A stretch of 64,000 nucleotides of DNA from Parasedimentitalea huanghaiensis. GTDB lineage: Bacteria > Pseudomonadota > Alphaproteobacteria > Rhodobacterales > Rhodobacteraceae. The stretch spans positions 186,001 to 250,000 of the forward strand of contig NZ_WQLV01000002.1 in NCBI RefSeq assembly GCF_009753675.1. The letters run 5' to 3'. The first letter of the stretch is position 1, and each line of letters begins with the position of its first letter. Below the pieces are notes generated by a model that made no database searches, was not told the origin of the DNA, and saw only the letters and a list, made by a program, of their open reading frames with translations. The translations under genes were made by a program, and so were the position numbers. Shown piece by piece: positions 1 to 64,000 of this stretch.

Positions 1-140
1 AACAGGCTGGCACTGTGGCCCAGTTCAATTTCAGACGACGCGTAAAAAGCCACTGGCGAAAACCCCACCAACAGACCGATGCCAAGGGCAATACCGCCAG
101 CAACAGCCAGAACCCATTTTTCACCCATAGTATTTTTCAT
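1..140 (-). CDS. Partial membrane protein, possibly DUF4345-like (N-terminus only)
   Basis: The first 46 codons of a leftward gene are visible and the rest lies beyond the left edge. It starts at ATG 140, preceded by an AAAGGA ribosome-binding site about ten bases upstream. Residues 9-29 form a Gly/Leu/Val-rich transmembrane helix, followed by a short loop (SPVAFYASSEIELG). This helix-plus-loop start resembles small integral membrane proteins of the DUF4345 type, but too little is visible to assign the family firmly. The gene is divergent from the TetR regulator at 229. The shared 88-bp gap holds two dyad symmetries, so I infer that this gene is the regulator's likely target. Confidence 0.5.
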   Translation of the reverse strand, partial: MKNTMGEKWVLAVAGGIALGIGLLVGFSPVAFYASSEIELGHSASL

Positions 141-176
141 TCTGTCATTTTCCTTTTGCCAAAAAATTTTCCACAC

Positions 177-195
177 ACTTTACATTGTGTAAAGT
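177..195. promoter_or_regulatory. Putative TetR operator (perfect 8-bp inverted repeat)
   Basis: The sequence reads ACTTTACA-TTG-TGTAAAGT, a perfect dyad with 8-bp arms and a 3-bp centre. It lies in the gap between the divergent membrane gene and the TetR gene. TetR-family dimers usually bind short palindromes in the divergent promoter of their own gene, so this is the best operator candidate. The element also overlaps a possible TTTACA -35 box. Confidence 0.6.
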
Positions 196-220
196 TGACA
201 ATCATCGAAATATGGGTGAC

Positions 221-235
221 TTGACATCATGTCAA
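221..235. promoter_or_regulatory. Second dyad over the tetR start codon
   Basis: TTGACA-TCA-TGTCAA is a 6-bp inverted repeat that spans the ATG of the TetR gene at 229-231. It could be an autoregulatory operator or only a promoter-like TTGACA by chance. Its half-sites (TTGACA) differ from the upstream dyad (ACTTTACA), so the two may not bind the same protein. Confidence 0.3.
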
Positions 236-831
236 CCACACACACCAACACCAGAACCAAGATTTTACAGGCCACGCTTGATCTCTTGTTTTCCGAACCG
301 CCTGCAAAAACCCGCATGTCAGATGTTGCCACGCAGGCAGGCGTGTCTCGTCAAGCGGTCTATCTTCACTTCAAAAACCGGGCAGACTTGCTGATCGCTG
401 CAACCCATTTTCTCGACGAAAAACTGGACACCGATGCACGTCTCGCTGCCAGTCGCACCGCGCAGTCCGGGCGAGATCGGCTACAGGCATTTGTAACGGC
501 CTGGGGCAACTATATTCCCGAAATCCATCGGATTGCCAAAGTCCTTATATCCATGAGTGAGACGGACGAAGCAGCCGCCAGCGCATGGGAAAATCGTATG
601 CAGGATATGCGTGAAGGATGTGCAGCCGCAATCGACGCATTGAATGCCGATGGCACGCTCTCACCTGATTTCAACACCGAGGACGCCACCGACGTGCTAT
701 GGACGATGCTATCCGTCCACAACTGGGAGCACAGCACCGGCGCCTGCGGCTGGAGCCAGAAAAAGTATTTGACAATGCTAGCCCTCACCACCCAAAAATT
801 ATTCTATGCAGACCCGGTTAAGGCACCATAA
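229..831 (+). CDS. TetR/AcrR family transcriptional regulator
   Basis: This 200-residue protein is a normal length for TetR regulators. The N-terminal helix-turn-helix is clear at about residues 8-55, including MSDVATQAGVSRQAVYLHF and KNRADLL, the typical recognition-helix and tyrosine/phenylalanine pattern. The remaining residues are helical and diverge as usual for the ligand-binding and dimerisation domain, so the inducer cannot be read. The ATG at 229 has no strong Shine-Dalgarno but begins the conserved N-terminus. The gene diverges from the truncated membrane gene, with two dyads in between. I infer autoregulation and control of that neighbour. Confidence 0.85.
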   Translation: MSTTHTNTRTKILQATLDLLFSEPPAKTRMSDVATQAGVSRQAVYLHFKNRADLLIAATHFLDEKLDTDARLAASRTAQSGRDRLQAFVTAWGNYIPEIHRIAKVLISMSETDEAAASAWENRMQDMREGCAAAIDALNADGTLSPDFNTEDATDVLWTMLSVHNWEHSTGACGWSQKKYLTMLALTTQKLFYADPVKAP

Positions 832-1130
832 TCCCAGAGGATTTCCAACTCTTGGCCACTTGCCGTAAACGCGCCCAATGAATGTGCTTCATTTCCTTGT
901 TGGCCATTCCAGCGACAGCACCTAACGAGACCACGTTTTCTTTCAAAGAACGTTACGTGCGAATCAGTTTTAGGAACGTTTTGGTAATATGTGATCACAC
1001 CATTCTGGGCCGTGATCACAAAATCGAAAAATCTTAGCTATTTCTCTGTCCCTTGTAAAATAACCCTTTAACCACTGGGGTTATGACGTCGTATAACCAC
1101 AACAATCGTAGTCAGACGGGACAGTTTCAG
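832..1130. other. Intergenic region upstream of sucC; no gene seen
   Basis: These roughly 300 bp separate the TetR gene from sucC. No convincing ORF is present on either strand. The stretch holds two GAACGTT direct repeats (948-954 and 974-980) and two GTGATCAC palindromes (991-998 and 1012-1019), followed by an AT-rich run likely to hold the suc promoter. Many Rhodobacterales carry mdh just before sucC; it is absent here. Confidence 0.5.
990..1020. promoter_or_regulatory. Tandem GTGATCAC palindromes upstream of the suc operon
   Basis: TGTGATCACA (990-999) is a perfect 10-bp palindrome. A second GTGATCAC lies at 1012-1019, exactly 21 bp further on, about two helical turns, so two dimers could bind on the same face. 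The spacing is wrong for a CRP/FNR consensus, which has longer central gaps. The cognate regulator is unknown, and control of sucC is inferred from position only. Confidence 0.45.
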
Positions 1131-2324
1131 ATGAACATCCACGAATACCAGGCCAAGGCCCTCCTTCGCAGCTATGGCGCACCGGTTTCAGACGGTCGCG
1201 TTGTGCTCAAGGCAGAAGACGCAAAAACCGCCGCAGGCGAAATGGACGGCCCGCTTTGGGTGGTCAAGGCGCAGATCCACGCAGGTGGTCGCGGCAAGGG
1301 GACTTTCAAAGAAGCCGACGCTGGTGAAAAGGGCGGTGTTCGCCTGGCCAAGTCAGTTGAAGAAGCCGCAGACGAAGCCAAGAAAATGCTGGGCCGCACC
1401 CTGGTCACGCACCAAACCGGTCCTGCTGGCAAGCAAGTGAACCGCATCTACATCGAAGACGGCTCGGGCATTGAAACCGAACTGTACCTGGCGCTGCTGG
1501 TTGATCGCCAGACATCTCAAGTGTCCTTTGTCTGCTCCACCGAAGGTGGCATGGACATCGAGGAGGTTGCCGAAGCAACCCCTGAAAAGATCCTGTCGTT
1601 CTCTGTTGATCCGGCTACGGGTTATCAGGCGTTCCACGGTCGCCGCATCGCGTTCTCGCTGGGCCTCAAGGGTGTTCAGGTCAAGCAGTGTGTCAAACTG
1701 ATGGGCCAGCTCTACACAGCCTTCCTTGAAAAAGACATGGAGATGCTGGAGATCAACCCACTGATCGTTACCGACTCTGGTGATCTGAAAGTGCTCGATG
1801 CCAAGGTATCTTTCGACGGCAACGCCCTGTACCGCCACGCTGACATTGCTGAGCTGCGCGACGAGAGCGAAGAAGACGCCAACGAGCTGGAAGCGTCTAA
1901 GTACGACCTGAACTACATCACCCTAGACGGCGAAATCGGCTGCATGGTGAACGGTGCTGGTCTGGCGATGGCCACCATGGACATCATCAAACTCTACGGT
2001 GCCGAGCCTGCAAACTTCCTTGATGTTGGCGGCGGCGCCACCAAAGAGAAAGTCACCGAAGCGTTCAAGATCATCACCTCTGACTCCAAGGTCAAAGGCA
2101 TCCTGGTCAACATCTTCGGCGGCATCATGCGCTGTGATGTGATCGCCGAGGGCGTTGTTGCCGCGGTCAAAGAGGTCGGCCTGCAGGTTCCGCTGGTTGT
2201 CCGTCTTGAAGGTACCAATGTCGAAGCCGGCAAAGAGATCATCAACAATTCTGGTCTCGACGTGATCGCAGCCGACAACCTGTCGGACGGCGCTGAAAAG
2301 ATCGTGAAAGCGGTTAAGGGCTGA
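1131..2324 (+). CDS. sucC: Succinyl-CoA synthetase (ADP-forming) beta subunit
   Basis: This 397-residue protein catalyses, with SucD, the reversible conversion of succinyl-CoA to succinate with substrate-level ATP formation in the cytosolic TCA cycle. It begins [12 protein letters not shown], the family N-terminus. The ATP-grasp fold follows ([14 protein letters not shown] near residues 42-55). A C-terminal ligase domain contains GGGATKEKV and the phosphate-binding [11 protein letters not shown]. An in-frame ATG at 1083 would add 16 non-conserved residues, so I chose 1131. It is the first gene of the sucCD(A)B-lpd group. It is normally followed directly by sucD, but here another gene intervenes. 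Confidence 0.97.
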
Positions 2325-2328
2325 TCAG

Positions 2329-2856
2329 TTGCGCGTTCGGGTACACTCACTGCTAATTGCAGCCCAATTCAGCTTGGTGGGAGCAGCAGCCAATGCTGCA
2401 CCCATTAGGCAAATTGCTGAATATTTTGATCGTGCATGCACCCTTACAAAATTTCAGTACGAATTGACGGGCGGAGGTCAGTATTCATTCACCTCTGGCT
2501 GGAGTGGCAAGAGTGTGATGGCGCCAAGTTTCAATCCAGATGAAAAAATGGATGGTTTGAACTTGGATGCCATAGGCGCCGTCCAGTGGTCTCAACCAAT
2601 GACATTCCGGTATGGAAAACCTGAAATCTCATGCGACCTGACCTTCGAACACACTTTAAGCGAAGAAGAGTTTAGTCTTCTTCGCGGCCTTGTGACGAAG
2701 AACGGTGCAGATCACTACGACCAACAACTCGACACCTCTGAAGCTGATCAACAGTTCGGAACTTTCCAAGCACACGAAAATGCAAACGTAACTCTGAGCG
2801 GCTCCGCAGAAAAGGGTCAATTGACCCTCCGGGCCACTGCGACGCTAGCTAATTAA
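2329..2856 (+). CDS. Exported hypothetical protein inserted between sucC and sucD
   Basis: This encodes 175 residues from TTG 2329, four bases after the sucC stop, with AAGGG (2316-2320) as a likely Shine-Dalgarno inside the end of sucC. Residues 1-23 look like a signal peptide ending ANA-AP, so the product is probably periplasmic. I do not recognise the family. Two cysteines (in RACTL and ISCDL) could form a disulphide, and the C-terminal half is rich in beta-type, Thr/Gln-rich sequence. The gene is visibly AT-richer than its neighbours: the block 2521-2580 has 28 GC of 60. It sits where sucC and sucD normally abut, which suggests later acquisition. Function unknown. Confidence 0.75.
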
Positions 2857-2868
2857 GGAGATCGCCAC

Positions 2869-3750
2869 ATGGCAATCCTCATCGACGAAAACACCAAAGT
2901 CATCTGCCAGGGCCTGACCGGCTCGCAGGGTACTTTCCACTCTGAACAGGCCATCGCCTATGGCACCAAGATGGTTGGCGGCGTAACACCCGGCAAAGGT
3001 GGCATGACCCACCTGAACCTGCCCGTCTTCAACTCGGTCCACGAGGCCAAGCACGTTACCGAAGCCAATGCTTCCGTGATCTACGTGCCGCCTCCCTTTG
3101 CCGCTGACTCGATCCTCGAGGCCATCGACGCCGAGATGGAACTGATCATCTGCATCACCGAAGGCATTCCTGTGCTCGACATGATGCGTGTTCAGCGCGC
3201 GCTGGACGGCTCCAAGTCTCGCCTGGTTGGCCCTAACTGCCCCGGCGTGATCACGCCTGATGCTTGCAAAATCGGCATCATGCCCGGCCACATCCACAAG
3301 CGTGGCTCGGTTGGCGTTGTGTCCCGTTCGGGCACCCTGACTTATGAGGCGGTCAAGCAGACCTCTGACATCGGTCTGGGCCAGTCCACCGCTGTGGGCA
3401 TCGGCGGCGACCCGATCAAGGGCACCGAGCACATTGACGTGCTGGACATGTTCCTGGACGACGATGAAACTCAGTCGATCATCATGATCGGTGAAATCGG
3501 TGGTTCCGCAGAAGAAGAAGCTGCTGAGTTCCTGGCTGAGCAGAAGAAGAAAGGCCGTTGGAAGCCAACTGCTGGTTTCATCGCGGGCCGTACAGCCCCT
3601 CCAGGCCGCCGCATGGGCCACGCTGGCGCGATTGTTGCCGGTGGCAAAGGTGGAGCCGAAGACAAGATCGAAGCGATGAAATCCGCTGGCATCGTTGTTG
3701 CAGACAGCCCCGCCGGTCTGGGCGAAGCTGTTCTGAAGGCGATCGGCTAA
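2869..3750 (+). CDS. sucD: Succinyl-CoA synthetase (ADP-forming) alpha subunit
   Basis: This 293-residue subunit carries the CoA-binding Rossmann domain and the phosphohistidine. The N-terminal [10 protein letters not shown] is the CoA-binding loop. [10 protein letters not shown] and the active-site GHAGAI (His about residue 251) are intact. It pairs with SucC in the TCA cycle. The ATG at 2869 has an AAGGAG Shine-Dalgarno (2854-2859) that overlaps the stop of the preceding exported-protein gene. Transcription is therefore probably continuous from sucC through that gene, although sucD has its own strong translation signal. Confidence 0.97.
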
Positions 3751-3780
3751 TCATGCTGTCTGCCCGAGCATATGCTCATA

Positions 3781-3859
3781 GGGCAGCGCCCGACCGGGGT
3801 GGGTGCGAAAGCACCCGCCTTGGGGGCGGGCGGGTGCTGCCCGGCGTGGCCGGGCGGGC
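3781..3859. repeat. GC-rich palindromic intergenic repeat (type A, copy 1)
   Basis: This lies in the 289-bp gap between sucD and sucA. The outer arms GGGCAGC (3781-3787) and GCTGCCC (3836-3842) enclose an inner hairpin GGGTGC-GAAA-GCACCC with a GNRA-type tetraloop. A GC-rich tail with a second small hairpin follows. A related element with the same GGGCAGCGC outer arm lies at 8548-8612. I see it as a REP-like repeat that could stabilise or partly terminate the suc transcript. The rest of the gap to 4039 holds no gene I can support. Confidence 0.7.
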
Positions 3860-4039
3860 AACCACTCCATCCAAATTTCCGCATATTTCCCAAGATCTTG
3901 TCGCCAAAAGCGCCCAATTGGCTCTTTTTGCCGCAGGATCTACCTTGCGTTTCACCAAATCGAAACGTCTGGCAGCAACGCTGCCCCAAATGACCCTAGG
4001 TCTCCTACACAACGGTCCCACTCTGCACGAGGTAACCCA

Positions 4040-7000
4040 ATGACCGACCAAAGCCCCAACGACCTCTTCCATGCGTCCTCTTTTATGCAGGGGCACAATG
4101 CCGAGTATCTGGAGCAGCTATACGCCCGTTACGCCAATGACCCCAACGCAGTAGATGCGGCATGGGCCGAGTTTTTCCGCCAGATGGGCGACGCCGATCT
4201 GGACGTAAAGGCCGAGGCGCAAGGCCCCTCCTGGGCGCGCAATGACTGGCCGCCGGTTCCTGACGATGATCTGACAGGTGCGCTGACGGGTGAATGGGCA
4301 GCTCCGGTTGAAACCAAAGCGGCTGGCAAGAAGATTGCCGAAAAAGCTGCCAAAACTGGTGTCGAAGTGTCCGATGATGCGATCAAGCGGGCCGTGCTGG
4401 ACAGCATTCGCGCGCTGATGCTGATCCGCGCTTACCGGATCCGGGGGCACCTGGTGGCAGACCTGGATCCACTGGGTATGCGCTCGACCGTACCGCACCC
4501 GGAACTGGACCCGCGCACCTATGGCTTTACCGATGCGGACATGGATCGCCCGATCTTTATCGACAATGTGCTGGGACTGCCCCTTGCCTCGATGCGTCAG
4601 ATTGTCGACATCGTCAAACGTACCTATTGCGGCACTTTTGCACTGCAATACATGCATATTTCCAACCCGGCTGAATCCTCGTGGTTGAAGGAACGGATCG
4701 AGGGTCTGGGCAAGGAAATCCAGTTCACCCGTGAAGGCCGTAAGGCAATCCTGAACAAGATGGTCGAAGCCGAAGGGTTCGAAAAGTTCCTGCATGTGAA
4801 ATACATGGGCACCAAACGTTTTGGTCTGGATGGCGGAGAAAGCCTGATCCCGGCGATGGAACAGATCATCAAGCGCGGTGGTGCGCTGGGTGTGCGCGAC
4901 ATCGTGATCGGCATGCCACACCGGGGCCGCCTGTCGGTGCTGGCCAATGTGATGCAAAAACCCTATCGCGCCATTTTCAACGAATTCCAGGGTGGCAGTT
5001 TTAAACCCGAAGACGTGGATGGTTCGGGCGATGTGAAGTACCACCTTGGTGCCAGTTCGGATCGTGACTTCAATGGCAACATTGTCCACCTGTCCCTGAC
5101 TGCCAACCCCTCGCACTTAGAAGCGGTGAACCCGGTTGTCATCGGCAAGGTTCGCGCCAAGCAGGACCAGTTGAAGGATGCCGACCGGACCCAAGTCATG
5201 CCAATTCTGTTGCACGGCGATGCCGCCTTTGCCGGTCAGGGTGTTGTGGCCGAATGTTTCGCCCTGTCAGGTCTGCGCGGTCACAAAACCGGCGGCACTA
5301 TGCATATCGTGGTCAACAACCAGATTGGTTTCACCACTGCACCGCACTTCTCGCGCTCTTCGCCCTACCCCACCGACAACGCGCTGGTGGTCGAAGCGCC
5401 GATCTTCCACGTCAACGGTGACGACCCCGAAGCGGTCGTGCACGCCGCCAAAGTGGCCACAGAATTCCGCCAGAAGTTCCACAAAGACGTCGTGCTCGAC
5501 ATCTTCTGCTACCGCCGATTTGGTCACAACGAGGGCGACGAGCCCATGTTCACCAACCCGGTGATGTACAAGAAGATCAAGACCCACAAGACCACGCTGT
5601 CGCTCTATACTGAGCGCCTGGTCAAAGATGGCCTGATCCCCGAAGGCGAAATCGAAGACATGAAGGCCGCATTTCAGGCCAAGTTAAACGACGAGTTTGA
5701 GGCCGGTAAGGATTACAAGCCCAACAAGGCCGACTGGCTGGATGGTCGCTGGAAACACATGGACACCAAGGACGAAGATTACCAGCGCGGTAAAACCTCG
5801 GTTTCCCCAGAGACCTTTGCCGAGGTCGGTGCAGCGCTGTCCCGACTGCCCGAAGGCATTCCGGTACACAAAACCGTTGGCCGTCTCATGGATGCCAAGA
5901 AACAGATGCTGGCTGACGGGGCTGGTTTCGACTGGGCCACGGCTGAGGCACTGGCTTTTGGATCTTTGCTAACCGAAGGCTACCCTGTGCGCCTGTCTGG
6001 ACAGGATGCCACCCGTGGCACCTTCTCTCAGCGTCACTCCGGCTTGGTCAATCAAGACACGGAAGAACGCTATTTCCCGCTGAACAATATCCGCGCAGGT
6101 CAGTCACAATACGAAGTCATCGACTCGGCCCTGTCCGAATATGCGGTGCTCGGCTTTGAGTATGGCTATTCGCTGGCAGAACCCAATGCGTTGACCCTGT
6201 GGGAAGGCCAGTTTGGCGACTTTGCCAACGGCGCGCAGATCATGTTCGATCAGTTCATCTCGTCCGGTGAAAGCAAGTGGCTGCGGATGTCCGGTCTGAC
6301 CGTTCTGCTGCCGCACGGGTATGAGGGCCAGGGTCCCGAGCACTCTTCGGCGCGACTGGAGCGGTTCCTGCAGATGTGTGGTCAGGACAACTGGATTGTC
6401 GCCAACTGCACAACACCCGCGAACTACTTCCACATCCTGCGCCGTCAAATGCACCGGAGTTTCCGCAAACCGCTGATCCTGATGACCCCAAAATCACTGC
6501 TGCGCCACAAGCTGGCGGTCAGCAAGACCGAGGAGTTCACCACCGGGTCCAGCTTCCACCGGGTACTGTGGGATGACGCTCAGCACGGCAATTCTGACAC
6601 CCAACTGGCGGCAGATGACAAGATCAAGCGCGTGGTTCTGTGTTCAGGCAAGGTCTACTATGACTTGCTGGCCGAGCGTGACGCCCGTGGTATCGACGAT
6701 ATCTACCTGATGCGGGTCGAACAGTATTATCCGTTCCCGGCCATCTCAATGGTCAAGGAACTGGGACGTTTCAAACAGGCTGAGATGGTCTGGTGTCAGG
6801 AAGAGCCTAAGAACCAGGGTGCCTGGACCTTTATTGAACCCAACATCGAATGGGTGCTGACTCGTATCGGCGCCAAACATACTCGCCCGGTCTATGCCGG
6901 ACGCGCCACATCGGCCTCTCCTGCTACAGGTCTGGCCAGCCAACACAAAGCCCAACAAGCTGCGCTCGTGAATGACGCGCTGAGCATCGAAGGAAACTGA
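4040..7000 (+). CDS. sucA: 2-oxoglutarate dehydrogenase E1 component
   Basis: This 986-residue thiamine-diphosphate enzyme decarboxylates 2-oxoglutarate and transfers the succinyl group to SucB lipoyl groups. The N-terminal helix (FMQGHNAEYLEQLYARY) is the E2/E3-binding segment of the family. The core contains GMPHRGRLSVLANV, the TPP/Mg-binding segment GDAAFAGQGVV with VVNNQIGFTT, and a transketolase pyrimidine-binding half containing GQDATRGTFSQRH. I chose ATG 4040, preceded by a GAGG motif. The same frame is open upstream to 3803, but that stretch encodes the palindromic repeat and is unlike the family. sucB starts four bases after the stop. Confidence 0.97.
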   Translation: MTDQSPNDLFHASSFMQGHNAEYLEQLYARYANDPNAVDAAWAEFFRQMGDADLDVKAEAQGPSWARNDWPPVPDDDLTGALTGEWAAPVETKAAGKKIAEKAAKTGVEVSDDAIKRAVLDSIRALMLIRAYRIRGHLVADLDPLGMRSTVPHPELDPRTYGFTDADMDRPIFIDNVLGLPLASMRQIVDIVKRTYCGTFALQYMHISNPAESSWLKERIEGLGKEIQFTREGRKAILNKMVEAEGFEKFLHVKYMGTKRFGLDGGESLIPAMEQIIKRGGALGVRDIVIGMPHRGRLSVLANVMQKPYRAIFNEFQGGSFKPEDVDGSGDVKYHLGASSDRDFNGNIVHLSLTANPSHLEAVNPVVIGKVRAKQDQLKDADRTQVMPILLHGDAAFAGQGVVAECFALSGLRGHKTGGTMHIVVNNQIGFTTAPHFSRSSPYPTDNALVVEAPIFHVNGDDPEAVVHAAKVATEFRQKFHKDVVLDIFCYRRFGHNEGDEPMFTNPVMYKKIKTHKTTLSLYTERLVKDGLIPEGEIEDMKAAFQAKLNDEFEAGKDYKPNKADWLDGRWKHMDTKDEDYQRGKTSVSPETFAEVGAALSRLPEGIPVHKTVGRLMDAKKQMLADGAGFDWATAEALAFGSLLTEGYPVRLSGQDATRGTFSQRHSGLVNQDTEERYFPLNNIRAGQSQYEVIDSALSEYAVLGFEYGYSLAEPNALTLWEGQFGDFANGAQIMFDQFISSGESKWLRMSGLTVLLPHGYEGQGPEHSSARLERFLQMCGQDNWIVANCTTPANYFHILRRQMHRSFRKPLILMTPKSLLRHKLAVSKTEEFTTGSSFHRVLWDDAQHGNSDTQLAADDKIKRVVLCSGKVYYDLLAERDARGIDDIYLMRVEQYYPFPAISMVKELGRFKQAEMVWCQEEPKNQGAWTFIEPNIEWVLTRIGAKHTRPVYAGRATSASPATGLASQHKAQQAALVNDALSIEGN

Positions 7001-7003
7001 TCC

Positions 7004-8515
7004 ATGACCACCGAAATTCGTGTGCCCACCCTGGGTGAATCGGTCACCGAAGCCACGGTTGCCACCTGGTTCAAAAAGCCCGGCGATGCAGTTGCTGTCG
7101 ACGAGATGCTCTGCGAGCTGGAGACCGACAAGGTCACCGTAGAAGTGCCCAGCCCCAGTGCTGGAACAATGGGCGACATCATCGCCGCTGAAGGGGACAC
7201 CGTCGGCGTCAATGCACTGCTGGCCACCCTGTCCGTAGGTGGTGCAACTGCAACAGCAGCGCCAGCAGCCGCACCAGCGGTCGCTGCTCCGGCTGCGGGT
7301 TCTGGCAGCACCGATGTGATGGTGCCAACCTTAGGTGAATCCGTGACCGAAGCCACCGTGGCCACCTGGTTCAAGAAAGTCGGCGATACCGTCGCACAGG
7401 ACGAAATGCTCTGTGAATTGGAAACCGACAAAGTCTCTGTCGAAGTTCCCGCCCCAGCCGCTGGTGTGCTGACTGAAATCACCGCTGCCGAAGGCTCCAC
7501 GGTGGATGCCACTGCCAAACTGGGCGTGATCTCGGGTTCTGCTTCAGCAGTCGCGGCGGCGCCAGCCTCTGCCCATGCTGCAGTTGCGGCTCCTGCCGCC
7601 GCAGGCAAAGACGTCGCCAATGCGCCATCGGCGGAAAAGGCGATGGCCGAGACCGGGCTAAGCGCCGCTGCCGTCACTGGCACCGGACGCGACGGTCGCA
7701 TTATGAAAGACGACGTAGCCCGCGCTGTTGCCGCCGCAGCCGCCGCGCCAGCCCCTGCTCCGGCTACTGCCGCCCCAGCACCTGCACCACGTGCTCCGGT
7801 CGCTGCCGACGATGCATCCCGCGAGGAACGTGTCAAAATGACCCGCCTGCGCCAGACCATCGCTCGCCGTCTGAAAGAAGCACAGAACACCGCTGCCATG
7901 CTGACCACCTATAACGAGGTCGACATGACCGAGGTGATGGCGCTGCGCAAACAGTACAAAGACCAGTTCGAGAAGAAACACGGCGCCCGTTTGGGTTTCA
8001 TGTCCTTCTTTACCAAGGCCTGCTGCCACGCACTGAAAGAAGTGCCTGAGGTCAACGCCGAAATCGACGGCACCGACATCGTGTACAAGAACTTTGTCCA
8101 CATGGGCGTTGCGGCCGGCACACCAACTGGCTTGGTTGTACCGGTGATCCGCGATGCCGATGCAATGTCATTTGCGGATATCGAGAAAGCGATTTCGGAA
8201 AAAGGCAAGCGCGCCCGTGACGGCAAGCTGTCGATGGCCGAAATGCAGGGTGGCACCTTCACCATCTCTAACGGTGGTGTCTACGGCTCGCTGATGTCCT
8301 CGCCGATCCTGAACCCGCCACAGTCGGGGATCCTTGGCATGCACAAGATCCAGGACCGCCCGATGGCGATCAACGGTCAGGTTGTGATCCGTCCGATGAT
8401 GTATCTGGCCCTGTCCTATGACCACCGCGTTGTCGACGGCAAAGGCGCCGTGACCTTCTTGGTGCGCGTCAAGGAAGCGCTGGAAGATCCACGTCGCTTG
8501 TTGATGGATCTGTAA
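7004..8515 (+). CDS. sucB: Dihydrolipoyl succinyltransferase (E2) with two lipoyl domains
   Basis: This 503-residue E2 core of the 2-oxoglutarate dehydrogenase complex is long for the family. It has two tandem lipoyl domains with lipoyl lysines at about 43 and 143 (both ETDKV), exactly 100 residues apart and nearly identical. Ala/Pro-rich linkers follow each one. Then come a peripheral subunit-binding domain (about 205-240) and the catalytic acyltransferase domain ending in [12 protein letters not shown] with the active-site His at about 474. Most E2o proteins have one lipoyl domain, and the second looks like an internal duplication. GAAGGA at the end of sucA serves as ribosome-binding site, so translation is probably coupled. 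Confidence 0.97.
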
Positions 8516-8547
8516 GAGGCTAGTTTTGACCGACCGTTCCCAACATC

Positions 8548-8612
8548 GGGCAGCGCAGGACCGCCGGGTGGGCGAGAAGCGCCCGCCCGAGGGGGGCGGT
8601 CGGGCGCTGCCC
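8548..8612. repeat. GC-rich palindromic intergenic repeat (type A, copy 2)
   Basis: A perfect 9-bp outer inverted repeat, GGGCAGCGC (8548-8556) and GCGCTGCCC (8604-8612), encloses an inner GGGCG/CGCCC hairpin. It matches the design of the element at 3781. It lies 33 bp after the sucB stop and just before the Shine-Dalgarno of the next gene, so it could modulate read-through from sucB to the downstream genes. Confidence 0.7.
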
Positions 8613-8643
8613 GAGCCGCGAGCGGCCCGGGTTGGAGATTAAC

Positions 8644-9150
8644 ATGGCCAAGCGGCGAACTCGTGAGGAACTGCGCGCTGAGTTTATTAGGATGCTCGAC
8701 ATCTGGACCCATGTCCGCAGTTTCCTCCTGCTGCAAATGCAGGACATCGACGGGATGGACCCGGATCAGGATCTCCCAACCAGCGACGCGCTCTTGGACA
8801 AGTTCGATAACGGCCCCGGCACCTCCAGCCAACACCTCTGCGGTCTTCAGCAGGCCTTAAACAACTGGCTGGTCGGCTTGCCCAATGCGCTCAAACACGG
8901 CGAGGCCACCGCCACAGCTTTCCTCGCTCGCTACACATCAGCCTCCGGGCGGGATTTTTTTGACGACATGGGCGACCCCAAACGCAAACTGCAGATGATC
9001 ATGAACCGCGGCCAATTGCAGGACGAAGATGACTATCACCTGCTCAAAAACGCGCTAGACGACGCGCCGGATATTCTCCCGGCCAAGGACATACACCGCG
9101 CCAATGACCTGCTTGGCAGCTACGAAAGCCAAAAGAGGGGCACCCCATGA
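8644..9150 (+). CDS. Hypothetical helical protein between sucB and lpd
   Basis: This encodes 168 residues from ATG 8644, with GGAG seven bases upstream; a TTG at 8632 overlaps that site and is less likely. I do not recognise a family. The protein is soluble, acidic overall and predicted mostly helical, with a basic N-terminus (MAKRRTREELR). There is no signal peptide or membrane segment. It contains a single cysteine and a hydrophobic segment (HVRSFLLLQM) in the first third. It is in the same direction as sucB and lpd and probably cotranscribed. No role in the dehydrogenase complex can be read from the sequence. Confidence 0.75.
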   Translation: MAKRRTREELRAEFIRMLDIWTHVRSFLLLQMQDIDGMDPDQDLPTSDALLDKFDNGPGTSSQHLCGLQQALNNWLVGLPNALKHGEATATAFLARYTSASGRDFFDDMGDPKRKLQMIMNRGQLQDEDDYHLLKNALDDAPDILPAKDIHRANDLLGSYESQKRGTP

Positions 9151-9309
9151 TCTTTCTCCCAGGCCAGCACGCATTCGCCGCATCCGCTCAAGCCCGCTGC
9201 CGTTTTCCCAACGCCGCGTGCAATCCAAATCCGCTAGCTTACTCCCCAAGCCTGCGACCCCGCACACCAACAGGAGGCTCATGACCAACTCAGATCCCCA
9301 GCTTCATCT

Positions 9310-9366
9310 GGCCCCAAATATCCCGGGGGAGGCCCGCATGGGCCGGGGGCAGCGCCCCCTCCCCGC
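9310..9366. repeat. GC-rich intergenic repeat (type B, copy 1)
   Basis: This sequence, from CCAAATATCCCGGGGG through GGGGGCAGCGCCCCCT, contains the hairpin GGGGGC-AGC-GCCCCC. An inverse-orientation relative occurs at 38793-38870: its reverse complement has AAATACTCCGGGGG then GGGGGCAGAGCCCCCT at similar spacing. It lies in the 235-bp gap between the helical protein and the small zinc ribbon. An ATG at 9281 opens a short frame through the repeat, which I do not consider a gene. Confidence 0.6.
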
Positions 9367-9385
9367 TCACAACTAAGACGCACAC

Positions 9386-9613
9386 ATGGCCTACCGCGAT
9401 CCTGAACAACTGACCTGCCCCTCTTGCGCCAAACGCGCAGAACTGGTCTGGATTGTTGGAACAGGCCCAAACACCCAACCCGGCGAGGGTGCCGCCTATG
9501 TCCAGATCCTGGACCCCGGCCCCTGGCAGGAACAGACAACGAATACCGCCCCCGCGTGGCATGGCACCTTGACCTGCCCCGCCTGTGGCGCAACCGTATT
9601 GACCAGGCCCTGA
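9386..9613 (+). CDS. Small zinc-ribbon protein upstream of lpd
   Basis: This 75-residue protein has two CxxC knuckles, C11PSC14 near the start and C64PAC67 near the end, forming a probable single zinc ribbon around a central segment (WIVGTGPNTQPGEG). It has no signal peptide. It lies 21 bp before lpd in the same direction and is probably cotranscribed. Small two-knuckle proteins of this type may bind nucleic acid or protein. I cannot name the family, and a link to dihydrolipoyl dehydrogenase is positional only. Confidence 0.75.
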   Translation: MAYRDPEQLTCPSCAKRAELVWIVGTGPNTQPGEGAAYVQILDPGPWQEQTTNTAPAWHGTLTCPACGATVLTRP

Positions 9614-9634
9614 CAGGGCAAAAGGAGATCTTAA

Positions 9635-11032
9635 ATGGCAAGCTATGACGTCATCATCATCGGTGCAGGCCCCGGCGGCTATGTATCGGCCATCCGCTGC
9701 GCCCAGCTGGGCCTGAAAACCGCCATCGTCGAGGGCCGCGAGACCCTGGGCGGCACCTGCCTCAACGTGGGCTGTATCCCCTCCAAGGCGCTGCTGCACG
9801 CAACCCACATGCTGCACGAAGCCGAGCACAACTTTGCCACCATGGGCCTAAAGGGCAAATCGCCTTCGGTCGACTGGAAGCAGATGAAGGCCTACAAGGA
9901 AGACGTCATCGGCCAGAACACTGTCGGCGTCGAATTCCTGATGAAGAAGAACAAGATCGACTGGCTGAAAGGCTGGGCCTCGATCCCTGCCGCCGGTCAG
10001 GTCAAGGTTGGTGACGATGTGCACGAGACCAAGAACATCGTGATCGCCTCGGGCTCGGTTGTCTCGTCGCTGCCAGGCGTCACCGTCGACAACGACGCTG
10101 GCGTTGTGGTCGACAGCACAGGTGCGCTGGACCTGCCTAAGGTGCCCAAGAAAATGACCGTTATTGGCGCAGGCGTCATCGGTCTGGAGCTGGGCTCGGT
10201 CTATGCCCGTCTGGGGGCTGAGGTCACCGTGGTCGAATACATGGACGCCGTCTGCCCCGGCATGGACAAAGATGTCCAGCGGGCCTTCAAGCGGATCCTG
10301 GAAAAGCAGGGCCTTAAATTCATCATGGGTGCTGCGGTTTCGGGCGTTGATGCGTCGAAAACCAAGGCCAAGGTGAAATACGCGCTGAAGAAGAAACCAG
10401 ACGAAGAACAGGTTCTGGACGCCGACGTGGTGCTGGTTGCCACAGGCCGCAAGCCATACTCTGACGGTCTGGGCCTGGACGCACTGGGCGTGAAAATGAC
10501 AGAGCGCGGCCAGATCGCCACCGATGCCCACTGGGCCACCAACGTGCCCGGCGTCTATGCCATCGGTGACGTGATCGAAGGCCCAATGCTGGCCCACAAG
10601 GCCGAAGACGAAGGCATGGCCGTCGCTGAAGTATTGGCAGGCAAACATGGCCACGTGAACTATGGCGTCATCCCCGGCGTGGTCTACACAACGCCTGAGG
10701 TTGCCACCGTCGGCCAGACCGAAGACGCGCTCAAGGCCGAGGGTCGCAAGCTGAAGATCGGCAAGTTCATGTTCATGGGCAACGGCCGCGCCAAGGCGGT
10801 TCACCAGGGTGAGGGCTTCGTGAAGCTGATCACCGACAAGGAAACCGACCGCGTCCTGGGCGCCGCCATCATCGGCCCCGGCGCTGGCGACATGATCCAC
10901 GAGATCTGTGTCGCGATGGAATTCGGCGCCTCCGCCGAAGACATCGCCCTAACCTGCCACGCCCACCCGACGTATTCCGAGGCGGTCCGTGAGGCAGCCC
11001 TGGCTTGCGGCGACGGCGCGATCCACAGCTAA
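9635..11032 (+). CDS. lpd: Dihydrolipoyl dehydrogenase (E3)
   Basis: This 465-residue FAD disulphide oxidoreductase reoxidises the dihydrolipoyl groups of the 2-oxoacid dehydrogenase complexes with NAD+. The FAD-binding GAGPGGY is at residues 10-16. The redox-active disulphide is C42-x4-C47 in [13 protein letters not shown]. The NAD-binding motif is [10 protein letters not shown], the second FAD contact is YAIGDV, and the catalytic HPTYSE is at 444-449. The start at 9635 has an AAAGGAG ribosome-binding site. The last codons of this gene ([12 protein letters not shown]) recur as a displaced fragment at 13545-13595, marking the end of an inserted segment. Confidence 0.97.
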
Positions 11033-11038
11033 GCTGTT
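10981..11038. repeat. lpd 3'-end direct repeat, left copy (att-like)
   Basis: This is the last 52 bp of lpd plus 6 bp downstream. It aligns without gaps to 13544-13601, with seven mismatches in 58, five of them in the first 13 positions. Conservation across the stop codon and into AGCTGTT suggests duplication of a genomic segment, not functional convergence. Such a gene-tail repeat is typical of integration sites used by mobile elements, though no integrase is visible. Confidence 0.75.
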
Positions 11039-11053
11039 GGTAGTGAAGAATAG

Positions 11054-11084
11054 GAAGGCCTCCCGATTTGGGGGGCCTTTTTTG
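11054..11084 (+). terminator. Rho-independent terminator after lpd
   Basis: The stem AAGGCCTCCC / GGGGGGCCTT is followed by a T run (TTTTTTG), beginning 21 bp after the lpd stop. This closes the suc-lpd transcript and separates it from the AT-richer genes downstream. Confidence 0.85.
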
Positions 11085-11465
11085 TTGTGGCAGTGTCAGC
11101 TTTTCTGGCGTGGGCGGTTTGGTACCGGATTACTCAATAAACTCCCAAAATACTCTCCGAAGCGTTTCAATTTTTCTGCGGCCAATGTCGGTTAAACAGG
11201 ACTAAGCCACCATTCGTTGAGCCTTGCGCAATGCCCCCTAAGCGGCCATCGCTGTTTGGCTCGTCGGCTCGAAAGCGGTCCTTCTCTGCGATGGCGAATA
11301 AGTGGGCTGTAAAAAGGGAAGCTGCCATTCCAGAAAAAAGTTAACCTTTACCTCATTCGAGAGAACCACACAGCTCGAAGGAAGTTTTTAAATGACCCAA
11401 AGATAGGCTTGGACATTGGGATCAGATCGCGGATAGGTTGTCCTGGAGAGAACATTGAGATTTTT
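11085..11465. other. Gap before the nucleotidyltransferase gene; no gene seen
   Basis: These 381 bp contain no supported gene. Near the end, GAAGGAAG (11378-11385) precedes ATG 11392, which opens only a four-codon frame (Met-Thr-Gln-Arg-stop). It could be a leader peptide or chance. The region is less GC-rich than lpd. A promoter for the next gene presumably lies here. Confidence 0.4.
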
Positions 11466-12056
11466 ATGCCCATTCCAGAATTTGCTGATCACGGTGGTTT
11501 GCCACCCTTCGTAAACGGTCATCCTACATTGCCAAACGCTCGCTCACCGTTTTCAGCGACCATGCAGGAAGTCGTAGAGCGTTTTTGTACGTCTGAACAC
11601 CGTGCTAAACTATTGAAGGGATTAAACGAATATAGAAAGCACCTCCACTCCGGCGGCTTTGTCAGTGGATCACAGTGGATTGATGGTAGTTTTGTCGAAG
11701 ATGTGGAGAGAACGCAGAAACGCAATCCCAACGATATCGATGTAGTGACCCTCTATAATAGGCCAATAAAGTATCAAGCCGACCCGTTATCATGGGCTGC
11801 GGACTATACAAACTACCTTCGGAACCAATTTTTTGATACACTTGCTATGAAGCCAGCCTATCTTTGTGACACGTACGATATCGATCTTGACGCCGGATCA
11901 AGGCCGCTTGTGAGGAACACAACGTACTGGTTTGGGCTGTTTTCCGATATGCGCGGAAGCGGTTCGAAGAAAGGAATTCTCGAAGTGCCGCTTGCGGTTG
12001 ATCCAATGGAGTTTACTGCGGTTGACCACGCGATTGGGAGTAGGTTCAGTGTCTGA
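11466..12056 (+). CDS. DUF6932-like nucleotidyltransferase-fold protein
   Basis: This encodes 196 residues from ATG 11466; TTG 11409 in frame would add 19 non-conserved residues. The N-terminus MPIPEFADHGGLPPF is the short leader I associate with DUF6932 proteins. The nucleotidyltransferase signature is visible: G74-S75 in WIDGSFVED, then D90-I-D92 in NPNDIDVV. A possible third acidic position lies in the CDTYDIDLD segment. These are the residues expected to bind metal and NTP in the polymerase-beta superfamily. The next gene overlaps its stop by eight bases, so the two form a tight translational unit. The segment is AT-richer than lpd. I infer an accessory two-gene module, perhaps toxin-antitoxin-like or defensive; this is not shown. 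Confidence 0.75.
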   Translation: MPIPEFADHGGLPPFVNGHPTLPNARSPFSATMQEVVERFCTSEHRAKLLKGLNEYRKHLHSGGFVSGSQWIDGSFVEDVERTQKRNPNDIDVVTLYNRPIKYQADPLSWAADYTNYLRNQFFDTLAMKPAYLCDTYDIDLDAGSRPLVRNTTYWFGLFSDMRGSGSKKGILEVPLAVDPMEFTAVDHAIGSRFSV

Positions 12057-12999
12057 TCTTCAGTCCATCACATCGTTAGAGAGGCAGAAAGCTGAACTGG
12101 AGGCTTTGGTAAGCGAGGCCAACGCGGATGGAGATGTGGTCGGGCGCTTGAACTTCGAGACTCGACATCGTGTTGTCTCCAAAGAACTGGAGGCACTCAG
12201 AAGCAAGGACGATCAAGTAGCTGAGGTTGCGCTTTTGTTTGATGGTGCACCAGTAGACGGCACGCGGACAATTGATGCAACTTTCGCGGCTCAGGCGCTG
12301 AGCTATTTCCAGTCGATAGTAACGACCTTATTCGCCTCAAGCCTTAAGGGCGAACTCGCTCAGCGGGGTAAGATCAAAGGCTCGGAATTGGCTGCACTGA
12401 ATATTCGTGGCGTTGCTACTGGCTCCTTTGGGTTTATCTTGGAAGAAAAGGACGCACGCCAGTCCAGCGCGGTAAAAACTACAGTAAGAGAGTCATTGGA
12501 AGAGGCCACCTTGTTGTTCGAGGAACTTACGCAGATTGAAGAAGACGATTTTCTCATTGATATCGATGAAATAAACCCACGTGTATTCAATGCGTTGGGT
12601 AGGTTTTTCAGTCACCTGGAAAAAAGTGAAGCGTCTCTTAAGGCGAATCTTCCAGACCGGCAAATGGTTTTTGATCGGGCTGGAATCGAACGTGCCTATC
12701 GGCGTATATCTGAGACCAATGTCAAAATTGACACCGTTGAATGGGTCGGGACGCTGGTTGGGCTTTCACCGATAAAGCGAACTTTCGATTTCAAGCGTGA
12801 CGGCGCTGACGAAATCGTATCCGGCAAATTCAGCCACCAAGTAAGCCAAGACTATCTGGAACGAATTGAAAGCCAAGACGGAATCACATTGGGCGAGCGG
12901 TTCCGCGCGAGCATCGAGATTGGTACGATCCGAAAGCCGGACGGAACCATTAGCGTCAGCTACACGGTTACAGACCTAGAAGAAATGCGGTCAGATTAA
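12049..12999 (+). CDS. Uncharacterised partner of the nucleotidyltransferase
   Basis: This encodes 316 residues from GTG 12049, with GGGAG about nine bases upstream inside the preceding gene. The frame is open further upstream, but that stretch codes the end of gene one in another frame. Residues 5-60 form a probable coiled coil (SLERQKAELEALVSEAN to ELEALRSKDD). A globular alpha/beta part follows with VALLFDGAPVDGTRTIDATFAAQAL and RGVATGSFGF. The C-terminal part is beta-rich (FDFKR to SVSYTVTDLEE). I recall similar proteins beside nucleotidyltransferase genes but know no function. No membrane segment is present. GC is low: block 12481-12540 has 27 of 60. Confidence 0.75.
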   Translation: MSDLQSITSLERQKAELEALVSEANADGDVVGRLNFETRHRVVSKELEALRSKDDQVAEVALLFDGAPVDGTRTIDATFAAQALSYFQSIVTTLFASSLKGELAQRGKIKGSELAALNIRGVATGSFGFILEEKDARQSSAVKTTVRESLEEATLLFEELTQIEEDDFLIDIDEINPRVFNALGRFFSHLEKSEASLKANLPDRQMVFDRAGIERAYRRISETNVKIDTVEWVGTLVGLSPIKRTFDFKRDGADEIVSGKFSHQVSQDYLERIESQDGITLGERFRASIEIGTIRKPDGTISVSYTVTDLEEMRSD

Positions 13000-13339
13000 C
13001 CACCGCTTTGTGTAGCTATTGGCGTTTGCTATTCCAGATAGGTATTCAATGACTTGTGCGCCGGTCCTCAGGCCTTTTGCTCGCCGCTAAAGTTCGCAAT
13101 CGCGTGCCACATCGCTGCAACACCGATAGTCGCTGAAAATCGGTTCTGGGCCGTCTCTTCGGCTTTGCAAAGTCTGTTTCCTGCGTATAGCTGCCCTTGG
13201 GGCATCGCACAGTATTGGTAGGATTGGCCTCAAACCTGACCTTCGCCACCAAAGCCCTCTCGGCGTCCCCCCAAATTCCCAATTGACCGACGCCCCAACT
13301 TCCCACACCATCACAACATGCAAAAACAGGAGGAAGAAC
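13000..13339. other. Gap between the partner gene and the Cys-rich peptide; no gene seen
   Basis: These 340 bp have no supported ORF; the reading frames on the minus strand lack start signals and family likeness. The last 20 bases hold the AGGAGGA ribosome-binding site of the next small gene. Part of it may be decayed insertion material. Confidence 0.35.
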
Positions 13340-13531
13340 ATGGCTACGTACCGCTGTGGAGCTTGCGGCATGGGTGTGAATGCGACCTGCGCCGACTGTA
13401 ACGAGCCGCTCGTCAACGACACATTGGAGCTGGATGATGGCAGCAAGGTGCAGATCTCGCGCTGCCCCAAATGCGAAGGCAAGATCAAATCGCCCCTGTG
13501 CTGCGGGCAGGATATGACCTGCGAGACCTGA
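13340..13531 (+). CDS. 63-residue cysteine-rich zinc-ribbon peptide
   Basis: ATG 13340 follows a strong AGGAGGA ribosome-binding site. The product has nine cysteines in 63 residues: C6xxC9, C17xxC20, C42xxC45, C54-C55 and C61. CxxC pairs on short beta turns indicate one or two zinc ribbons. An acidic stretch (ELDDGSKVQISRCPKCEGK) lies in the middle. It has no signal peptide. It is the last gene before the displaced lpd tail, so it either belongs to the inserted segment or was the original neighbour of lpd. Function unknown. Confidence 0.8.
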   Translation: MATYRCGACGMGVNATCADCNEPLVNDTLELDDGSKVQISRCPKCEGKIKSPLCCGQDMTCET

Positions 13532-13543
13532 CACCTGATCCGG

Positions 13544-13601
13544 GGCGGTGTGCAAAGCAGCCCTGGCCTGCGGCGACGGTGCGATCCACAGCTAAGCTGT
13601 T
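13544..13601 (+). pseudogene. Displaced lpd 3'-end fragment (right copy of direct repeat)
   Basis: The frame from 13545 reads [16 protein letters not shown] then stop (13593-13595), matching the true lpd C-terminus [20 protein letters not shown] at 13536 stops the frame upstream, so only this tail remains. At the DNA level it matches 10981-11038 with seven mismatches. A rho-independent terminator follows at 13619. The simplest reading is that this was the original lpd terminus, displaced when a segment inserted and restored the gene, or that it is a remnant of a second lpd copy. Confidence 0.75.
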
Positions 13602-13618
13602 AAGACAGACGCGAACCA

Positions 13619-13650
13619 AGGGCAGTCCCAAACGGGGCTGCCTTTTTTTG
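13619..13650 (+). terminator. Rho-independent terminator after the lpd remnant
   Basis: GGCAGTCCC-AAAC-GGGGCTGCC is followed by TTTTTTT. It stands in the same position relative to the lpd fragment as the terminator at 11054 does to the intact gene, but its sequence differs. It would end transcripts from the two-gene module or the Cys-rich peptide. Confidence 0.85.
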
Positions 13651-13742
13651 GTTTCCGGCCCGCTCACCCTTACCAAACAATTTTCTGGGCCTACGACCGC
13701 TTCCAGCTAGTTTGCCTCATATACGTACAAAGGAGATATGAA

Positions 13743-14198
13743 ATGCAGAAACTGTTAGCTGCTGCGTCTCTGACCTGTGCGATAATTCTTGGCAATACAC
13801 TGCCAGTTTTTGCGCAGACAAACTCAGACTACGAAGCCCTCATTACAAAGACTGATACGCCAGAGTATATGGTGGATGGTGCAAAACGTATCGACCACCT
13901 GGAGGCACACGAGCTCTATCAAAAAGGCGCGGTGTTTATCGACCTCAGATCCAGCTGGAGATACGATCGAGCGCATATTCGTGGTGCTGTTGGACTTGAA
14001 CTGAACTCTCAATTTTCCAAGGAACGCCTGTCTGAACTCGCAGGGAAAAATCAGAAAATTGTGTTCTACTGCAACCACTCAGCCTGTGATCGTTCAGCCA
14101 TCGCCAGCGCCAAAGCACTCACCTGGGGCTACACCGATGTCTATCACTTCGCAGATGGGTGGTCTGCCTGGTCAGGATCTAACTATGATCAGGACTAA
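13743..14198 (+). CDS. Periplasmic rhodanese-like sulfurtransferase
   Basis: The protein has 151 residues with a signal peptide ending VFA-QT (about residue 24). A single rhodanese domain follows: FIDLRSSWRYDRAHIRGAV, then KIVFYC110NHSAC115DRSA. Cys110 is at the standard catalytic position after a beta strand. The loop to the conserved Arg-Ser is longer than usual and contains a second cysteine. Rhodaneses move sulfane sulfur to thiophilic acceptors; an exported one would act in the periplasm. AAAGGAG lies before the start. It is probably a single-gene transcript; a terminator pair follows. Confidence 0.85.
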   Translation: MQKLLAAASLTCAIILGNTLPVFAQTNSDYEALITKTDTPEYMVDGAKRIDHLEAHELYQKGAVFIDLRSSWRYDRAHIRGAVGLELNSQFSKERLSELAGKNQKIVFYCNHSACDRSAIASAKALTWGYTDVYHFADGWSAWSGSNYDQD

Positions 14199-14220
14199 TC
14201 TGTGATGTCCCCATTTCCGC

Positions 14221-14257
14221 CGCACCCATCTTGTTAGCTCATTCCAATGTGGGTGCG
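14221..14257. terminator. Hairpin after the rhodanese gene
   Basis: Arms CGCACCCA and TGGGTGCG (8 bp) are separated by 21 bases. There is no T run, so it may protect the mRNA end and not terminate by itself. It lies between convergent genes. Confidence 0.4.
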
Positions 14258-14270
14258 TTGCCCAGACAAT

Positions 14271-14298
14271 AAAGGCGGCTTCAACGCACCGCCCTTTT
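14271..14298. terminator. Bidirectional terminator between convergent genes
   Basis: AAAGGCGG...CCGCCCTTTT has a 5-6-bp GC stem flanked by an A run on the left and a T run on the right, so it can act on both strands. It abuts the stop of the hydroxylase gene (14299). Confidence 0.65.
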
Positions 14299-15327
14299 CT
14301 ATTTCTGCTGACCAGTCTTGGCCTGTTTGCCGCTTTGGGTTCTGAGTGACTTGCGCAGCCGCCTCCCCGCTTTGACAAAGGGAACCGAATACAGTTTCCA
14401 GCAACTGTCCATCTCCATTGACTTCATTCCAGCCACACCAAATTTCACATCCCGGTTGTCCTCTGGCATGATGTATGTGCCAAAAATCACATCCCAGATT
14501 GGGAAGATAAAGGCAAAGTTCTTGTCAAAATGATCAGGATGGCAGCTGTGGTGCACATGATGGTGTGCAGGGGATGGAAACACCATCGACCAGCGCCCGG
14601 GCCAGCGCAGCCAGATATGCGAGTGGCGGAGGTTGTAGGCCAAGATATTGAACAGGAACATCAACAACGGCACACCCAGAATGGTTGGTGTATTTGGCAG
14701 GTAGCCGATCAGGTTGTAAGACAACCCGATTACCACGCCATACCCCGCACCAATGCTAAGCGTATAAAACAGGTTATCCACCGGGTGTTCACGGTAGTTC
14801 GATATCGGGTGCATGACCTCTGCACTGTGGTGAACCTTGTGAAATTCCCACAGGATTGGAACTTTGTGCTGCAGATAATGCGCTGTATAGCCAATCAAAT
14901 CCCCAACCATAATGGTTACAAACATATAGCCGATGGTCAGCAGCAAGCTGGTTGAGGCCCCGGCATTTGATGGAATCGACGTCATTGACTGACCCGTGAC
15001 CCAGCGAAAGCAGGTGGTCGTGATGAAGGCAAGCAGGCCAAACAAAAGAAAATGACCTATCAGCTTATGAAAAACGAAGTACCGCAGATCCAGCCAGGCG
15101 GAGGGATGTTGCCAGACCGATTTTGGAAAGAGAAAGGCCAAAAACGATCCCTCGGCCTCTGTGCCCTGCGCGCCGTTCCTGCGATGTACAAGGTAGATCG
15201 CAAAAGCCGCCAAAACAGATGTCGCTATATAGACGTAGAAAATTCGTTGCTTGGGATCGGCAAAATGCAGAAATACGCTCGTAGCATATTCCAAATAATA
15301 CGATAGAAAGTCAAAAGTCGCCTGCAT
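14299..15327 (-). CDS. Sterol desaturase / fatty acid hydroxylase family membrane protein
   Basis: This 342-residue di-iron membrane enzyme has several hydrophobic segments, including two near 30-55 and 85-105. The histidine clusters of the FA_hydroxylase family are complete: HYLQH, HKVHH and HHHVHH, with another downstream (HPDHFDKNFAF). These bind the two irons that hydroxylate or desaturate lipid C-H bonds in the membrane. The substrate cannot be read; in related bacteria such proteins act on ornithine lipids, carotenoids or sterol-like lipids. The ATG at 15327 starts the family-like N-terminus. The 280-bp gap upstream is shared with the divergent gene at 15610. Confidence 0.9.
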   Translation of the reverse strand: MQATFDFLSYYLEYATSVFLHFADPKQRIFYVYIATSVLAAFAIYLVHRRNGAQGTEAEGSFLAFLFPKSVWQHPSAWLDLRYFVFHKLIGHFLLFGLLAFITTTCFRWVTGQSMTSIPSNAGASTSLLLTIGYMFVTIMVGDLIGYTAHYLQHKVPILWEFHKVHHSAEVMHPISNYREHPVDNLFYTLSIGAGYGVVIGLSYNLIGYLPNTPTILGVPLLMFLFNILAYNLRHSHIWLRWPGRWSMVFPSPAHHHVHHSCHPDHFDKNFAFIFPIWDVIFGTYIMPEDNRDVKFGVAGMKSMEMDSCWKLYSVPFVKAGRRLRKSLRTQSGKQAKTGQQK

Positions 15328-15609
15328 CTGATCCCTACTCCGCAGTCTTGGTCTGCACTGCCGCTGATGGTTTTACTGTCGATTGTCCTGAATCATGTGG
15401 TTTTGCGTCCAGGCTAAACTCTCCTTAGGATATCACTGCGGCAAAATCACGGCATGCAGGCAACGTTCTTTTCGTAGGTACGTTTCTATACCACAATTGA
15501 TTGGGTTAACCGGCCCGATGCAGGCAAGTAATTTCAACCAGCATATTTTCCGACGGAACTGTACTTGATCTGCGTATCATCTCCATTGTCCCAGAAGGAG
15601 ATTGTCTAA

Positions 15610-16251
15610 ATGCACCGCCTCATTGCGACTTTGTTGGCCAGCTGGCTTTTTGTCAGCGGCGTCTCTGCCGAAACCTACACTGCTGATGTCTGGGCTGATA
15701 ACTGGTTCGCCTTTCATGTGAATGGCACCGAAGTTGCCCATGACAGTGTTCCAATCACCACCGAACGCTCCTTTAACGCTGAAAGTTTTGCATTTCAGGC
15801 ACAGCGCCCATTCACCATTGGGCTTATCGCAAGAGATTTCAAAGAAAACGACACAGGTCTGGAGTACATTGGTTCTCGGAGACAGCAGATGGGGGATGGC
15901 GGTGTCATTCTTCAAGTAAGGGATACGGGTGGTAGAACTATAGCTGTCAGCAATGAAGACTGGCGGTGTCTGATCACCCACGAAGCCCCGTTGAATAAAT
16001 CCTGCGCCAGAGAGCGAAATCCGGTTGCCGGCCAGGGCCCTTGCGGTTTCACAGCTACGGCAGAACCACACGGGTGGAGCGCACCTGGATTCGATGTTTC
16101 TCACTGGCAAGCTGCAAGCGTTTACTCGGAACGGGATGTCCGCCCCAAAGACGGCTATGATCGCATTCGCTGGGACCGGAATGCACGCTTGATCTGGGGG
16201 CCGGATCTGGAAACCAACAACACTTTGCTGTGTCGTTTGACTGTAAGGTAA
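15610..16251 (+). CDS. Exported hypothetical protein (lectin-like beta fold)
   Basis: This encodes 213 residues with a clear signal peptide (residues 1-20, ending VSA-ET). The mature part (VWADNWFAFHVNGTEVAHDSVPITTERSFNAE) resembles the galactose-binding-like beta sandwich seen in exported proteins with WADNWF and VNG repeats. Three to four cysteines (RCLITH, KSCAR, GPCGF, LLCRL) suggest disulphides. AAGGAG precedes the start. It stands alone and divergent from the hydroxylase. I recall similar proteins in Roseobacter genomes but cannot give a function. Confidence 0.75.
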   Translation: MHRLIATLLASWLFVSGVSAETYTADVWADNWFAFHVNGTEVAHDSVPITTERSFNAESFAFQAQRPFTIGLIARDFKENDTGLEYIGSRRQQMGDGGVILQVRDTGGRTIAVSNEDWRCLITHEAPLNKSCARERNPVAGQGPCGFTATAEPHGWSAPGFDVSHWQAASVYSERDVRPKDGYDRIRWDRNARLIWGPDLETNNTLLCRLTVR

Positions 16252-16594
16252 CTGCTTGCTGGCGCCCCCACCTGTTGGGGGCGGTAACTTGGTTCAAGCC
16301 GATAACGGAACGGGTCTGCGCACGATGAACCACACCTCTCTTAGTCAATGTTACACTGCGCGCTATTCAACCTCAGAACGAACCAAATTCTAGCACCTCA
16401 AAACCTGAAAAATCGTCTGCATGGATCCGTGAAACGTGTATTTTTCATCACTTACCTCTGCTTAACCGCGAATATGGGGGCGTTCCGTAGAAAGATCCAA
16501 ATGCCGATTGTTCTTTTTCATTTGGCCGAACGCTCTATTTGCGCTCTAGTTAGACTCTGTTTCTTAACTCGTACCCGTTCAGGAAGGACATGCC
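16252..16594. other. Intergenic region; GC hairpin only
   Basis: This 343-bp stretch has a GCCCCC/GGGGGC hairpin at about 16264-16284, just after the preceding stop. It has no T run but may still mark the mRNA end. The rest is AT-rich, with no supported gene. The promoter of the EthD gene presumably lies in the last 100 bp. Confidence 0.45.
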
Positions 16595-16903
16595 ATGGCC
16601 GTTTCTCTTCAAGTGATTTATCCAATCAGCGAAGGCACTACGTTTGACTACAGCTATTACACCACCAAACATTTCGACCTAGTTGGCGAACATATGGGCG
16701 AACACATAGAAACCATGTTCGTCACCAAAGGGTTGGCTGGCGGCCCAGATACTCCACCAGGGATCTATGCCGTGGCAACTTTGGTGTTCGAAAACCAAGA
16801 TGCGCTGAATGCTTCAATGGCGGCCGCGCCGCCGGTTCTGGCCGACATCGCCAATTTCACCAATGTTCAGCCGCAGATGCTGATTGGCGAAGTCATCAGC
16901 TAA
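16595..16903 (+). CDS. EthD family protein
   Basis: This 102-residue dimeric alpha/beta ferredoxin-like protein contains the EthD features: an N-terminal strand VSLQVIYPISEGTTFDYSYYTTKHFDLV, with the conserved Tyr/His around YYTTKH, and a C-terminal strand ending QPQMLIGEV. EthD was described in ether-degradation operons, and the role of most relatives is unknown. AGGAAGGA precedes ATG 16595. The gene is monocistronic and convergent with the AEC transporter. Confidence 0.85.
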   Translation: MAVSLQVIYPISEGTTFDYSYYTTKHFDLVGEHMGEHIETMFVTKGLAGGPDTPPGIYAVATLVFENQDALNASMAAAPPVLADIANFTNVQPQMLIGEVIS

Positions 16904-16929
16904 GCTGAGCACCAATACTCAACAAAGGG

Positions 16930-16947
16930 GGTAACCCATGGGTTACC
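16930..16947. terminator. Perfect 18-bp palindrome between convergent genes
   Basis: GGTAACCCATGGGTTACC is self-complementary, flanked by AAGG and TTCC. It lies 27 bp after the EthD stop and 15 bp before the end of the AEC gene. It probably acts as a transcript-end hairpin for both. Confidence 0.5.
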
Positions 16948-16961
16948 TTCCGAACTGATAC

Positions 16962-17897
16962 TTAGAAAAGCTGCTCCACCAGCAACAGCCACACCGGCAG
17001 AGTAAGGAATGCCAGCGCAGTTTGAATGGTAGTGATTGCAGCCATCAGTGGCGCGTCACCCCCCATTTGCCGGGCCAGAGTATAAGATGCCGATGCAGTA
17101 GGCGAAGCCGCGAAAAGCACGGCAACAAATGTTTCAAGCTCCGTAAGTCCGAAAAATCGCGCCAGAAGCACGGTGATCAGAGGGAACACGATAAACTTGC
17201 CGCAGATTGAAAGTGCCAGCGGCAAACCTGAGGCCTGCATGGCGCGCAACCGTAGATTTGCACCAACGCACATCAATACGATAGGCAGCGCCGCGTTTCC
17301 AAGCAGCCGGGTTGTGTCGTGCAGCACCGGGACTTCACCTGCCCCCAGAATGTTAAAGGACACCCCCGCCAGCACAGACACAATTAGCGGGTTACGGGCC
17401 AGATCGCGCAGCACCATCAGCAGCACATTTCCCTCGCTCTCGCCTTTGTTCAGAACCACCATCAACGGAACAACAGCGAGGTTCGTAACTGGAATAAGAA
17501 GCGCCATTGCCAGCGCACCCAGAGACAACCCATCTGAACCAAACAGGCTCCCTGCGATCGAAAGCGCAATAAAGGCGTTGTGACGGGCTGCACCCTGCAT
17601 CACCGAACTGGCGCTACTCCCCGGCAATCCAGCTAGTTTTGCCACGCCAAGCCCGAACACCAGCGCAGTAGCCATACCACCAATGATGACCACCGAATAG
17701 GATCCGACTAACCCAGGGGACAGTTCAATCGTCGACGTTTTGTAAAACAGCAACGCGGGCATCAGTACCCAGTAGACCAGCTTGTCGTTCAGGTTCCAGA
17801 ATTCAACATTCGGAATACCGTTCCGGCGCAGCAGATACCCCAGCACAATAAGAAGAAATATCGGAGCGATTGATATCAGAACGGGCGCCAGCGTCAT
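16962..17897 (-). CDS. AEC family transporter
   Basis: This 311-residue membrane protein has about ten hydrophobic helices in two five-helix halves, typical of the auxin-efflux-carrier family, whose bacterial members export or import organic acids or amino acids. The first helix LISIAPIFLLIVLGYLLRRNG and the second half with IVLMCVGANLRLRAM are typical. The substrate cannot be predicted. No cotranscribed partner is evident; a PPOX gene lies 75 bp upstream in the same direction and might share its transcript. Confidence 0.9.
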   Translation of the reverse strand: MTLAPVLISIAPIFLLIVLGYLLRRNGIPNVEFWNLNDKLVYWVLMPALLFYKTSTIELSPGLVGSYSVVIIGGMATALVFGLGVAKLAGLPGSSASSVMQGAARHNAFIALSIAGSLFGSDGLSLGALAMALLIPVTNLAVVPLMVVLNKGESEGNVLLMVLRDLARNPLIVSVLAGVSFNILGAGEVPVLHDTTRLLGNAALPIVLMCVGANLRLRAMQASGLPLALSICGKFIVFPLITVLLARFFGLTELETFVAVLFAASPTASASYTLARQMGGDAPLMAAITTIQTALAFLTLPVWLLLVEQLF

Positions 17898-17972
17898 TCT
17901 CGTATTCCTAACTGTTCAGTTCAGCAGCAGTAGATACTTGCGCCAGTCTGATCGCTAATTCCGCGAGTGTAA

Positions 17973-18581
17973 TTACCACATTGTTGCAGCAGCTCGCGCC
18001 CCCCATGCATCGTCATAGGGTTGCCCACCCTCTTCGCCATTGGTCATCTCGGCCAGTATGTCCCCGACTTTGGGCAAATCCTGACTGTGATCCTGACCAT
18101 TCCAGGTTCCAGCCCTCAACAGGGCACGGGCGCATTGGACGTATATTTCATCTATGGCAATCACAGTCACAGTGGCCGGCAGTTTGCCCGTCGTCTTCTC
18201 AAACCGCGCGCGCAGATCCGGATCTGCAGTTACCCGCGCATGCCCATTGACGCGCACAACGTTATTCGAGCCCTGCACAAGGAACATCAGTGACACCCGA
18301 CCATCGCGCACGATGTTGCGCAGGCTGTCCAGCCGGTTATTGCCCCGCCAATCCGGCAGCGCCAATGTACCGGGATCCAGCTCCAGTACCACGGGCCCAT
18401 CATCGCCGCGTGGCGTGTCATCCGTGCCTTCGGGGCCAACAGTCGTCAACATACACAGGCGCGAGGCCATGATCCATTTCCGATAGGTTGGCGTCATCCT
18501 CCGTGCAACCTTGCGCAAGGATGGCGCCCCAACTTGGCCATACAGGCCCTCTAGTTCATCAACGCTATTGATGTAGTCCAT
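17973..18581 (-). CDS. PPOX-type flavoprotein (MSMEG_1061-like pyridoxamine oxidase family)
   Basis: This encodes 202 residues from ATG 18581, or seven more from GTG 18602; MDYINS fits the family start. The split-barrel FMN-binding features are present: WIMASRLCMLTTVGPEGTDDTPRGD, DWRGNNRLDSLRNI and VSLMFLVQG. The family includes pyridoxamine-5'-phosphate-oxidase-like proteins that use FMN or F420. This subgroup is annotated by the MSMEG_1061 model, and the substrate is unknown. The start overlaps the end of the upstream acyltransferase gene, so translation may be coupled. Confidence 0.85.
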   Translation of the reverse strand: MDYINSVDELEGLYGQVGAPSLRKVARRMTPTYRKWIMASRLCMLTTVGPEGTDDTPRGDDGPVVLELDPGTLALPDWRGNNRLDSLRNIVRDGRVSLMFLVQGSNNVVRVNGHARVTADPDLRARFEKTTGKLPATVTVIAIDEIYVQCARALLRAGTWNGQDHSQDLPKVGDILAEMTNGEEGGQPYDDAWGARAAATMW

Positions 18582-19308
18582 TTGGTTCAAACCCCGCTTC
18601 ACGCATCAGTTCATCCGAACGTTCTTCGACGCGCTGCTCCAATGTTTTCATAAATTCCTTGCGGTTCATCCCTGGTTCAATTGGATCCAGAAACTCCACC
18701 ACAGCGACGCCGGGGTGCCGCGTTATGCCCTTGCGTGGCCACATCACCCCCACATTGGTAGCAACTGGAACACAGGTCTGTTGCAATTGTTCGTAAAGCA
18801 CTCCGGTGCCAACCTTATAGTCGGCCTTAACGCCCGGCTTGACGCGAGTCCCCTGCGCATAAATGATCAGCTGCCCTGCTTCCTGTCGGCCCGCATCCAC
18901 GTCCCGAACCATCTTTTCAATGGCAGCGCCACGTTTGCCCCGGTCAACGGCAACACAGTCCAGCAGTTTGGCATATTGCCCGATCACCGGGGTGCGCAGT
19001 ATTTCCTTTTTCATGATGAACTTAGCCGTCGGAAGCGCGGTAAAGATCATCATGATATCCAGAAAGGACTGATGCTTGGCAGCAATCAGGACTTCTCCCT
19101 CAGGTGGCGTGCCGCGTACTTCGCAGCGAATGCCAACCATCCAGCGCGCAGTCCAGAAAATCCAGCGCGAGTAAGTCTTGCAACAGGTTCGGGCGCCCTT
19201 TTTGCTAAAAATCGCCCAAGGCGCAAACATCAAGCCAATGATAAACATCATCGGATACATCTGCACACTGAACAGCAGCGCTCTAAACCGCTGAAGAGGT
19301 GTCATCAC
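18565..19308 (-). CDS. plsC: 1-acyl-sn-glycerol-3-phosphate acyltransferase
   Basis: This 247-residue membrane enzyme acylates lysophosphatidic acid to phosphatidic acid. The N-terminal hydrophobic segment (MMFIIGLMFAPWAIF) anchors it. The catalytic motif KHQSFLDIM is the HxxxxD block. The glycerol-phosphate-binding block reads YAQGTRVKPG, where most family members have an EGTR glutamate; here it is Gln. ATG 19308 overlaps the stop of ftsX by four bases (ATGA), so ftsE-ftsX-plsC and probably the PPOX gene form one operon. Confidence 0.9.
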   Translation of the reverse strand: MMTPLQRFRALLFSVQMYPMMFIIGLMFAPWAIFSKKGARTCCKTYSRWIFWTARWMVGIRCEVRGTPPEGEVLIAAKHQSFLDIMMIFTALPTAKFIMKKEILRTPVIGQYAKLLDCVAVDRGKRGAAIEKMVRDVDAGRQEAGQLIIYAQGTRVKPGVKADYKVGTGVLYEQLQQTCVPVATNVGVMWPRKGITRHPGVAVVEFLDPIEPGMNRKEFMKTLEQRVEERSDELMREAGFEPNGLHQ

Positions 19309-20204
19309 GTCAAAGCTCCCAATCTTTTCTTAGCGGCACGGCTGGTCGCTACAAAGGCCACCAAAGCCCCCAGCACCGGTATCGCAAGCGGCATAAGCCA
19401 CCCCCAGCCTACAAATCCCAATCCAGTCAGAAATCCGCCCTCTTGGGACGCTGCAGGCATCAGCCAGACGCCGATCATTCCAAACACGACGCCAACACCA
19501 CAGCCAACCAAAGCCCGCAAGGTAAACCGACGCACAAAGGCATGCGCAATATAGCTGTCCTGTGCACCCACCAGCCGCAAGACCTCGATCACCTGCGCAT
19601 TGGCAGCTAATGCCGCATTGGCAGCAAGGGTGATCATGCCAGCCATGGCGCCTCCAATCAGCAGGATCGAAAACAGCCCAAGACGGCGCAGGCTTCGCGC
19701 CGCGTCAACCAGCGGCTTGCGCCAGCGGCTATGGTCATCCAGCACTGCGCCCGGCACTTCAGCCTGAAGGCGCAATCGCAGCCCTGTCTCGTCATATCCG
19801 CTTTCGGTCTCCAGCACCTCAATCAACTGGGGCACTGGCAGGCTGTCCAGCGGCAGCTCGGCACCAAACCAGGGCGCCAACAGCGCCGCCTGCTCATCCG
19901 CCGTCAAGGCCCGCGCCGAGGCAACACCCGGTGTTTGTTGCAATACAGTCAATGCCGCCTGCGTTTGTGCCGCCCGCTGATCAGCTGGGGCGTTGATCCG
20001 CAGCGTCGCCGCGCGTGCTAACTCATCTGCCCAACGATCTGCCAATCGACCCGACGCCAGTGACAGCGCCAGCGCAAACACCGCCAGAAAAGCCATCGCA
20101 GCCGCGACAAACAGTGTCAGCTGTGCGGTGAACCCACTAGGAGGCACCACCCGATCGGCCTGTGCGTCCCCAACGACCAACCTGCGAATACGACCACCGC
20201 TCAT
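19305..20204 (-). CDS. ftsX: Cell-division ABC transporter permease FtsX
   Basis: This 299-residue permease has one transmembrane helix near residues 29-50, a periplasmic domain of about 120 residues, then three C-terminal helices. This matches the four-helix FtsX topology. FtsEX couples ATP hydrolysis at the divisome to periplasmic peptidoglycan hydrolases. The start codon overlaps the end of ftsE by four bases (ATGA), the usual ftsE-ftsX arrangement. Confidence 0.9.
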   Translation of the reverse strand: MSGGRIRRLVVGDAQADRVVPPSGFTAQLTLFVAAAMAFLAVFALALSLASGRLADRWADELARAATLRINAPADQRAAQTQAALTVLQQTPGVASARALTADEQAALLAPWFGAELPLDSLPVPQLIEVLETESGYDETGLRLRLQAEVPGAVLDDHSRWRKPLVDAARSLRRLGLFSILLIGGAMAGMITLAANAALAANAQVIEVLRLVGAQDSYIAHAFVRRFTLRALVGCGVGVVFGMIGVWLMPAASQEGGFLTGLGFVGWGWLMPLAIPVLGALVAFVATSRAAKKRLGALT

Positions 20205-20878
20205 AGATCTGCTCCTGCCAGTTGCAGTCGCTTTTCAGAAATCCGCAGCACCCGTGTCTGCACCTGATTTTTGGCAGCCCGGATCAGCGCCAGATCATGG
20301 GTGGCAACCAGAATAGTCTTGCCCATACGGTTCAGCTCGACCAGCAGCTGCAATAGGCGCTGGGACATTTCCCAATCAACGTTACCAGTTGGCTCATCGG
20401 CAATAATCACTTCAGGCGACAAAATCACCGCCCGCGCCAGCGCTGCGCGCTGACGTTCACCACCTGACAATTCCGGCGGATTGGCATGCGCTCTCTCGGA
20501 AAGACCCACCCAATTGAGCAATTCCTGCAAATTGTCCTGTTCCTGACTTAGGTCTTTGCCCGCAACTGTCAGCGGTAAGGCAATGTTCTCCTTCACAGGC
20601 AGGTGGTCCAAGAATCTACAATCCTGATGCACGACACCAATTCGACGCCGTAGCAGAGCCATCTGGTTCCGGTCGAGCCCTTTGACGTCCATATTGAACG
20701 CTCTTACTCGCCCCGAAGTTGGGCTAAGAGCCCCATAACACAGCTTTAATAGCGTTGTTTTACCCGCGCCCGAGGGACCGGTGAGAAAATGGAACGACCC
20801 TGGTGACAGCTGCGCTGACACATTAGTCAGCAGCTCTCCACCACCATAGTTATAGCCTACATTGTCCAGCTCGATCAC
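20201..20878 (-). CDS. ftsE: Cell-division ATP-binding protein FtsE
   Basis: This 225-residue ABC ATPase has Walker A GPSGAGKTT, the Q-loop VVHQDCRFLDHL, the signature LSGGERQR and Walker B VIIADEPTGNVD, followed by the H-loop ATHD. Length and the FtsX partner fit FtsE, not a generic ABC protein. It acts at the inner face of the division septum. The gene diverges from the zinc-ribbon gene at 21080, with about 200 bp between. Confidence 0.93.
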   Translation of the reverse strand: MIELDNVGYNYGGGELLTNVSAQLSPGSFHFLTGPSGAGKTTLLKLCYGALSPTSGRVRAFNMDVKGLDRNQMALLRRRIGVVHQDCRFLDHLPVKENIALPLTVAGKDLSQEQDNLQELLNWVGLSERAHANPPELSGGERQRAALARAVILSPEVIIADEPTGNVDWEMSQRLLQLLVELNRMGKTILVATHDLALIRAAKNQVQTRVLRISEKRLQLAGADL

Positions 20879-21079
20879 GGTTGCCCCCTGATGGTATTCA
20901 GGCTGTTGTGCCTCAGTGTCGGGGTAGTTTCAATGGGCAGGTGCTGTTGCGCGCAATCCCCGACGAAACAACCTAGCCTAATCACAGGTGAATTGCCTCT
21001 TTCTTGGCAGCCCGGAACTGCTTATGGTCGCTTAACAAAAATAGCATCCGGCAGGGACTTAGCGTCCAGGAGAGACAGA

Positions 21080-21982
21080 ATGCGGCTGACATGTCCAAAT
21101 TGCGAAGCCCAGTACGAGGTTCCAGACGAGGTCATCCCCTCCGAGGGTCGCGACGTACAATGCTCCAACTGCGGTGATACCTGGTATCAGGCCGGTTCCA
21201 ACACTACGACGGCTGAGGTTCCTAACGAGGCTCCGATTAAATCATCTGAGCCCGCCCCCGCTCCTGCCGAGGCAGAGGCAGAGGCGGAAGCCGAACCACC
21301 TGTCACCGAAGACAATGCTGTTGCCGGGGAGCAAGATGCGCTCTCAGATGACAGTACAGGCCCCGAACACTCGCCAGAGCCGGAGCCGGAGCCGGACCAC
21401 ATTTCGGAACCTGAAGCCGAGGATCCTATAGAGGAAGCTCCGCAACATACCTTAGGTCTGGCGCGTGGGATGGATCCGTCAGTCACGGGCATCCTGCGCG
21501 AAGAGGCTGAACGCGAAGCCCAGTTACGCGCTGCAGAAAGCGCCGAATTGGAAAACCAACCGGACATAGCGTTGGAAACCGATTCCGACGACGAAACATC
21601 CCGTCGTGCCAATCAAGCACGTGATCGCATGGCCCGGATGAAAGGGGAAAACCCAGCGCTGCGAGCTGCTGCTGAGAGCGGCTCACGGCGTGGTCTGCTG
21701 CCCGATATCGAAGAAATAAATTCAACTTTGCGGGCCGGGAGCAACCCGACGGTCGCAGCCAGCGACACGACTGACCATCCACTCCCAGCCCAACGGAAAA
21801 GCGGGTTTTCGCGTGGATTTGCCGTTGTTCTGATCTTGGTTCTGGCGCTCGTGATGATCTATGCCAATGCGCGCCAGATTGCTGAAACCTTGCCACAGGC
21901 TGACCCCTACCTCAGCTCCTATGTCGCGATGGTTGATCAGGCCCGATTGTGGTTGGATGCCAAGGTAAGCAATACACAGTAA
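21080..21982 (+). CDS. Zinc-ribbon membrane protein (MJ0042-type N-terminus)
   Basis: This encodes 300 residues from ATG 21080, preceded by CAGGAGAG; the open frame upstream is not conserved. Residues 3-35 form a zinc ribbon (C5PNC8 and C28SNC31, ending DTWYQ), typical of the zinc_ribbon_5/MJ0042 models. A long Glu/Pro/Ala-rich low-complexity stretch follows (about 45-130). One transmembrane helix (GFAVVLILVLALVMIYA) lies near 245-262, before a short tail. Such proteins often sit beside ftsE in alphaproteobacteria. Function unknown; a membrane-linked regulatory role is inference. Confidence 0.85.
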   Translation: MRLTCPNCEAQYEVPDEVIPSEGRDVQCSNCGDTWYQAGSNTTTAEVPNEAPIKSSEPAPAPAEAEAEAEAEPPVTEDNAVAGEQDALSDDSTGPEHSPEPEPEPDHISEPEAEDPIEEAPQHTLGLARGMDPSVTGILREEAEREAQLRAAESAELENQPDIALETDSDDETSRRANQARDRMARMKGENPALRAAAESGSRRGLLPDIEEINSTLRAGSNPTVAASDTTDHPLPAQRKSGFSRGFAVVLILVLALVMIYANARQIAETLPQADPYLSSYVAMVDQARLWLDAKVSNTQ

Positions 21983-22048
21983 CCAACCAGCTGGTCTCCA
22001 CATGCGTCACCGATCACGGCTCAACAACTGGCAGTAAATACCCGTAGG

Positions 22049-22068
22049 GTGCGTGCTTGCACGCACCG
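22049..22068. terminator. Hairpin between convergent genes
   Basis: GGTGCGTGC-TT-GCACGCACC is a perfect 9-bp stem. It lies 66 bp after the zinc-ribbon gene and 8 bp before the end of the leftward TIGR02302 gene. It is the probable transcript end for one or both, without a clear T run. Confidence 0.55.
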
Positions 22069-22075
22069 CGTCTTT

Positions 22076-24691
22076 TTAGAACCGATCAAGAAGCCGTTGC
22101 AGGTATCCTCGTTCGCCGTCGCTGCGCTCACGATCATCAGCTCGGCGGCGAATCTCTTCCAAAAGGTCCCAGGCCCGGCGATATGCGCTGCCTTCACCTA
22201 TCTTACTGCCATCATCGCCGATGCCGTCCCGGCCTTCAGGGGTATCCCGCCCCAAAGGATCCGTCCGGTTACCCTGACTGGCACTGTTGCGTCCAGTTTG
22301 GTTGCTGGACTGGCCTTGCTGCTGCTCAGCCATCGCTTCGCCCAGTGACCGCATTCCTTCACGTAACCGCTCCATGGCTTCAGCCTGGCGATCAATCGCT
22401 TCAGCAAGATCCCCCTGGTTCAAGGCCTGTTCTGCGCCTTCCATGGCCCGCCCCGCGTCCTCCAACGACTGCCGCGCTGCCGCGCCATCTTCGCTTCCGC
22501 CCAATGGCAACCCATTTTGCTGGCGTTGTAGTTCCTGGCGTAAAGCCTGCTGGCGCTCTGCAAGGCTGTCTCCCTGGGTCTGAGAGCCGCCCGAACCGCC
22601 CCCTTCACCGGTGGCCTCATCCTGACCTTCTGGGCCGTCCCCTTGTTGACCTTGCTGACTCTGACCACCTTGTCCACCTTCGTGGCTCTGGCCCTGCCCC
22701 AGACCACCATTGCGGCCCTGGTTGCCTTCGCTCTCTCCACTACGCGCACCGGGATTAAATTGTTCCTGCAAGTCGCGAAATGCCTGATCCGACAACCCCT
22801 GTTGCTCGCGCAGTGTATCGGCCAGCCCTTCCATCGCCTGCTGACCTTCGCTGCCACCTTCACCAGGTTGCGCATTGGTCATGCGCATATTTTCCATCAT
22901 TTCCTGCAGCTCTTGCAGCGCCTGTTCCGCCTCGGCCATGCGGCCCTGCTCCATCAGCTCTTGAATGCGGTCCATCATCGCCTGCAGATCATCCTGGGAC
23001 AGCTGCATCATATCATCCGGCATATCGCCTGGATCCATCATCTCACCGTTGGCTTCGGCTTCACGTTGCAGCTGGCGCATATAGTCCTGCGTCGCATCGC
23101 GCAGCTCTTGCATCAACTCAGCGATTTCCTGATCGCTGGCCCCGTCCTTCATCGCCTGACTCAACCGCTCTTGTGCTCTGCGCAAGCGCTCCAGCGCATC
23201 GCCCACGTCACCGTCCTCCAGTAACAGAGCCAGATCCCACAACGCCGTTGCAATTTCGTCTTGCCGCTCTTGAGTGAACCCAGCCGCTACATAGCTTTCC
23301 AACCTACGCAAAATCATCCGCATCCGTAAGTAAGCCGAAGGATTGCGGAACTGATCTTCCGGGTGGTGGGACAGGGCCCGTAATATCTGCGCCACCCTTG
23401 GTGCATTTGCGCGCGACCACAACAGATCACGCCGCTGTTCAACTACGGCCGCTGCCAGTGGGTCAAAGAAACGTCGTGCCAATAACGGCGCACCAAACCC
23501 GGCAGCAAAGCTTGTTTGCTCTGCCCCATCCTGTGCTGAAAAGGTATAAACCACCGGCAGATTGGCCCAGGGATGTTGTGAAAAATCCTCGATCAGGAAA
23601 TCGTTAAACGCACGTCTGTCGCCGGTCAGCGGCAGCGGCAGGTCCAGAACAATATCTGCACGCGGATCTGGATCAATCACCAAGCCATGACGCCGGTTCA
23701 GGGCCAGTAGATCAAGTGCGATGCGCACCTCTCCTCCAACGACACCATAGTCATCTTCGGCTGCATAGGGCAGTGACATGGTCCCATCCGGCTCGATTTC
23801 AGGTTGCCCCGACACCGCAATCTGCGGCGGCAGGTCACCGATCACATCGACCTGCCAACTGCGCCCGCCATTGCCTTTGATGGACAGTTCGCCCGCCTGA
23901 GCAATCACAAACTCTTGCTGGGCATCTGCAGCAGAGGGCAGATCTTCAACCCGCCCTGACACGGTTTCTGCCAGGGTCAGGGCCCCGGCCTGACCATAAA
24001 ACCGCAGCGTGACTATGCTGCCTTGCGGCAGTCTCAACGCATCTCCTTCGACGTCATTCAGGTATCGTGTTGGCAGTCCGGTGTAACGGGGTGGCTGCAA
24101 CCAGCCTTCCCAGGTTGGCCCGGTCATCGCTATCCCCGCCCCCGGCGTCATATCGCGCACTGTTCCAATCCGCCAGATTGAACCAAACAGCACCGCGATA
24201 ACCATCGCCAACAGCGCGACATAGCGCAGTGCGAAGGGGTCAGAAGCCGCAATTTTCAAGTTGGGGGATGGCGCCCTCGCCTCTGCCGCACGGGCGGTCA
24301 TACGTATCTTATGGGCCTGCCACAACGCAGCTGAGGCCGCATCTTCACTGCCAATGGCTTGATCATCAAGCAACGCATTGATCGGCCGGCCAGGCAGGGT
24401 TTCATCCAGCCGCATTATCGCCTGCTCCCGGCTCGGCCAGTGCAGGTGACGCAGCCCCCAGATCAAAGCTACGAGACCGCTTAGAAAAGTCACGACCGCC
24501 CCGGCCCAGACCAGTTCGACCACCAAAAGCTCGTGCAGACCCAGCATCAGTGTTGCCAGCGCCAGCATCACAACCGAAGCCAGAGGCCAGAACGCCCGCA
24601 ACAGTGTCTCTGCAACCATCCCTGACCGCGTCAACATCAGCGGCCAACGCAGGGTGGCTAGTCTGGGATCATGTCCGGGTGTTGCGGCCAT
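22076..24691 (-). CDS. TIGR02302 / DUF4175 family protein
   Basis: This 871-residue protein has three hydrophobic helices near the N-terminus (about 32-55, 58-80 and 155-172). A large presumably periplasmic beta-rich region follows (WEGWLQPPRYTGLPT, QPEIEPDGTMSLPYAAEDDYGV). The C-terminal half is a long Gln/Glu/Met-rich coiled coil with a Gly/Gln low-complexity patch (GGQGGQSQQGQQGDG). Domain order and the sequence NPSAYLRMRMILRRL match the TIGR02302 model found in alphaproteobacteria. Function is not known. It lies 36 bp downstream of lysA in the same direction and is probably cotranscribed. Confidence 0.88.
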   Translation of the reverse strand: MAATPGHDPRLATLRWPLMLTRSGMVAETLLRAFWPLASVVMLALATLMLGLHELLVVELVWAGAVVTFLSGLVALIWGLRHLHWPSREQAIMRLDETLPGRPINALLDDQAIGSEDAASAALWQAHKIRMTARAAEARAPSPNLKIAASDPFALRYVALLAMVIAVLFGSIWRIGTVRDMTPGAGIAMTGPTWEGWLQPPRYTGLPTRYLNDVEGDALRLPQGSIVTLRFYGQAGALTLAETVSGRVEDLPSAADAQQEFVIAQAGELSIKGNGGRSWQVDVIGDLPPQIAVSGQPEIEPDGTMSLPYAAEDDYGVVGGEVRIALDLLALNRRHGLVIDPDPRADIVLDLPLPLTGDRRAFNDFLIEDFSQHPWANLPVVYTFSAQDGAEQTSFAAGFGAPLLARRFFDPLAAAVVEQRRDLLWSRANAPRVAQILRALSHHPEDQFRNPSAYLRMRMILRRLESYVAAGFTQERQDEIATALWDLALLLEDGDVGDALERLRRAQERLSQAMKDGASDQEIAELMQELRDATQDYMRQLQREAEANGEMMDPGDMPDDMMQLSQDDLQAMMDRIQELMEQGRMAEAEQALQELQEMMENMRMTNAQPGEGGSEGQQAMEGLADTLREQQGLSDQAFRDLQEQFNPGARSGESEGNQGRNGGLGQGQSHEGGQGGQSQQGQQGDGPEGQDEATGEGGGSGGSQTQGDSLAERQQALRQELQRQQNGLPLGGSEDGAAARQSLEDAGRAMEGAEQALNQGDLAEAIDRQAEAMERLREGMRSLGEAMAEQQQGQSSNQTGRNSASQGNRTDPLGRDTPEGRDGIGDDGSKIGEGSAYRRAWDLLEEIRRRADDRERSDGERGYLQRLLDRF

Positions 24692-24727
24692 TGTTCGATG
24701 TCTCCAACGGGCCCGCGCCAGATTGCG

Positions 24728-25996
24728 TCAGAGCCACTCGGGTATGCTATCGCGATTTATCATTTCGTCAAAGCTTGGCCTTGCGCGGATAACCGCGAAT
24801 TGATCACCATTCACCAGAACCTCGGGGATTAAGGGACGTGAATTGTATTCGCTGGCCATCACCGCGCCATAAGCACCAGCCGACCGAAACGCCACCAAAT
24901 CGCCAGCAGCCATCGGCGGCAGGTTCCGCTGCTTGGCAAAAGTATCCCCACTTTCACACACTGGGCCGACGATATCATAGGGCTGCGTTTCAACCCCAAC
25001 CTCTGGTTCAACCACCGGAACAATATCATGATGCGCCTCATACATAGCCGGACGGATCAAGTCGTTCATCGCGCCGTCAATGATCAGAAAATCGCGGTCT
25101 TCACCTGATTTCACATAGATCACTTCGCTGACCAGCATCCCAGCATTGCCTGCGATCAGACGGCCCGGCTCAATCTCAATCTCGCAGTCCAAGTGACCAA
25201 GCGTTTTCTTGATCAGCGTACCATATTCTACCGGCAATGGCGGCGCATCATTGGATTGGGTGTGATACGGAATGCCCAGCCCCCCGCCCAGATCCAAACG
25301 CCGGATGTTGTGACCTTCAGCCCGCAAGACCTCGGTCAGTTCCGCGACTTTTTGATAGGCCTTCTCAAACGGCTCCAGCTCAGTCAGCTGAGACCCGATA
25401 TGCACATCAATACCGATCACGTCTAACCCCGGAAGGGCTGCAGCACGGGCATAGACTTCAACAGCACGGGAGATCGGAATGCCGAATTTGTTCTCGGACT
25501 TACCAGTAGCAATCTTGGCATGGGTCTTGGCATCCACATCCGGGTTCACCCGCACGGTGATCGGCGCAACCATGCCCAGCTCCAGCGCAACCACGTTGAT
25601 CACTTCCATCTCAGGCTCGGATTCGACGTTGAACTGGCGGATACCACCGCTCAGCGCGACCCGGATTTCCTCGGCTGTTTTGCCGACGCCGGAAAACACA
25701 ATTTTGTCACCGGAAACGCCTGCCGCCTTGGCGCGTAGGTATTCACCCTGGCTGACCACGTCCATACCCGCACCGACCTGCGCCAGCGTTTTCAAGATCG
25801 CCTGATTGCTGGCGGCCTTCATCGCATAGCAGACCAGATGGTCGATCCCCTCCAGCGCATCATCAAACAGCTTAAAGTGCCGCTGTAGTGTTGCGGTGGA
25901 ATAGACATAAAACGGAGTTCCAACGTTGGCTGCAATTTCGGCCAACGGGACGTCTTCGGCGTAAAGCGCGCCATCGCGATAGAGAAAATGATCCAT
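24728..25996 (-). CDS. lysA: Diaminopimelate decarboxylase
   Basis: This 422-residue PLP enzyme carries out the last step of lysine synthesis, meso-diaminopimelate to lysine. The PLP lysine is K60 in VCYAMKAASN. HIGSQ, the glycine-rich phosphate loop (LDLGGGLGIPY) and ESGD with AFRSAGAYGAVM near the C-terminus are intact. In relatives the gene commonly follows argH and a small lipoprotein gene. Here about 2.1 kb with an unrelated gene and a terminator intervene, so lysA must have its own promoter upstream of 25996. Confidence 0.96.
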   Translation of the reverse strand: MDHFLYRDGALYAEDVPLAEIAANVGTPFYVYSTATLQRHFKLFDDALEGIDHLVCYAMKAASNQAILKTLAQVGAGMDVVSQGEYLRAKAAGVSGDKIVFSGVGKTAEEIRVALSGGIRQFNVESEPEMEVINVVALELGMVAPITVRVNPDVDAKTHAKIATGKSENKFGIPISRAVEVYARAAALPGLDVIGIDVHIGSQLTELEPFEKAYQKVAELTEVLRAEGHNIRRLDLGGGLGIPYHTQSNDAPPLPVEYGTLIKKTLGHLDCEIEIEPGRLIAGNAGMLVSEVIYVKSGEDRDFLIIDGAMNDLIRPAMYEAHHDIVPVVEPEVGVETQPYDIVGPVCESGDTFAKQRNLPPMAAGDLVAFRSAGAYGAVMASEYNSRPLIPEVLVNGDQFAVIRARPSFDEMINRDSIPEWL

Positions 25997-26495
25997 GTCT
26001 GCGCATAGACCGATTTGAGGGCGCAGATCAATGATTACCAGCCAAATTCACGCCCCAAGCGCTCCCGTCCGAGGCCAGACATCTCATATGCCTGTCCCCA
26101 GTTGGGCCCGGCACCGAACCTCTGGTTCAGCGTTTGCGCTTCGCTCGATTCACTTCCTGTTGCATCGACAAATATCTTGTCCGAAAATCGTCGCTATTGC
26201 TTCGGTCACATCTGGCCCCCAAATAGCAGAGAATCCATTCCTGTTTCATGCAGCCAATATGTGCTGAGAGCCCGCAATGATCATTGCTACGGCACGCCCG
26301 AAAGTCAACTTTCATTACATACGACACAAACGTGACAAAGCCACATTCAATACTACCAAAGGCTTGTTTCACGAGCCGTTTCTCCCGCCTTGATCGTCAT
26401 CCTAAGTCGATTTAGAATAAGAGGTTTCTGTTTTGTAGCATGCATTCCACAAGAAGCGTTTGTTAGTGAACCGAAAGTGGATGGAGATTTATGTG
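25997..26495. other. Intergenic region upstream of lysA with a possible gene remnant
   Basis: These 499 bp separate lysA and the divergent orphan gene at 26496. No intact gene is supported. A minus-strand frame ending at 26035 looks like a decayed C-terminus and is listed separately. The rest is AT-richer and must contain promoters for both divergent genes. Confidence 0.45.
26035..26170 (-). pseudogene. Possible C-terminal remnant of a lost gene
   Basis: On the minus strand a frame without a usable start reads DKIFVDATGSESSEAQ, continues GAGPNWGQAYEMSGLGR and ends RLGREFGW-stop at 26035-26037. The composition looks coding (GC-rich codons, ordered motif GPNWGQAYEMSGLG), unlike chance frames nearby. 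A stop cuts the frame near 26190. It could be what remains of a gene that once preceded lysA. I do not recognise it. Confidence 0.3.
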
Positions 26496-27527
26496 ATGAA
26501 GGATTGGATTTTTACTTTTTCTTCTATGTTCCGCAAATTTTGGCAATCTTTGGCAAATTCACGGGTTGCAAACCGCGCACAAGTTCTTGGAACCATCCTC
26601 GCTTTCTTCATTGCATTGGTCGCGTTTGTTTGGCCTGACCGCGTAAGTGAACATATCAACACTTTGCGACAAAGTGCTACGGCTACAGAAGAGGCAATGG
26701 TCGCAATTGAAGGGGTAGCTCAAACCTTAGAAGAACAGGCCAAGCGAACCGTCAGTCCGCTACAACAACTGACCGATCTCGGGTACCAAATCTCGTATTT
26801 TGACAGTGCAAGCGAAATGTTTTCACGAGCCATTTCTGACGGGAACTCAAAGGCAGCCAACCTCATAGTCGACGCCAACTTGCGGCTTGAACACTCGGTC
26901 ATTATTGACAATGATTTACCGATAGACGTGTGGGAAAAGCTCGTCGGTTATAGAAATTGGCCCAATGGAATGGATACTTGCAACCAAGCGGCCTTCCTAA
27001 CTTTGAGATCTCTTGAGGGTAGCAGACATCAAAACTTCCTGTTTCTTCAGGCCGAATGTGCAGATATTGTTCGCGACAAGCTGCATGTGGAAGATTCCGC
27101 AATCCACGCTTCCTTAGAGCAGAAAGTGCAACGAGATCGCGACGCCGCTGAAGAACAAGCGCGAGCCAATAACCTTGCTATGGCTGCAGAACAAAGATGT
27201 TTTCAGTATTATACGTCCTCCGACTTTCGTTTTGAGATGGAGGCAGCACTCGTTGAATACATCTTGACGAATGGAAAACGTTGGAACCCGCCGAAATTCG
27301 AACTGACGGCGAACGAGAAAGATGCAGTTTACCCAGGTTACGACTATTATCCTCACTACCAACAGCTACTGAACTACGCCAACCGTGGTGAGCTAGGAGT
27401 TCTCCGCGGACGGTTGGCCCTAAATAGGCCAAAACGCATTTCTTCTGTTAACGAAGCGTTTGAATATGCACTGAACGGTTGGCCCGAGGCAGATTGCGGT
27501 CAAATCGAAGCCATATCACAACGTTAG
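26496..27527 (+). CDS. Orphan membrane-anchored coiled-coil protein
   Basis: This encodes 343 residues from ATG 26496, with GGAG about ten bases upstream; in-frame ATG 26481 and TTG 26460 lack a better site. One transmembrane helix (VLGTILAFFIALVAFVW, about 30-46) follows a basic N-terminus. A coiled coil lies at about 50-90 (VSEHINTLRQSATATEEAM), with a second charged helix near 205-235 (QRDRDAAEEQARANN). Five or six cysteines are scattered. I recognise no family. It lies opposite to lysA and argH in an AT-rich stretch (block 26761-26820: 26 GC of 60). I infer a horizontally acquired accessory gene. Confidence 0.7.
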   Translation: MKDWIFTFSSMFRKFWQSLANSRVANRAQVLGTILAFFIALVAFVWPDRVSEHINTLRQSATATEEAMVAIEGVAQTLEEQAKRTVSPLQQLTDLGYQISYFDSASEMFSRAISDGNSKAANLIVDANLRLEHSVIIDNDLPIDVWEKLVGYRNWPNGMDTCNQAAFLTLRSLEGSRHQNFLFLQAECADIVRDKLHVEDSAIHASLEQKVQRDRDAAEEQARANNLAMAAEQRCFQYYTSSDFRFEMEAALVEYILTNGKRWNPPKFELTANEKDAVYPGYDYYPHYQQLLNYANRGELGVLRGRLALNRPKRISSVNEAFEYALNGWPEADCGQIEAISQR

Positions 27528-27857
27528 TAAACGTATTAGAAGTTGTTTTACCGCCTTACCAAATGATGCACAGATCCAATTCTTTCACTTCCATTGGCAT
27601 CAAGTCAGATGAACAGGTGGGCTGTGGAAATCGCGGCTGTCATCAAGTGCCTAATTTGTTGAAAACATCTTCTAAACGATTCAAAGGAATGTAACAGCCA
27701 TAGATGGCACGCAACTCCGACAGCAGACATCGGAGCGACTGCGATGGCGCTGACAGAGTAACTGCACTGTCCCACATAGCTGACCTTGGGCGGCACACAG
27801 CGAATGGCAGCAGTTAGAGGTTAAACCGTATCATACAGATTTAACCCCTTCCCTCGA

Positions 27858-27924
27858 CCCGCCAGCCTCGGATCAAGGACCGCACCGCGGCCGCGCGCAG
27901 GCGCGGTTTATCCTTGAGGCGGGG
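27858..27924. repeat. Interrupted GC-rich palindrome
   Basis: Outer arms CCCGCC..CCTC..AAGGA (27858-27879) pair with TCCTTGAGGCGGG (27911-27923), with small bulges. An inner ACCGCG/CGCGGT hairpin lies between them. The bulged, nested design looks like a repetitive palindromic element, not a terminator. Confidence 0.5.
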
Positions 27925-27947
27925 ATGGCAGACCATACACTTGAACG

Positions 27948-27981
27948 GGTTCCTGAGGGGCAGACCTGCCCTTCAGGAACC
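27948..27981. repeat. 16-bp-arm inverted repeat
   Basis: Arms 27948-27963 (starting GGTTCCTGAGG) and 27966-27981 (ending CAGGAACC) pair at 15 of 16 positions around a 2-base loop. It is too tight for a simple RNA hairpin loop, so it would be a cruciform or longer-loop stem. No T run follows. Confidence 0.6.
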
Positions 27982-27987
27982 TCTCAG

Positions 27988-28019
27988 CAAAAAGAAAACG
28001 CCGCGCAAAGCGCGGCGTT
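27988..28019 (-). terminator. Rho-independent terminator for argH-lipoprotein (minus strand)
   Basis: AACGCCGCGC-AAA-GCGCGGCGTT (27997-28019) is a perfect 10-bp stem. Read on the minus strand it is followed by TTTCTTTTTGC, a typical terminator tail. It lies 75 bp beyond the lipoprotein stop and ends the argH transcript, uncoupling it from lysA. Confidence 0.85.
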
Positions 28020-28094
28020 GCGCCCAAGGCTGCCAAGGGCTTCAGCTTTAGCTGAGAGGCACCGCGCAGGGGCGGGAGAGCGTGGGTGTTACTA

Positions 28095-28271
28095 TCAAAA
28101 GCCCAAATAGATCCCCAGCGGACCTTTGTTCAGGCCAACACCACCACGCGTATGTACACCGCTATTAGAAACACTAACACCGGCATTCAGCGACGGTTGA
28201 ACCGGTTCGCCATCCACACCACACGCGCTTAGAACACCTACCGCCACCAGAGATAACATCCATTTATGCAT
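28095..28271 (-). CDS. Small lipoprotein following argH
   Basis: This encodes 58 residues from ATG 28271 with an AAGGAG ribosome-binding site. The lipoprotein signal has the lipobox LSAC with Cys17 as the lipidation site. The mature peptide is short and Gly/Val-rich (SVSNSGVHTRGGVGLNKG). It resembles the small lipoproteins (LptM/YifL-like in position) encoded between argH/cyaY and lysA in proteobacteria. LptM of E. coli assists LptD maturation; equivalence here is inferred from position and size only. It lies 32 bp after argH and is probably cotranscribed. Confidence 0.75.
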   Translation of the reverse strand: MHKWMLSLVAVGVLSACGVDGEPVQPSLNAGVSVSNSGVHTRGGVGLNKGPLGIYLGF

Positions 28272-28303
28272 TTTCGGTCTCCTTTTTCGGATGAGGCAGC
28301 AGA

Positions 28304-29698
28304 TCACGCCTTCAGAATTTCAGTCCAGCGCGCGATCTGCTGGCGCACCTGCGCCGGGGCGGTTCCGCCATAGGACATGCGCGAGTTTACCGAATTTTCA
28401 ACCCCAAGCACAGAGAAGATATCGTCGGTAATCCCAGCATGCACACCCTGCATATCCTCAAGGCTCAGGTCCGGCAGATCACAGCTGCGGTCTTCGGCCA
28501 TGGCGACCAATGTACCAGTGACATGGTGCGCATCGCGGAACGGCACCTTCAGCACCCGAACCATCCAGTCAGCCAGATCGGTCGCAGTCGAGAAACCCGA
28601 ACCAGCAGCAGCCGCCAGAGAGTCGCGGTTGGCGGTCATGTCTTTCACCATGCCCTCCATCGCGGCCAGGGCCAGCATCCAGTTGTCAGCGGCGTCGAAC
28701 ACCTGCTCTTTGTCTTCCTGCATATCCTTGGAATAGGCCAGCGGCAGACCCTTCATCACCATCATCAGCGCAGTATTGGCACCAAAGATCCGGCCGACCT
28801 TGGCACGGATCAGCTCGGCCGCGTCAGGATTCTTTTTCTGCGGCATGATGGACGAACCAGTCGAGAACCGATCCGACAGGGTGACAAAGCGGAACTGGGC
28901 AGTGGACCAGATCACCAGTTCTTCGGCAAAGCGGCTCAGGTGTACGGCGCAGATCGAGGCCGCACTCAGGAACTCCAGCGCAAAGTCACGGTCTGATACG
29001 GCATCCAGCGAGTTGGCGGCAGGCCGGTCAAAGCCCAGCGCGGATGCAGTCATGTCGCGGTCAATCGGGAAAGACGTCCCGGCCAGAGCCGCAGCACCCA
29101 ACGGTGATTCGTTCATCCGGGCTCGAGCATCGCGCACGCGCGACAGATCCCGTCCAAACATTTCCACATAGGCCATCATGTGATGGCCCCAGGTTACCGG
29201 CTGCGCCACTTGCAGGTGGGTAAAACCGGGCATCACCCAATCGGCACCAGCTTCAGCCTGCGCCAGCAGCGCTTTGATCAGTGCCAGCAGACCTGCCTCA
29301 GCCGCGTCCAGCTGATCACGCACCCAGAGTTTGAAATCGGTGGCGACCTGATCGTTGCGCGACCGGCCAGTGTGCAGACGACCCGCAGGTTCGCCGATGA
29401 TATCCTTCAGACGGGCCTCCACATTCATGTGGATGTCTTCCAGCGCGGTGGAAAACTGGAAAGTTCCGTTGTCGATTTCTGACAATACGGTGAGCAGGCC
29501 TTCCCTGATCGCCTCGGCATCGTTATCGGTGATCACGCCTGTTGCGGCCAACATCGCCGCATGGGCCCGCGAGCCGGCAATGTCCTGCGCCGCCATCCGC
29601 TGATCGTATCCGATCGAGGCATTGATTGCCTCCATGATCGCGTCCGGGCCAGCGGCAAAGCGGCCGCCCCACATTTGGTTCGAGGATTGGTCTGTCAT
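28304..29698 (-). CDS. argH: Argininosuccinate lyase
   Basis: This 464-residue enzyme of the fumarase/aspartase superfamily splits argininosuccinate to arginine and fumarate. N-terminal [24 protein letters not shown] and the signature [12 protein letters not shown] (near 277-288) are intact. It ends with a variable arginine-synthesis-type C-terminus. The ATG at 29698 lies only 21 bp from the divergent tlpA start, so both promoters must overlap or lie within the opposite coding sequences. Confidence 0.96.
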
Positions 29699-29719
29699 GG
29701 TAAGATACCCGGAGATAAA

Positions 29720-30283
29720 ATGCGTCTGTTACGTCTGATCCCCCTTTATATCGCCCTGAGCTTGGGTGCAAATGCCGCTCTTGCCGTCGAACTGCCAGAG
29801 CTGGAAGCGATGCGCGTCGGAGACATGAAGAAGCTGAACTTTCACAGCACGCCTAAGGAAGTTTCGGACAAAGAGTTCTATCTGGCCGATGACGCTGGAC
29901 TCGGCACTCTGGCTGATTACAAAGGCAAGATCGTTCTTCTGAACTTCTGGGCGACCTGGTGTGCGCCTTGTCGGGCTGAAATGCCTATGCTGGAAGAACT
30001 GCAAGTGGAGCTGGGAGGAGATGATTTTGAGGTCGTGACCCTTGCCACTGGACGCAATTCTCCGGCTGGAATTGTCAAGTTCTTCGACGAAGCAGGCATT
30101 GCAAATTTACCTCGCCATCAGGATCCTAAACAGGCGGTCGCGCGCGAAATGGCAGTCCTCGGCTTGCCGATTACCGTGATTCTGGATCGCGAGGGCCGGG
30201 AGATTGCCCGGCTGCGCGGCGATGCACATTGGAATTCTGACAGCGCCAAGGCGATCCTTTCGGCCCTGATCGCCGAACAATAA
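29720..30283 (+). CDS. TlpA family periplasmic thiol-disulfide oxidoreductase
   Basis: This encodes 187 residues from ATG 29720, with CGGAG upstream; the frame opens earlier inside argH, but that is antisense. A signal peptide of about 22 residues (ALA-VE) exports it. The thioredoxin fold has the active site W80-CAPC84 ([15 protein letters not shown]) and the cis-Pro segment GLPITVILD. TlpA/ResA-like proteins keep cysteines reduced in the periplasm for cytochrome c or copper-site assembly. The divergent pairing with argH is frequent in Rhodobacterales. Confidence 0.9.
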
Positions 30284-30301
30284 CGCACTATCTTGTCCTC
30301 A

Positions 30302-30325
30302 GTAGCCCCACCCATTCGGGGCTAC
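30302..30325. terminator. Hairpin after tlpA
   Basis: GTAGCCCC...GGGGCTAC is a perfect 8-bp stem with an 8-base loop, 19 bp after the tlpA stop. No T run follows, and the next Shine-Dalgarno (AGAGGAGG) comes soon after, so it may be only a partial terminator or mRNA stabiliser. Confidence 0.5.
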
Positions 30326-30346
30326 CCACCTAGAGGAGGATAAATC

Positions 30347-30688
30347 ATGCATCCCGTTGTATTACTCATAGGTCGTTTGCCACATGTGATTGGCAATGTG
30401 GCACTGCAATTAGATCATCTGCCCATCGAATGGCTCGGCGCGCATGATCATGCCGAAGTCGTACGCCAGCTGGAAAGTGAACCCCGAATCGCCTGTGTCA
30501 TAATGGGTGCGGGGCTGGATGATGACATCCGTGGTGATTTAATTGGTATTATCGCATCCCTGCGGCCAGATGTTTGTATTCACCTAAAAGATCGCACCTC
30601 AGGGCCTGACGGGCTGGTTCCTTTTGTCGAGCGCGTCGTTCAGCAAGAGCTACTGCCACAAAGTGACCGTATGGCAATGACCGTGTAA
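30347..30688 (+). CDS. Hypothetical receiver-like small protein
   Basis: This encodes 113 residues from ATG 30347, with a strong AGAGGAGG site. The strand-helix alternation (VVLLIGRLP, WLGAHDHAEVVRQLESEP, IACVIMGAGLDDDIRGDLIGIIASLRPDVCIHLKD) resembles a short Rossmann or receiver-like fold. The phospho-acceptor Asp and Lys of true receivers are not evident. No family is recognised. It precedes a degenerate EAL gene by 173 bp in the same direction, so a shared signalling role is possible but unproven. Confidence 0.65.
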   Translation: MHPVVLLIGRLPHVIGNVALQLDHLPIEWLGAHDHAEVVRQLESEPRIACVIMGAGLDDDIRGDLIGIIASLRPDVCIHLKDRTSGPDGLVPFVERVVQQELLPQSDRMAMTV

Positions 30689-30861
30689 ACTTTAGTTGGT
30701 AGAATTGTCTTCACGCAATTCCATCTTTAGCTGGAAGCTGTCTAAGACGATTTTGGTCTGCCCAGGGCTGGGCTACTATTTTCCATAAAATGCCGTTTTT
30801 AATCACCGCTTTACCCTTTTAGAGGAACCTCCTCATCAACGCACAACGTAATCCGACTCGG

Positions 30862-31722
30862 ATGAAGGATGAGGGCCAGAAGGTGAAAAAGGGGCAAAAG
30901 TTCAAGGCAGAGATGCCCGAAGGGGCTGACAATCCACTCAATGCAGCCGTTGTCAATCGCGATCATTCGACACTCGATATTGTGGCAGAAGCGATCAAGC
31001 ACAATCAAACTATGCTGGCTTACCAGCCTGTTATGCAAGCATTGCCTCCACATGGCGCGGCCTTTTATGAAGGCTACATTCGGGTATTGGATTCTACAGG
31101 CAGAGTTATTCCCGCACGCGAATTCATGCCTGTGGTCGAAGATAAAGAACTTGGTCGGGTCCTGGATTGTCTAGCACTGGAACACGGTTTTAAAGCACTA
31201 CGTCAAAACCCTGACATCCGCGTTTCTATAAACATGTCAGCCCGGTCAATCGGTTACGGCCGCTGGATGCGCGTTGTTAATCGGGTTTTGAAGAAAGATT
31301 CCACATTGGGTGAACGTCTGGTGCTGGAAATCTCAGAAGCTTCAGCCATGGCTGCGCCTGAGTTGGTGATCGATTTCATGGACCGGATGCAGGAACATGG
31401 CATTGCCTTTGCGCTCGACAATTTTGGGGCGGGCACCTCGATCATCAAACATTTCCGCGAATTTTTCTTTGATGCGGTCAAAATCGACGGCCAGTTCATT
31501 CGCGGGATCCACGCCAATCACGACAATCAAGCGGTGACACGGGCACTGGTCGGTGTGGCCAAACAATTCGATATGTTGATTGTGGCAGAATCGGTCGAAA
31601 GCGCAGCCGACGCCGAATTCCTGGTGTCAATTGGTGTCGATTGCCTACAAGGCTATCTCTACGGTGCCCCATCAGTAAGCCCCCCTTGGATCGAAGAGCT
31701 AAAACAGCGCACCCGCGCCTAG
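30862..31722 (+). CDS. Degenerate EAL-domain protein
   Basis: This 286-residue cytoplasmic protein has a short charged leader and one EAL domain (about 35-280). The signature EAL is E70-G-Y. Several ligand or metal residues remain: N124 (INMS), E156/E159 (LEISE), D186, K208 (VKID), E243 and E246 (AESVES), Q263 (QGYLYG). The second Asp of DDFG is Asn187 (LDNFGAG). Loss of that Asp usually abolishes c-di-GMP hydrolysis, so it is probably a c-di-GMP sensor or protein-interaction module. The start is uncertain: ATG 30862 lacks a clear ribosome site, while AGAGGA at 30819 lies further upstream. Confidence 0.85.
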   Translation: MKDEGQKVKKGQKFKAEMPEGADNPLNAAVVNRDHSTLDIVAEAIKHNQTMLAYQPVMQALPPHGAAFYEGYIRVLDSTGRVIPAREFMPVVEDKELGRVLDCLALEHGFKALRQNPDIRVSINMSARSIGYGRWMRVVNRVLKKDSTLGERLVLEISEASAMAAPELVIDFMDRMQEHGIAFALDNFGAGTSIIKHFREFFFDAVKIDGQFIRGIHANHDNQAVTRALVGVAKQFDMLIVAESVESAADAEFLVSIGVDCLQGYLYGAPSVSPPWIEELKQRTRA

Positions 31723-31748
31723 CCCAAGCATTCCAACAGCTACGTAAT

Positions 31749-31781
31749 AATACCCAGATCCCCCGGAACTGGGTATTTTTT
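31749..31781 (+). terminator. Rho-independent terminator after the EAL gene
   Basis: AATACCCAG...CTGGGTATT is a 9-bp stem followed by TTTTTT. It insulates the phaA promoter region from upstream transcription. Confidence 0.85.
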
Positions 31782-31844
31782 GCTTGCAGCAATTGACACA
31801 GATGCCCCGTCTGAGACACCCTGCCCACTGCTGCACCTGCAGCA
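31780..31844. promoter_or_regulatory. TGC-rich palindromes upstream of phaA (PhaR-like)
   Basis: TTGCT-TGC-AGCAA (31780-31792) and TGCTGC-ACCT-GCAGCA (31829-31844) are perfect inverted repeats. A TTGACA -35-like box follows the first (31794-31799). PhaR, the PHB-responsive repressor of Paracoccus and Rhodobacter, binds TGC-rich palindromes, so these are plausible PhaR operators. phaR itself is not in the window. Confidence 0.5.
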
Positions 31845-31959
31845 ATTCGTAATTTTACATCCTGCAAGGGAGGGGAATGCCAGATGCTGCGGCTGCAAAA
31901 TCGACGCCCGGCGCCATACCATTTCCCACAGCACAATTAATGGCAGAGGACCCATATCA

Positions 31960-33138
31960 ATGACCAATGTTGTAATCGCATCCGCCGCGCGTACCGCCGT
32001 CGGCAGCTTCGGCGGAGCCTTCGCCAACACTCCGGCCCACGATCTGGGCTCGACCGTTCTGCAGGCCGTTGTTGAACGCGCCGGTATCGAAGCCGGCGAA
32101 GTTTCCGAAACTATTCTGGGTCAGGTTCTGACCGCAGCTCAGGGTCAAAACCCTGCCCGTCAGGCCCACGTCAACGCCGGTCTGCCAATTGAATCCGCCG
32201 CTTGGAGCCTTAACCAAGTTTGTGGTTCAGGCCTTCGCGCCGTAGCATTGGGTGCTCAGCACATCATGTTGGGCGACGCCGACATCGTTGCTGCCGGTGG
32301 CCAGGAAAACATGACCCTATCCCCCCATGCCGCACATCTGCGTGCCGGTCACAAAATGGGCGATATGAAATACATCGACACCATGATCCGCGACGGGTTG
32401 TGGGATGCGTTCAATGGCTACCACATGGGCCAAACCGCTGAAAACGTTGCCAACAAGTACGAAATCTCACGCGACGAGCAGGATGCTTTTGCGGTTGCCT
32501 CTCAGAACAAAGCCGAGGCAGCGCAAAAGGCTGGCAAGTTTGCTGACGAAATCACCGCCTTTACCGTGAAGCACCGCAAGGGTGACATCACCGTCGACAG
32601 TGATGAGTACATCCGCCACGGCGCCACGATTGAGGCGATGCAGAAACTGCGCCCGGCCTTTGTGCGCGACGGCGGTTCGGTCACAGCGGCCAACGCATCC
32701 GGCCTGAACGACGGTGCGGCGGCGACTCTGTTGATGTCAGCCGACAACGCTGAAAAGCGCGGCATCACCCCACTGGCCCGCATTGCATCTTACGCAACCG
32801 TTGGTCTGGACCCGTCAATCATGGGTGTTGGCCCGGTTTATGCATCCCGCAAGGCCCTGGATAAAGCTGGCTGGAGCGCCAGTGATCTTGATCTGGTTGA
32901 AGCCAACGAAGCCTTTGCCGCACAGGCCTGTGCCGTAAACAAAGAAATGGGTTGGGACCCGGAAATCGTCAACGTCAACGGCGGTGCCATCGCAATCGGC
33001 CACCCAATTGGCGCTTCTGGTTGCCGCGTGCTGAACACCTTGCTGTTTGAAATGCAGCGACGCGATGCCAAAAAAGGGCTGGCTACCCTGTGTATCGGCG
33101 GCGGCATGGGTGTGGCCATGTGTGTCGAACGCCCATAA
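31960..33138 (+). CDS. phaA: Acetyl-CoA acetyltransferase (beta-ketothiolase)
   Basis: This encodes 392 residues from ATG 31960, with AGAGGA upstream; the longer open frame from 31780 crosses the operator region. Thiolase residues are in place: the nucleophile C88 (NQVCGSG), the His in GGAIAIGHPIGASG, and C378 (TLCIGGGMG). It condenses two acetyl-CoA to acetoacetyl-CoA. The adjacent phaB indicates polyhydroxybutyrate precursor synthesis. A terminator separates the two genes, so each is transcribed on its own or with read-through. Confidence 0.95.
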   Translation: MTNVVIASAARTAVGSFGGAFANTPAHDLGSTVLQAVVERAGIEAGEVSETILGQVLTAAQGQNPARQAHVNAGLPIESAAWSLNQVCGSGLRAVALGAQHIMLGDADIVAAGGQENMTLSPHAAHLRAGHKMGDMKYIDTMIRDGLWDAFNGYHMGQTAENVANKYEISRDEQDAFAVASQNKAEAAQKAGKFADEITAFTVKHRKGDITVDSDEYIRHGATIEAMQKLRPAFVRDGGSVTAANASGLNDGAAATLLMSADNAEKRGITPLARIASYATVGLDPSIMGVGPVYASRKALDKAGWSASDLDLVEANEAFAAQACAVNKEMGWDPEIVNVNGGAIAIGHPIGASGCRVLNTLLFEMQRRDAKKGLATLCIGGGMGVAMCVERP

Positions 33139-33161
33139 GCTTTAAATTTCAACTCGGTATC

Positions 33162-33187
33162 AAGGGCGTCCTTCGGGCGCCCTTTTT
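33162..33187 (+). terminator. Rho-independent terminator after phaA
   Basis: AAGGGCG-TCCTTCGG-GCGCCCTT forms a stem with a TTCG-type loop, followed by TTTTTC, 24 bp after the phaA stop. Confidence 0.85.
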
Positions 33188-33336
33188 CTTTGCACCACAC
33201 AATTCACTGCGGAATTTGCGGGCGGAACACCGCTTAACAAGTTCCCCTTAGGTTTTTTCACAACTTGCGGTTAAGCTTTTCATGCCCATGTCATAGTCAG
33301 TATGCGACAATTTATGCGGCACTGCGGCAATTTGCT

Positions 33337-33355
33337 TGCGCAATAATATTGCGCA
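33337..33355. promoter_or_regulatory. 19-bp palindrome upstream of phaB (PhaR-like)
   Basis: TGCGCAATA-A-TATTGCGCA is a perfect inverted repeat with 9-bp arms, 58 bp before phaB. It is preceded by several TGCGGCA/TTGC elements (33313-33340). TGC-rich dyads are the known PhaR target type. Its position fits repression or autoregulated timing of phaB. Confidence 0.6.
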
Positions 33356-33413
33356 TAAGATACTAAAACTGTAGCAAGATTACCAAGTAAAATATTACCA
33401 GAGGATTCTCCAT

Positions 33414-34136
33414 ATGGCACGAACAGCTCTCGTCACCGGTGGCTCGCGCGGAATCGGCGCAGCAATCTCCAAGGCCCTAAAGGCCGAAGGCTATAATGTC
33501 GCCGCGACCTATGCCGGTAATGACGAAGCCGCATCGGTGTTTACCGAAGAAACCGGCATCAAAACTTACAAATGGAATGTCGCCGATTACGAGGCCAGCA
33601 AAGCAGGTATTGCGCAGGTCGAGGCTGATCTGGGCCCGGTAGATATCGTGGTTGCCAATGCTGGCATCACCCGCGACGCCCCCTTCCACAAGATGACACC
33701 GGAACAGTGGCATCAGGTTGTCGACACAAACCTGACCGGTGTGTTCAACACGGTCCACCCAATCTGGCCTGGTATGCGCGAGCGCAAGTTTGGCCGTGTC
33801 ATCGTGATCAGTTCTATCAACGGTCAAAAGGGCCAGTTTGCTCAGGTTAACTATGCCGCGACCAAAGCGGGTGATCTGGGGATCGTCAAATCCCTGGCCC
33901 AGGAAGGCGCGCGCGCGGGCATCACAACCAATGCAATCTGTCCCGGCTACATCGCCACTGAGATGGTTATGGCTGTGCCTGAGAAGGTACGCGACTCGAT
34001 CATCAGCCAAATTCCTACTGGTCGCTTGGGTGAACCCGAAGAAATTGCACGCTGCGTGGCGTTTCTTGCTTCGGAAGAGTCCGGCTTTATCAACGGATCA
34101 ACGATCTCAGCCAACGGCGGCCAGTTTTTCGTTTAA
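33414..34136 (+). CDS. phaB: Acetoacetyl-CoA reductase
   Basis: This 240-residue short-chain dehydrogenase reduces acetoacetyl-CoA to (R)-3-hydroxybutyryl-CoA with NADPH. The cofactor motif TGGSRGIG is at residues 8-15 and NAG at 82-84. The catalytic Ser is near 133-134, with Y147-x3-K151 (YAATK). CPGYIATEMV and the C-terminal NGGQFFV are PhaB-like. AGAGGA precedes the start. The PHB synthase gene is elsewhere. Confidence 0.95.
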   Translation: MARTALVTGGSRGIGAAISKALKAEGYNVAATYAGNDEAASVFTEETGIKTYKWNVADYEASKAGIAQVEADLGPVDIVVANAGITRDAPFHKMTPEQWHQVVDTNLTGVFNTVHPIWPGMRERKFGRVIVISSINGQKGQFAQVNYAATKAGDLGIVKSLAQEGARAGITTNAICPGYIATEMVMAVPEKVRDSIISQIPTGRLGEPEEIARCVAFLASEESGFINGSTISANGGQFFV

Positions 34137-34178
34137 ACAATCTTTGATCGTTGGCGACTTAACACCTCGCTCACAAAC

Positions 34179-34207
34179 AAGGGCCGGTCCAATTGGACCG
34201 GCCCTTT
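34179..34207 (+). terminator. Rho-independent terminator after phaB
   Basis: GGGCCGGTCC-AATT-GGACCGGCCC is a perfect 10-bp stem followed by TTTCC. It lies 45 bp after the phaB stop. Confidence 0.8.
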
Positions 34208-34264
34208 CCATATCCCGTAAGGACGCGCGCGCTGCGCCCAGCGGGAAATCAGGTTAAGTGGAGC

Positions 34265-34411
34265 TTAGCTGACAGCCCCCAGAGCCGGGGTCTGTAGTGC
34301 CCGGCGCGACCGAAACACCCATTTCCATGCGCTGCGCATCATTTGACCGCGTTCAGCATGTGCACGAGCGATGGCATCCCGGGTGGCAGCATTGGCGCTA
34401 TATTCCAGCAT
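34265..34411 (-). CDS. 48-residue basic peptide divergent from the LysR gene
   Basis: ATG 34411 has a good AAGGAGAG ribosome-binding site. The product is 48 residues, helical and basic in its second half (RSAWKWVFRSRRALQ), with an acidic/alanine-rich start (MLEYSANAATRDAIARAHAERG). It has no signal peptide. The amphipathic, Trp-rich, Arg-rich part could contact membrane or nucleic acid. The gene lies in the 387-bp gap between phaB and the LysR regulator and is transcribed away from the latter, so it is a plausible target. No known family was recognised. Confidence 0.65.
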   Translation of the reverse strand: MLEYSANAATRDAIARAHAERGQMMRSAWKWVFRSRRALQTPALGAVS

Positions 34412-34522
34412 TTCAGCTCTCCTTCGGTTCAGGTCAAATTATCTGCACCCAACATGGACTTTACTCACAAAAGCTACAAACGAGACTTTTCATATGTTCA
34501 GTTAAGTATTACTTGTGTGAAA

Positions 34523-35470
34523 ATGTCTGAACGCCTCCCCCCACTTACTGCGCTACGTGCCTTCGATGCTGCAGCACGCCACATGTCGTTTTCACGTGCA
34601 GCCGACGAGCTAAACGTGACCCCTGCAGCCCTTTCTTTTCAGATCAAATCGCTGGAGGAACACCTCGGGCAACCATTATTCCACCGATTAAACCGGGCGG
34701 TTGAGCTGACCGAAGCTGGTAAAGCACTGGCGCCAGGCGCATCAGAAGGGTTTCAAACTCTGGCCGCCGCATGGACTGCAACACGCCGCCTGCAAGACAA
34801 TACCAACTTGACCGTGACAGCAGGCCCGGCCTTGACCGCAAAATGGTTTGCACCTCGCCTGTATGAATTTGCCCGCGCCCATCCAGAAATTGATCTGCGG
34901 TTTTCCGCAACGCTGCGCATGGTGGACCTGACACGTGATGATGTTGACGTGGCAATCCGGTTTGGCGACGGCGAGGATAAGGACCTATACAGCGTCCCGG
35001 TCCGCAATGAATGGCTGACCCCCGCAATGTCGCCGGAACTGGCAGCCACATTTCCCACCCCAGAGAACCTGAAAGAGGCTCCACTTATCTTCGACGATTC
35101 GATTAGCTTTCTGCGACCCTGCTGCGATTGGCCAACTTGGTTTCGGGCAGTAGGCATTGATCACACACCCGTGCACGGCACGCATTTTTCAAATGCCGAT
35201 CACGCCGTTGACGCCGCTATCGCCGGAGCCGGCGTGGTTTTGGGACGCCGCGCAATGATCGTTAAAGATCTGGCCGAGGGTCGGCTTGTCGCGCCATTCA
35301 AAACAGCCATCGAAACTAACGGACGGTTCCGGTTCCTATGCCTGCCCGGTGCCGAGACGCGTCCAAAAGTAGCTGCGTTCCGTGATTGGTTTCTTGCTGA
35401 AATCGATAAAACGGCCCATATCTCGGATGAGTTCAACATCATCCCTGTCGAGGATATCCCCCCCGTATGA
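34523..35470 (+). CDS. LysR family regulator (GcvA-like)
   Basis: This encodes 315 residues from ATG 34523; the open frame upstream overlaps the divergent peptide's promoter and is unlikely. The N-terminal winged helix (PPLTALRAFDAAARHMSFSRAADELNVTPAALSFQIKSLEEHLG) is GcvA-type. The effector domain follows with DVDVAIRFGDG and AGAGVVLGRRAM. The effector is unknown. Its stop overlaps the start of the DMT exporter (ATGA), so the two genes are cotranscribed. I infer that the regulator controls the exporter and possibly the small divergent peptide. Confidence 0.9.
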   Translation: MSERLPPLTALRAFDAAARHMSFSRAADELNVTPAALSFQIKSLEEHLGQPLFHRLNRAVELTEAGKALAPGASEGFQTLAAAWTATRRLQDNTNLTVTAGPALTAKWFAPRLYEFARAHPEIDLRFSATLRMVDLTRDDVDVAIRFGDGEDKDLYSVPVRNEWLTPAMSPELAATFPTPENLKEAPLIFDDSISFLRPCCDWPTWFRAVGIDHTPVHGTHFSNADHAVDAAIAGAGVVLGRRAMIVKDLAEGRLVAPFKTAIETNGRFRFLCLPGAETRPKVAAFRDWFLAEIDKTAHISDEFNIIPVEDIPPV

Positions 35471-36366
35471 CCAGATCCAAGGCTACCGCTGTAGGCTTTG
35501 TCGCAGTATTGCTGTGGGCTCTGTTGGCCCTGCTAACCGTTGGGTCAGCCCCGACGCCTCCGCTTTTATTGAACGCGATCTGTTTTAGTGTTGGTGGTAC
35601 TTTGGGACTAATTTGGACTGCCGCCAGTGGCAAGCTGGGGCAGCTGCGCAACGTGTCATGGAAGATCTATGTCTTTGGCACCGTTGGGCTCTTTGGCTAT
35701 CATGCCCTATATTTCTCGGCCTTGCGGCTCGCCCCCGCAGCCGAGGCTGGTTTGATCGCCTATCTGTGGCCCTTGCTGATTGTTCTTATGTCAGGATTAC
35801 TGCCCGGCGAGACCCTTCGGCGCGGACATTTAGTCGGTGCAGGGCTCGGGTTTGCAGGGGCGGCAACCATCATCGCTGGCGGTGGTACAGGGTTTCAGGT
35901 GCAATACCTGCCCGGGTATGGCTTGGCTCTCTTGTGTGCGCTGACCTGGTCTGGATATTCGGTTGTCTCCAGACTTGTGGGCAGCGCTCCAACAAGTTCT
36001 GTCGCCGTGTTCTGCGTTGCAACTGCTATCGCATCCTGGGGGTTGCACTTTGCTCTCGAAGACACAGTCTGGCCCGTGGGGGCCTTGGGTTGGACTTCAA
36101 CGCTGCTGTTGGGGCTGGGCCCCGTGGGTTTGGCGTTTTACGTTTGGGACATTGGTGTAAAACAAGGCGATATTCAGATGTTGGGCACCAGTTCGTACAG
36201 TGCACCTCTGTTATCAACTTTGGTTCTGGTTTTAGCAGGAATAGCAGCCCCATCCTGGGGGTTGGCTTTGGCGGCAGCCCTAATCACTGCGGGCGCGGTA
36301 ATTGCTGCAAGATCCAGCGCAGCAACGTCACGACGCGATGCATCCAACACGTCGGGCAAGGGATAG
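35467..36366 (+). CDS. DMT/EamA family exporter (YddG-like)
   Basis: This 299-residue membrane protein has about ten helices in two EamA repeats. N-terminal VGFVAVLLWALLALLTVGSAPTPP and LRLAPAAEAGLIAYLWPLLIVLMSGLLPGE resemble the aromatic amino-acid exporter YddG. The second repeat contains GYSVVSRLVG and YVWDIGVKQGD. It likely exports amino acids or metabolites; the substrate is uncertain. Its ATG overlaps the LysR stop by four bases. Confidence 0.85.
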   Translation: MTRSKATAVGFVAVLLWALLALLTVGSAPTPPLLLNAICFSVGGTLGLIWTAASGKLGQLRNVSWKIYVFGTVGLFGYHALYFSALRLAPAAEAGLIAYLWPLLIVLMSGLLPGETLRRGHLVGAGLGFAGAATIIAGGGTGFQVQYLPGYGLALLCALTWSGYSVVSRLVGSAPTSSVAVFCVATAIASWGLHFALEDTVWPVGALGWTSTLLLGLGPVGLAFYVWDIGVKQGDIQMLGTSSYSAPLLSTLVLVLAGIAAPSWGLALAAALITAGAVIAARSSAATSRRDASNTSGKG

Positions 36367-36390
36367 CGGTGTCGATTTACCGGATTGGGC

Positions 36391-36406
36391 GGGGCCAAAC
36401 GGCCCC
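36391..36406. terminator. Short GC hairpin between convergent genes
   Basis: GGGGCC-AAAC-GGCCCC is a perfect 6-bp stem, 24 bp after the exporter stop and 13 bp before the end of the DUF465 gene. It is likely a transcript-end structure. Confidence 0.5.
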
Positions 36407-36419
36407 TACCCGCGTCTCG

Positions 36420-36596
36420 TCAGGTCAGTTCGACTTGTGACAGGCGTTCGATCTCTTCCTTGAGTTTCAGCTTCTGCTTTTTCATCTCGGCAATTTCGAG
36501 CCCGTCCGTACTGGGTGCGCGTTGCGCAACATCCACTTCATCACTCAGGTGCTCGTGCTTCTTTTTCAGTTCAACCAGATGCGAGCTGATGCTCAT
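36420..36596 (-). CDS. DUF465 (YdcH) small coiled-coil protein
   Basis: This encodes 58 residues from ATG 36596, with a strong AAGGAGG site. It is an all-helical, charged hairpin (SSHLVELKKKHEHLSDEVD ... EIAEMKKQKLKLKEEIERLS), matching DUF465 along its full length. The proline-containing turn (QRAPSTDG) separates the two helices. The family is widespread in proteobacteria and has no settled function. The gene is monocistronic; a 152-bp gap to the next gene on the same strand holds nothing I can support. Confidence 0.88.
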   Translation of the reverse strand: MSISSHLVELKKKHEHLSDEVDVAQRAPSTDGLEIAEMKKQKLKLKEEIERLSQVELT

Positions 36597-36748
36597 GGCA
36601 ATCCTCCTTAAGAGCTAAGTTTGCCTGACAAGTGGACCACAAGATTAGACATCTGTCACGCTGCAGACGCATTCATTTGTCATGAAACTGTTGCTTTCGG
36701 CCAGTTTATGCCTGTCGCCCAACCCAAATTGGCAAAGGGACGCCCAGC

Positions 36749-37522
36749 TTACCGCGACCTCGGCCAATCCAGCGCAGCCCCCTTGCGCAGGATGTTCGCT
36801 ATACAGGGTCGATAGCTATCCCCATCCGCCTCGTGACGGTCGCCCTCATGCAGGATCAGCGGTGCATGCAAGCGAAATGCGGCGCGACCTGACTTGCGGG
36901 CGCGCAGGATCAACAGCTCGGGTGCACGTCCAACCCGTGCGGCAAGCGGCAGCACCTCGATCGAACCCAATCGGCTATCACAGGCCATCAACATTTCAGG
37001 CAGTCGATCTACACGCTGGATCATGTGCAGAAATCCCTGCGGGGCCAAACGCCTTGCGGCAACTTCAATCCATTGCGCCAAGGGAGTCTGCTCTCCCAGG
37101 GCGGTGGCCCGTCCTAAATTCGCCGAAGAACTATGGGCGCCGCGCGCATAATAGGGAGGATTGGCAAGAACATGATCAAATTGGCGCTGACGCAGATCAT
37201 CAGGCAGCCCGGCCAAATCGCCCTCCACCACCTTGATCACAATTTTGTTCTCAGTGCCATTGCGACGGGCCAGTTGGGCATAGCTGGATTGCAGTTCAAC
37301 ACCGGTAAGATCGATACCGGGAACACGCGCGCCAAGACACAACAAAACCTGCCCCGCACCACAGCCCAGTTCAAGAATACGCTGCCCGCTACGCGCCGGA
37401 ACGCTTGCTGCCAGCAACACTGGGTCAACACCTGCACGATATCCGTCTTTGGGTTGCCACAAACGCAACTGCCCCCCAAGGAAGTCGTTGCAGCTTAGTG
37501 CGCTATCCTCAAATTCACTCAT
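36749..37522 (-). CDS. N6-adenine methyltransferase, TrmN6-like
   Basis: This 257-residue SAM-dependent methyltransferase has motif I ILELGCGAGQVLLCLG, acidic motif II (LTGVELQ) and catalytic motif IV NPPYY, which is typical of amino-methyltransferases on adenine or glutamine. Length and the DxxRAGVDPVLLAA start match the family around tRNA1(Val) A37 N6-methyltransferase. The substrate is therefore probably tRNA or rRNA, not DNA. The start ATG overlaps the stop of the DUF2007 gene (ATGA), giving tight coupling. Confidence 0.85.
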   Translation of the reverse strand: MSEFEDSALSCNDFLGGQLRLWQPKDGYRAGVDPVLLAASVPARSGQRILELGCGAGQVLLCLGARVPGIDLTGVELQSSYAQLARRNGTENKIVIKVVEGDLAGLPDDLRQRQFDHVLANPPYYARGAHSSSANLGRATALGEQTPLAQWIEVAARRLAPQGFLHMIQRVDRLPEMLMACDSRLGSIEVLPLAARVGRAPELLILRARKSGRAAFRLHAPLILHEGDRHEADGDSYRPCIANILRKGAALDWPRSR

Positions 37523-37734
37523 CGTCCCAGTGGGATTTCATTGTCAAGCATCACCCGCTCGGCGGCCGCATGATCGTCAACACGCACCATCAGACGGCGT
37601 GGAAAAATACCAATGCCACCTTCAAGGATGCTCATATTTACGTCCACCTGAAAGCAGTCTATATCCTCCCCCTGAAGAAGGGCGGAGGCAAAGGCCATGA
37701 TGGTCGGGTCGGTGCTGCGCAGAAGTTCCTTCAT
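37519..37734 (-). CDS. DUF2007 domain protein
   Basis: This encodes 71 residues: MKELLRSTDPTIMAFASALLQG, then CFQVDVNMSILEGGIG and the C-terminal strand RRLMVRVDDHAAAERV. It is a compact alpha/beta fold matching DUF2007, annotated as a putative signal-transducing protein. Its ribosome site is weak. It overlaps the methyltransferase downstream and diverges from the polyprenyl synthase gene 57 bp away. This trio is conserved in many alphaproteobacteria as I recall. Confidence 0.8.
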   Translation of the reverse strand: MKELLRSTDPTIMAFASALLQGEDIDCFQVDVNMSILEGGIGIFPRRLMVRVDDHAAAERVMLDNEIPLGR

Positions 37735-37791
37735 AAGATGGGATCTAAGGGCAAGCTTGGTAAAATGTCGAGCCTTGCAATCGGGAATATG

Positions 37792-38790
37792 ATGAACCAG
37801 AGCATGGCACAAAAGCCGCACGAACAATTGGCGGCCACCCTGAGCGATGAAATGGATGCAGTGAATACACTGATCCGCACCCGGATGGCCTCCAAACACG
37901 CCCCGCGCATCCCCGAGGTTACGGCGCATTTGGTTGAGGCGGGCGGCAAGCGGTTGCGGCCGATGTTGACGCTGGCCGCGGCCAAAATGTGTGGCTACGA
38001 CGGTGAGCACCACTTAAAGTTGGCTGCCACGGTTGAGTTCATTCACACGGCAACCCTACTGCATGATGATGTCGTGGATGAAAGCGGCCAACGCCGAGGT
38101 CGCCCCACCGCCAATCTGCTGTGGGACAACAAATCTTCGGTTCTGGTCGGCGACTACCTGTTCTCTCGCAGTTTCCAGCTGATGGTCGAAACCGGGTCTT
38201 TGCAGGTGCTGGACATTCTGGCCAATGCCTCGGCCACCATTGCTGAAGGTGAAGTGCTGCAGATGACCGCGGCCCAGGACTTGAAGACGGGTGAAGACAT
38301 CTATCTGCAAGTGGTCCGCGGTAAGACCGCAGCGCTGTTTTCAGCAGCCACCGAAGTAGGCGGGGTGATTGCCGGGGCTGATGATGCGCAGGTCAAGGCC
38401 CTGTTCGACTACGGTGACGCGCTGGGAATTGCATTTCAAATTGCAGATGACCTGCTGGACTATCAGGGCGATGCCAAGGCCACCGGCAAAAACGTCGGCG
38501 ATGACTTCCGCGAACGCAAGCTGACATTGCCAGTGATCAAAGCTGTTTCGCAGGCCACTGATGAAGAGCGTGAATTCTGGAAACGTACCATCGAGAAGGG
38601 CCGTCAGGAAGACGGAGATCTGGAGCACGCCCTAGAACTGATGGATAAGTACGGAACTTTGGCGGCAACGCGAGATGATGCCCATGGCTGGGCCAACAAG
38701 GCCAAAGACGCGCTGAGCGTTTTACCAAAGCACCCCATTCGGCAGATGCTGCACGATCTGGCAGATTATGTAGTTGCACGGCTAAATTGA
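37792..38790 (+). CDS. ispB: Polyprenyl diphosphate synthase
   Basis: This encodes 332 residues from ATG 37792; in-frame ATGs at 37789 and 37765 are alternatives, and none has a strong site. The first Asp-rich motif is LLHDDVVDES and the second is DDLLDYQ, with GGKRLRP and the GD..F catalytic elements between. Such enzymes extend farnesyl diphosphate with isopentenyl units to make the ubiquinone side chain, in this group most often C50. Chain length cannot be read confidently. The gene symbol is by family; octaprenyl or decaprenyl specificity is not determined. Confidence 0.9.
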   Translation: MNQSMAQKPHEQLAATLSDEMDAVNTLIRTRMASKHAPRIPEVTAHLVEAGGKRLRPMLTLAAAKMCGYDGEHHLKLAATVEFIHTATLLHDDVVDESGQRRGRPTANLLWDNKSSVLVGDYLFSRSFQLMVETGSLQVLDILANASATIAEGEVLQMTAAQDLKTGEDIYLQVVRGKTAALFSAATEVGGVIAGADDAQVKALFDYGDALGIAFQIADDLLDYQGDAKATGKNVGDDFRERKLTLPVIKAVSQATDEEREFWKRTIEKGRQEDGDLEHALELMDKYGTLAATRDDAHGWANKAKDALSVLPKHPIRQMLHDLADYVVARLN

Positions 38791-38792
38791 GG

Positions 38793-38870
38793 GGGCTTAC
38801 AGGGGGCTCTGCCCCCTCTTGACCCGATGGGTCAATTCACCCCCGGAGTATTTTTGACAAAAAGAAGCGT
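38793..38870. repeat. GC-rich intergenic repeat (type B, copy 2, inverted)
   Basis: GGGGGCTCTGCCCCCT hairpin (38804-38819), then the TTGACCC-GAT-GGGTCAA palindrome (38819-38835), then CACCCCCGGAGTATTTTTGAC. This is the reverse orientation of the element at 9310. The TTGACCC/GGGTCAA dyad and the terminal CCCCGGAGTATTTTT signature are typical of an element I recall from many Roseobacter genomes. It may also end the ispB transcript. Confidence 0.65.
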
Positions 38871-38882
38871 GGGGTTTGGGAA

Positions 38883-39644
38883 TTGAATACAGCGCTTCGA
38901 GACAGGATTGAACGTGAGAGCGGCTGCTCGGGACAGGACCTGTCCGGTTTTGACTTTGAGTGGGTCCATGGCGAGGACGAGCTGTCGTTTAATGATTGCA
39001 CAGTGCGTGACACCCGGATCAAGGGGGATACCCTGATTGCCAGCAGTTGGAACAACTGCAAGTTCATCAACTGTGAATTTAACGGCGCCAACCTAAGGGA
39101 CTCCCGATTTGAAGGATCTGTGTTCTTTGAGGGGGCAACCGCCAGCGCCACCGCGTTTCGCTATTGCGACTTGGGCCGTGCGAAGTTTTCAAACTGCAAT
39201 ATGGCAATAATCAAGATTAGCGGCTGCGAAGGCTATGATCTATCGTTTGACGACTGCCAGATGCGGGGAGTGGAGATTGAGAACACCAAGTTTGTGCAGA
39301 CGGCGGGCAGGCGGAAGTTTGGAACCGTGCGGTTTAAAACCTGCCAATTGGCGGATGCCATATTTGACAAGCTAGACCTGACCGCCTGCAGGTTTGACGA
39401 CTGCGATCTGTCCTACGCCACGTTTCAACGGTCACGACTGGTCAATGCGGTAATGCGCGACTGCAATCTGCTTGGCCTTGAAGTAACAGACGCGAATTTC
39501 GCCGGAGCGGATCTGCGTGGGAGTGATCTGGATGGATTTCAGCTGTCTGATCTGAACAGCCACGCCGGCATGATGGTCTCTGCGGGGCAACAACATCATT
39601 TGCTGGGTAGTCTTGGCATTGACGTGTCGCCGGATGGCAGTTGA
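38883..39644 (+). CDS. Pentapeptide-repeat protein
   Basis: This encodes 253 residues, apparently from TTG 38883 with a GGGG-rich leader; no ATG fits. Tandem A(D/N)Lxx-type repeats run from about 30 to 220 (NNCKFINCEFNGANLRDSRF, DLTACRFDDCDLSYATF, ANFAGADLRGSDLDG). They form a right-handed quadrilateral beta helix. Some such proteins mimic DNA and protect gyrase (Qnr), but that is not demonstrated here. Cysteines recur at repeat positions. It stands 8 bp from the end of convergent ispE. Confidence 0.85.
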   Translation: MNTALRDRIERESGCSGQDLSGFDFEWVHGEDELSFNDCTVRDTRIKGDTLIASSWNNCKFINCEFNGANLRDSRFEGSVFFEGATASATAFRYCDLGRAKFSNCNMAIIKISGCEGYDLSFDDCQMRGVEIENTKFVQTAGRRKFGTVRFKTCQLADAIFDKLDLTACRFDDCDLSYATFQRSRLVNAVMRDCNLLGLEVTDANFAGADLRGSDLDGFQLSDLNSHAGMMVSAGQQHHLLGSLGIDVSPDGS

Positions 39645-39652
39645 GCTGATCG

Positions 39653-40474
39653 TTAGCTCAACTCGGTTGCGACGCACCACCATTCGGGATTCGCGGATCC
39701 GACTTCATAAGCAGCATGATGGGCCGCTTTCATTGTTGGATAAAGTGCAAAACAGGTTGCCCCGGACCCCGACATACGCGCAAGCATCACGTTTCCTGTG
39801 CAGTTTAAATCTGCCAACACTTGGTCAATCTGACGCGCAATCGCAGCGGCGGGAACCTGCAGATCATTGCGTTGCTCGGACAACCAGTCTGCAACGTCCG
39901 CTGGGGTGGCAAAATCGGGGATGTGCAACGGCATTGGCGGATTGTCACGCCGTGCCATTGCAGAGAAAACACCGCCCGTTGGGACATGAACACCGGGGTT
40001 GACCAAGACTGCGGGTAGTTTTGGCAGCTCAACCGGGCTGATCTGCTCGCCGATCCCCTGCATCCGCGCCGCCCGTGCAGCCATACAAACAGGGATATCG
40101 GCCCCCAGCGAAATCGGGAGTTCTTCCGCGACCTCCACACCCTGTGCAGAAAGAGCGTTTAGGACTGCAGCAGCATCAGACGATCCGCCACCAATGCCAG
40201 CCCCATGAGGTAATGCTTTGTCCAAACCTATCCGACCGGACCAGCCTGCGCCTTCGGCCGCCTTCCAGACCAGATTGCGCCGGTCTGTTGGAACCCCATC
40301 TGCAAATTCGCCTGTGACCTTGATCGACAGATTATCTTGCGGCGACATCACAATCTGATCCCCCACATCCGCAAAGACCACCAAACTGTCGAGCAAATGG
40401 TACCCGTCGCCCCGCTGGCCGGTCACATGCAGTGTCAGATTAATCTTGGCCGGCGCAAAGACCTTAACCGTCAT
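39653..40474 (-). CDS. ispE: 4-diphosphocytidyl-2-C-methyl-D-erythritol kinase
   Basis: This 273-residue GHMP kinase of the MEP isoprenoid pathway phosphorylates CDP-methylerythritol. FAPAKINLTLHVTGQRGDGYH is the N-terminal substrate motif. The ATP-binding motif is PHGAGIGGGSSDAAA, and the C-terminal glycine motif is ARMSGSGATCFALY. The start overlaps the end of the upstream TPR gene by 11 bp. A coupled operon with that gene is likely. Confidence 0.95.
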   Translation of the reverse strand: MTVKVFAPAKINLTLHVTGQRGDGYHLLDSLVVFADVGDQIVMSPQDNLSIKVTGEFADGVPTDRRNLVWKAAEGAGWSGRIGLDKALPHGAGIGGGSSDAAAVLNALSAQGVEVAEELPISLGADIPVCMAARAARMQGIGEQISPVELPKLPAVLVNPGVHVPTGGVFSAMARRDNPPMPLHIPDFATPADVADWLSEQRNDLQVPAAAIARQIDQVLADLNCTGNVMLARMSGSGATCFALYPTMKAAHHAAYEVGSANPEWWCVATELS

Positions 40475-42185
40475 TGGCCAGTTTCAATGGCTCTTCGCCT
40501 TCTTCAGCTAGAACCTCATCCAGGCCAATTTCTAGCTTACGGCGGATGCGGTCAGGATCAGCTTCGCTGTCAGTGTCTTCGGGATCAACAAAGGACAGCG
40601 CTCGCTTCCACTGAAATTCCGCCTCCAGATAGCGGCCCACAGCCCAGAACACATCGCCAAGATGATCGTTGACCACAGCATCTACGGGCATCAACTCAAC
40701 CGCCTGCTCCATATGGCTTACGGCCTCATCGTAGCGGCCCAGACGATACAGCACCCAGCCGAGTGAATCGACGATATAGCCCGACTCGGGTCGTGCAGCG
40801 ACGGCACGTTCGATCATTTCAAGCGCCTCGTCCAACTTGATCTGCTTTTCAACCAGCGAGTAGCCCAGATAGTTCAAAACTTCGGGGCGATCCGGGTTCA
40901 GCACCAATGCTGCACGAAAATCTGCCTCTGCCCGGTCCCATTGATCCAACCGCTCCAGACTGATTCCACGCGCATAAAGCAGGAACCAATTGGCCGCGTT
41001 GTGTTGATCCAAGTAGGTCATCGCACTGTCATATGCAGTAACCGCAGCCGCATAGTTTTCCTGTTGCCGCTGCAGATCTCCCAGTGCGGAATAAACGGTT
41101 GGCTGAGCAGGGAATTCACGGATCAGCTGTTCGAGAACCTCGATCGCAGCGTCAGGTTTTGCAGCCCGGCGCAGCGCCTCGGCACGGCCCATTTCGGCGG
41201 CATGATAATCAGGGTGACCAACTGGCACTTGTTTATAAGTTGCAACCGACAATTCATACCGCCCTAAATTGTCCAGCAGATCTGCGCTTAGAAGCACTGA
41301 ATCCACGTGGGTTGGGCTCAGCGCGCTGGCCATACGGGCGTAAATTAGAACGTATTCATCCGCCGCTTCACCACTAAGTGCGGAGGCAACGGTATAGAAC
41401 ACTTCGGCAATGCCATCCGTGACCGTGGGGGTATGAGTAAAGGGCAGAGTTTCGTCTGCGGTAAGACGATCAAAGAGATTGGACAGCCCCGGATCCAACT
41501 GCGTACCAAAAGCATTTTCTAATGTGGCAAGCGCTTGTTCGTTACGACCCAGTTGCGAGAGGATTTGCACCCGAGCCAACGCAGCACGGCGCGTTATCAG
41601 TGTCAGCCGACCATCGTTGGCCGCAAACATTGCTTCTGCCGCCTCGTAGTCCCCGACAGATGCCAATGCCAACGCACGGTGGTACTGCGCAAACATCCGC
41701 AGCCCCTCGTCTTCGCCAACACTGTCAAACTGTGCCAATGCCTCGGCGACCGAGCCAGCCCCTAAAAGAGCCCAACCCATCATCAATCCGTCGACCAATG
41801 GGCCAATGCCCTGTGTCACCAAATCGCGATCCAGCAGCGATTGATAGTCCTGAGCCTGACTGAAGCCGCCCGCCATTACTATATTGGCAACCTGGCTGCT
41901 GACATTTTCATCCCACATCCGCTGCGCGACAGGTAATGCTCGGCGCAATTCACCCAGCGCCAGTTTGGAAAACACCACGCTTTCCATCAACACCACATTT
42001 CCCGAATCACGCACCAGCGCTCGGGTGTAATAGTCTGCTGCAGCAGAAAAATCGTTGTCAAATGTGGCAGCACGGCCCGCCAAATAGGCCCCGGCTGGTT
42101 CTTGCGAAACGGCCGGAGTCACCGGTCCAAATGCCATAGAAAGGGCCAGAGCCGCCGTTGCGGCGCGTCGGAATGGGAAAGTCAC
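40464..42185 (-). CDS. Exported tetratricopeptide-repeat protein
   Basis: This 573-residue protein has a signal peptide (residues about 1-27: RRAATAALALSMAFG ... VSQ). About ten TPR-like helical pairs follow. The clearest are TVYSALGDLQRQQENYAAAVTAYDSAM, AEADFRAALVLNPDRPEVLNYLGYSLVE and YIVDSLGWVLYRLGRYDEAVSHMEQAV. The C-terminus is acidic. TPRs serve as protein-binding scaffolds, probably here in the periplasm or at the outer membrane. The gene overlaps ispE. The specific partner is unknown. Confidence 0.85.
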   Translation of the reverse strand: MTFPFRRAATAALALSMAFGPVTPAVSQEPAGAYLAGRAATFDNDFSAAADYYTRALVRDSGNVVLMESVVFSKLALGELRRALPVAQRMWDENVSSQVANIVMAGGFSQAQDYQSLLDRDLVTQGIGPLVDGLMMGWALLGAGSVAEALAQFDSVGEDEGLRMFAQYHRALALASVGDYEAAEAMFAANDGRLTLITRRAALARVQILSQLGRNEQALATLENAFGTQLDPGLSNLFDRLTADETLPFTHTPTVTDGIAEVFYTVASALSGEAADEYVLIYARMASALSPTHVDSVLLSADLLDNLGRYELSVATYKQVPVGHPDYHAAEMGRAEALRRAAKPDAAIEVLEQLIREFPAQPTVYSALGDLQRQQENYAAAVTAYDSAMTYLDQHNAANWFLLYARGISLERLDQWDRAEADFRAALVLNPDRPEVLNYLGYSLVEKQIKLDEALEMIERAVAARPESGYIVDSLGWVLYRLGRYDEAVSHMEQAVELMPVDAVVNDHLGDVFWAVGRYLEAEFQWKRALSFVDPEDTDSEADPDRIRRKLEIGLDEVLAEEGEEPLKLANDG

Positions 42186-42334
42186 CGGATCGAATGCCTC
42201 GCTGCTATAGGTTTTTTACTAAGCTAGGCGCTCAGGACTAAGGACGCAATGGTGCGAGGCGCTCCGCCGCCTTGTTGCACGAATTTTTGCTTATCATGGT
42301 AAACTTTTGACGGCTGGCTGAGATCGCAAAAAAG

Positions 42335-42619
42335 TTAGGCATTGCGAATGGTGAAACGAAGTATCCCCAGGATTATTAGTCCAATAGGAACCCAAAGAAA
42401 GACACCCAACAGGTAAAATCCGAGAGACCATAATGGATAGATATATTCGCCGACATCTGCGCCGAATACCATACATTCTTCTGGACCTTTAGCCCGAATC
42501 TTGCAGCCGCTCGCTTGGGCAACCTGGGCAACCAAAAAACCAATCACCCAAAGCCCTGCAGGCCAGAAAACTATTAGCAGCGTCAGAAAACCAGATAGTT
42601 CACCACGCTTTTTAGGCAT
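42335..42619 (-). CDS. Small two-helix membrane protein
   Basis: This 94-residue protein has hydrophobic helices at about 9-33 (LSGFLTLLIVFWPAGLWVIGFLVAQV) and 62-88 (LWSLGFYLLGVFLWVPIGLIILGIL). The loop between them contains two cysteines (GCKIRAKGPEECMVFG) that could form a disulphide if exported. No strong ribosome site is visible. The flanking DNA is AT-rich. No family is recognised. Confidence 0.55.
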   Translation of the reverse strand: MPKKRGELSGFLTLLIVFWPAGLWVIGFLVAQVAQASGCKIRAKGPEECMVFGADVGEYIYPLWSLGFYLLGVFLWVPIGLIILGILRFTIRNA

Positions 42620-42779
42620 GTCAATTGTACCTGTTGCCTGAATAATTTAGAGAGCAATCATTTAGTTCAGACAAACATTACAACACAGTTTATCTTTAAG
42701 CCAAGACCATAACCAAGTTACCAAAAAACATGCTCCACCCGACCGCGCAAAGCGCGATCGGAACGGATAATTTATAGGC

Positions 42780-44429
42780 TTACATGTTCGGGTAGTTCGG
42801 CCCGTCGCCGCCCTGCGGGGTGACCCAGGTGATGTTCTGGCTGGGGTCCTTGATGTCGCAGGTTTTGCAGTGCACGCAGTTCTGGAAGTTCACTACAAAC
42901 TCGGGCTTGCCGTCCTTTTCCACGATCTCATACACACCAGCCGGGCAATAGCGCTGCGCTGGCTCGTTGAACTTGGGCAGGTTGGTGCCGATTGGCAGGT
43001 TAGGATCAGCCAGTTGCAGGTGGCAGGGCTGGCTTTCTTCGTGGTTGGTCATCGCAAAACTGACATTGGTCAGGCGGTCAAACGATAACTTTCCATCCGG
43101 CTTTGGATAGTCGATCATCTTGTGCTTGCTGGCCTCTTCAGTAGCGAGAGCGTCGTTCTTGCCGTGTTTGACGGTGCCAAAGAACGAGAAACCAAACAGC
43201 GTGTTGGTCCACATGTCCATGCCACCCAGCATCAGTGAGGCCGTCAGGCCATACTTGGACCACAGCGGTTTAACGTTACGCACCTTTTTCAGGTCTTTGC
43301 CAATGACGCCCTGACGCACTTCTACCTCATAGACAGTCAACTCATCTCCGGAACGATCAGCCTTGATCGCGGCAAAGGCAGCCTCAGCCGCGGCTTTGCC
43401 CGAGAACATGGCATTGTGGTTGCCCTTGATGCGCGGCACGTTGACCATACCAACTGAACAGCCCAGCAGCGCCACACCCGGCGCCACCATCTTAGGCATC
43501 GACTGATAGCCGCCTTCGGTAATCGCACGGGCGCCATAGGCAACGCGTTTCCCCCCCTTCAGCAGCTCTGCCACCATCGGATGGTGTTTGAAGCGCTGGA
43601 ATTCCATGTAGGGGAACACGTTTGGATTGCGATAGTTCAAGTGCACAACAAAGCCGACGTAGACCTGATTGTTATCCAAATGGTAGATAAATGATCCGCC
43701 GCCCGCGTTGCTGCCCAATGGCCAACCCATGGTGTGCGTTACAGATCCTTCTTTATGCTTGGCCGGATCGATTTCCCAAATTTCTTTCATGCCAAGGCCA
43801 AATTTCTGCGGCTCGTGACCTGCTTGCAGATCATATTTGGCAATGACTTCTTTCGACAGAGACCCGCGCACACCTTCACCAAGGAAGACATATTTGCCGT
43901 GCAGCTCCATACCGGGTTCATAACCGGAACCGGGGGTGCCATCCGCGTTCTTACCAAACTCTCCAGCAACAACGCCTTTGACTTCACCCTTGTCACCAAA
44001 GATCAGCTCGGAACAGGCCATTCCGGGGAAGATTTCAACACCCAGCTCTTCGGCCTGCTCTGCCATCCACCGGCAAACATTACCCATCGACACGATGTAG
44101 TTGCCGTGGTTGTTCATCAGTGGTGGCATCGGAAAATTGGGGATACGGACCTGACCGGCCTCACCCAGCATGAAGAAGTTATCGTCCTTGACCGGCACCG
44201 TCAGCGGCGCGCCTTTGGCTTTCCAGTCGGGGATCAGCGCATCCAGTCCGCAAGGATCCAACACAGCGCCGGATAGGATATGCGCGCCCACCTCGGACCC
44301 TTTTTCCAGCACAACCACATCCAGATCAGCGTCCAACTGTTTCAGGCGGATGGCAGCGGACAGACCTGCAGGGCCAGCCCCAACGATCACCACATCATAT
44401 TCCATCGCTTCGCGTTCAAACTCGGCCAT
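42780..44429 (-). CDS. Electron-transfer flavoprotein:ubiquinone oxidoreductase
   Basis: This 549-residue inner-membrane protein passes electrons from reduced ETF (from acyl-CoA and other dehydrogenases) to ubiquinone. The N-terminal FAD motif is VIVGAGPAGLSAAIRL. The UQ-binding and membrane-contact region is typical of ETF-QO. The C-terminal 4Fe-4S ligands are in CVHCKTCDIKDPSQNITWVTPQGG, the family ending. It is functionally linked to the acyl-CoA dehydrogenase at 56904. It appears to be monocistronic. Confidence 0.96.
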   Translation of the reverse strand: MAEFEREAMEYDVVIVGAGPAGLSAAIRLKQLDADLDVVVLEKGSEVGAHILSGAVLDPCGLDALIPDWKAKGAPLTVPVKDDNFFMLGEAGQVRIPNFPMPPLMNNHGNYIVSMGNVCRWMAEQAEELGVEIFPGMACSELIFGDKGEVKGVVAGEFGKNADGTPGSGYEPGMELHGKYVFLGEGVRGSLSKEVIAKYDLQAGHEPQKFGLGMKEIWEIDPAKHKEGSVTHTMGWPLGSNAGGGSFIYHLDNNQVYVGFVVHLNYRNPNVFPYMEFQRFKHHPMVAELLKGGKRVAYGARAITEGGYQSMPKMVAPGVALLGCSVGMVNVPRIKGNHNAMFSGKAAAEAAFAAIKADRSGDELTVYEVEVRQGVIGKDLKKVRNVKPLWSKYGLTASLMLGGMDMWTNTLFGFSFFGTVKHGKNDALATEEASKHKMIDYPKPDGKLSFDRLTNVSFAMTNHEESQPCHLQLADPNLPIGTNLPKFNEPAQRYCPAGVYEIVEKDGKPEFVVNFQNCVHCKTCDIKDPSQNITWVTPQGGDGPNYPNM

Positions 44430-44585
44430 CAGGCGCTCCTTGGCTATATTTCGCTACCGGCCCCGTTGGGCGCAACATTGTTTCGCGACTGATAAGCCAT
44501 CCTTGGATGGCGAGGTCAATCCAAACTCTACGTTAGTCCCCGTAGAACAGGCTTTTAGGACCAAAAACCCGTCAATTTCCGTCAC

Positions 44586-45053
44586 TCAAGGATCATTTTC
44601 CGTCTCAGCCCGATCCCCCATCAAATAGCGGGGGCCCTGCCCCTTTTGCGCAGCACGGTCTTTGGGGTTGTACAGCGCGCATTTTGGCAGCGACAGGCAG
44701 CCACAACCAATGCAGCCATCCAGATTGTCACGCAACTTCTGTAGGGTCTCGATCCGCTGATCCAAATGGCTGCGAAAGTCCTGAGATATCTGCGTCCAAT
44801 CTTCAGGGGTTGGCGTGCGTCCCCCGGGCAGATCCTTCAGGAACCCCCTGATTTCGGGCAGGGAAAACCCGATCTGTTGGGCAATCATAATAAAACTAAG
44901 CCGGCGAATATCGGCCCGGTGAAAGCGCCGTTGCCCACCGCTGTTACGCCATGGGGTGATAAGGCCCTGCGCTTCATAATACCGAATAGCCGACACGGCC
45001 AACCCGGTACGGTCGGCAAGGTAGCCAATTGAAACTCCGCTGAATGCCGTCAT
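44586..45053 (-). CDS. soxR: Redox-sensitive transcriptional activator SoxR
   Basis: This encodes 155 residues from ATG 45053, preceded by GGAGATAGAG. The MerR winged helix is N-terminal (SIGYLADRTGLAVSAIRYYEAQGLI, NSGGQRRFHR). The [2Fe-2S] ligands are the four cysteines C114-IG-C117-G-C119-LSLPK-C125. The C-terminus continues ALYNPKD as in SoxR. Oxidation of the cluster activates transcription in response to redox-active compounds. It diverges from the VOC gene, with a MerR-type dyad between. Confidence 0.93.
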   Translation of the reverse strand: MTAFSGVSIGYLADRTGLAVSAIRYYEAQGLITPWRNSGGQRRFHRADIRRLSFIMIAQQIGFSLPEIRGFLKDLPGGRTPTPEDWTQISQDFRSHLDQRIETLQKLRDNLDGCIGCGCLSLPKCALYNPKDRAAQKGQGPRYLMGDRAETENDP

Positions 45054-45080
45054 CTCTATCTCCACAAATAGTTCAAAATA

Positions 45081-45104
45081 AAACCTTGACCTCAAGTTAG
45101 GTTT
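45081..45104. promoter_or_regulatory. Putative SoxR operator and VOC-gene promoter
   Basis: AAACCT-N12-AGGTTT is a 6-bp outer dyad with an inner CTTGA-CC-TCAAG, placed over a TTGACC -35 element. MerR-family activators bind such long dyads between widely spaced -35 and -10 boxes. Its position between soxR and the VOC gene supports direct control of both. Confidence 0.6.
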
Positions 45105-45161
45105 AGAAATTACGGTGATCCGACTCAAGTCAAAAAGCAACACCTAGCAGGAGCCAAAACA

Positions 45162-45548
45162 ATGCCCGCAACACTTGAACACACAAATTTCACCGTCGCT
45201 GACCCGGACGCCACTGCCGCCTGGATGTGCGAGGTTTTTGGCTGGCATGTGCGTTGGTCAGGTGCGTCGATCGACAAGGGCCGTACAGTGCATGTGGGCA
45301 GCGACACCAGCTACCTCGCGCTATACCGCCCCGCCAATCCGGCCGACCCCAAGGGCTCCAGCTACACAACCATCGGCGGTTTGAACCATGTCGCGTTGAT
45401 TGTCGAAGATCTGGATGCGTCAGAAGCAGCCGTTAAAAAGGCCGGTTTTGTCACCAGCAACCACGGCGACTACGAGCCAGGTCGACGGTTCTATTTCCAT
45501 GACAACGACAGGATCGAATACGAACTTGTCCAATATGACACGCCGTAA
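45162..45548 (+). CDS. VOC (glyoxalase/bleomycin-resistance) family protein
   Basis: This 128-residue protein has two beta-alpha-beta-beta-beta modules (LEHTNFTVADPDATAAWMCEVFGW ... GGLNHVALIVEDLDASEAAVKKAGF). The usual metal-ligand positions are conserved (the early His, His in NHVAL, and Glu in IEYELVQYD). The substrate is unknown; relatives act on glyoxal adducts or bind antibiotics. Divergence from soxR with an intervening SoxR-type operator suggests redox-cycling compounds induce it. Start with AGGAG. Confidence 0.88.
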   Translation: MPATLEHTNFTVADPDATAAWMCEVFGWHVRWSGASIDKGRTVHVGSDTSYLALYRPANPADPKGSSYTTIGGLNHVALIVEDLDASEAAVKKAGFVTSNHGDYEPGRRFYFHDNDRIEYELVQYDTP

Positions 45549-45671
45549 GGGACGAAAATGAGCAGTTTTACGCTAAACAACCCGATCCGGAGGAAATGAC
45601 TGCATAGTCTCGGCCCCTGCCCCTTGCATTTAGGGGGCGGTTTGGTTCAGATCGTTGTCAACTCAACCTGA

Positions 45672-45697
45672 CGCCCCGGTGCACTCGCATCGGGGCG
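45672..45697. terminator. Hairpin in the VOC-greA gap
   Basis: CGCCCCG...CGGGGCG (7-bp stem, with extra GTGC/GCAT pairing) lies about 50 bp before greA. A second CCCC/GGGG element lies at about 45617-45640. Neither has a strong T run. They may insulate greA from the VOC transcript. Confidence 0.4.
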
Positions 45698-45745
45698 CAG
45701 ATTTTGAATCGACACGCACTGTTATAGATATCTGGACCACGTCAC

Positions 45746-46216
45746 ATGGACAAAATTCCAATGACCCCACAGGGGCACGCCGCCATCGAAGCCGAATTGA
45801 AGCAGCTCAAGAGCGTCGAACGGCCAGCCATTATCGAGGCCATAGCCGAGGCCCGCGAACATGGTGACCTTTCAGAAAACGCCGAATACCACTCCGCCCG
45901 CGAAAAACATTCGTTTATCGAAGGTCGTGTCAAAGAACTGGAAGGCGTGTTGAGTTTTGCCGATGTGATCGACCCGGCAAAACTGTCTGGAACCATCAAG
46001 TTTGGCGCAAAAGTCACGCTGGTGGACGAGGACACTGACGAAGAGAAGACCTGGCAGATTGTTGGTGAATATGAAGCAGACGTGGAACGCGGCATGTTGA
46101 ACATCAAATCCCCCATCGCTCGCGCCATGATCGGTAAGGAAGAAGGCGACAGTCTCGAGGTCCGCACCCCGGGCGGTCAGAGATCCTACGAAGTTCTAAA
46201 AATCGTCTATTCCTGA
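45746..46216 (+). CDS. greA: Transcription elongation factor GreA
   Basis: This 156-residue factor stimulates cleavage of backtracked RNA in stalled RNA polymerase. The N-terminal coiled coil ([48 protein letters not shown]) contains the GreA signature with the catalytic acidic tip. The C-terminal FKBP-like domain ends [11 protein letters not shown]. The next gene follows after 29 bp. Confidence 0.95.
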
Positions 46217-46245
46217 TCCGATAATTTGACATCGAGCCCGCACCA

Positions 46246-47265
46246 ATGACTGGACCTCACTCAGATCAAGACGCACATCACGGTCCCAATTCAGGGCTGT
46301 ATGACCAGCCGCGACGACAGACATTTACCATTGTTGAAATCGTCGCAGCGGTTCTGAGCGTTGTCTGGCTTCTTGTTGCAGGAGGCCTCTGGATCACCGT
46401 TTCCGGCGAGACGTCAGATTTTACGGTTTTATATCGGCTGGTGGCTGCTTTTGCAGTTTCGATGCCGATTGTCATGGTTTGGGTGGCCGCAATTGCCATT
46501 CGTTCCAGCAAGGTAATGCGTGACGAAAGTCAGCGGCTGCATGCTGCCATTGACGGGCTGCGCAGCGCCTATGTCGCCCAACAACAGCAGAGCTCAGCTG
46601 CAGGCGAACCCTCGGTCAATAAAAAGCTGGATGAAATTGCCGAAGTCACCCGAAAAACCGAAACCACGCTGGCAACCTTTCACTCCAGCCGCAGCAAAAC
46701 ACCCCGTGCAGCGATTCCCAGCCAACCGGTCGAAGAACCTGCCGAAGATCAGGGGTTACTCGCACTGGGAACCTCGGCTGAGGACATTGCGGCGACTTTA
46801 CCGATGACCGAATTCATCCGCGCGCTAAACTTCCCTGAGACAGCTGAGGATGAAGATGGCTTTGCTGCCCTGCGCCAGGCTCTGCAGGACCGCAAAACTG
46901 CGCAGGTCATTCAGGCAGCACAGGATGTACTGACCCTGCTGAGTCAGGATGGTATCTACATGGACGATCTGCGCCCGGACATGGCACGCCCCGAGATCTG
47001 GAGACACTTTGCTCAGGGCGCGCGTGGTCGCCCGGTTGCAGCACTAGGGGGCGTGCGAGACCGTACATCACTGGCTCTGACCTCTGCACGAATGAAGCAA
47101 GACCCCATTTTCCGGGATGCCGCACACCACTTCCTCCGTCGGTTTGACCAAATGTTTTCGGAGTTCGAGACCGAAGCTTCGGACATCGAGATTTCTGCAC
47201 TGAGCGAAACCCGTACAGCCCGGGCATTCATGTTGCTGGGTCGCGTTGCCGGCACTTTCGACTAA
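46246..47265 (+). CDS. Conserved two-helix membrane protein of unknown function
   Basis: This 339-residue protein has two N-terminal membrane helices (about 29-51 and 64-86). A cytoplasmic coiled coil (RDESQRLHAAIDGLRSAYVAQQQQ) and a soluble helical C-terminal domain with MTEFIRALNFPETAEDEDGF and ARAFMLLGRVAGTFD follow. I recall similar proteins following greA in Rhodobacterales, without a function. It is probably cotranscribed with greA. Confidence 0.75.
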   Translation: MTGPHSDQDAHHGPNSGLYDQPRRQTFTIVEIVAAVLSVVWLLVAGGLWITVSGETSDFTVLYRLVAAFAVSMPIVMVWVAAIAIRSSKVMRDESQRLHAAIDGLRSAYVAQQQQSSAAGEPSVNKKLDEIAEVTRKTETTLATFHSSRSKTPRAAIPSQPVEEPAEDQGLLALGTSAEDIAATLPMTEFIRALNFPETAEDEDGFAALRQALQDRKTAQVIQAAQDVLTLLSQDGIYMDDLRPDMARPEIWRHFAQGARGRPVAALGGVRDRTSLALTSARMKQDPIFRDAAHHFLRRFDQMFSEFETEASDIEISALSETRTARAFMLLGRVAGTFD

Positions 47266-47340
47266 GATCAGCCAGCCCCCTCCTTACAGCTCTACGGTGT
47301 CACACCTCACGAAGCTAAGTCTAATGACGAGCAGCCCCTG

Positions 47341-48594
47341 TCACATGACAAAACTACTGTAGGGAATAAAACGGACCATATCGCCGGGCTGAATATGGGC
47401 CGCATCGTCAGCGATTTCGACTAACCCCTCGGCCCAGCTAAGCCCACTGATCCGCCCGGACCCTTCCGAGGCAAACACCTCGACTTGGTCATTTCGGATG
47501 CGGGCACGCAAGTATTCCCGCCGACCGGGTTTCTTACGTTTTTCAAAGTTAGCGGGCACCAAAAACCCTTGCGGAGCGGCCCAGCCGGCCCCAGCCATCA
47601 GGCCCATTGTCGGGCGCGCAAAAATCAAGGTGCAAACCAGCGCGGCCACCGGATTGCCCGGCAGTCCAAACACAGGGGTACCTTGCCACATGCCCAACGC
47701 CAGCGGCCGTCCGGGTTTTAGCGCGATGCGCCAATGCTGGATTGCTCCTTTTTCAGTCAGAAGCGCCGAAACATGATCCTCGTCACCAGCAGAGGCACCG
47801 CCACTGGTCAGGATCACATCGACCTTTGACGCGCTGCTGTTCAACCGTGCCTCAAGTGCATCGCGATTATCTTTGACCTGGCCCAGGTCTACTGCTGCGA
47901 ATCCCATTTGGCGTAACAACCCAAGCAGCATTGGCCGGTTCGCGTCATAGATCTGCCCCTTGCCTGCCTCCTGCCCCACTTCGATCAACTCATCCCCGGT
48001 CGAGAGCACGCCAACGCGCAGTTGTTCCCGCACGGGCAGTTCAGACAGACCGGTGGCCGCAGCCAGGGCTAAATCAGCAGAAGTGACCACCCGACCCTGA
48101 GAAAACACAATATCACCCAACTGCACATCTTCGCCGGCACGACGGGCATTAGCGCCTTTCTTTAGCGGTCCGTGAAACGCCACCTGAAAGGTATCGCAGG
48201 TTACATCCTCCTCCAAGATTACTGTATCAACACCACTTGGCAGAGCCGCCCCTGTAAGCACCCGAATTGCTGCCCCCGCTGGCACGACACCCTCAAACGG
48301 GATCCCGGCCGCGGCGCGGCCTTCAATCAAGGGTAAAACCTGCGCCCCTTCTGGCATGGGCCCTGCAAAACCATAGCCATCAACCGCCGAATTAGGCAGG
48401 GGTGGGTTCGAGCGCAGAGCGGTGACATCTGCTGCCAACACCCGACCCAATGCATGATCCAGCGGCAAATTCTCAATACCGGTGATAGGCGCCAAGCGAT
48501 CTCGCAAGGTGGCCAATGCCTCGTCAACGGGCGTCCAGTGTGTGCCAGCAGGCAGTGCAAAACAATCATTGCGTAAGGGGGGCGGTTTGATCAT
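47341..48594 (-). CDS. moeA: Molybdopterin molybdotransferase
   Basis: This 417-residue enzyme inserts molybdate into adenylated molybdopterin. The four-domain family features are visible: N-terminal VDEALATLRDRLAPITG and the NSAVDGYGF loop, central GVLSTGDELIEVGQ and TSGGASAGDEDHV, and C-terminal GLPGNPVAALV. The start overlaps the end of mobB by four bases. It forms the last gene of fdhD-mobA-mobB-moeA. Confidence 0.95.
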   Translation of the reverse strand: MIKPPPLRNDCFALPAGTHWTPVDEALATLRDRLAPITGIENLPLDHALGRVLAADVTALRSNPPLPNSAVDGYGFAGPMPEGAQVLPLIEGRAAAGIPFEGVVPAGAAIRVLTGAALPSGVDTVILEEDVTCDTFQVAFHGPLKKGANARRAGEDVQLGDIVFSQGRVVTSADLALAAATGLSELPVREQLRVGVLSTGDELIEVGQEAGKGQIYDANRPMLLGLLRQMGFAAVDLGQVKDNRDALEARLNSSASKVDVILTSGGASAGDEDHVSALLTEKGAIQHWRIALKPGRPLALGMWQGTPVFGLPGNPVAALVCTLIFARPTMGLMAGAGWAAPQGFLVPANFEKRKKPGRREYLRARIRNDQVEVFASEGSGRISGLSWAEGLVEIADDAAHIQPGDMVRFIPYSSFVM

Positions 48595-49100
48595 CCTTTT
48601 GCCTCATCACTGAATTCCAGATCAGTAAGAATGAAATTTGCAATCGCCGCAGTATCATTGAGATCAAACACTCTGCGATCCAAATCCAGTGGAGTGTCGC
48701 TTGCCACAGCACGGACTGTGGAATCACCGGGGGCGATCAGCGGCTGGCCTGCAATTTTCCGGTGCGCTTCAATCTTGGGGTGCGCCTCGCGTTTATAGCC
48801 TTCAACCAGCACCAAATCGACCGGGGACAGCCGCGCCATCAGTTCGGCTAGCGGCGGCTCCTCAGCTCCACGCAACTCCTGCATGATGGCGACACGTTGG
48901 CGTGAGGCCAGGATGACCTCGGACGCGCCCGCCTGTCGGTGACGGTGACTGTCGGTGCCGGGCTGGTCTACGTCAGTGGAATGATGTGCATGTTTGATGG
49001 TTGAAACCCTCAACCCGCGTGCTGTGAAATCAGAGACCAGCCGCTCCATCAGCCCGGTCTTACCGCAGTTCTTCCATCCGGTGACGCCATAGATTTTCAT
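48591..49100 (-). CDS. mobB: Molybdopterin-guanine dinucleotide biosynthesis adaptor
   Basis: This 169-residue GTP-binding protein has the P-loop GWKNCGKTGLMERL and the conserved STIKHAHHSTDVDQPGTDSHRHRQAGA block. LVLVEGYKREAHPKIE follows. MobB binds GTP and assists MobA in making the dinucleotide form of molybdenum cofactor. Starts and stops overlap with mobA upstream and moeA downstream (four bases each). Confidence 0.94.
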   Translation of the reverse strand: MKIYGVTGWKNCGKTGLMERLVSDFTARGLRVSTIKHAHHSTDVDQPGTDSHRHRQAGASEVILASRQRVAIMQELRGAEEPPLAELMARLSPVDLVLVEGYKREAHPKIEAHRKIAGQPLIAPGDSTVRAVASDTPLDLDRRVFDLNDTAAIANFILTDLEFSDEAKG

Positions 49101-49717
49101 GAGTATTCTGCCAGCATAGCCTCGGCCTTTTGCAGGTCTTCGGGGCGGTTGATGTTGAAAAAGGGGTCATAGTCCCAGTTGGGGAACATGGCGTCGGCGG
49201 CCTTGTGGCGGCTGGTCCATTGCACCACCTTGCGCACGCCGTCGTTGAGGGCCGCGCGCAGGTCTTCGCGTAAGGCGACGGGCCACAGGCCAAAGGTCGG
49301 CTGACGCAGAGTTCCTCGTTCTGGATCAGGTGTGGCAGCAAGGGCGATATTAGTATCTTTCATCTTGGCCGCGAGTTGCAGCACCTCGACCAGATCCTGC
49401 GGAAAGAACGGCGTGTCGGCTGCGGCAGTGACTATGTGGTCGGCGCCCTGTTCAGCGGCATAGTCCAGCCCTGCCAGCACCCCAGCCAGAGGTCCGGCAT
49501 AACCTTCAATACTATCGGGCAGAACTGGCAAGCCAAAACCGGCAAAGCGGGTTGGGTCGCCATTGGCGTTTAGAGCTATGTTTGAAACCTGAGGCGCGAG
49601 CCGCTCGATCACGAGGGACAGCAAGGACTGGCCACCAAGTTGCAGCAGGCTCTTGTCACCGCCGCCCATGCGCGTGGCGAGACCACCAGCGAGAATTATG
49701 CCGAGGGGTTTGGTCAT
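49097..49717 (-). CDS. mobA: Molybdenum cofactor guanylyltransferase
   Basis: This 206-residue nucleotidyltransferase attaches GMP to molybdopterin. The signature LAGGLATRMGGGDKSLLQLGG is at residues 10-30. AAADTPFFPQDL carries the metal-binding Asp. Together with fdhD it points to formate dehydrogenase or another DMSO-reductase-family enzyme encoded elsewhere. It lies 204 bp downstream of fdhD, the gap holding a palindromic repeat. Confidence 0.94.
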   Translation of the reverse strand: MTKPLGIILAGGLATRMGGGDKSLLQLGGQSLLSLVIERLAPQVSNIALNANGDPTRFAGFGLPVLPDSIEGYAGPLAGVLAGLDYAAEQGADHIVTAAADTPFFPQDLVEVLQLAAKMKDTNIALAATPDPERGTLRQPTFGLWPVALREDLRAALNDGVRKVVQWTSRHKAADAMFPNWDYDPFFNINRPEDLQKAEAMLAEYS

Positions 49718-49825
49718 TGCGTAGCCTTTGCAAGGTTCAATTATGTCGATGGGTCATAATTAGTCTGTGAAACAGCTGCGTTGACTGACATCAATTCACT
49801 CATCAAGGCAGTTCCTTCTTGTTCT

Positions 49826-49900
49826 ATGCCCGGCACCGCCGGGCCGCGCCTGACCTTCCCCGCGGGAAGGCGCTTTGCATCTCCCCAAGGTCAGACGCAG
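49826..49900. repeat. GC-rich intergenic repeat (type C)
   Basis: Hairpin GCCCGGC-ACC-GCCGGGC (49828-49844) is followed by a larger palindrome. GCGCCTGACCTT (about 49846-49857) pairs with AAGGTCAGACGC (about 49887-49898) around an inner CTTCCCCGCGGGAAG. It lies between fdhD and mobA. I recall such elements from Roseobacter intergenic regions. It may attenuate transcription between the two genes. Confidence 0.6.
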
Positions 49901-49920
49901 CCCTTTGTACAGAACACTAC

Positions 49921-50865
49921 TCATCCCGCACTCTTCCTGCGGTGTTTCTTATCCTCAACCGCCACGGTCGACGGATCCACATCCCGTTCCAGACGCTCCT
50001 CGCCCGACAGGCAGACAAAGCGCTGCCCGCGCATGCGACCAATCAGGGTCAGGCCTACCTCTCGGGCAATCTCGACCCCCCAGGCTGTAAACCCGGACCG
50101 AGACGCCAGCACCGGGATACCCATCATTGCGGTTTTGATCACCATCTCGGACGTTAGTCGCCCAGTGGTATACATGATTTTGTCCGCAGCTGGGGCGCGT
50201 TCTGACACCATCCAACCGGCGATTTTGTCCACCGCGTTATGGCGGCCCACATCCTCCATATAGACCAGTGGGCGGTCCTGATGGCACAACACCGAACCGT
50301 GAATGGCCCCAGCCTCAAGATACAAAGACGGCGTGCGATTGATCTTACTGGCCAGCGTATAGAGCCATGAGGTTTTGACCGGAGTGGCCGGGAGTTGCAC
50401 TTCCTCCAGCCCCTCCATCATGTCGCCAAACACGGTGCCCACCGCACAGCCCGAGGTGCGGGTCTTTTTCTTCAGCTTCTCTTCGTGCGAGGTTTCAACT
50501 TCGGTGCGCACAACCACGACTTCGAGATCATCATCATAGTCCACCCCGGTGATCACATCGTCATCGCTCAGCATTCGCTGATTGCGCAGGAACCCGAGCG
50601 CCAGATACTCGGGGTAGTCGCCAATGGTCATGGCAGTGACAATTTCCTGACCGTTCAGGTAGATGGTCAGCGGGCGTTCCTCGACCACAGAAATCTGACT
50701 GACCTCGCCATTGTGGTCTACGCCAGTGACTGCGCGGGTCAGCCGGGCGTTGGAAGGATCAGGGGCGATCAAATATTCTTTTAGGTCAACACTGCTGGCC
50801 AATTGAAACTCTCCCAGTTCCGCCTTAGGTCTCGTCACAGCCAACCTAGGATCTTGCCATGCCAT
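49921..50865 (-). CDS. fdhD: Formate dehydrogenase accessory sulfurtransferase FdhD
   Basis: This 314-residue protein transfers sulfur from a cysteine desulfurase to the molybdenum cofactor of formate dehydrogenase. Family blocks are ERPLTIYLNGQEIVTAMTIGDYPEYLALGFL, EDVGRHNAVDKIAGW and TTGRLTSEMVIKTAMMG. The flexible loop has a single cysteine (TSGCAVG), where E. coli has a CxxC. The start is uncertain: ATG 50865 overlaps the divergent azlC start, and GTG 50838 avoids this and has a modest upstream AGG. Confidence 0.92.
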   Translation of the reverse strand: MAWQDPRLAVTRPKAELGEFQLASSVDLKEYLIAPDPSNARLTRAVTGVDHNGEVSQISVVEERPLTIYLNGQEIVTAMTIGDYPEYLALGFLRNQRMLSDDDVITGVDYDDDLEVVVVRTEVETSHEEKLKKKTRTSGCAVGTVFGDMMEGLEEVQLPATPVKTSWLYTLASKINRTPSLYLEAGAIHGSVLCHQDRPLVYMEDVGRHNAVDKIAGWMVSERAPAADKIMYTTGRLTSEMVIKTAMMGIPVLASRSGFTAWGVEIAREVGLTLIGRMRGQRFVCLSGEERLERDVDPSTVAVEDKKHRRKSAG

Positions 50866-51587
50866 TCACCACCACCAAATCGGCTTTCTGGAAGGGCTTT
50901 CGCGACAGCGCGCCGTTTATTTTGGTGTCGGGACCTTTTGGGTTGCTGTTCGGGGTTCTGGCAGCCGAAGCGGGACTAATTGTCCCCGAGGCCTTTGCCT
51001 TTTCGATGGCGGTATTTGCCGGATCGGCGCAGTTTACCGCCCTGCAACTGATGCAAGAGAACGCACCGGTGTTCATTGTGCTGATCTCAGCCCTTGCCGT
51101 GAACCTGCGGGTGGCGATGTATTCGGCCTCGCTGACGCCCTATCTGGGATCCGCTCCATTGTGGCAGCGTGCACTGGCAGCCTATTTGACGGTGGATCAG
51201 GCCTATGCCCTCTCGATTGTGCAGTTTGAAAACGAACCAAAGATGACAGTGCCACAACGGATGGCCTATTTCTTTGGCACCAACGGGCTGGTGGCACCGG
51301 TATGGATGATCGCCACGATTACTGGGGTTTTGGTGGGATCTCAGATCCCCGCAAGCTGGGGGCTGGATTTTGTACTACCGCTTGCATTCCTGGCAATGAT
51401 CGGGCCGATGCTGCGCACGCCTGCGCATTTGGCGGCCTGTTTCGCCGCAATTGTCACAGCGCTGTTTGCGGTGGTCCTGCCCTATAATCTGGGACTGATC
51501 GTAGCAGGACTGGTCGGAATGATGGTGGGCGCACAGGTCGAACTTTGGCTGGAACAACGCAAAACCAAAGTGGAGGTGCCACAATGA
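50859..51587 (+). CDS. azlC: Branched-chain amino acid exporter large subunit AzlC
   Basis: This 242-residue membrane protein has about six to eight helices. KSAFWKGFRDSAPFILVSGPFGLLFGVLAAEAG and AVFAGSAQFTALQLM are the family N-terminal blocks. AzlCD exports branched-chain amino acids and analogues. AGGA seven bases before ATG 50859 supports this start, which overlaps the longest fdhD reading by seven bases. The stop overlaps azlD (ATGA). Confidence 0.92.
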   Translation: MPFTTTKSAFWKGFRDSAPFILVSGPFGLLFGVLAAEAGLIVPEAFAFSMAVFAGSAQFTALQLMQENAPVFIVLISALAVNLRVAMYSASLTPYLGSAPLWQRALAAYLTVDQAYALSIVQFENEPKMTVPQRMAYFFGTNGLVAPVWMIATITGVLVGSQIPASWGLDFVLPLAFLAMIGPMLRTPAHLAACFAAIVTALFAVVLPYNLGLIVAGLVGMMVGAQVELWLEQRKTKVEVPQ

Positions 51588-51916
51588 CAACCATTGATCC
51601 AACCATCCTGTGGACCGTCATTATTGGGCTTGCCATTGGCAGTTTTGGCCTGCGCTTTGCCTTTATCGGCCTGATGGCCAATCGCACCATGCCCGCCTGG
51701 CTGATGCGGCACCTGCGTTACACGGCAGTAGCCATCATCCCGGCACTGGTGGCCCCCTTGGTGGCCTGGCCCACCCCAACCGGTGGTGTGACCAGCCTGC
51801 CCCACCTGCTGGCTGCAGGGGTGACCCTTGCGGTCGGACTGCTCAGCAAAAACGTACTGGCTGCAATGGCAGGCGGTGGCGCCACGCTATTCGGACTGTT
51901 GTACCTGTTCGGGTAA
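51584..51916 (+). CDS. azlD: Branched-chain amino acid exporter small subunit AzlD
   Basis: This encodes 110 residues from ATG 51584, overlapping the azlC stop. Four hydrophobic helices and the MPAWLMRHLRYTAVAIIPALVAP block identify AzlD. It is the partner of AzlC. The stop codon lies inside a perfect hairpin (51907-51926). Confidence 0.9.
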   Translation: MTTIDPTILWTVIIGLAIGSFGLRFAFIGLMANRTMPAWLMRHLRYTAVAIIPALVAPLVAWPTPTGGVTSLPHLLAAGVTLAVGLLSKNVLAAMAGGGATLFGLLYLFG

Positions 51917-51926
51917 ATACCCGAAC
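51907..51926 (+). terminator. Hairpin over the azlD stop codon
   Basis: GTTCGGGTA-AA-TACCCGAAC is a perfect 9-bp stem with the TAA stop in its centre. It may stabilise the mRNA end; a terminator follows. Confidence 0.5.
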
Positions 51927-51939
51927 GGAGCGTCGAGAA

Positions 51940-51984
51940 GCAAAAAGGCCCCGGTGCTTAAGCATCGAGACCTTCTTTTTTGGT
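51940..51984 (+). terminator. Terminator after azlCD
   Basis: AAAAAGG...CGGTGC-TTAA-GCATCG...CCTT has an imperfect stem followed by CTTTTTT. It lies between azlD and the convergent lipoprotein gene. Confidence 0.65.
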
Positions 51985-52010
51985 ACATCTAAACGACGAC
52001 AGGGCAGATT

Positions 52011-52631
52011 TTAGCCATTCAGCAATGCATTGCCTCTGGCGAGGCCATCTTGCAGATCCTCGCTATCATTTTCATAGTATTTCTCAGTCACCACCCCAGG
52101 CAGCGAACCGAACTGATCAGACAGCTTCACCGGATAGAAGGTCACCTTGATATCTTCGAGACCGGGAACTTTGCTCAACAGGGTCGCGGTCGAATTTGCG
52201 CAGAAGACGCCCGGAACACGGCCATTGGTAACCGCCAGCTGATAAGCTATTTGAGCCTGCTCAGGCGTCACTTCAAGCGTTTGTATCACAACATGAAAGC
52301 TGCTGCGGGCATGGCCGCTGCGATAGGCCCGTTCAGCGCCAGGGGTGATGCCATACAGCACATCGTCGCGCTCGGGCACCCGGTCTGCATAAAATGAACC
52401 GGCGGGGTCAAAGATCACCCGTTCGGACGCATTGATCATCAGTGAGGTATGTCCACCCTGACCCGTGCGATTGTTGACCATGGTATAGAGCGTCAGCGTC
52501 GCCGGGCCCGGCTCACGATATGAAATTGCAGCCAGGGTTGCGTTAGTAGCATTCGGCTGTGGCTGCGATGCGCAACCGCCCAACACTGTCAACGCAACAA
52601 CTGCTGCTGCAAAACTCGAAACTACACGCAC
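52011..52631 (-). CDS. Lipoprotein with possible permuted papain-like fold
   Basis: This 206-residue protein has a lipoprotein signal with Cys20 in VLGGC. The mature part has TLYTMVNNRTGQGGH61TSLMI, then VPGVFC144ANSTATLLS. A His first and a Cys later is the order of circularly permuted papain-like (NlpC/P60, YiiX-type) enzymes, but I cannot confirm catalytic roles. It resembles conserved Rhodobacterales lipoproteins without known function. The next upstream gene on this strand is the COX subunit IV, 16 bp away, so they may share a transcript. Confidence 0.7.
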   Translation of the reverse strand: MRVVSSFAAAVVALTVLGGCASQPQPNATNATLAAISYREPGPATLTLYTMVNNRTGQGGHTSLMINASERVIFDPAGSFYADRVPERDDVLYGITPGAERAYRSGHARSSFHVVIQTLEVTPEQAQIAYQLAVTNGRVPGVFCANSTATLLSKVPGLEDIKVTFYPVKLSDQFGSLPGVVTEKYYENDSEDLQDGLARGNALLNG

Positions 52632-52646
52632 AGGCAGTCCTCTAAT

Positions 52647-52781
52647 TCAGGTTGCAAAGATGGCCAGAAAAACAGCCAGAACAATCATTGCCACGCAAAA
52701 TCGGGTCACAAAAGTAATAAAGCCGTTATAAGTGTTCTCTTGAACCGTGATGTCCATCGAACCGTGCTGGTGGTCTGCCAT
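52647..52781 (-). CDS. aa3-type cytochrome c oxidase subunit IV (small)
   Basis: This encodes 44 residues from ATG 52781: MADHQHGSMDITVQENTYNG, then one transmembrane helix (FITFVTRFCVAMIVLAVFLAIF). The acidic/His-rich leader plus QENTYNGF, length and helix match the bacterial aa3 oxidase subunit IV family (COX4_pro_2), as in Paracoccus and Rhodobacter. The peptide packs against the oxidase in the inner membrane and is not essential in Paracoccus. The main oxidase genes are elsewhere. Confidence 0.85.
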   Translation of the reverse strand: MADHQHGSMDITVQENTYNGFITFVTRFCVAMIVLAVFLAIFAT

Positions 52782-52877
52782 GAGAGTAGTATCCTATTGC
52801 TCTATGTTTTGTGTTGAATATCGGAATTGAAAAAGCCTGTCACCACGTCATTCGGGCGCAGGGCAAAGGAATCATGA

Positions 52878-53435
52878 TTAGTTGTCGCTCCAACACTGGT
52901 CAAAGCCATACCCCCAGCGCCAACCCAGCCCACTACACGGGCCTCCGCCGAATCGAACCGAGTAATACATACTGCCCGCCAACAAAGCGTAGGCCTCTTT
53001 CACTTGCTCCTCGGCGACCCCATACCGGATTGCCAATTCAGCGCTGCGGCTTTCACCCGTAGCAATCACACAGGCCTGCAATTCTCGGTCAGCTGCCAAT
53101 CGCGCATCATAGCTTTCGCTGGCGCCGCGGGTTGATCCCGCCTCATGATAGGCACGATCATGGCTGACACAACATGGCTCAAACGGCGGCTGTTCTTTGT
53201 GATCATTGGCAAACCGCGGCCAATAAGCAGCCACACTGTGCCACGCCGCAGACAGGCCGCCACTGCAACCATCCGTCGTAAAAGGAGCCGGAGTTTTAGC
53301 AAGTGCAACCTGGCGCATCAATGCGGCATGCGCTTTCAACTCGAGCCCACGGCCCAATTGATCCCAGTCCTGCGCTGAAACCGGGCTGGACAGCAGCACA
53401 ACCGAGAACAATCCGACCTTAAGGTGAGACATCAC
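52878..53435 (-). CDS. Exported phospholipase A2-like protein
   Basis: This 185-residue protein has a signal peptide (about 1-21, VSA-QD). The core has TTDGCSGGLSAAW, then C88-C89-VSH92-D93-RAYH. The CCxxHDxxY pattern is the catalytic His-Asp of secreted PLA2s, and further cysteines can form disulphides. PLA2s release the sn-2 acyl chain of phospholipids. The Ca-binding loop is not obvious, so activity is unproven. The start overlaps the end of the membrane glycerophosphodiesterase gene, pairing two phospholipid-degrading functions. Confidence 0.75.
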   Translation of the reverse strand: MMSHLKVGLFSVVLLSSPVSAQDWDQLGRGLELKAHAALMRQVALAKTPAPFTTDGCSGGLSAAWHSVAAYWPRFANDHKEQPPFEPCCVSHDRAYHEAGSTRGASESYDARLAADRELQACVIATGESRSAELAIRYGVAEEQVKEAYALLAGSMYYSVRFGGGPCSGLGWRWGYGFDQCWSDN

Positions 53436-55263
53436 GATACTCCCCCGGAGTCAGATCCAACCCGAGTTCCTCGACCAGCCATAACACCATACGCTCAGGC
53501 GTGTTCAACCCGGCCCGTACCCTTAGCACCTCACGGGCCAGTCCAGGTTCATCAGTGATCAACCCATCTACCCCCATTGAGATCATCTTGGACATTTGCA
53601 GCGGATCATTCACCGTCCAAACATACAGATCTTTGCCAACCGCATGGACAGAGCTGATCAAACCGGGGCTGGCAATTTCAGCCCTCACAGCGGCAAAATC
53701 ACCCTCCAGCCCAGCCAAATTCCCCACCGCGGTGGCTGCCAGAATCCCCGCGCGCCAGTCCGGCCGGAGGTTTTTTGCTTTCTGAACGGACTCGTATTTT
53801 AATGACATAAAGGCAATTTGATCCGCCATATCTACGGCTTCGATCAATTGTACGGTGCGCCCTTCAAGGTCGACGTCATAACCATAATGCTTAAACTCAA
53901 TCAGCAGCTTGGCACGGCCTTTAACCTGCGCCAGAACCTCACTCAGCAACGGGATGCGCTCGTCGGCATAGAGCGGGTCATACCAGCTGCCAATATCGAC
54001 CTCCTGCAGATCTGTCGTTGATGTAGCGTGGATCTGCAAATTGGTCTTGGCCAGCTTCATCAGATCGGCGTCATGCATCACGACAATTTGGCCATCTGCA
54101 CTTTCCTGTACATCGATCTCAACCCAATCAGTACCCTGTACCAGCGCCTCTTCGATCGCAGCCGTAGTGTTTTCCGGGCGGCTGCCAGCGGCGCCACGAT
54201 GTGCAATGATTTCGACCTTGTCTTCTGTCTGCACCGCATCAAACAACGCCTGACCCAACCAGAGCGATATGCCGCCAAGAACCACCGCGATCACGCCGCC
54301 CCCCAACACGCCAAACCGCATTCTCGTTTTGGGGCGAAGATCGTCGGGCAAAGGCGGATGCTCACCGCCAAAATGGCGATCCAGGATCAAGGCCAAGGCG
54401 CCAAGTGCCAGTGCAGACAACACCGCATCCCCGACCAACCAGAGCAACATAATCAGAACTGCAACAAACAGCACCTGAAGCATGCCGGCTCCGGCCCCAA
54501 CCGGCATCCAGGCAATCATACCACCCGCCACAACCGCCAACCCCGCTGCCAACGCTGCGCGCATCGCAATCCAGACAACCAGTTCAATTTGCAGTTTCAA
54601 ATGATGCCCGCGCATCCGTTCAGCACTCATTGCAAAGCTCTTGCGCGGGGACTGACCGTCGAACAACACCAAATGTAATGCCAGCGCCCAGGCTGACAGG
54701 CGTTGCAGCAACAGCAGGGCCAGCACCACGGCAATCACACCGATCAACCCAACCGCTAGCTTGAAGGCAGGCGGGTGATAGGTCAGGTAATAGTTGATAT
54801 CAAATTCGGTAAGCAACCACAGCGCCACCAGCCCGGCAGCAATTGCAAACGGGGCCGCAAGCAGCAGAATTCGCAGCAACAACAAACCAATAAATACGGC
54901 CAGCGGGTACAGTCGTCGAACCACCGTCACTAGGGCGATACGCGCAGTTTGCCATTGACTGGCCTGTTCATACCGCAGCGCAGAGGCCATCACCGCAAAG
55001 GTGGCAACTGCTGCCACCAGCACGATACTGGCAACCACCAGCGACAAGACAAACCCGATGGGAGACAGGATAAACAGCGCAATATCCTGATCGGTCAGCG
55101 CTGATTGGCTGGAAAAGGACACAGCCAGATTGACCAATGCCCCCATCAACGGCGCAATCAGGGCCAATGCTAGCAGACGCAGCGAAACATGTACGGTCAG
55201 AAACAAGCGCCAGCGCGTTCTGGCTTCAGCATAGGCTCGCAAAACAGTGGAAAATGGCTTCAA
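53419..55263 (-). CDS. Membrane glycerophosphodiester phosphodiesterase
   Basis: This encodes 614 residues, probably from TTG 55263, with AGGAG at an ideal distance; an upstream ATG at 55320 adds unlike sequence. Residues up to about 340 hold seven or more membrane helices (GPDPase_memb type). The C-terminal GDPD TIM barrel begins EIIAHRGAAGSRPENTTAAI and has VEIDVQESADGQIVVMHD, KLLIEFKH and VDGLITDEP. It hydrolyses glycerophosphodiesters to glycerol-3-phosphate and alcohol. The catalytic domain would follow the membrane part; its side cannot be fixed by eye. Confidence 0.88.
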   Translation of the reverse strand: MKPFSTVLRAYAEARTRWRLFLTVHVSLRLLALALIAPLMGALVNLAVSFSSQSALTDQDIALFILSPIGFVLSLVVASIVLVAAVATFAVMASALRYEQASQWQTARIALVTVVRRLYPLAVFIGLLLLRILLLAAPFAIAAGLVALWLLTEFDINYYLTYHPPAFKLAVGLIGVIAVVLALLLLQRLSAWALALHLVLFDGQSPRKSFAMSAERMRGHHLKLQIELVVWIAMRAALAAGLAVVAGGMIAWMPVGAGAGMLQVLFVAVLIMLLWLVGDAVLSALALGALALILDRHFGGEHPPLPDDLRPKTRMRFGVLGGGVIAVVLGGISLWLGQALFDAVQTEDKVEIIAHRGAAGSRPENTTAAIEEALVQGTDWVEIDVQESADGQIVVMHDADLMKLAKTNLQIHATSTTDLQEVDIGSWYDPLYADERIPLLSEVLAQVKGRAKLLIEFKHYGYDVDLEGRTVQLIEAVDMADQIAFMSLKYESVQKAKNLRPDWRAGILAATAVGNLAGLEGDFAAVRAEIASPGLISSVHAVGKDLYVWTVNDPLQMSKMISMGVDGLITDEPGLAREVLRVRAGLNTPERMVLWLVEELGLDLTPGEYRDVSP

Positions 55264-55377
55264 GACAAAATCTCCTGACAAAATCACCCCTATAAGACGG
55301 TGCCTTGCAATGCAGCACAAGGGTCAGGCACCGCCCGACCTAAAAGCCGGGCCGTGCACAGAGCAAGCTGGAGTGTG

Positions 55378-55830
55378 CTAGCTGTCGTCCAGATCCGAGG
55401 CCAGCCGGAAACCGATGCGTTTTGCTGGTGTATCGGCTGCGGGTTTTGGCAAGGCGCGTAGCATCACATTGAGCTGACTGATGTGCTGCACCAGCTGGGT
55501 TTTACCGCCCCCCCCATCAGTGCCGTAGAAGGTAATGATGTCCGGGTCAAAATACCCCATGCCTTCGATACGCAACACCCCAGCATCACCGCCGGTGAAG
55601 CCCATTGCGATCTCGTGTTCGCCGTCCAGTTGCTCTTCAAAATTCTTGATGTACAGCACCAGACGCTCATAGGCCCAGCGCGCAGGGCTTTTGGTTTCAA
55701 CTGGCTTGTTCAGCGCCGCGGGCACCGTGGATAGACCCGCTTTGGCCTCGGGGTCGGCGTGGACCTCGTGCAATTGCGGCAAAGCTGCAGATTCAGCAGC
55801 CTCAGCTGTGGTCATGATTTCGTCGCCCAT
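55378..55830 (-). CDS. DUF6173 family protein
   Basis: This 150-residue soluble protein has a disordered N-terminal third, then ARWAYERLVLYIKNFEEQLDGEHEIAMGFTGGDAG, IEGMGYFDPDIITFYGTDGGGGKTQLVQHISQLNVML and RIGFRLASDL. This matches the DUF6173 pattern as I recall it. Function unknown. It lies 24 bp downstream of the MBL hydrolase in the same direction, so it is the likely third gene of an acyl-CoA dehydrogenase operon. Confidence 0.8.
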   Translation of the reverse strand: MGDEIMTTAEAAESAALPQLHEVHADPEAKAGLSTVPAALNKPVETKSPARWAYERLVLYIKNFEEQLDGEHEIAMGFTGGDAGVLRIEGMGYFDPDIITFYGTDGGGGKTQLVQHISQLNVMLRALPKPAADTPAKRIGFRLASDLDDS

Positions 55831-55854
55831 TTGGGTCTCTCCCCTTGGGGCTTG

Positions 55855-56901
55855 TTACCCCTTACGCTGGTACAGCCAAGCGCCATCTTCACGCCGACTG
55901 CGGTCCAGTTTTCCAATACAATACAGGTGATTTACATGGGCCACCGCCTCGACCAAGGCAAGGCCGTATTCACCTTCACCGATTGAACGCTTAAACAAGG
56001 GTGCAAAACACTCGGCCGCAGTTTTGGGTTGATCTAGATGATCCAACAGCCGATCCAGTGCGCCGTGATGATTGTCGATCAACTGCCGCATTCGCAGTGG
56101 CAACCGCGAAAACGGCAGCTTATGACCGCCCAGCGCGATATGATCCGCCCGCGCCAGCGGCGCCAAGCGTTCACAAGCCTCTAGCCAGTCGGCCAACGGG
56201 TCGGCCATCGGTTCGGTGGCATAAACGCCGATGTTAGGACTGATCGAGGACAGGATCTGGTCGCCGGTGATCACCAGATTGTCATCCCGGCTCCAGAATG
56301 TGGCGTGTTCCGGTGCATGGCCATTCCCCATGTGCACGTCCCAGTCGCGCCCGCCCATACGAAACACGTCATCCTGTTTGATCCGGGTAAAGCCCAGAGG
56401 CATTGGGTAAACCACATCTGCAAAATTGAAGGGACGGTCAGCGGCACGTTTGTCATAGATCTCGGGGTCCATGCCAGCACTGCGGTAATACTCCAGCGTT
56501 TCCTGTGGCCATTCTTCCTGTACATCCAACGTCAGCATACGGGCAAACAGCCAGGCTGTGCGTGTGGTGACCAGTTCAGCGCCGTGTTCAGACTGGAACC
56601 AGCCCGCGTTGCCAATGTGATCAGGGTGGTGATGGGTGACTACGACCCTCTTGACTGGTTTGCCTTTTAGTGGCCCAGCCATCAGCTGTTCCCAGATGGC
56701 GCGGGTTTTCTTGGATGAAAACCCTGTGTCGATCACCGTCCAGCCATCACCATCGTCCAGCGCATAGACATTCACATGATCCAGCTTCATCGGCAGTGGC
56801 AGGCGCATCCACAATACACCCTCAGCAACTTCGATGGCTTCGCCAGGTGCAGGCGGCGTTTCCCAAGGGTGACGCATAGTGACTTCGGGGACGCTTGTCA
56901 T
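55855..56901 (-). CDS. MBL-fold metallo-hydrolase
   Basis: This 348-residue metallo-beta-lactamase-fold hydrolase has the metal motif TH90-H-H92-PD94-H95 and further ligands in NGHAPEH and ITGDQIL, plus a C-terminal helical domain typical of glyoxalase-II-like enzymes. The natural substrate may be a thioester, fitting its position two bases after the acyl-CoA dehydrogenase. It could hydrolyse an acyl-CoA or glutathione thioester; this is inference. Confidence 0.87.
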   Translation of the reverse strand: MTSVPEVTMRHPWETPPAPGEAIEVAEGVLWMRLPLPMKLDHVNVYALDDGDGWTVIDTGFSSKKTRAIWEQLMAGPLKGKPVKRVVVTHHHPDHIGNAGWFQSEHGAELVTTRTAWLFARMLTLDVQEEWPQETLEYYRSAGMDPEIYDKRAADRPFNFADVVYPMPLGFTRIKQDDVFRMGGRDWDVHMGNGHAPEHATFWSRDDNLVITGDQILSSISPNIGVYATEPMADPLADWLEACERLAPLARADHIALGGHKLPFSRLPLRMRQLIDNHHGALDRLLDHLDQPKTAAECFAPLFKRSIGEGEYGLALVEAVAHVNHLYCIGKLDRSRREDGAWLYQRKG

Positions 56902-56903
56902 AA

Positions 56904-58607
56904 TCAGCCTGCCAGTTCTTCTAGTGTTAGTGCAAAGGCGCCATCGGCCCCGGCCTGCGCGTGCGTCAATAGCGCCGCATGTTCAGGGAGCAAGCGGGTG
57001 ATATAGAACCGCGCCAGTTTTTCGCGCGGCCCACCCGGATCAGCCATGGCAGCAGCCAGATGGAAATGCCCTCCCAACACACGCGCGAACGCCCGCAGAT
57101 AAGGAACCGCACCCGCAAAGCGATCGTTCATTCTGTCCTGTGCCACCAGCCATTCGGTTGCTTCGCGCAGGGATTCGCAAGCCTGCCAGACGCTTTCGGC
57201 CATATTGGGATGTGTGGCTCGGGCACGCTCGGCCTGTTCTTCGATCTCGTCCATCAGGCGGTTGGCCATATCACCGCCATCCAACATTTTACGCGCCACC
57301 AGATCCATCGCCTGAATGCCATTGGTGCCTTCATAGATCGCGGTTACCCGTACATCCCGGAAGAACTGCGCTGCCCCGGATTCTTCGATATAGCCCATGC
57401 CACCGTGTACCTGCACACCGGTATCCGCCACCGAGATACCCGTGTCTGTTCCGAAAGCCTTGGAGATTGGGGTGAGAAACGCGGCGCGGGCGGCCCATTC
57501 TGCATCGCCGGTTGCGGCCTGCATATCGATGGCGACCGCACAGGACATCAATATGGCGCGAGCTGCAAACAGGTCCGCCTTCATCGTCGTCAACATCCGG
57601 CGCACATCCGCATGATCAACAATAGTACCGCTTTCACTGCGCCCTTGCTTTCGCTCCAGTGCATAGGACATGGCCTGTTGATATGCGCCTTCACCAGCGC
57701 CGATCCCCTGACCACCAACGCCCAGTCGGGCATTGTTCATCATGGTGAACATCGCGGCCAAACCGCCGTGCTCATCGCCAACCAGCCACCCCGTGGCCTG
57801 ATCATACTGCATCACACAGGTCGGAGAGCCATGCAGGCCCATCTTATGTTCCAGACTAACCACACTCAGGCTGTTTGCCTCACCAGCCTCACCGCTCTCA
57901 TTAGGCAGATACTTCGGGACCAGGAACAAAGAAATCCCTTTGGTTCCCGGAGCCCCTTCCGGCAGGCGTGCCAGTACCAAGTGGCAGACATTGCTGCAGA
58001 AGTCATTGTCGCCCCAGCTGATAAAAATCTTCTGACCACTGATCGCATAGGTGCCGTCACCATTGGATTCAGCTTTGGAGGACAGCGCCCCAACGTCCGA
58101 TCCCGCCTGTGCTTCGGTCAGGTTCATGGTTCCCGCCCATTCGCCAGAAATCAGCTTCGGCAGATACAGGTCTTTCAGCGCATCGCTGGCGTGATGGGCA
58201 AGTGCTTCAATCTGGCCCTGGCTCATCAGCGGGGCCAATTGCAGCGACAGGCAGGCCCCACTCATCATTTCGTTCACCGCTGTCGTCAGGGCCATGGGCA
58301 ATGCCATTCCACCATGCTCTTCAGGTGCACTCATCCCGATCCAGCCACCCTCAGCAATGGCCATCCAGCCGTCTGCAAAACCGGGGGAGGTCCGCAAGAC
58401 ACCATTTTCCAACCGTGCAGGCTCCAGATCTCCACCCCGTTGCAAAGGGGCCATGACCTCGTCACATAATTTGCCTGCTTCGATCAGGATCGCGCTCACC
58501 ATCTCATTTGTGGCTTCGGCAAAGCGTTCACTCTCGGTGACCTGCTCATAGCCAACAATGTTATTCAATAGGAATTCATATTCGGGGACGGGTGCGCGAA
58601 AACTCAT
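56904..58607 (-). CDS. Acyl-CoA dehydrogenase (DmdC/AidB-like long form)
   Basis: This 567-residue FAD dehydrogenase is longer than medium-chain types and has the C-terminal helical extension of the DmdC group. MNLTEAQAGSDVGALSSKA and FISWGDND are the flavin/substrate motifs. GGMGYIEESGAAQFFRDVRVTAIYEGTNGIQAMDLVARKML carries the catalytic Glu. DmdC oxidises 3-methylmercaptopropionyl-CoA in DMSP use, but many homologues have other substrates, so the role here is open. Electrons would go to ETF and the ETF-QO at 42780. Confidence 0.88.
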   Translation of the reverse strand: MSFRAPVPEYEFLLNNIVGYEQVTESERFAEATNEMVSAILIEAGKLCDEVMAPLQRGGDLEPARLENGVLRTSPGFADGWMAIAEGGWIGMSAPEEHGGMALPMALTTAVNEMMSGACLSLQLAPLMSQGQIEALAHHASDALKDLYLPKLISGEWAGTMNLTEAQAGSDVGALSSKAESNGDGTYAISGQKIFISWGDNDFCSNVCHLVLARLPEGAPGTKGISLFLVPKYLPNESGEAGEANSLSVVSLEHKMGLHGSPTCVMQYDQATGWLVGDEHGGLAAMFTMMNNARLGVGGQGIGAGEGAYQQAMSYALERKQGRSESGTIVDHADVRRMLTTMKADLFAARAILMSCAVAIDMQAATGDAEWAARAAFLTPISKAFGTDTGISVADTGVQVHGGMGYIEESGAAQFFRDVRVTAIYEGTNGIQAMDLVARKMLDGGDMANRLMDEIEEQAERARATHPNMAESVWQACESLREATEWLVAQDRMNDRFAGAVPYLRAFARVLGGHFHLAAAMADPGGPREKLARFYITRLLPEHAALLTHAQAGADGAFALTLEELAG

Positions 58608-58734
58608 GGCATCCTCTTTCTATGATGCTGCGACGCGGGCTTGGCATCCCTGTACGCAGCCGGTATCTGTCAAATCTTGGACGACTACCTAGCGGGACCA
58701 GCCGCGCAAGCAACCAAAACGCGGCGTCACCACA

Positions 58735-59685
58735 ATGCATAAGAAAAATACCCAAATACTGAGCTCTGAGGAGCACGATCTGGATCAGGCGGCTACATTG
58801 TTGTTGGCCGGTCAGCTTGTCGCCTTTCCGACCGAGACCGTTTACGGCTTGGGTGCTGATGCCCGCCAGGGGCAAGCGGTGGCCGCTGTTTATGAGGCCA
58901 AAGGCCGTCCCTCTTTTAACCCCCTGATCGCCCATTTGCCATCAATCGACGCCGCACAGCGATACGTGCAATGGAGTGCTCAGGCCCAGACGCTGGCAGA
59001 TGCATTCTGGCCGGGACCTCTGACACTGGTTCTTCCGCTGCGCCAAGATCATGGTATTTCACCGCTGGTTACCGCTGGATTGGATACTCTGGCTGTTCGT
59101 ATCCCAGCTCACCCCACTGCACACAAACTACTTGCACTGGTTGATGGCCCGGTTGCGGCGCCTTCGGCCAACCCCTCTGGGCGGATCAGCCCCACCACCG
59201 CTGCTCATGTCAGTGCTGGGCTGAATGGGCGTATCGCAGCGATTGTCGATGATGGGGCCTGTGGCGTTGGACTGGAGTCCACCATTGTCGGGCTTGCCAC
59301 GCCTCAGCCTATATTGCTGCGCCCCGGTGGTTTGGCGGCCGAAGAAATCGAAGCCGTACTTGGGCACCCCCTGATGCAGCGCGATGCCCATGACGCTTTA
59401 ACAGCACCGGGGCAATTGCTGTCCCATTACGCCCCCAACGAACAGGTGCGGTTAAACGCGACGCAGGCTAAAGCCGGAGAACTGATGCTTGGGTTTGGCG
59501 CAATGGCATGTGACCTGAACCTGTCGGAAGCTGGTGATCTGGCCGAGGCAGCTGCCAATTTGTTTGGTCACCTGCATCAGCTCGACGCGTTAAACAAACC
59601 CATCGCAGTGGCCCCGGTGCCAACGCATGGCTTAGGCGTTGCGATCAATGACCGCTTGCACCGCGCTGCCGCGCCTCGGGATTAA
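58735..59685 (+). CDS. L-threonylcarbamoyladenylate synthase (Sua5/TsaC family)
   Basis: This 316-residue protein makes threonylcarbamoyl-AMP for t6A37 tRNA modification. FPTETVYGLGADARQGQAVAAVYEAKGRPSFNPL is the YrdC catalytic core with KxR and substrate loops. GGVGLESTIV and RPGGLAAEEIE follow. The C-terminal extension (about 200-316) with LLSHYAPNEQVRL is the Sua5 domain. It diverges from the acyl-CoA dehydrogenase, with 127 bp between. Confidence 0.93.
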   Translation: MHKKNTQILSSEEHDLDQAATLLLAGQLVAFPTETVYGLGADARQGQAVAAVYEAKGRPSFNPLIAHLPSIDAAQRYVQWSAQAQTLADAFWPGPLTLVLPLRQDHGISPLVTAGLDTLAVRIPAHPTAHKLLALVDGPVAAPSANPSGRISPTTAAHVSAGLNGRIAAIVDDGACGVGLESTIVGLATPQPILLRPGGLAAEEIEAVLGHPLMQRDAHDALTAPGQLLSHYAPNEQVRLNATQAKAGELMLGFGAMACDLNLSEAGDLAEAAANLFGHLHQLDALNKPIAVAPVPTHGLGVAINDRLHRAAAPRD

Positions 59686-59744
59686 GCCCACCACTGCAAC
59701 ATCCATCGTCTGACAGACCAAACGTCACCGAAACACCGGGCCGC

Positions 59745-59812
59745 TGGCACGGTGCCACGCTCAACGGGTCTTGCGCCTCCGCAAGGAGGCCGAGACTGGG
59801 CGGGAGGACATC
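59745..59812. repeat. GC-rich intergenic repeat (type D)
   Basis: CGGGTCTTGCGCCTCCGCAAGG contains the hairpin CTTGCGGAGG-like stem (TTGCG/CGCAA), and GGCCGAGACTGGGCGGGAGGA follows. I recall this string from Roseobacter intergenic repeats. It lies between two convergent genes and may terminate both. Confidence 0.5.
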
Positions 59813-59818
59813 GCGAAT

Positions 59819-60376
59819 TCAGGCGTGCCCCGCCTCGCTCGACAATCCCAACGGATCCACCCCCAGCGTTTGCAGTGCAGCGCCCCATTTGCCGCCATCG
59901 TCCATGTCAAACACCAGCCCCGCGTCTGCTTCGGCCGTTAACCAGCCGTTTTGGGCAATTTCTCTCTCCAGCTGCTCTGGCCCCCAACCGGCATAACCCA
60001 GCATCATCAGTACCTTCTCCGGCCCCTGACCAACGGCGATATCTTCTAGGATATCCAGCGTCGCAGTCATCGAAAACTCGGGGGATACGTGCAGGGAATT
60101 GAGACTGGCCTCATAGTCCGGCGTATGCAGCACAAAACCACGCTGCGTTTCAACAGGCCCACCAAACCGCACCGGGAGTTCCCCCTGCGACGCAGGCTCC
60201 GCTGTTATGTCCAGCTGGCGCAGCAGATCGCTCAGCTGCACCTCTGGCGCGGTCTTGTTGATGATCAGCCCCATAGCGCCGTCCTCGGTATGCGAACACA
60301 GGAAAACCACAGTGTGGTCAAACCGTTCATCGCCCATACCCGGCATTGCAATCAGGAGTTTTCCAGTAAGATTCAT
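59819..60376 (-). CDS. YqgE/AlgH family protein
   Basis: This encodes 185 residues from ATG 60376, with GGGAG upstream; an ATG 21 bases further upstream adds a poor extension. N-terminal [39 protein letters not shown] and [23 protein letters not shown] identify the UPF0301/AlgH family. AlgH was linked to alginate regulation in Pseudomonas, and its biochemical activity is unknown. It diverges from the DsbD-N-like gene. Confidence 0.92.
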
Positions 60377-60526
60377 ATTGCTCCCTCTCTGCTTCAACCA
60401 TGACGCGGCAAGAGGTCCTGTGCAAGGGCGGGCTTGCTGTCGCGCCCAGGCAGATCCGAATTTCTGTCATTTGGCTAACCACAACGTGACTTGGCTTTTC
60501 GGCGGCAACAGACCATCAATGGCCGT

Positions 60527-61333
60527 ATGAAACAGGCACTACAACTCATCTCAGCCGGACTTTTGTCTCTTGCGGTCCCAGCGCAGGCATCCAGCGGTTC
60601 TGAACCCTTTGTCGAAATCGAAGTCATTGACGGCGGTCTTTCGGCCCAGGGCACATATATCGGCGCCTTGCGGGTGACCCTGCAGGACGGCTGGAAGACC
60701 TACTGGCGCAGCCCCGGCGACTCGGGCATCCCGCCCAGCTTTACTTGGCGCGGTTCCCGGAATGTTGGCGAAATGTCGATCACCTGGCCCACCCCCGAAG
60801 TCATCATGTCGGGTGGATTTCAAACCATTGGCTATCACAATCAGTTGGTTCTACCGGTTGAGATCACGCCGCAGTCCTCAAACAAGCCCGTGCGCCTCAA
60901 AGGGCGGATGGAACTGGGTATTTGCAAAGATGTCTGCGTCCCGGCAGAACTCAAATTCGACCATCAAATGGACCCCGAAGCGGGCCGCCATCCGGCAATT
61001 GCGGCGGCCTTGGCCAATCGCCCCTATTCAGCCTCCGAAGCAGGGGTAAAGGCTGCCAAATGCACCCTGTCCCCGACCAAGTATGGCATGCGGGTTGAGG
61101 CCCGGATTACAATGCCATCCGCAGGTGGCACGGAGGTTGCGGTGATCGAACCGGGTTCACAGCAGATTTATGCTGGCGATACCACGACCCAGCGGACCGG
61201 AGGAATTCTGACGGCCTCTACCGAGTTTTTGCCTGCAACCACAGGTGCCTTTGCTCTGGACCGCTCGCAGCTGCGGATCACCGTGCTTGGCAGCCATCAC
61301 GCCGTCGACATTCAGGGTTGTACCGCTGGATGA
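60527..61333 (+). CDS. DsbD N-terminal-domain-like exported protein
   Basis: This encodes 268 residues from ATG 60527, with no obvious ribosome-binding site. The signal peptide ends PAQA-SS (about residue 20). The mature part YIGALRVTLQDGWKTYWRSPGDSGIPPSFTWRGS and MELGICKDVCVPAELKFDH matches the immunoglobulin-like DsbD-N (thiol-disulphide interchange) domain. The CKDVC pair resembles the redox pair of that domain. There is no transmembrane DsbD core in this gene. A role in periplasmic disulphide exchange is likely but unproven. The NUDIX gene follows after ten bp. Confidence 0.85.
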   Translation: MKQALQLISAGLLSLAVPAQASSGSEPFVEIEVIDGGLSAQGTYIGALRVTLQDGWKTYWRSPGDSGIPPSFTWRGSRNVGEMSITWPTPEVIMSGGFQTIGYHNQLVLPVEITPQSSNKPVRLKGRMELGICKDVCVPAELKFDHQMDPEAGRHPAIAAALANRPYSASEAGVKAAKCTLSPTKYGMRVEARITMPSAGGTEVAVIEPGSQQIYAGDTTTQRTGGILTASTEFLPATTGAFALDRSQLRITVLGSHHAVDIQGCTAG

Positions 61334-61343
61334 GGGCTAGCAA

Positions 61344-61778
61344 GTGACCGCCGAAAAGACACCTCTTGTTGGCGCCATCGCGGTGGTTGCCCATCAGGGT
61401 AAAACCATTCTTGTTCAGCGCCGAAATCCGCCCAGTGCCGGCATGTGGGGCTTTCCCGGTGGCCATGTCGAACTGGGCGAAACAGCGATGAATGCTGCCG
61501 CGCGCGAACTGCAGGAAGAAACCGGTGTGCATGCCCGACCTCTTGAATACCTGACCAATGTCGATGTCATCCTACGTGATGATGACGGTCAGATTGAGTG
61601 TCAGTACCTGCTGGTGGCCGTATTGTGTGAATATCAAAGCGGCACACCTATGCCCGCAGATGATGCGCTACAGGCCTGTTGGCTCGAGGTTGATGAGCTG
61701 GAGAACAGCGGCCTTCCCCTCCTTGATCAAGTAGCAGATGTGGCCCGGTTGGCGCAGGCGCGGATGCAAACTCGCTAA
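61344..61778 (+). CDS. NUDIX hydrolase
   Basis: This encodes 144 residues from GTG 61344. The NUDIX box is complete at residues 40-62 (GHVELGETAMNAAARELQEETGV), with the REUxEE glutamates that bind Mg. The fold begins LVGAIAVVAHQGKTILVQRRN. The substrate (nucleotide sugar, dinucleotide or capped RNA) cannot be predicted. It lies ten bp after the DsbD-N-like gene, so it is probably cotranscribed, although their functions are not obviously linked. Confidence 0.92.
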   Translation: MTAEKTPLVGAIAVVAHQGKTILVQRRNPPSAGMWGFPGGHVELGETAMNAAARELQEETGVHARPLEYLTNVDVILRDDDGQIECQYLLVAVLCEYQSGTPMPADDALQACWLEVDELENSGLPLLDQVADVARLAQARMQTR

Positions 61779-61791
61779 GTCCTGCTGTATG

Positions 61792-64000
61792 TCAGCCCTC
61801 CCGGCGCAACCGCGGACCATAGGTCATTGCTGCGATAAGGTAGCTCACCAATACAATTGCCAAAGCTCCTGCTAAAAATACCAGCAAAGCAGTGCGCACC
61901 GGATCCATTGACGAAAGCATTGGCAGTGCATCCAGCAGCGCCGGATGGTGCCCCCCCGTGACCATCGTCCGGCCCAGTGTCAGCCCCAGCCAGACGATCT
62001 GCAGAGCCGCCAAAACCAACATGAACCAGCGTGTCGCTCCAACCTGCAAGGCATGGCGAAGCGCGGCGATAGGCCGTGCCACATCGCGCTGCATTGCCAC
62101 CAGCGCAGGCACCAACAACAACACCAGCCCCATGCCAAATCCCAGGCCGTAGACCAGGGTGATGACCGTTGGCTTCAAAAACTGAGCCTGTTGGGACCGT
62201 TCAAACAACAGAGGCGCTAAGCCGAGAACCGTGGTGAGGGTGGTCAGCATCACAGGCCGCAGCCGATCAGCAGCCCCGTCAATTATCGACGGTATCAATC
62301 CGCGTTCCTCTGCATATTCGTCGATGGTGGTCACCAGCACAATGGAATCATTGATGATGATCCCCGTCATTCCCAACAGTCCCACTACTGTGAACATGCT
62401 CAGCGGCACCTCCCAGACATAGTGCCCCCAGATCGTCCCGACCAAGCCAAATGGGATGATAGCCATAACGACCAAAGGGCGCGACCAGCTGGCAAATACC
62501 CATGACAGCACCAGATAGATCCCGGTCAGGCAGAGGATCAAACCGGTTTTGGCATCGTTCAAGAACTCACTTTCCTGCTCACTCAGCCCTGCCAATCGCC
62601 AGTCGACCTGCCGTTCGCTGGCTATGTTCGGCAAGATGTCGTTCTCCAGCGCTTGCATGGCCATTACGGCACGGGCCGGATCATCTTCGGAAATGTCGCC
62701 GGTCACCGAAATCAGCCGAATGCCGTTTTCACGTCGCACCGTAGAAAACCCACTGCGGCGACTGACCGACACGATGTCCGCCAAGGGCACATAGGCCCCG
62801 CCCGGTGCACGCATCAAGGTCCGCTCCAGAAAATCCGCCGTCAGTTCCCCGGCGGGTAACTCAACCCGGATCGTGGCTGACCGTGGCCCATCCGGGTAGG
62901 TCGCTGCCTCAATACCGTTCAACCGCGCACGCAAACTCCGCCCCAGCGTATCAATGGTAAAATTCAGCGCCTTCCCCTGCGGCGTCAGATCAAGAATAAT
63001 CTCTTCCTTGTCATAGGCCAGATTGTCCTCCACCGCCGTGATTTCGGGGTAGCGTAGCAAAGCTTCTTTCAGGTCTTCACTCGCCGCCTTTAAGATCTGC
63101 ACATCGGCTCCATAGAACTGGACGTCCAGCGCATCACCGCCCGGCCCCGAACGCCAGCCCCGGAACGATACGGTTTCTGCCATCGGATGATGGATCACGC
63201 TGTCCTGCAGCTCAGCAATAAAGGCAAAACTGGAATATGGACGCAGGTCAGCGTCGATCAGCTCAATGCTGATACCGCCCAGCAAATCTGTATCTTTAGT
63301 GTCCACACCAGACAGGCCACGGCCAGCATTGCCACCAATTTCGGCCATCACATAATCCAGCGGATTGAGGCCATAGCGGGTCTCATACTCCGCGCCCAGC
63401 GCCTCGGTCGCGCGCTGCATTTCGCGCATCATGTCCAAGGTATCAGCCCGACTGGCCCCCTCGGCCATGGCAAAGTTTCCCGCGACCGAACCGCGTTCGG
63501 GCGCGTTAAAGAAGCGCCATTTAACATCGCCACCAATGAACAGCGCCATCTGGCTGGCCAAGATCGCCAAGGCTCCGGCCAGAATAACATACCGCCCCCA
63601 AATTACCCAGGCCATCAACCGCCGGAACAGATGATCCCGCACCCATCGGAACCCCCGGTTCACCACCCGGTTGGGGTAGTCGTACCAATGTTCCTTTGCC
63701 GCATGCGCAATGGCATGGGACAGGTGGTTGGGCAGGATCAGGAAGCACTCGACCAAGGAGGCTGCCAGAACAGCGATCACCGTCAAGGGAATGTCACGGA
63801 TCAAATCCCCAAACCGGCTGCCAATAATGGTCAGACCAAAGAAGGCAATGATCGTGGTTAGTGTCGCAGCCAGCACGGGCATCGCCATGCGCCGCGCCGC
63901 GTTTTCCGAAGCCGCCACCGGATGTTCTCCCAGGCGCCTGGCCCGAAAATCTGCGTGTTCCCCCACCACAATAGCGTCATCAACGACAATACCGAGCGTA
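61792..64000 (-). CDS. RND efflux transporter permease (partial, N-terminus missing)
   Basis: About 736 C-terminal residues of an RND-superfamily permease are visible; the gene runs past the right edge, so its start and N-terminal half are unseen. LGIVVDDAIVVGE near the edge and the second-half homologue LGMTGIIINDSIVLVTTIDEYAEERG are the proton-relay helix-4/helix-10 regions. Porter-domain segments lie between. It is a proton-driven exporter of drugs or metals of the inner membrane, needing a periplasmic adaptor not present here. Convergent with the NUDIX gene, 13 bp away. Confidence 0.92.
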   Translation of the reverse strand, partial: TLGIVVDDAIVVGEHADFRARRLGEHPVAASENAARRMAMPVLAATLTTIIAFFGLTIIGSRFGDLIRDIPLTVIAVLAASLVECFLILPNHLSHAIAHAAKEHWYDYPNRVVNRGFRWVRDHLFRRLMAWVIWGRYVILAGALAILASQMALFIGGDVKWRFFNAPERGSVAGNFAMAEGASRADTLDMMREMQRATEALGAEYETRYGLNPLDYVMAEIGGNAGRGLSGVDTKDTDLLGGISIELIDADLRPYSSFAFIAELQDSVIHHPMAETVSFRGWRSGPGGDALDVQFYGADVQILKAASEDLKEALLRYPEITAVEDNLAYDKEEIILDLTPQGKALNFTIDTLGRSLRARLNGIEAATYPDGPRSATIRVELPAGELTADFLERTLMRAPGGAYVPLADIVSVSRRSGFSTVRRENGIRLISVTGDISEDDPARAVMAMQALENDILPNIASERQVDWRLAGLSEQESEFLNDAKTGLILCLTGIYLVLSWVFASWSRPLVVMAIIPFGLVGTIWGHYVWEVPLSMFTVVGLLGMTGIIINDSIVLVTTIDEYAEERGLIPSIIDGAADRLRPVMLTTLTTVLGLAPLLFERSQQAQFLKPTVITLVYGLGFGMGLVLLLVPALVAMQRDVARPIAALRHALQVGATRWFMLVLAALQIVWLGLTLGRTMVTGGHHPALLDALPMLSSMDPVRTALLVFLAGALAIVLVSYLIAAMTYGPRLRREG

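Follow-up and report, generated by a model that had tools for sequence, protein, structure and literature searches.

The closest described relative of the gene pair analysed here is PDC-M63, a two-gene system that PADLOC lists as a candidate only. Such a pair has been put to a published test only once, in E. coli NILS69: when PDC-M63AB was deleted from a prophage there, infection by 10 virulent phages was unchanged (PMC12409345). In lambda, the rexAB genes follow immediately downstream of CI; in prophage P1 of P. putida they lie close to it, and PP_3897/PP_3898 sit between CI and rexAB (PMC12894663). Among E. coli systems, the validated PD-lambda-2 encodes an Xre-peptidase protein that is toxic when overexpressed, and the DUF6575 domain occurs in one experimentally validated anti-phage system (PMC9519451).

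The pair lies in a 64,000-nucleotide stretch of a rhodobacteral genome (G000:C23:186001-250000), which we call the window, and its features are collected in Table 1. Both genes are intact and co-directional with A first, and they overlap by 8 bp, as the original prediction had noted. A GGGAG motif stands ~8 nt upstream of the GTG of B, and together with the overlap it suggests that the two genes may be translationally coupled. The identical 8-bp overlap is found in most close rhodobacteral relatives (L140-L147), and a 4- or 8-bp overlap is the commonest spacing. The pair was also said to lie in an AT-richer segment, which the base composition bears out: A and B together have 49.2% GC compared to 56.0% for the window, the fourth lowest value among 250 windows of the same size.

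Table 1. Coordinates of the gene pair, the protein regions of B and the surrounding insert (nucleotide positions are those of the window; residues are those of B).
Feature	Position	Strand	Description	Basis
Left lpd-tail copy	10976..11038	+	functional lpd 3' end	direct repeat D1
Insert	11039..13601	.	~2.56 kb, A + B + zinc-ribbon gene	G301 empty site; ORF list
Gene A	11466..12056	+	DUF6932 minimal nucleotidyltransferase, 196 aa, ATG start	PF22014
A/B overlap	12049..12056	+	8 bp	sequence
Gene B	12049..12999	+	partner of A, 316 aa, GTG start	phrog_18731
B helical hairpin	residues 3-54		two long predicted helices, 3-26 and 30-54	
B alpha/beta domain	residues about 56-222			AF2 model
B OB fold	residues about 223-312			Foldseek matches over ~88-100 columns
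Zinc-ribbon protein	13340..13531	+	63 aa, cysteine-rich	insert passenger, outside the A-B system
Right lpd-tail copy	13539..13601	+	relic of ancestral lpd end	direct repeat D1; G301 empty site

Gene A encodes a DUF6932 protein (PF22014, E = 2.6e-33) that also matches phrog_9194 (E = 2.9e-26) and PADLOC PDC-M63A (E = 2e-15, residues 34-175). A weak match of A to polyphosphate kinase 2 lay far below cut-offs, had no support from the fold search and was set aside as chance. The GS...DxD signature is present at the predicted residues, and the active site is retained in homologues: G74, S75, D90 and D92 are found in 106/106 aligned relatives, as is K169-G170, and a third acidic residue, D135, is found in 103/106 (some plasmid-record rows were omitted from the structure-model alignments). 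For the AF2 model of A (pLDDT 96.8), the top Foldseek match was an MNT antitoxin with a weak E-value of 1.8e-2 (the MNT antitoxins matched are 7ae2_B and 8xeh_E), followed by further weak matches to a small archaeal NTase, poly(A) polymerase, FAM46 and CdnC. The best Foldseek E-values are only ~0.01-0.02, whether for A or for the OB region of B; these are weak scores, although the matches agree in kind. On the strength of its model and alignment, A is predicted to be a nucleotidyltransferase-fold enzyme with intact active-site residues.

Gene B matches phrog_18731 (E = 4e-32), with no credible match in Pfam and none in PADLOC at E<1. Pfam and NCBIfam models of betaine-aldehyde dehydrogenase gave matches at E = 2e-6 to 3e-3, which we rejected as chance because they cover only the coiled-coil and early region, lie far below cut-offs and receive no support from the fold search. 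Such chance matches to betaine-aldehyde dehydrogenase or polyphosphate kinase 2 explain the majority of 'relatives' with E>1e-5. The AF2 model of B (pLDDT 92.9) begins with a helical hairpin, continues as an alpha/beta domain and ends in a beta barrel at the C-terminus, in agreement with the coiled-coil start, central motifs and beta-rich end that had been described from the sequence. The motifs VALLFDG and GSFGF are conserved, and G66, V69, S126 and G128 are invariant.

Nearly all confident PDB Foldseek matches of B are OB folds, including Rim1 (mitochondrial SSB), Teb1, Stn1/Ten1, the anticodon-binding domain of LysRS, cold-shock proteins and PriB; the placement of this fold within B was deduced from match lengths and secondary structure. 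From these structural matches, B probably binds nucleic acid via its OB fold. In the alignment of relatives, none of the acidic, His or Lys positions is invariant, so B looks like a binding protein and not an enzyme. By model and hydropathy neither protein is membrane-spanning, and both are soluble. Among viral structures, the B model is matched best by a DUF6575 protein (E = 7.8e-13 over 299 columns in Foldseek, with a TM-score of only 0.39); we found no sequence-level link between the two, and DUF6575 proteins are longer than B.

We then placed the pair relative to PDC-M63. In the divergent pairs L220, L235 and L236, both genes are recognised by the PDC-M63 models (PDC-M63B at up to 1e-154), and as in PDC-M63 the two genes of the window are adjacent on the same strand with A first. 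The PDC-M63B models matched neither the B of the window nor any of the 9 B relatives tested, so PADLOC would not call the window pair. At the profile level, the B family of the window is a full-length homologue of PDC-M63B (hhalign probability 97.7, E = 2.3e-12, 287 columns). Since A matches PDC-M63A and B is linked to PDC-M63B only by profile-profile comparison, the window pair is a distant, uncalled branch of PDC-M63, with an A that is ~45 aa longer. The pair had been proposed as a candidate uncharacterised system; this holds only in part, as its relatives are listed as candidate PDC-M63 and one PDC-M63AB pair was the subject of the negative deletion study.

There is strong evidence that A and B form one system, as first proposed, and each check that had been set to refute this (frequent solitary genes, no link to islands, loss of active-site residues) came out in its favour. 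With A as bait, B is the immediate downstream ORF on the same strand in all 68 IMG/VR loci (including L084, in which B is frameshifted, and L127, in which it is cut by the contig end), and a B ORF lies beside A in 78/80 loci from named genomes, the remaining two (L145 and L163) being at contig ends. B is shortened or degenerate in four of the named-genome loci (L168, L191, L199 and L216). The 80 loci span Alpha-, Beta- and Gammaproteobacteria, Planctomycetota, Acidobacteriota, Bacteroidales and others, and more than 140 loci with both genes in the same order put the pairing beyond chance. Secondly, solitary genes are rare. DUF6932 is patchy, occurring at 18 places in 17/398 genomes of the phylum: at 13 of these loci A is accompanied by B, from one or other branch; at one more (L232) B is truncated, and the remaining four have a different partner. 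Conversely, the B search gave 11 strong matches, 10 of them at loci with A, while the B of G459 (L249) lacks an upstream A; all four plasmids likewise have B, as a match or by the family HMM. Thirdly, the two families co-evolve, their distances being correlated across 114 pairs with a Mantel r of 0.80 (shuffle maximum, 0.10). Lastly, a comparison of G257 with G265 gave dN/dS of 0.033/0.313 for A and 0.023/0.407 for B, values that place both genes under purifying selection. The pair is nearly obligate. At L249, the intact lone B adjoins an ORF that resembles a restriction enzyme by eye.

We lean, if only slightly, towards reading A-B as an operon-coded, two-component superinfection exclusion or abortive infection module of toxin-antitoxin type that is carried by mobile elements. 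As in the original prediction, the enzyme would modify RNA or protein and its partner would regulate or sense. B would restrain A through its hairpin and alpha/beta domain, and its OB domain would recognise single-stranded nucleic acid or structured RNA. Phage replication may then alter the ligand of B, or B may present its RNA to A; A, released or directed in this way, would transfer nucleotides to a protein or to the 3' end of an RNA such as a tRNA, which would halt growth or the production of phage. That the target of A is an RNA end is a conceivable but doubtful part of this scheme. The exclusion or abortive infection reading is favoured by the strict pairing, co-evolution and purifying selection of the two genes, by the intact active site of A and by the predicted OB fold of B. 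It is weakened by the negative PDC-M63AB deletion, by the many A-B copies that sit among ordinary chromosomal genes and by the weak Foldseek scores.

The comparison with MNT/HEPN modules, made before from the sequence, applies to the fold of A and not to its partner. Like those modules, the pair is a tight two-gene operon with a small NTase carrying GS and DxD, and A resembles MNT antitoxins. This resemblance, the overlap of the genes, their presence on plasmids and prophages and the negative defence test of PDC-M63AB would all suit a HEPN/MNT-style addiction module run in reverse, in which the antitoxin A nucleotidylates and silences a toxin B and the benefit is maintenance of the element instead of defence. 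We nevertheless consider this unlikely: B has an OB/alpha-beta fold and not a HEPN fold, its alignment lacks the conserved His of the HEPN RX4-6H motif (for which reason we rejected B as a HEPN toxin) and has no acidic, His or Lys position so strictly kept that it could serve as a toxin active site, and the truncated B beside an intact A at L232, L168 and L191 misfits an A that solely silences B.

The genomic neighbourhood bears on both the exclusion reading and a further alternative. Of the viral loci, 36/68 (21/49 after dereplication) have a same-strand gene for a CI-like repressor upstream of the pair, usually at less than 600 bp. Among 69 upstream-neighbour proteins, Pfam matches include HTH_3 (21), peptidase S24 (15) and CI repressor (10), with Cro and YdaS also present; downstream neighbours in viruses include N peptide and integrases, and E. 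coli phage PhiR30_1 has the order cI-A-B. The pair therefore resembles RexAB, as two genes behind a CI repressor and present in the lysogen, of which one probably binds nucleic acid. It differs in that A-B has no four-helix membrane partner and A is an NTase enzyme. B itself was rejected as a RexA, which was absent from the PDB profile search and from the top 50 fold matches. The position of the pair in the lysogeny module beside CI, Cro and N would also fit a control factor of the CI operon, by which the pair modifies host RNA or protein for the benefit of the prophage (lysogeny stability or induction timing). This is less likely still, as the pair is not confined to prophages but also occurs on plasmids and, with CBASS or restriction genes, in defence islands, and the insert in the window carries no phage gene at all (ORF list) and has no CI upstream, the pair sitting behind lpd.

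Outside phages, the neighbours include defence genes. A pair that is 77% identical to that of the window (G265) adjoins a CBASS operon with a CapV patatin (E = 3e-37) and a CD-NTase (E = 6e-58), a Shimia pair adjoins a TIR-like ORF together with genes for type I restriction, and plasmid copies adjoin either an integrase with restriction genes or ThiF/multiubiquitin genes. Retron/DRT (reverse-transcriptase), Gabija and other defence models match immediate neighbours elsewhere, but many ordinary genes are found there as well. The expected link to islands and phages is thus clear from neighbouring genes and is to be read as context, not as an enrichment value. Beside the CBASS CD-NTases, A is small (about 196 aa compared to ~400 aa) and its CdnC Foldseek match is weak (E = 0.23); by the features tested A-B is distinct from RexAB and HEPN/MNT, and probably from CBASS. 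Taken over all loci, A-B is a mobile cassette on temperate phages, plasmids and chromosomal islands. A horizontally spread housekeeping complex for RNA modification (in tRNA upkeep or RNA repair, for example) that takes no part in conflict, which the intact NTase, the OB-fold partner and the copies among core genes would allow, is very improbable given the patchy occurrence of PF22014, the mobile context and the presence on phages.

In the window, the mobility of the cassette can be traced at the lpd gene. The lpd-tail repeat that was reported to bound the segment is present as a direct repeat with 87% identity over 63 nt and a 45-nt core in which 43/45 positions are identical; the ancestral terminator lies behind the right copy, and the left copy has a terminator of its own. 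A genome of the same genus (G301) provides the exact empty site, with a single tail copy: its sequence follows lpd to 11038 and continues from ~13545-13602 onward, and past the junction it is ~93% identical to the right flank of the window. The duplication and the empty site show that ~2.56 kb was gained as one piece at the end of lpd, and A-B would have entered as a small passenger of this insert. No integrase or other recombinase is among the ORFs of the insert, and no tRNA, Rfam family or sigma-70-like promoter was found in it. The repeat may have an att-like role.

Sites at the lpd end were compared between the window (11033-13601), L061 (1720-3537) and L028. In another genome of the genus (G302), the first 160 bp beyond lpd are common with the window and are followed by other cargo. 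With A-B and the zinc ribbon in the window genome (G000), other cargo in G302 and none in G301, the lpd 3' end is a variable insertion spot. The gene after the common 160 bp of G302 is DUF1254-like, as named by eye. A second lpd-tail copy is also seen close behind lpd in another rhodobacteral genome (L042, G011), hinting that tail duplication recurs at this site. The zinc-ribbon protein is 100% identical in G302 (at a contig end and without A-B) and 83% identical in G005, and its gene is absent from G301 and most relatives.

With the CI-linked position, the defence-gene neighbours and the mobility seen at the empty site added to the evidence from pairing, we return to the exclusion or abortive infection module as the favoured reading. 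If it is true, A-B represents a large family of two-gene systems for phage exclusion. This family would escape current defence-finding tools, whose model for the partner does not extend to this branch of B. The intact chemistry of A and the predicted nucleic-acid-binding fold of B would make trigger and target directly testable, and the position behind CI offers a natural test bed in lysogens with and without the pair. The PDC-M63AB deletion was tried on virulent phages only, and the CI-linked placement may explain its negative result.

A third branch of DUF6932 extends this picture. At four loci (L222, L226, L227 and L233), the DUF6932 gene overlaps, in place of B, a partner with a coiled coil, an XRE helix-turn-helix and an ImmA/IrrE-type domain, whose metallopeptidase family was assigned by eye and which carries a HELxH motif. 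This looks like a different toxin-antitoxin-type pair that uses the same enzyme, and its likeness to PD-lambda-2 would, though only by analogy, make it plausible that the DUF6932 families are toxin-antitoxin-like. A common N-terminal hairpin for docking to A in B and in the XRE-ImmA/IrrE partners was considered and rejected (helical by eye, hhalign probability 0.4). We raise, tentatively and with more reserve than for the exclusion module itself, the idea of a widespread conflict system of a new type, in which an OB-fold protein that senses nucleic acid would control a minimal NTase, both being encoded at the rexAB position of temperate phages. Given the third branch, the enzyme would then be a component that can be combined with various sensors.

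Two variant forms of B were also observed. In two Duganella species (L168:10548-11120 and L191:10515-11099), B ends before the OB domain and lacks GSFGF beside an intact A, which reflects either decay or a real short form. In L066:8771-9664, the one relative of B that clearly contains transmembrane regions, two hydrophobic, membrane-like segments stand in place of the OB part, a possible effector swap.
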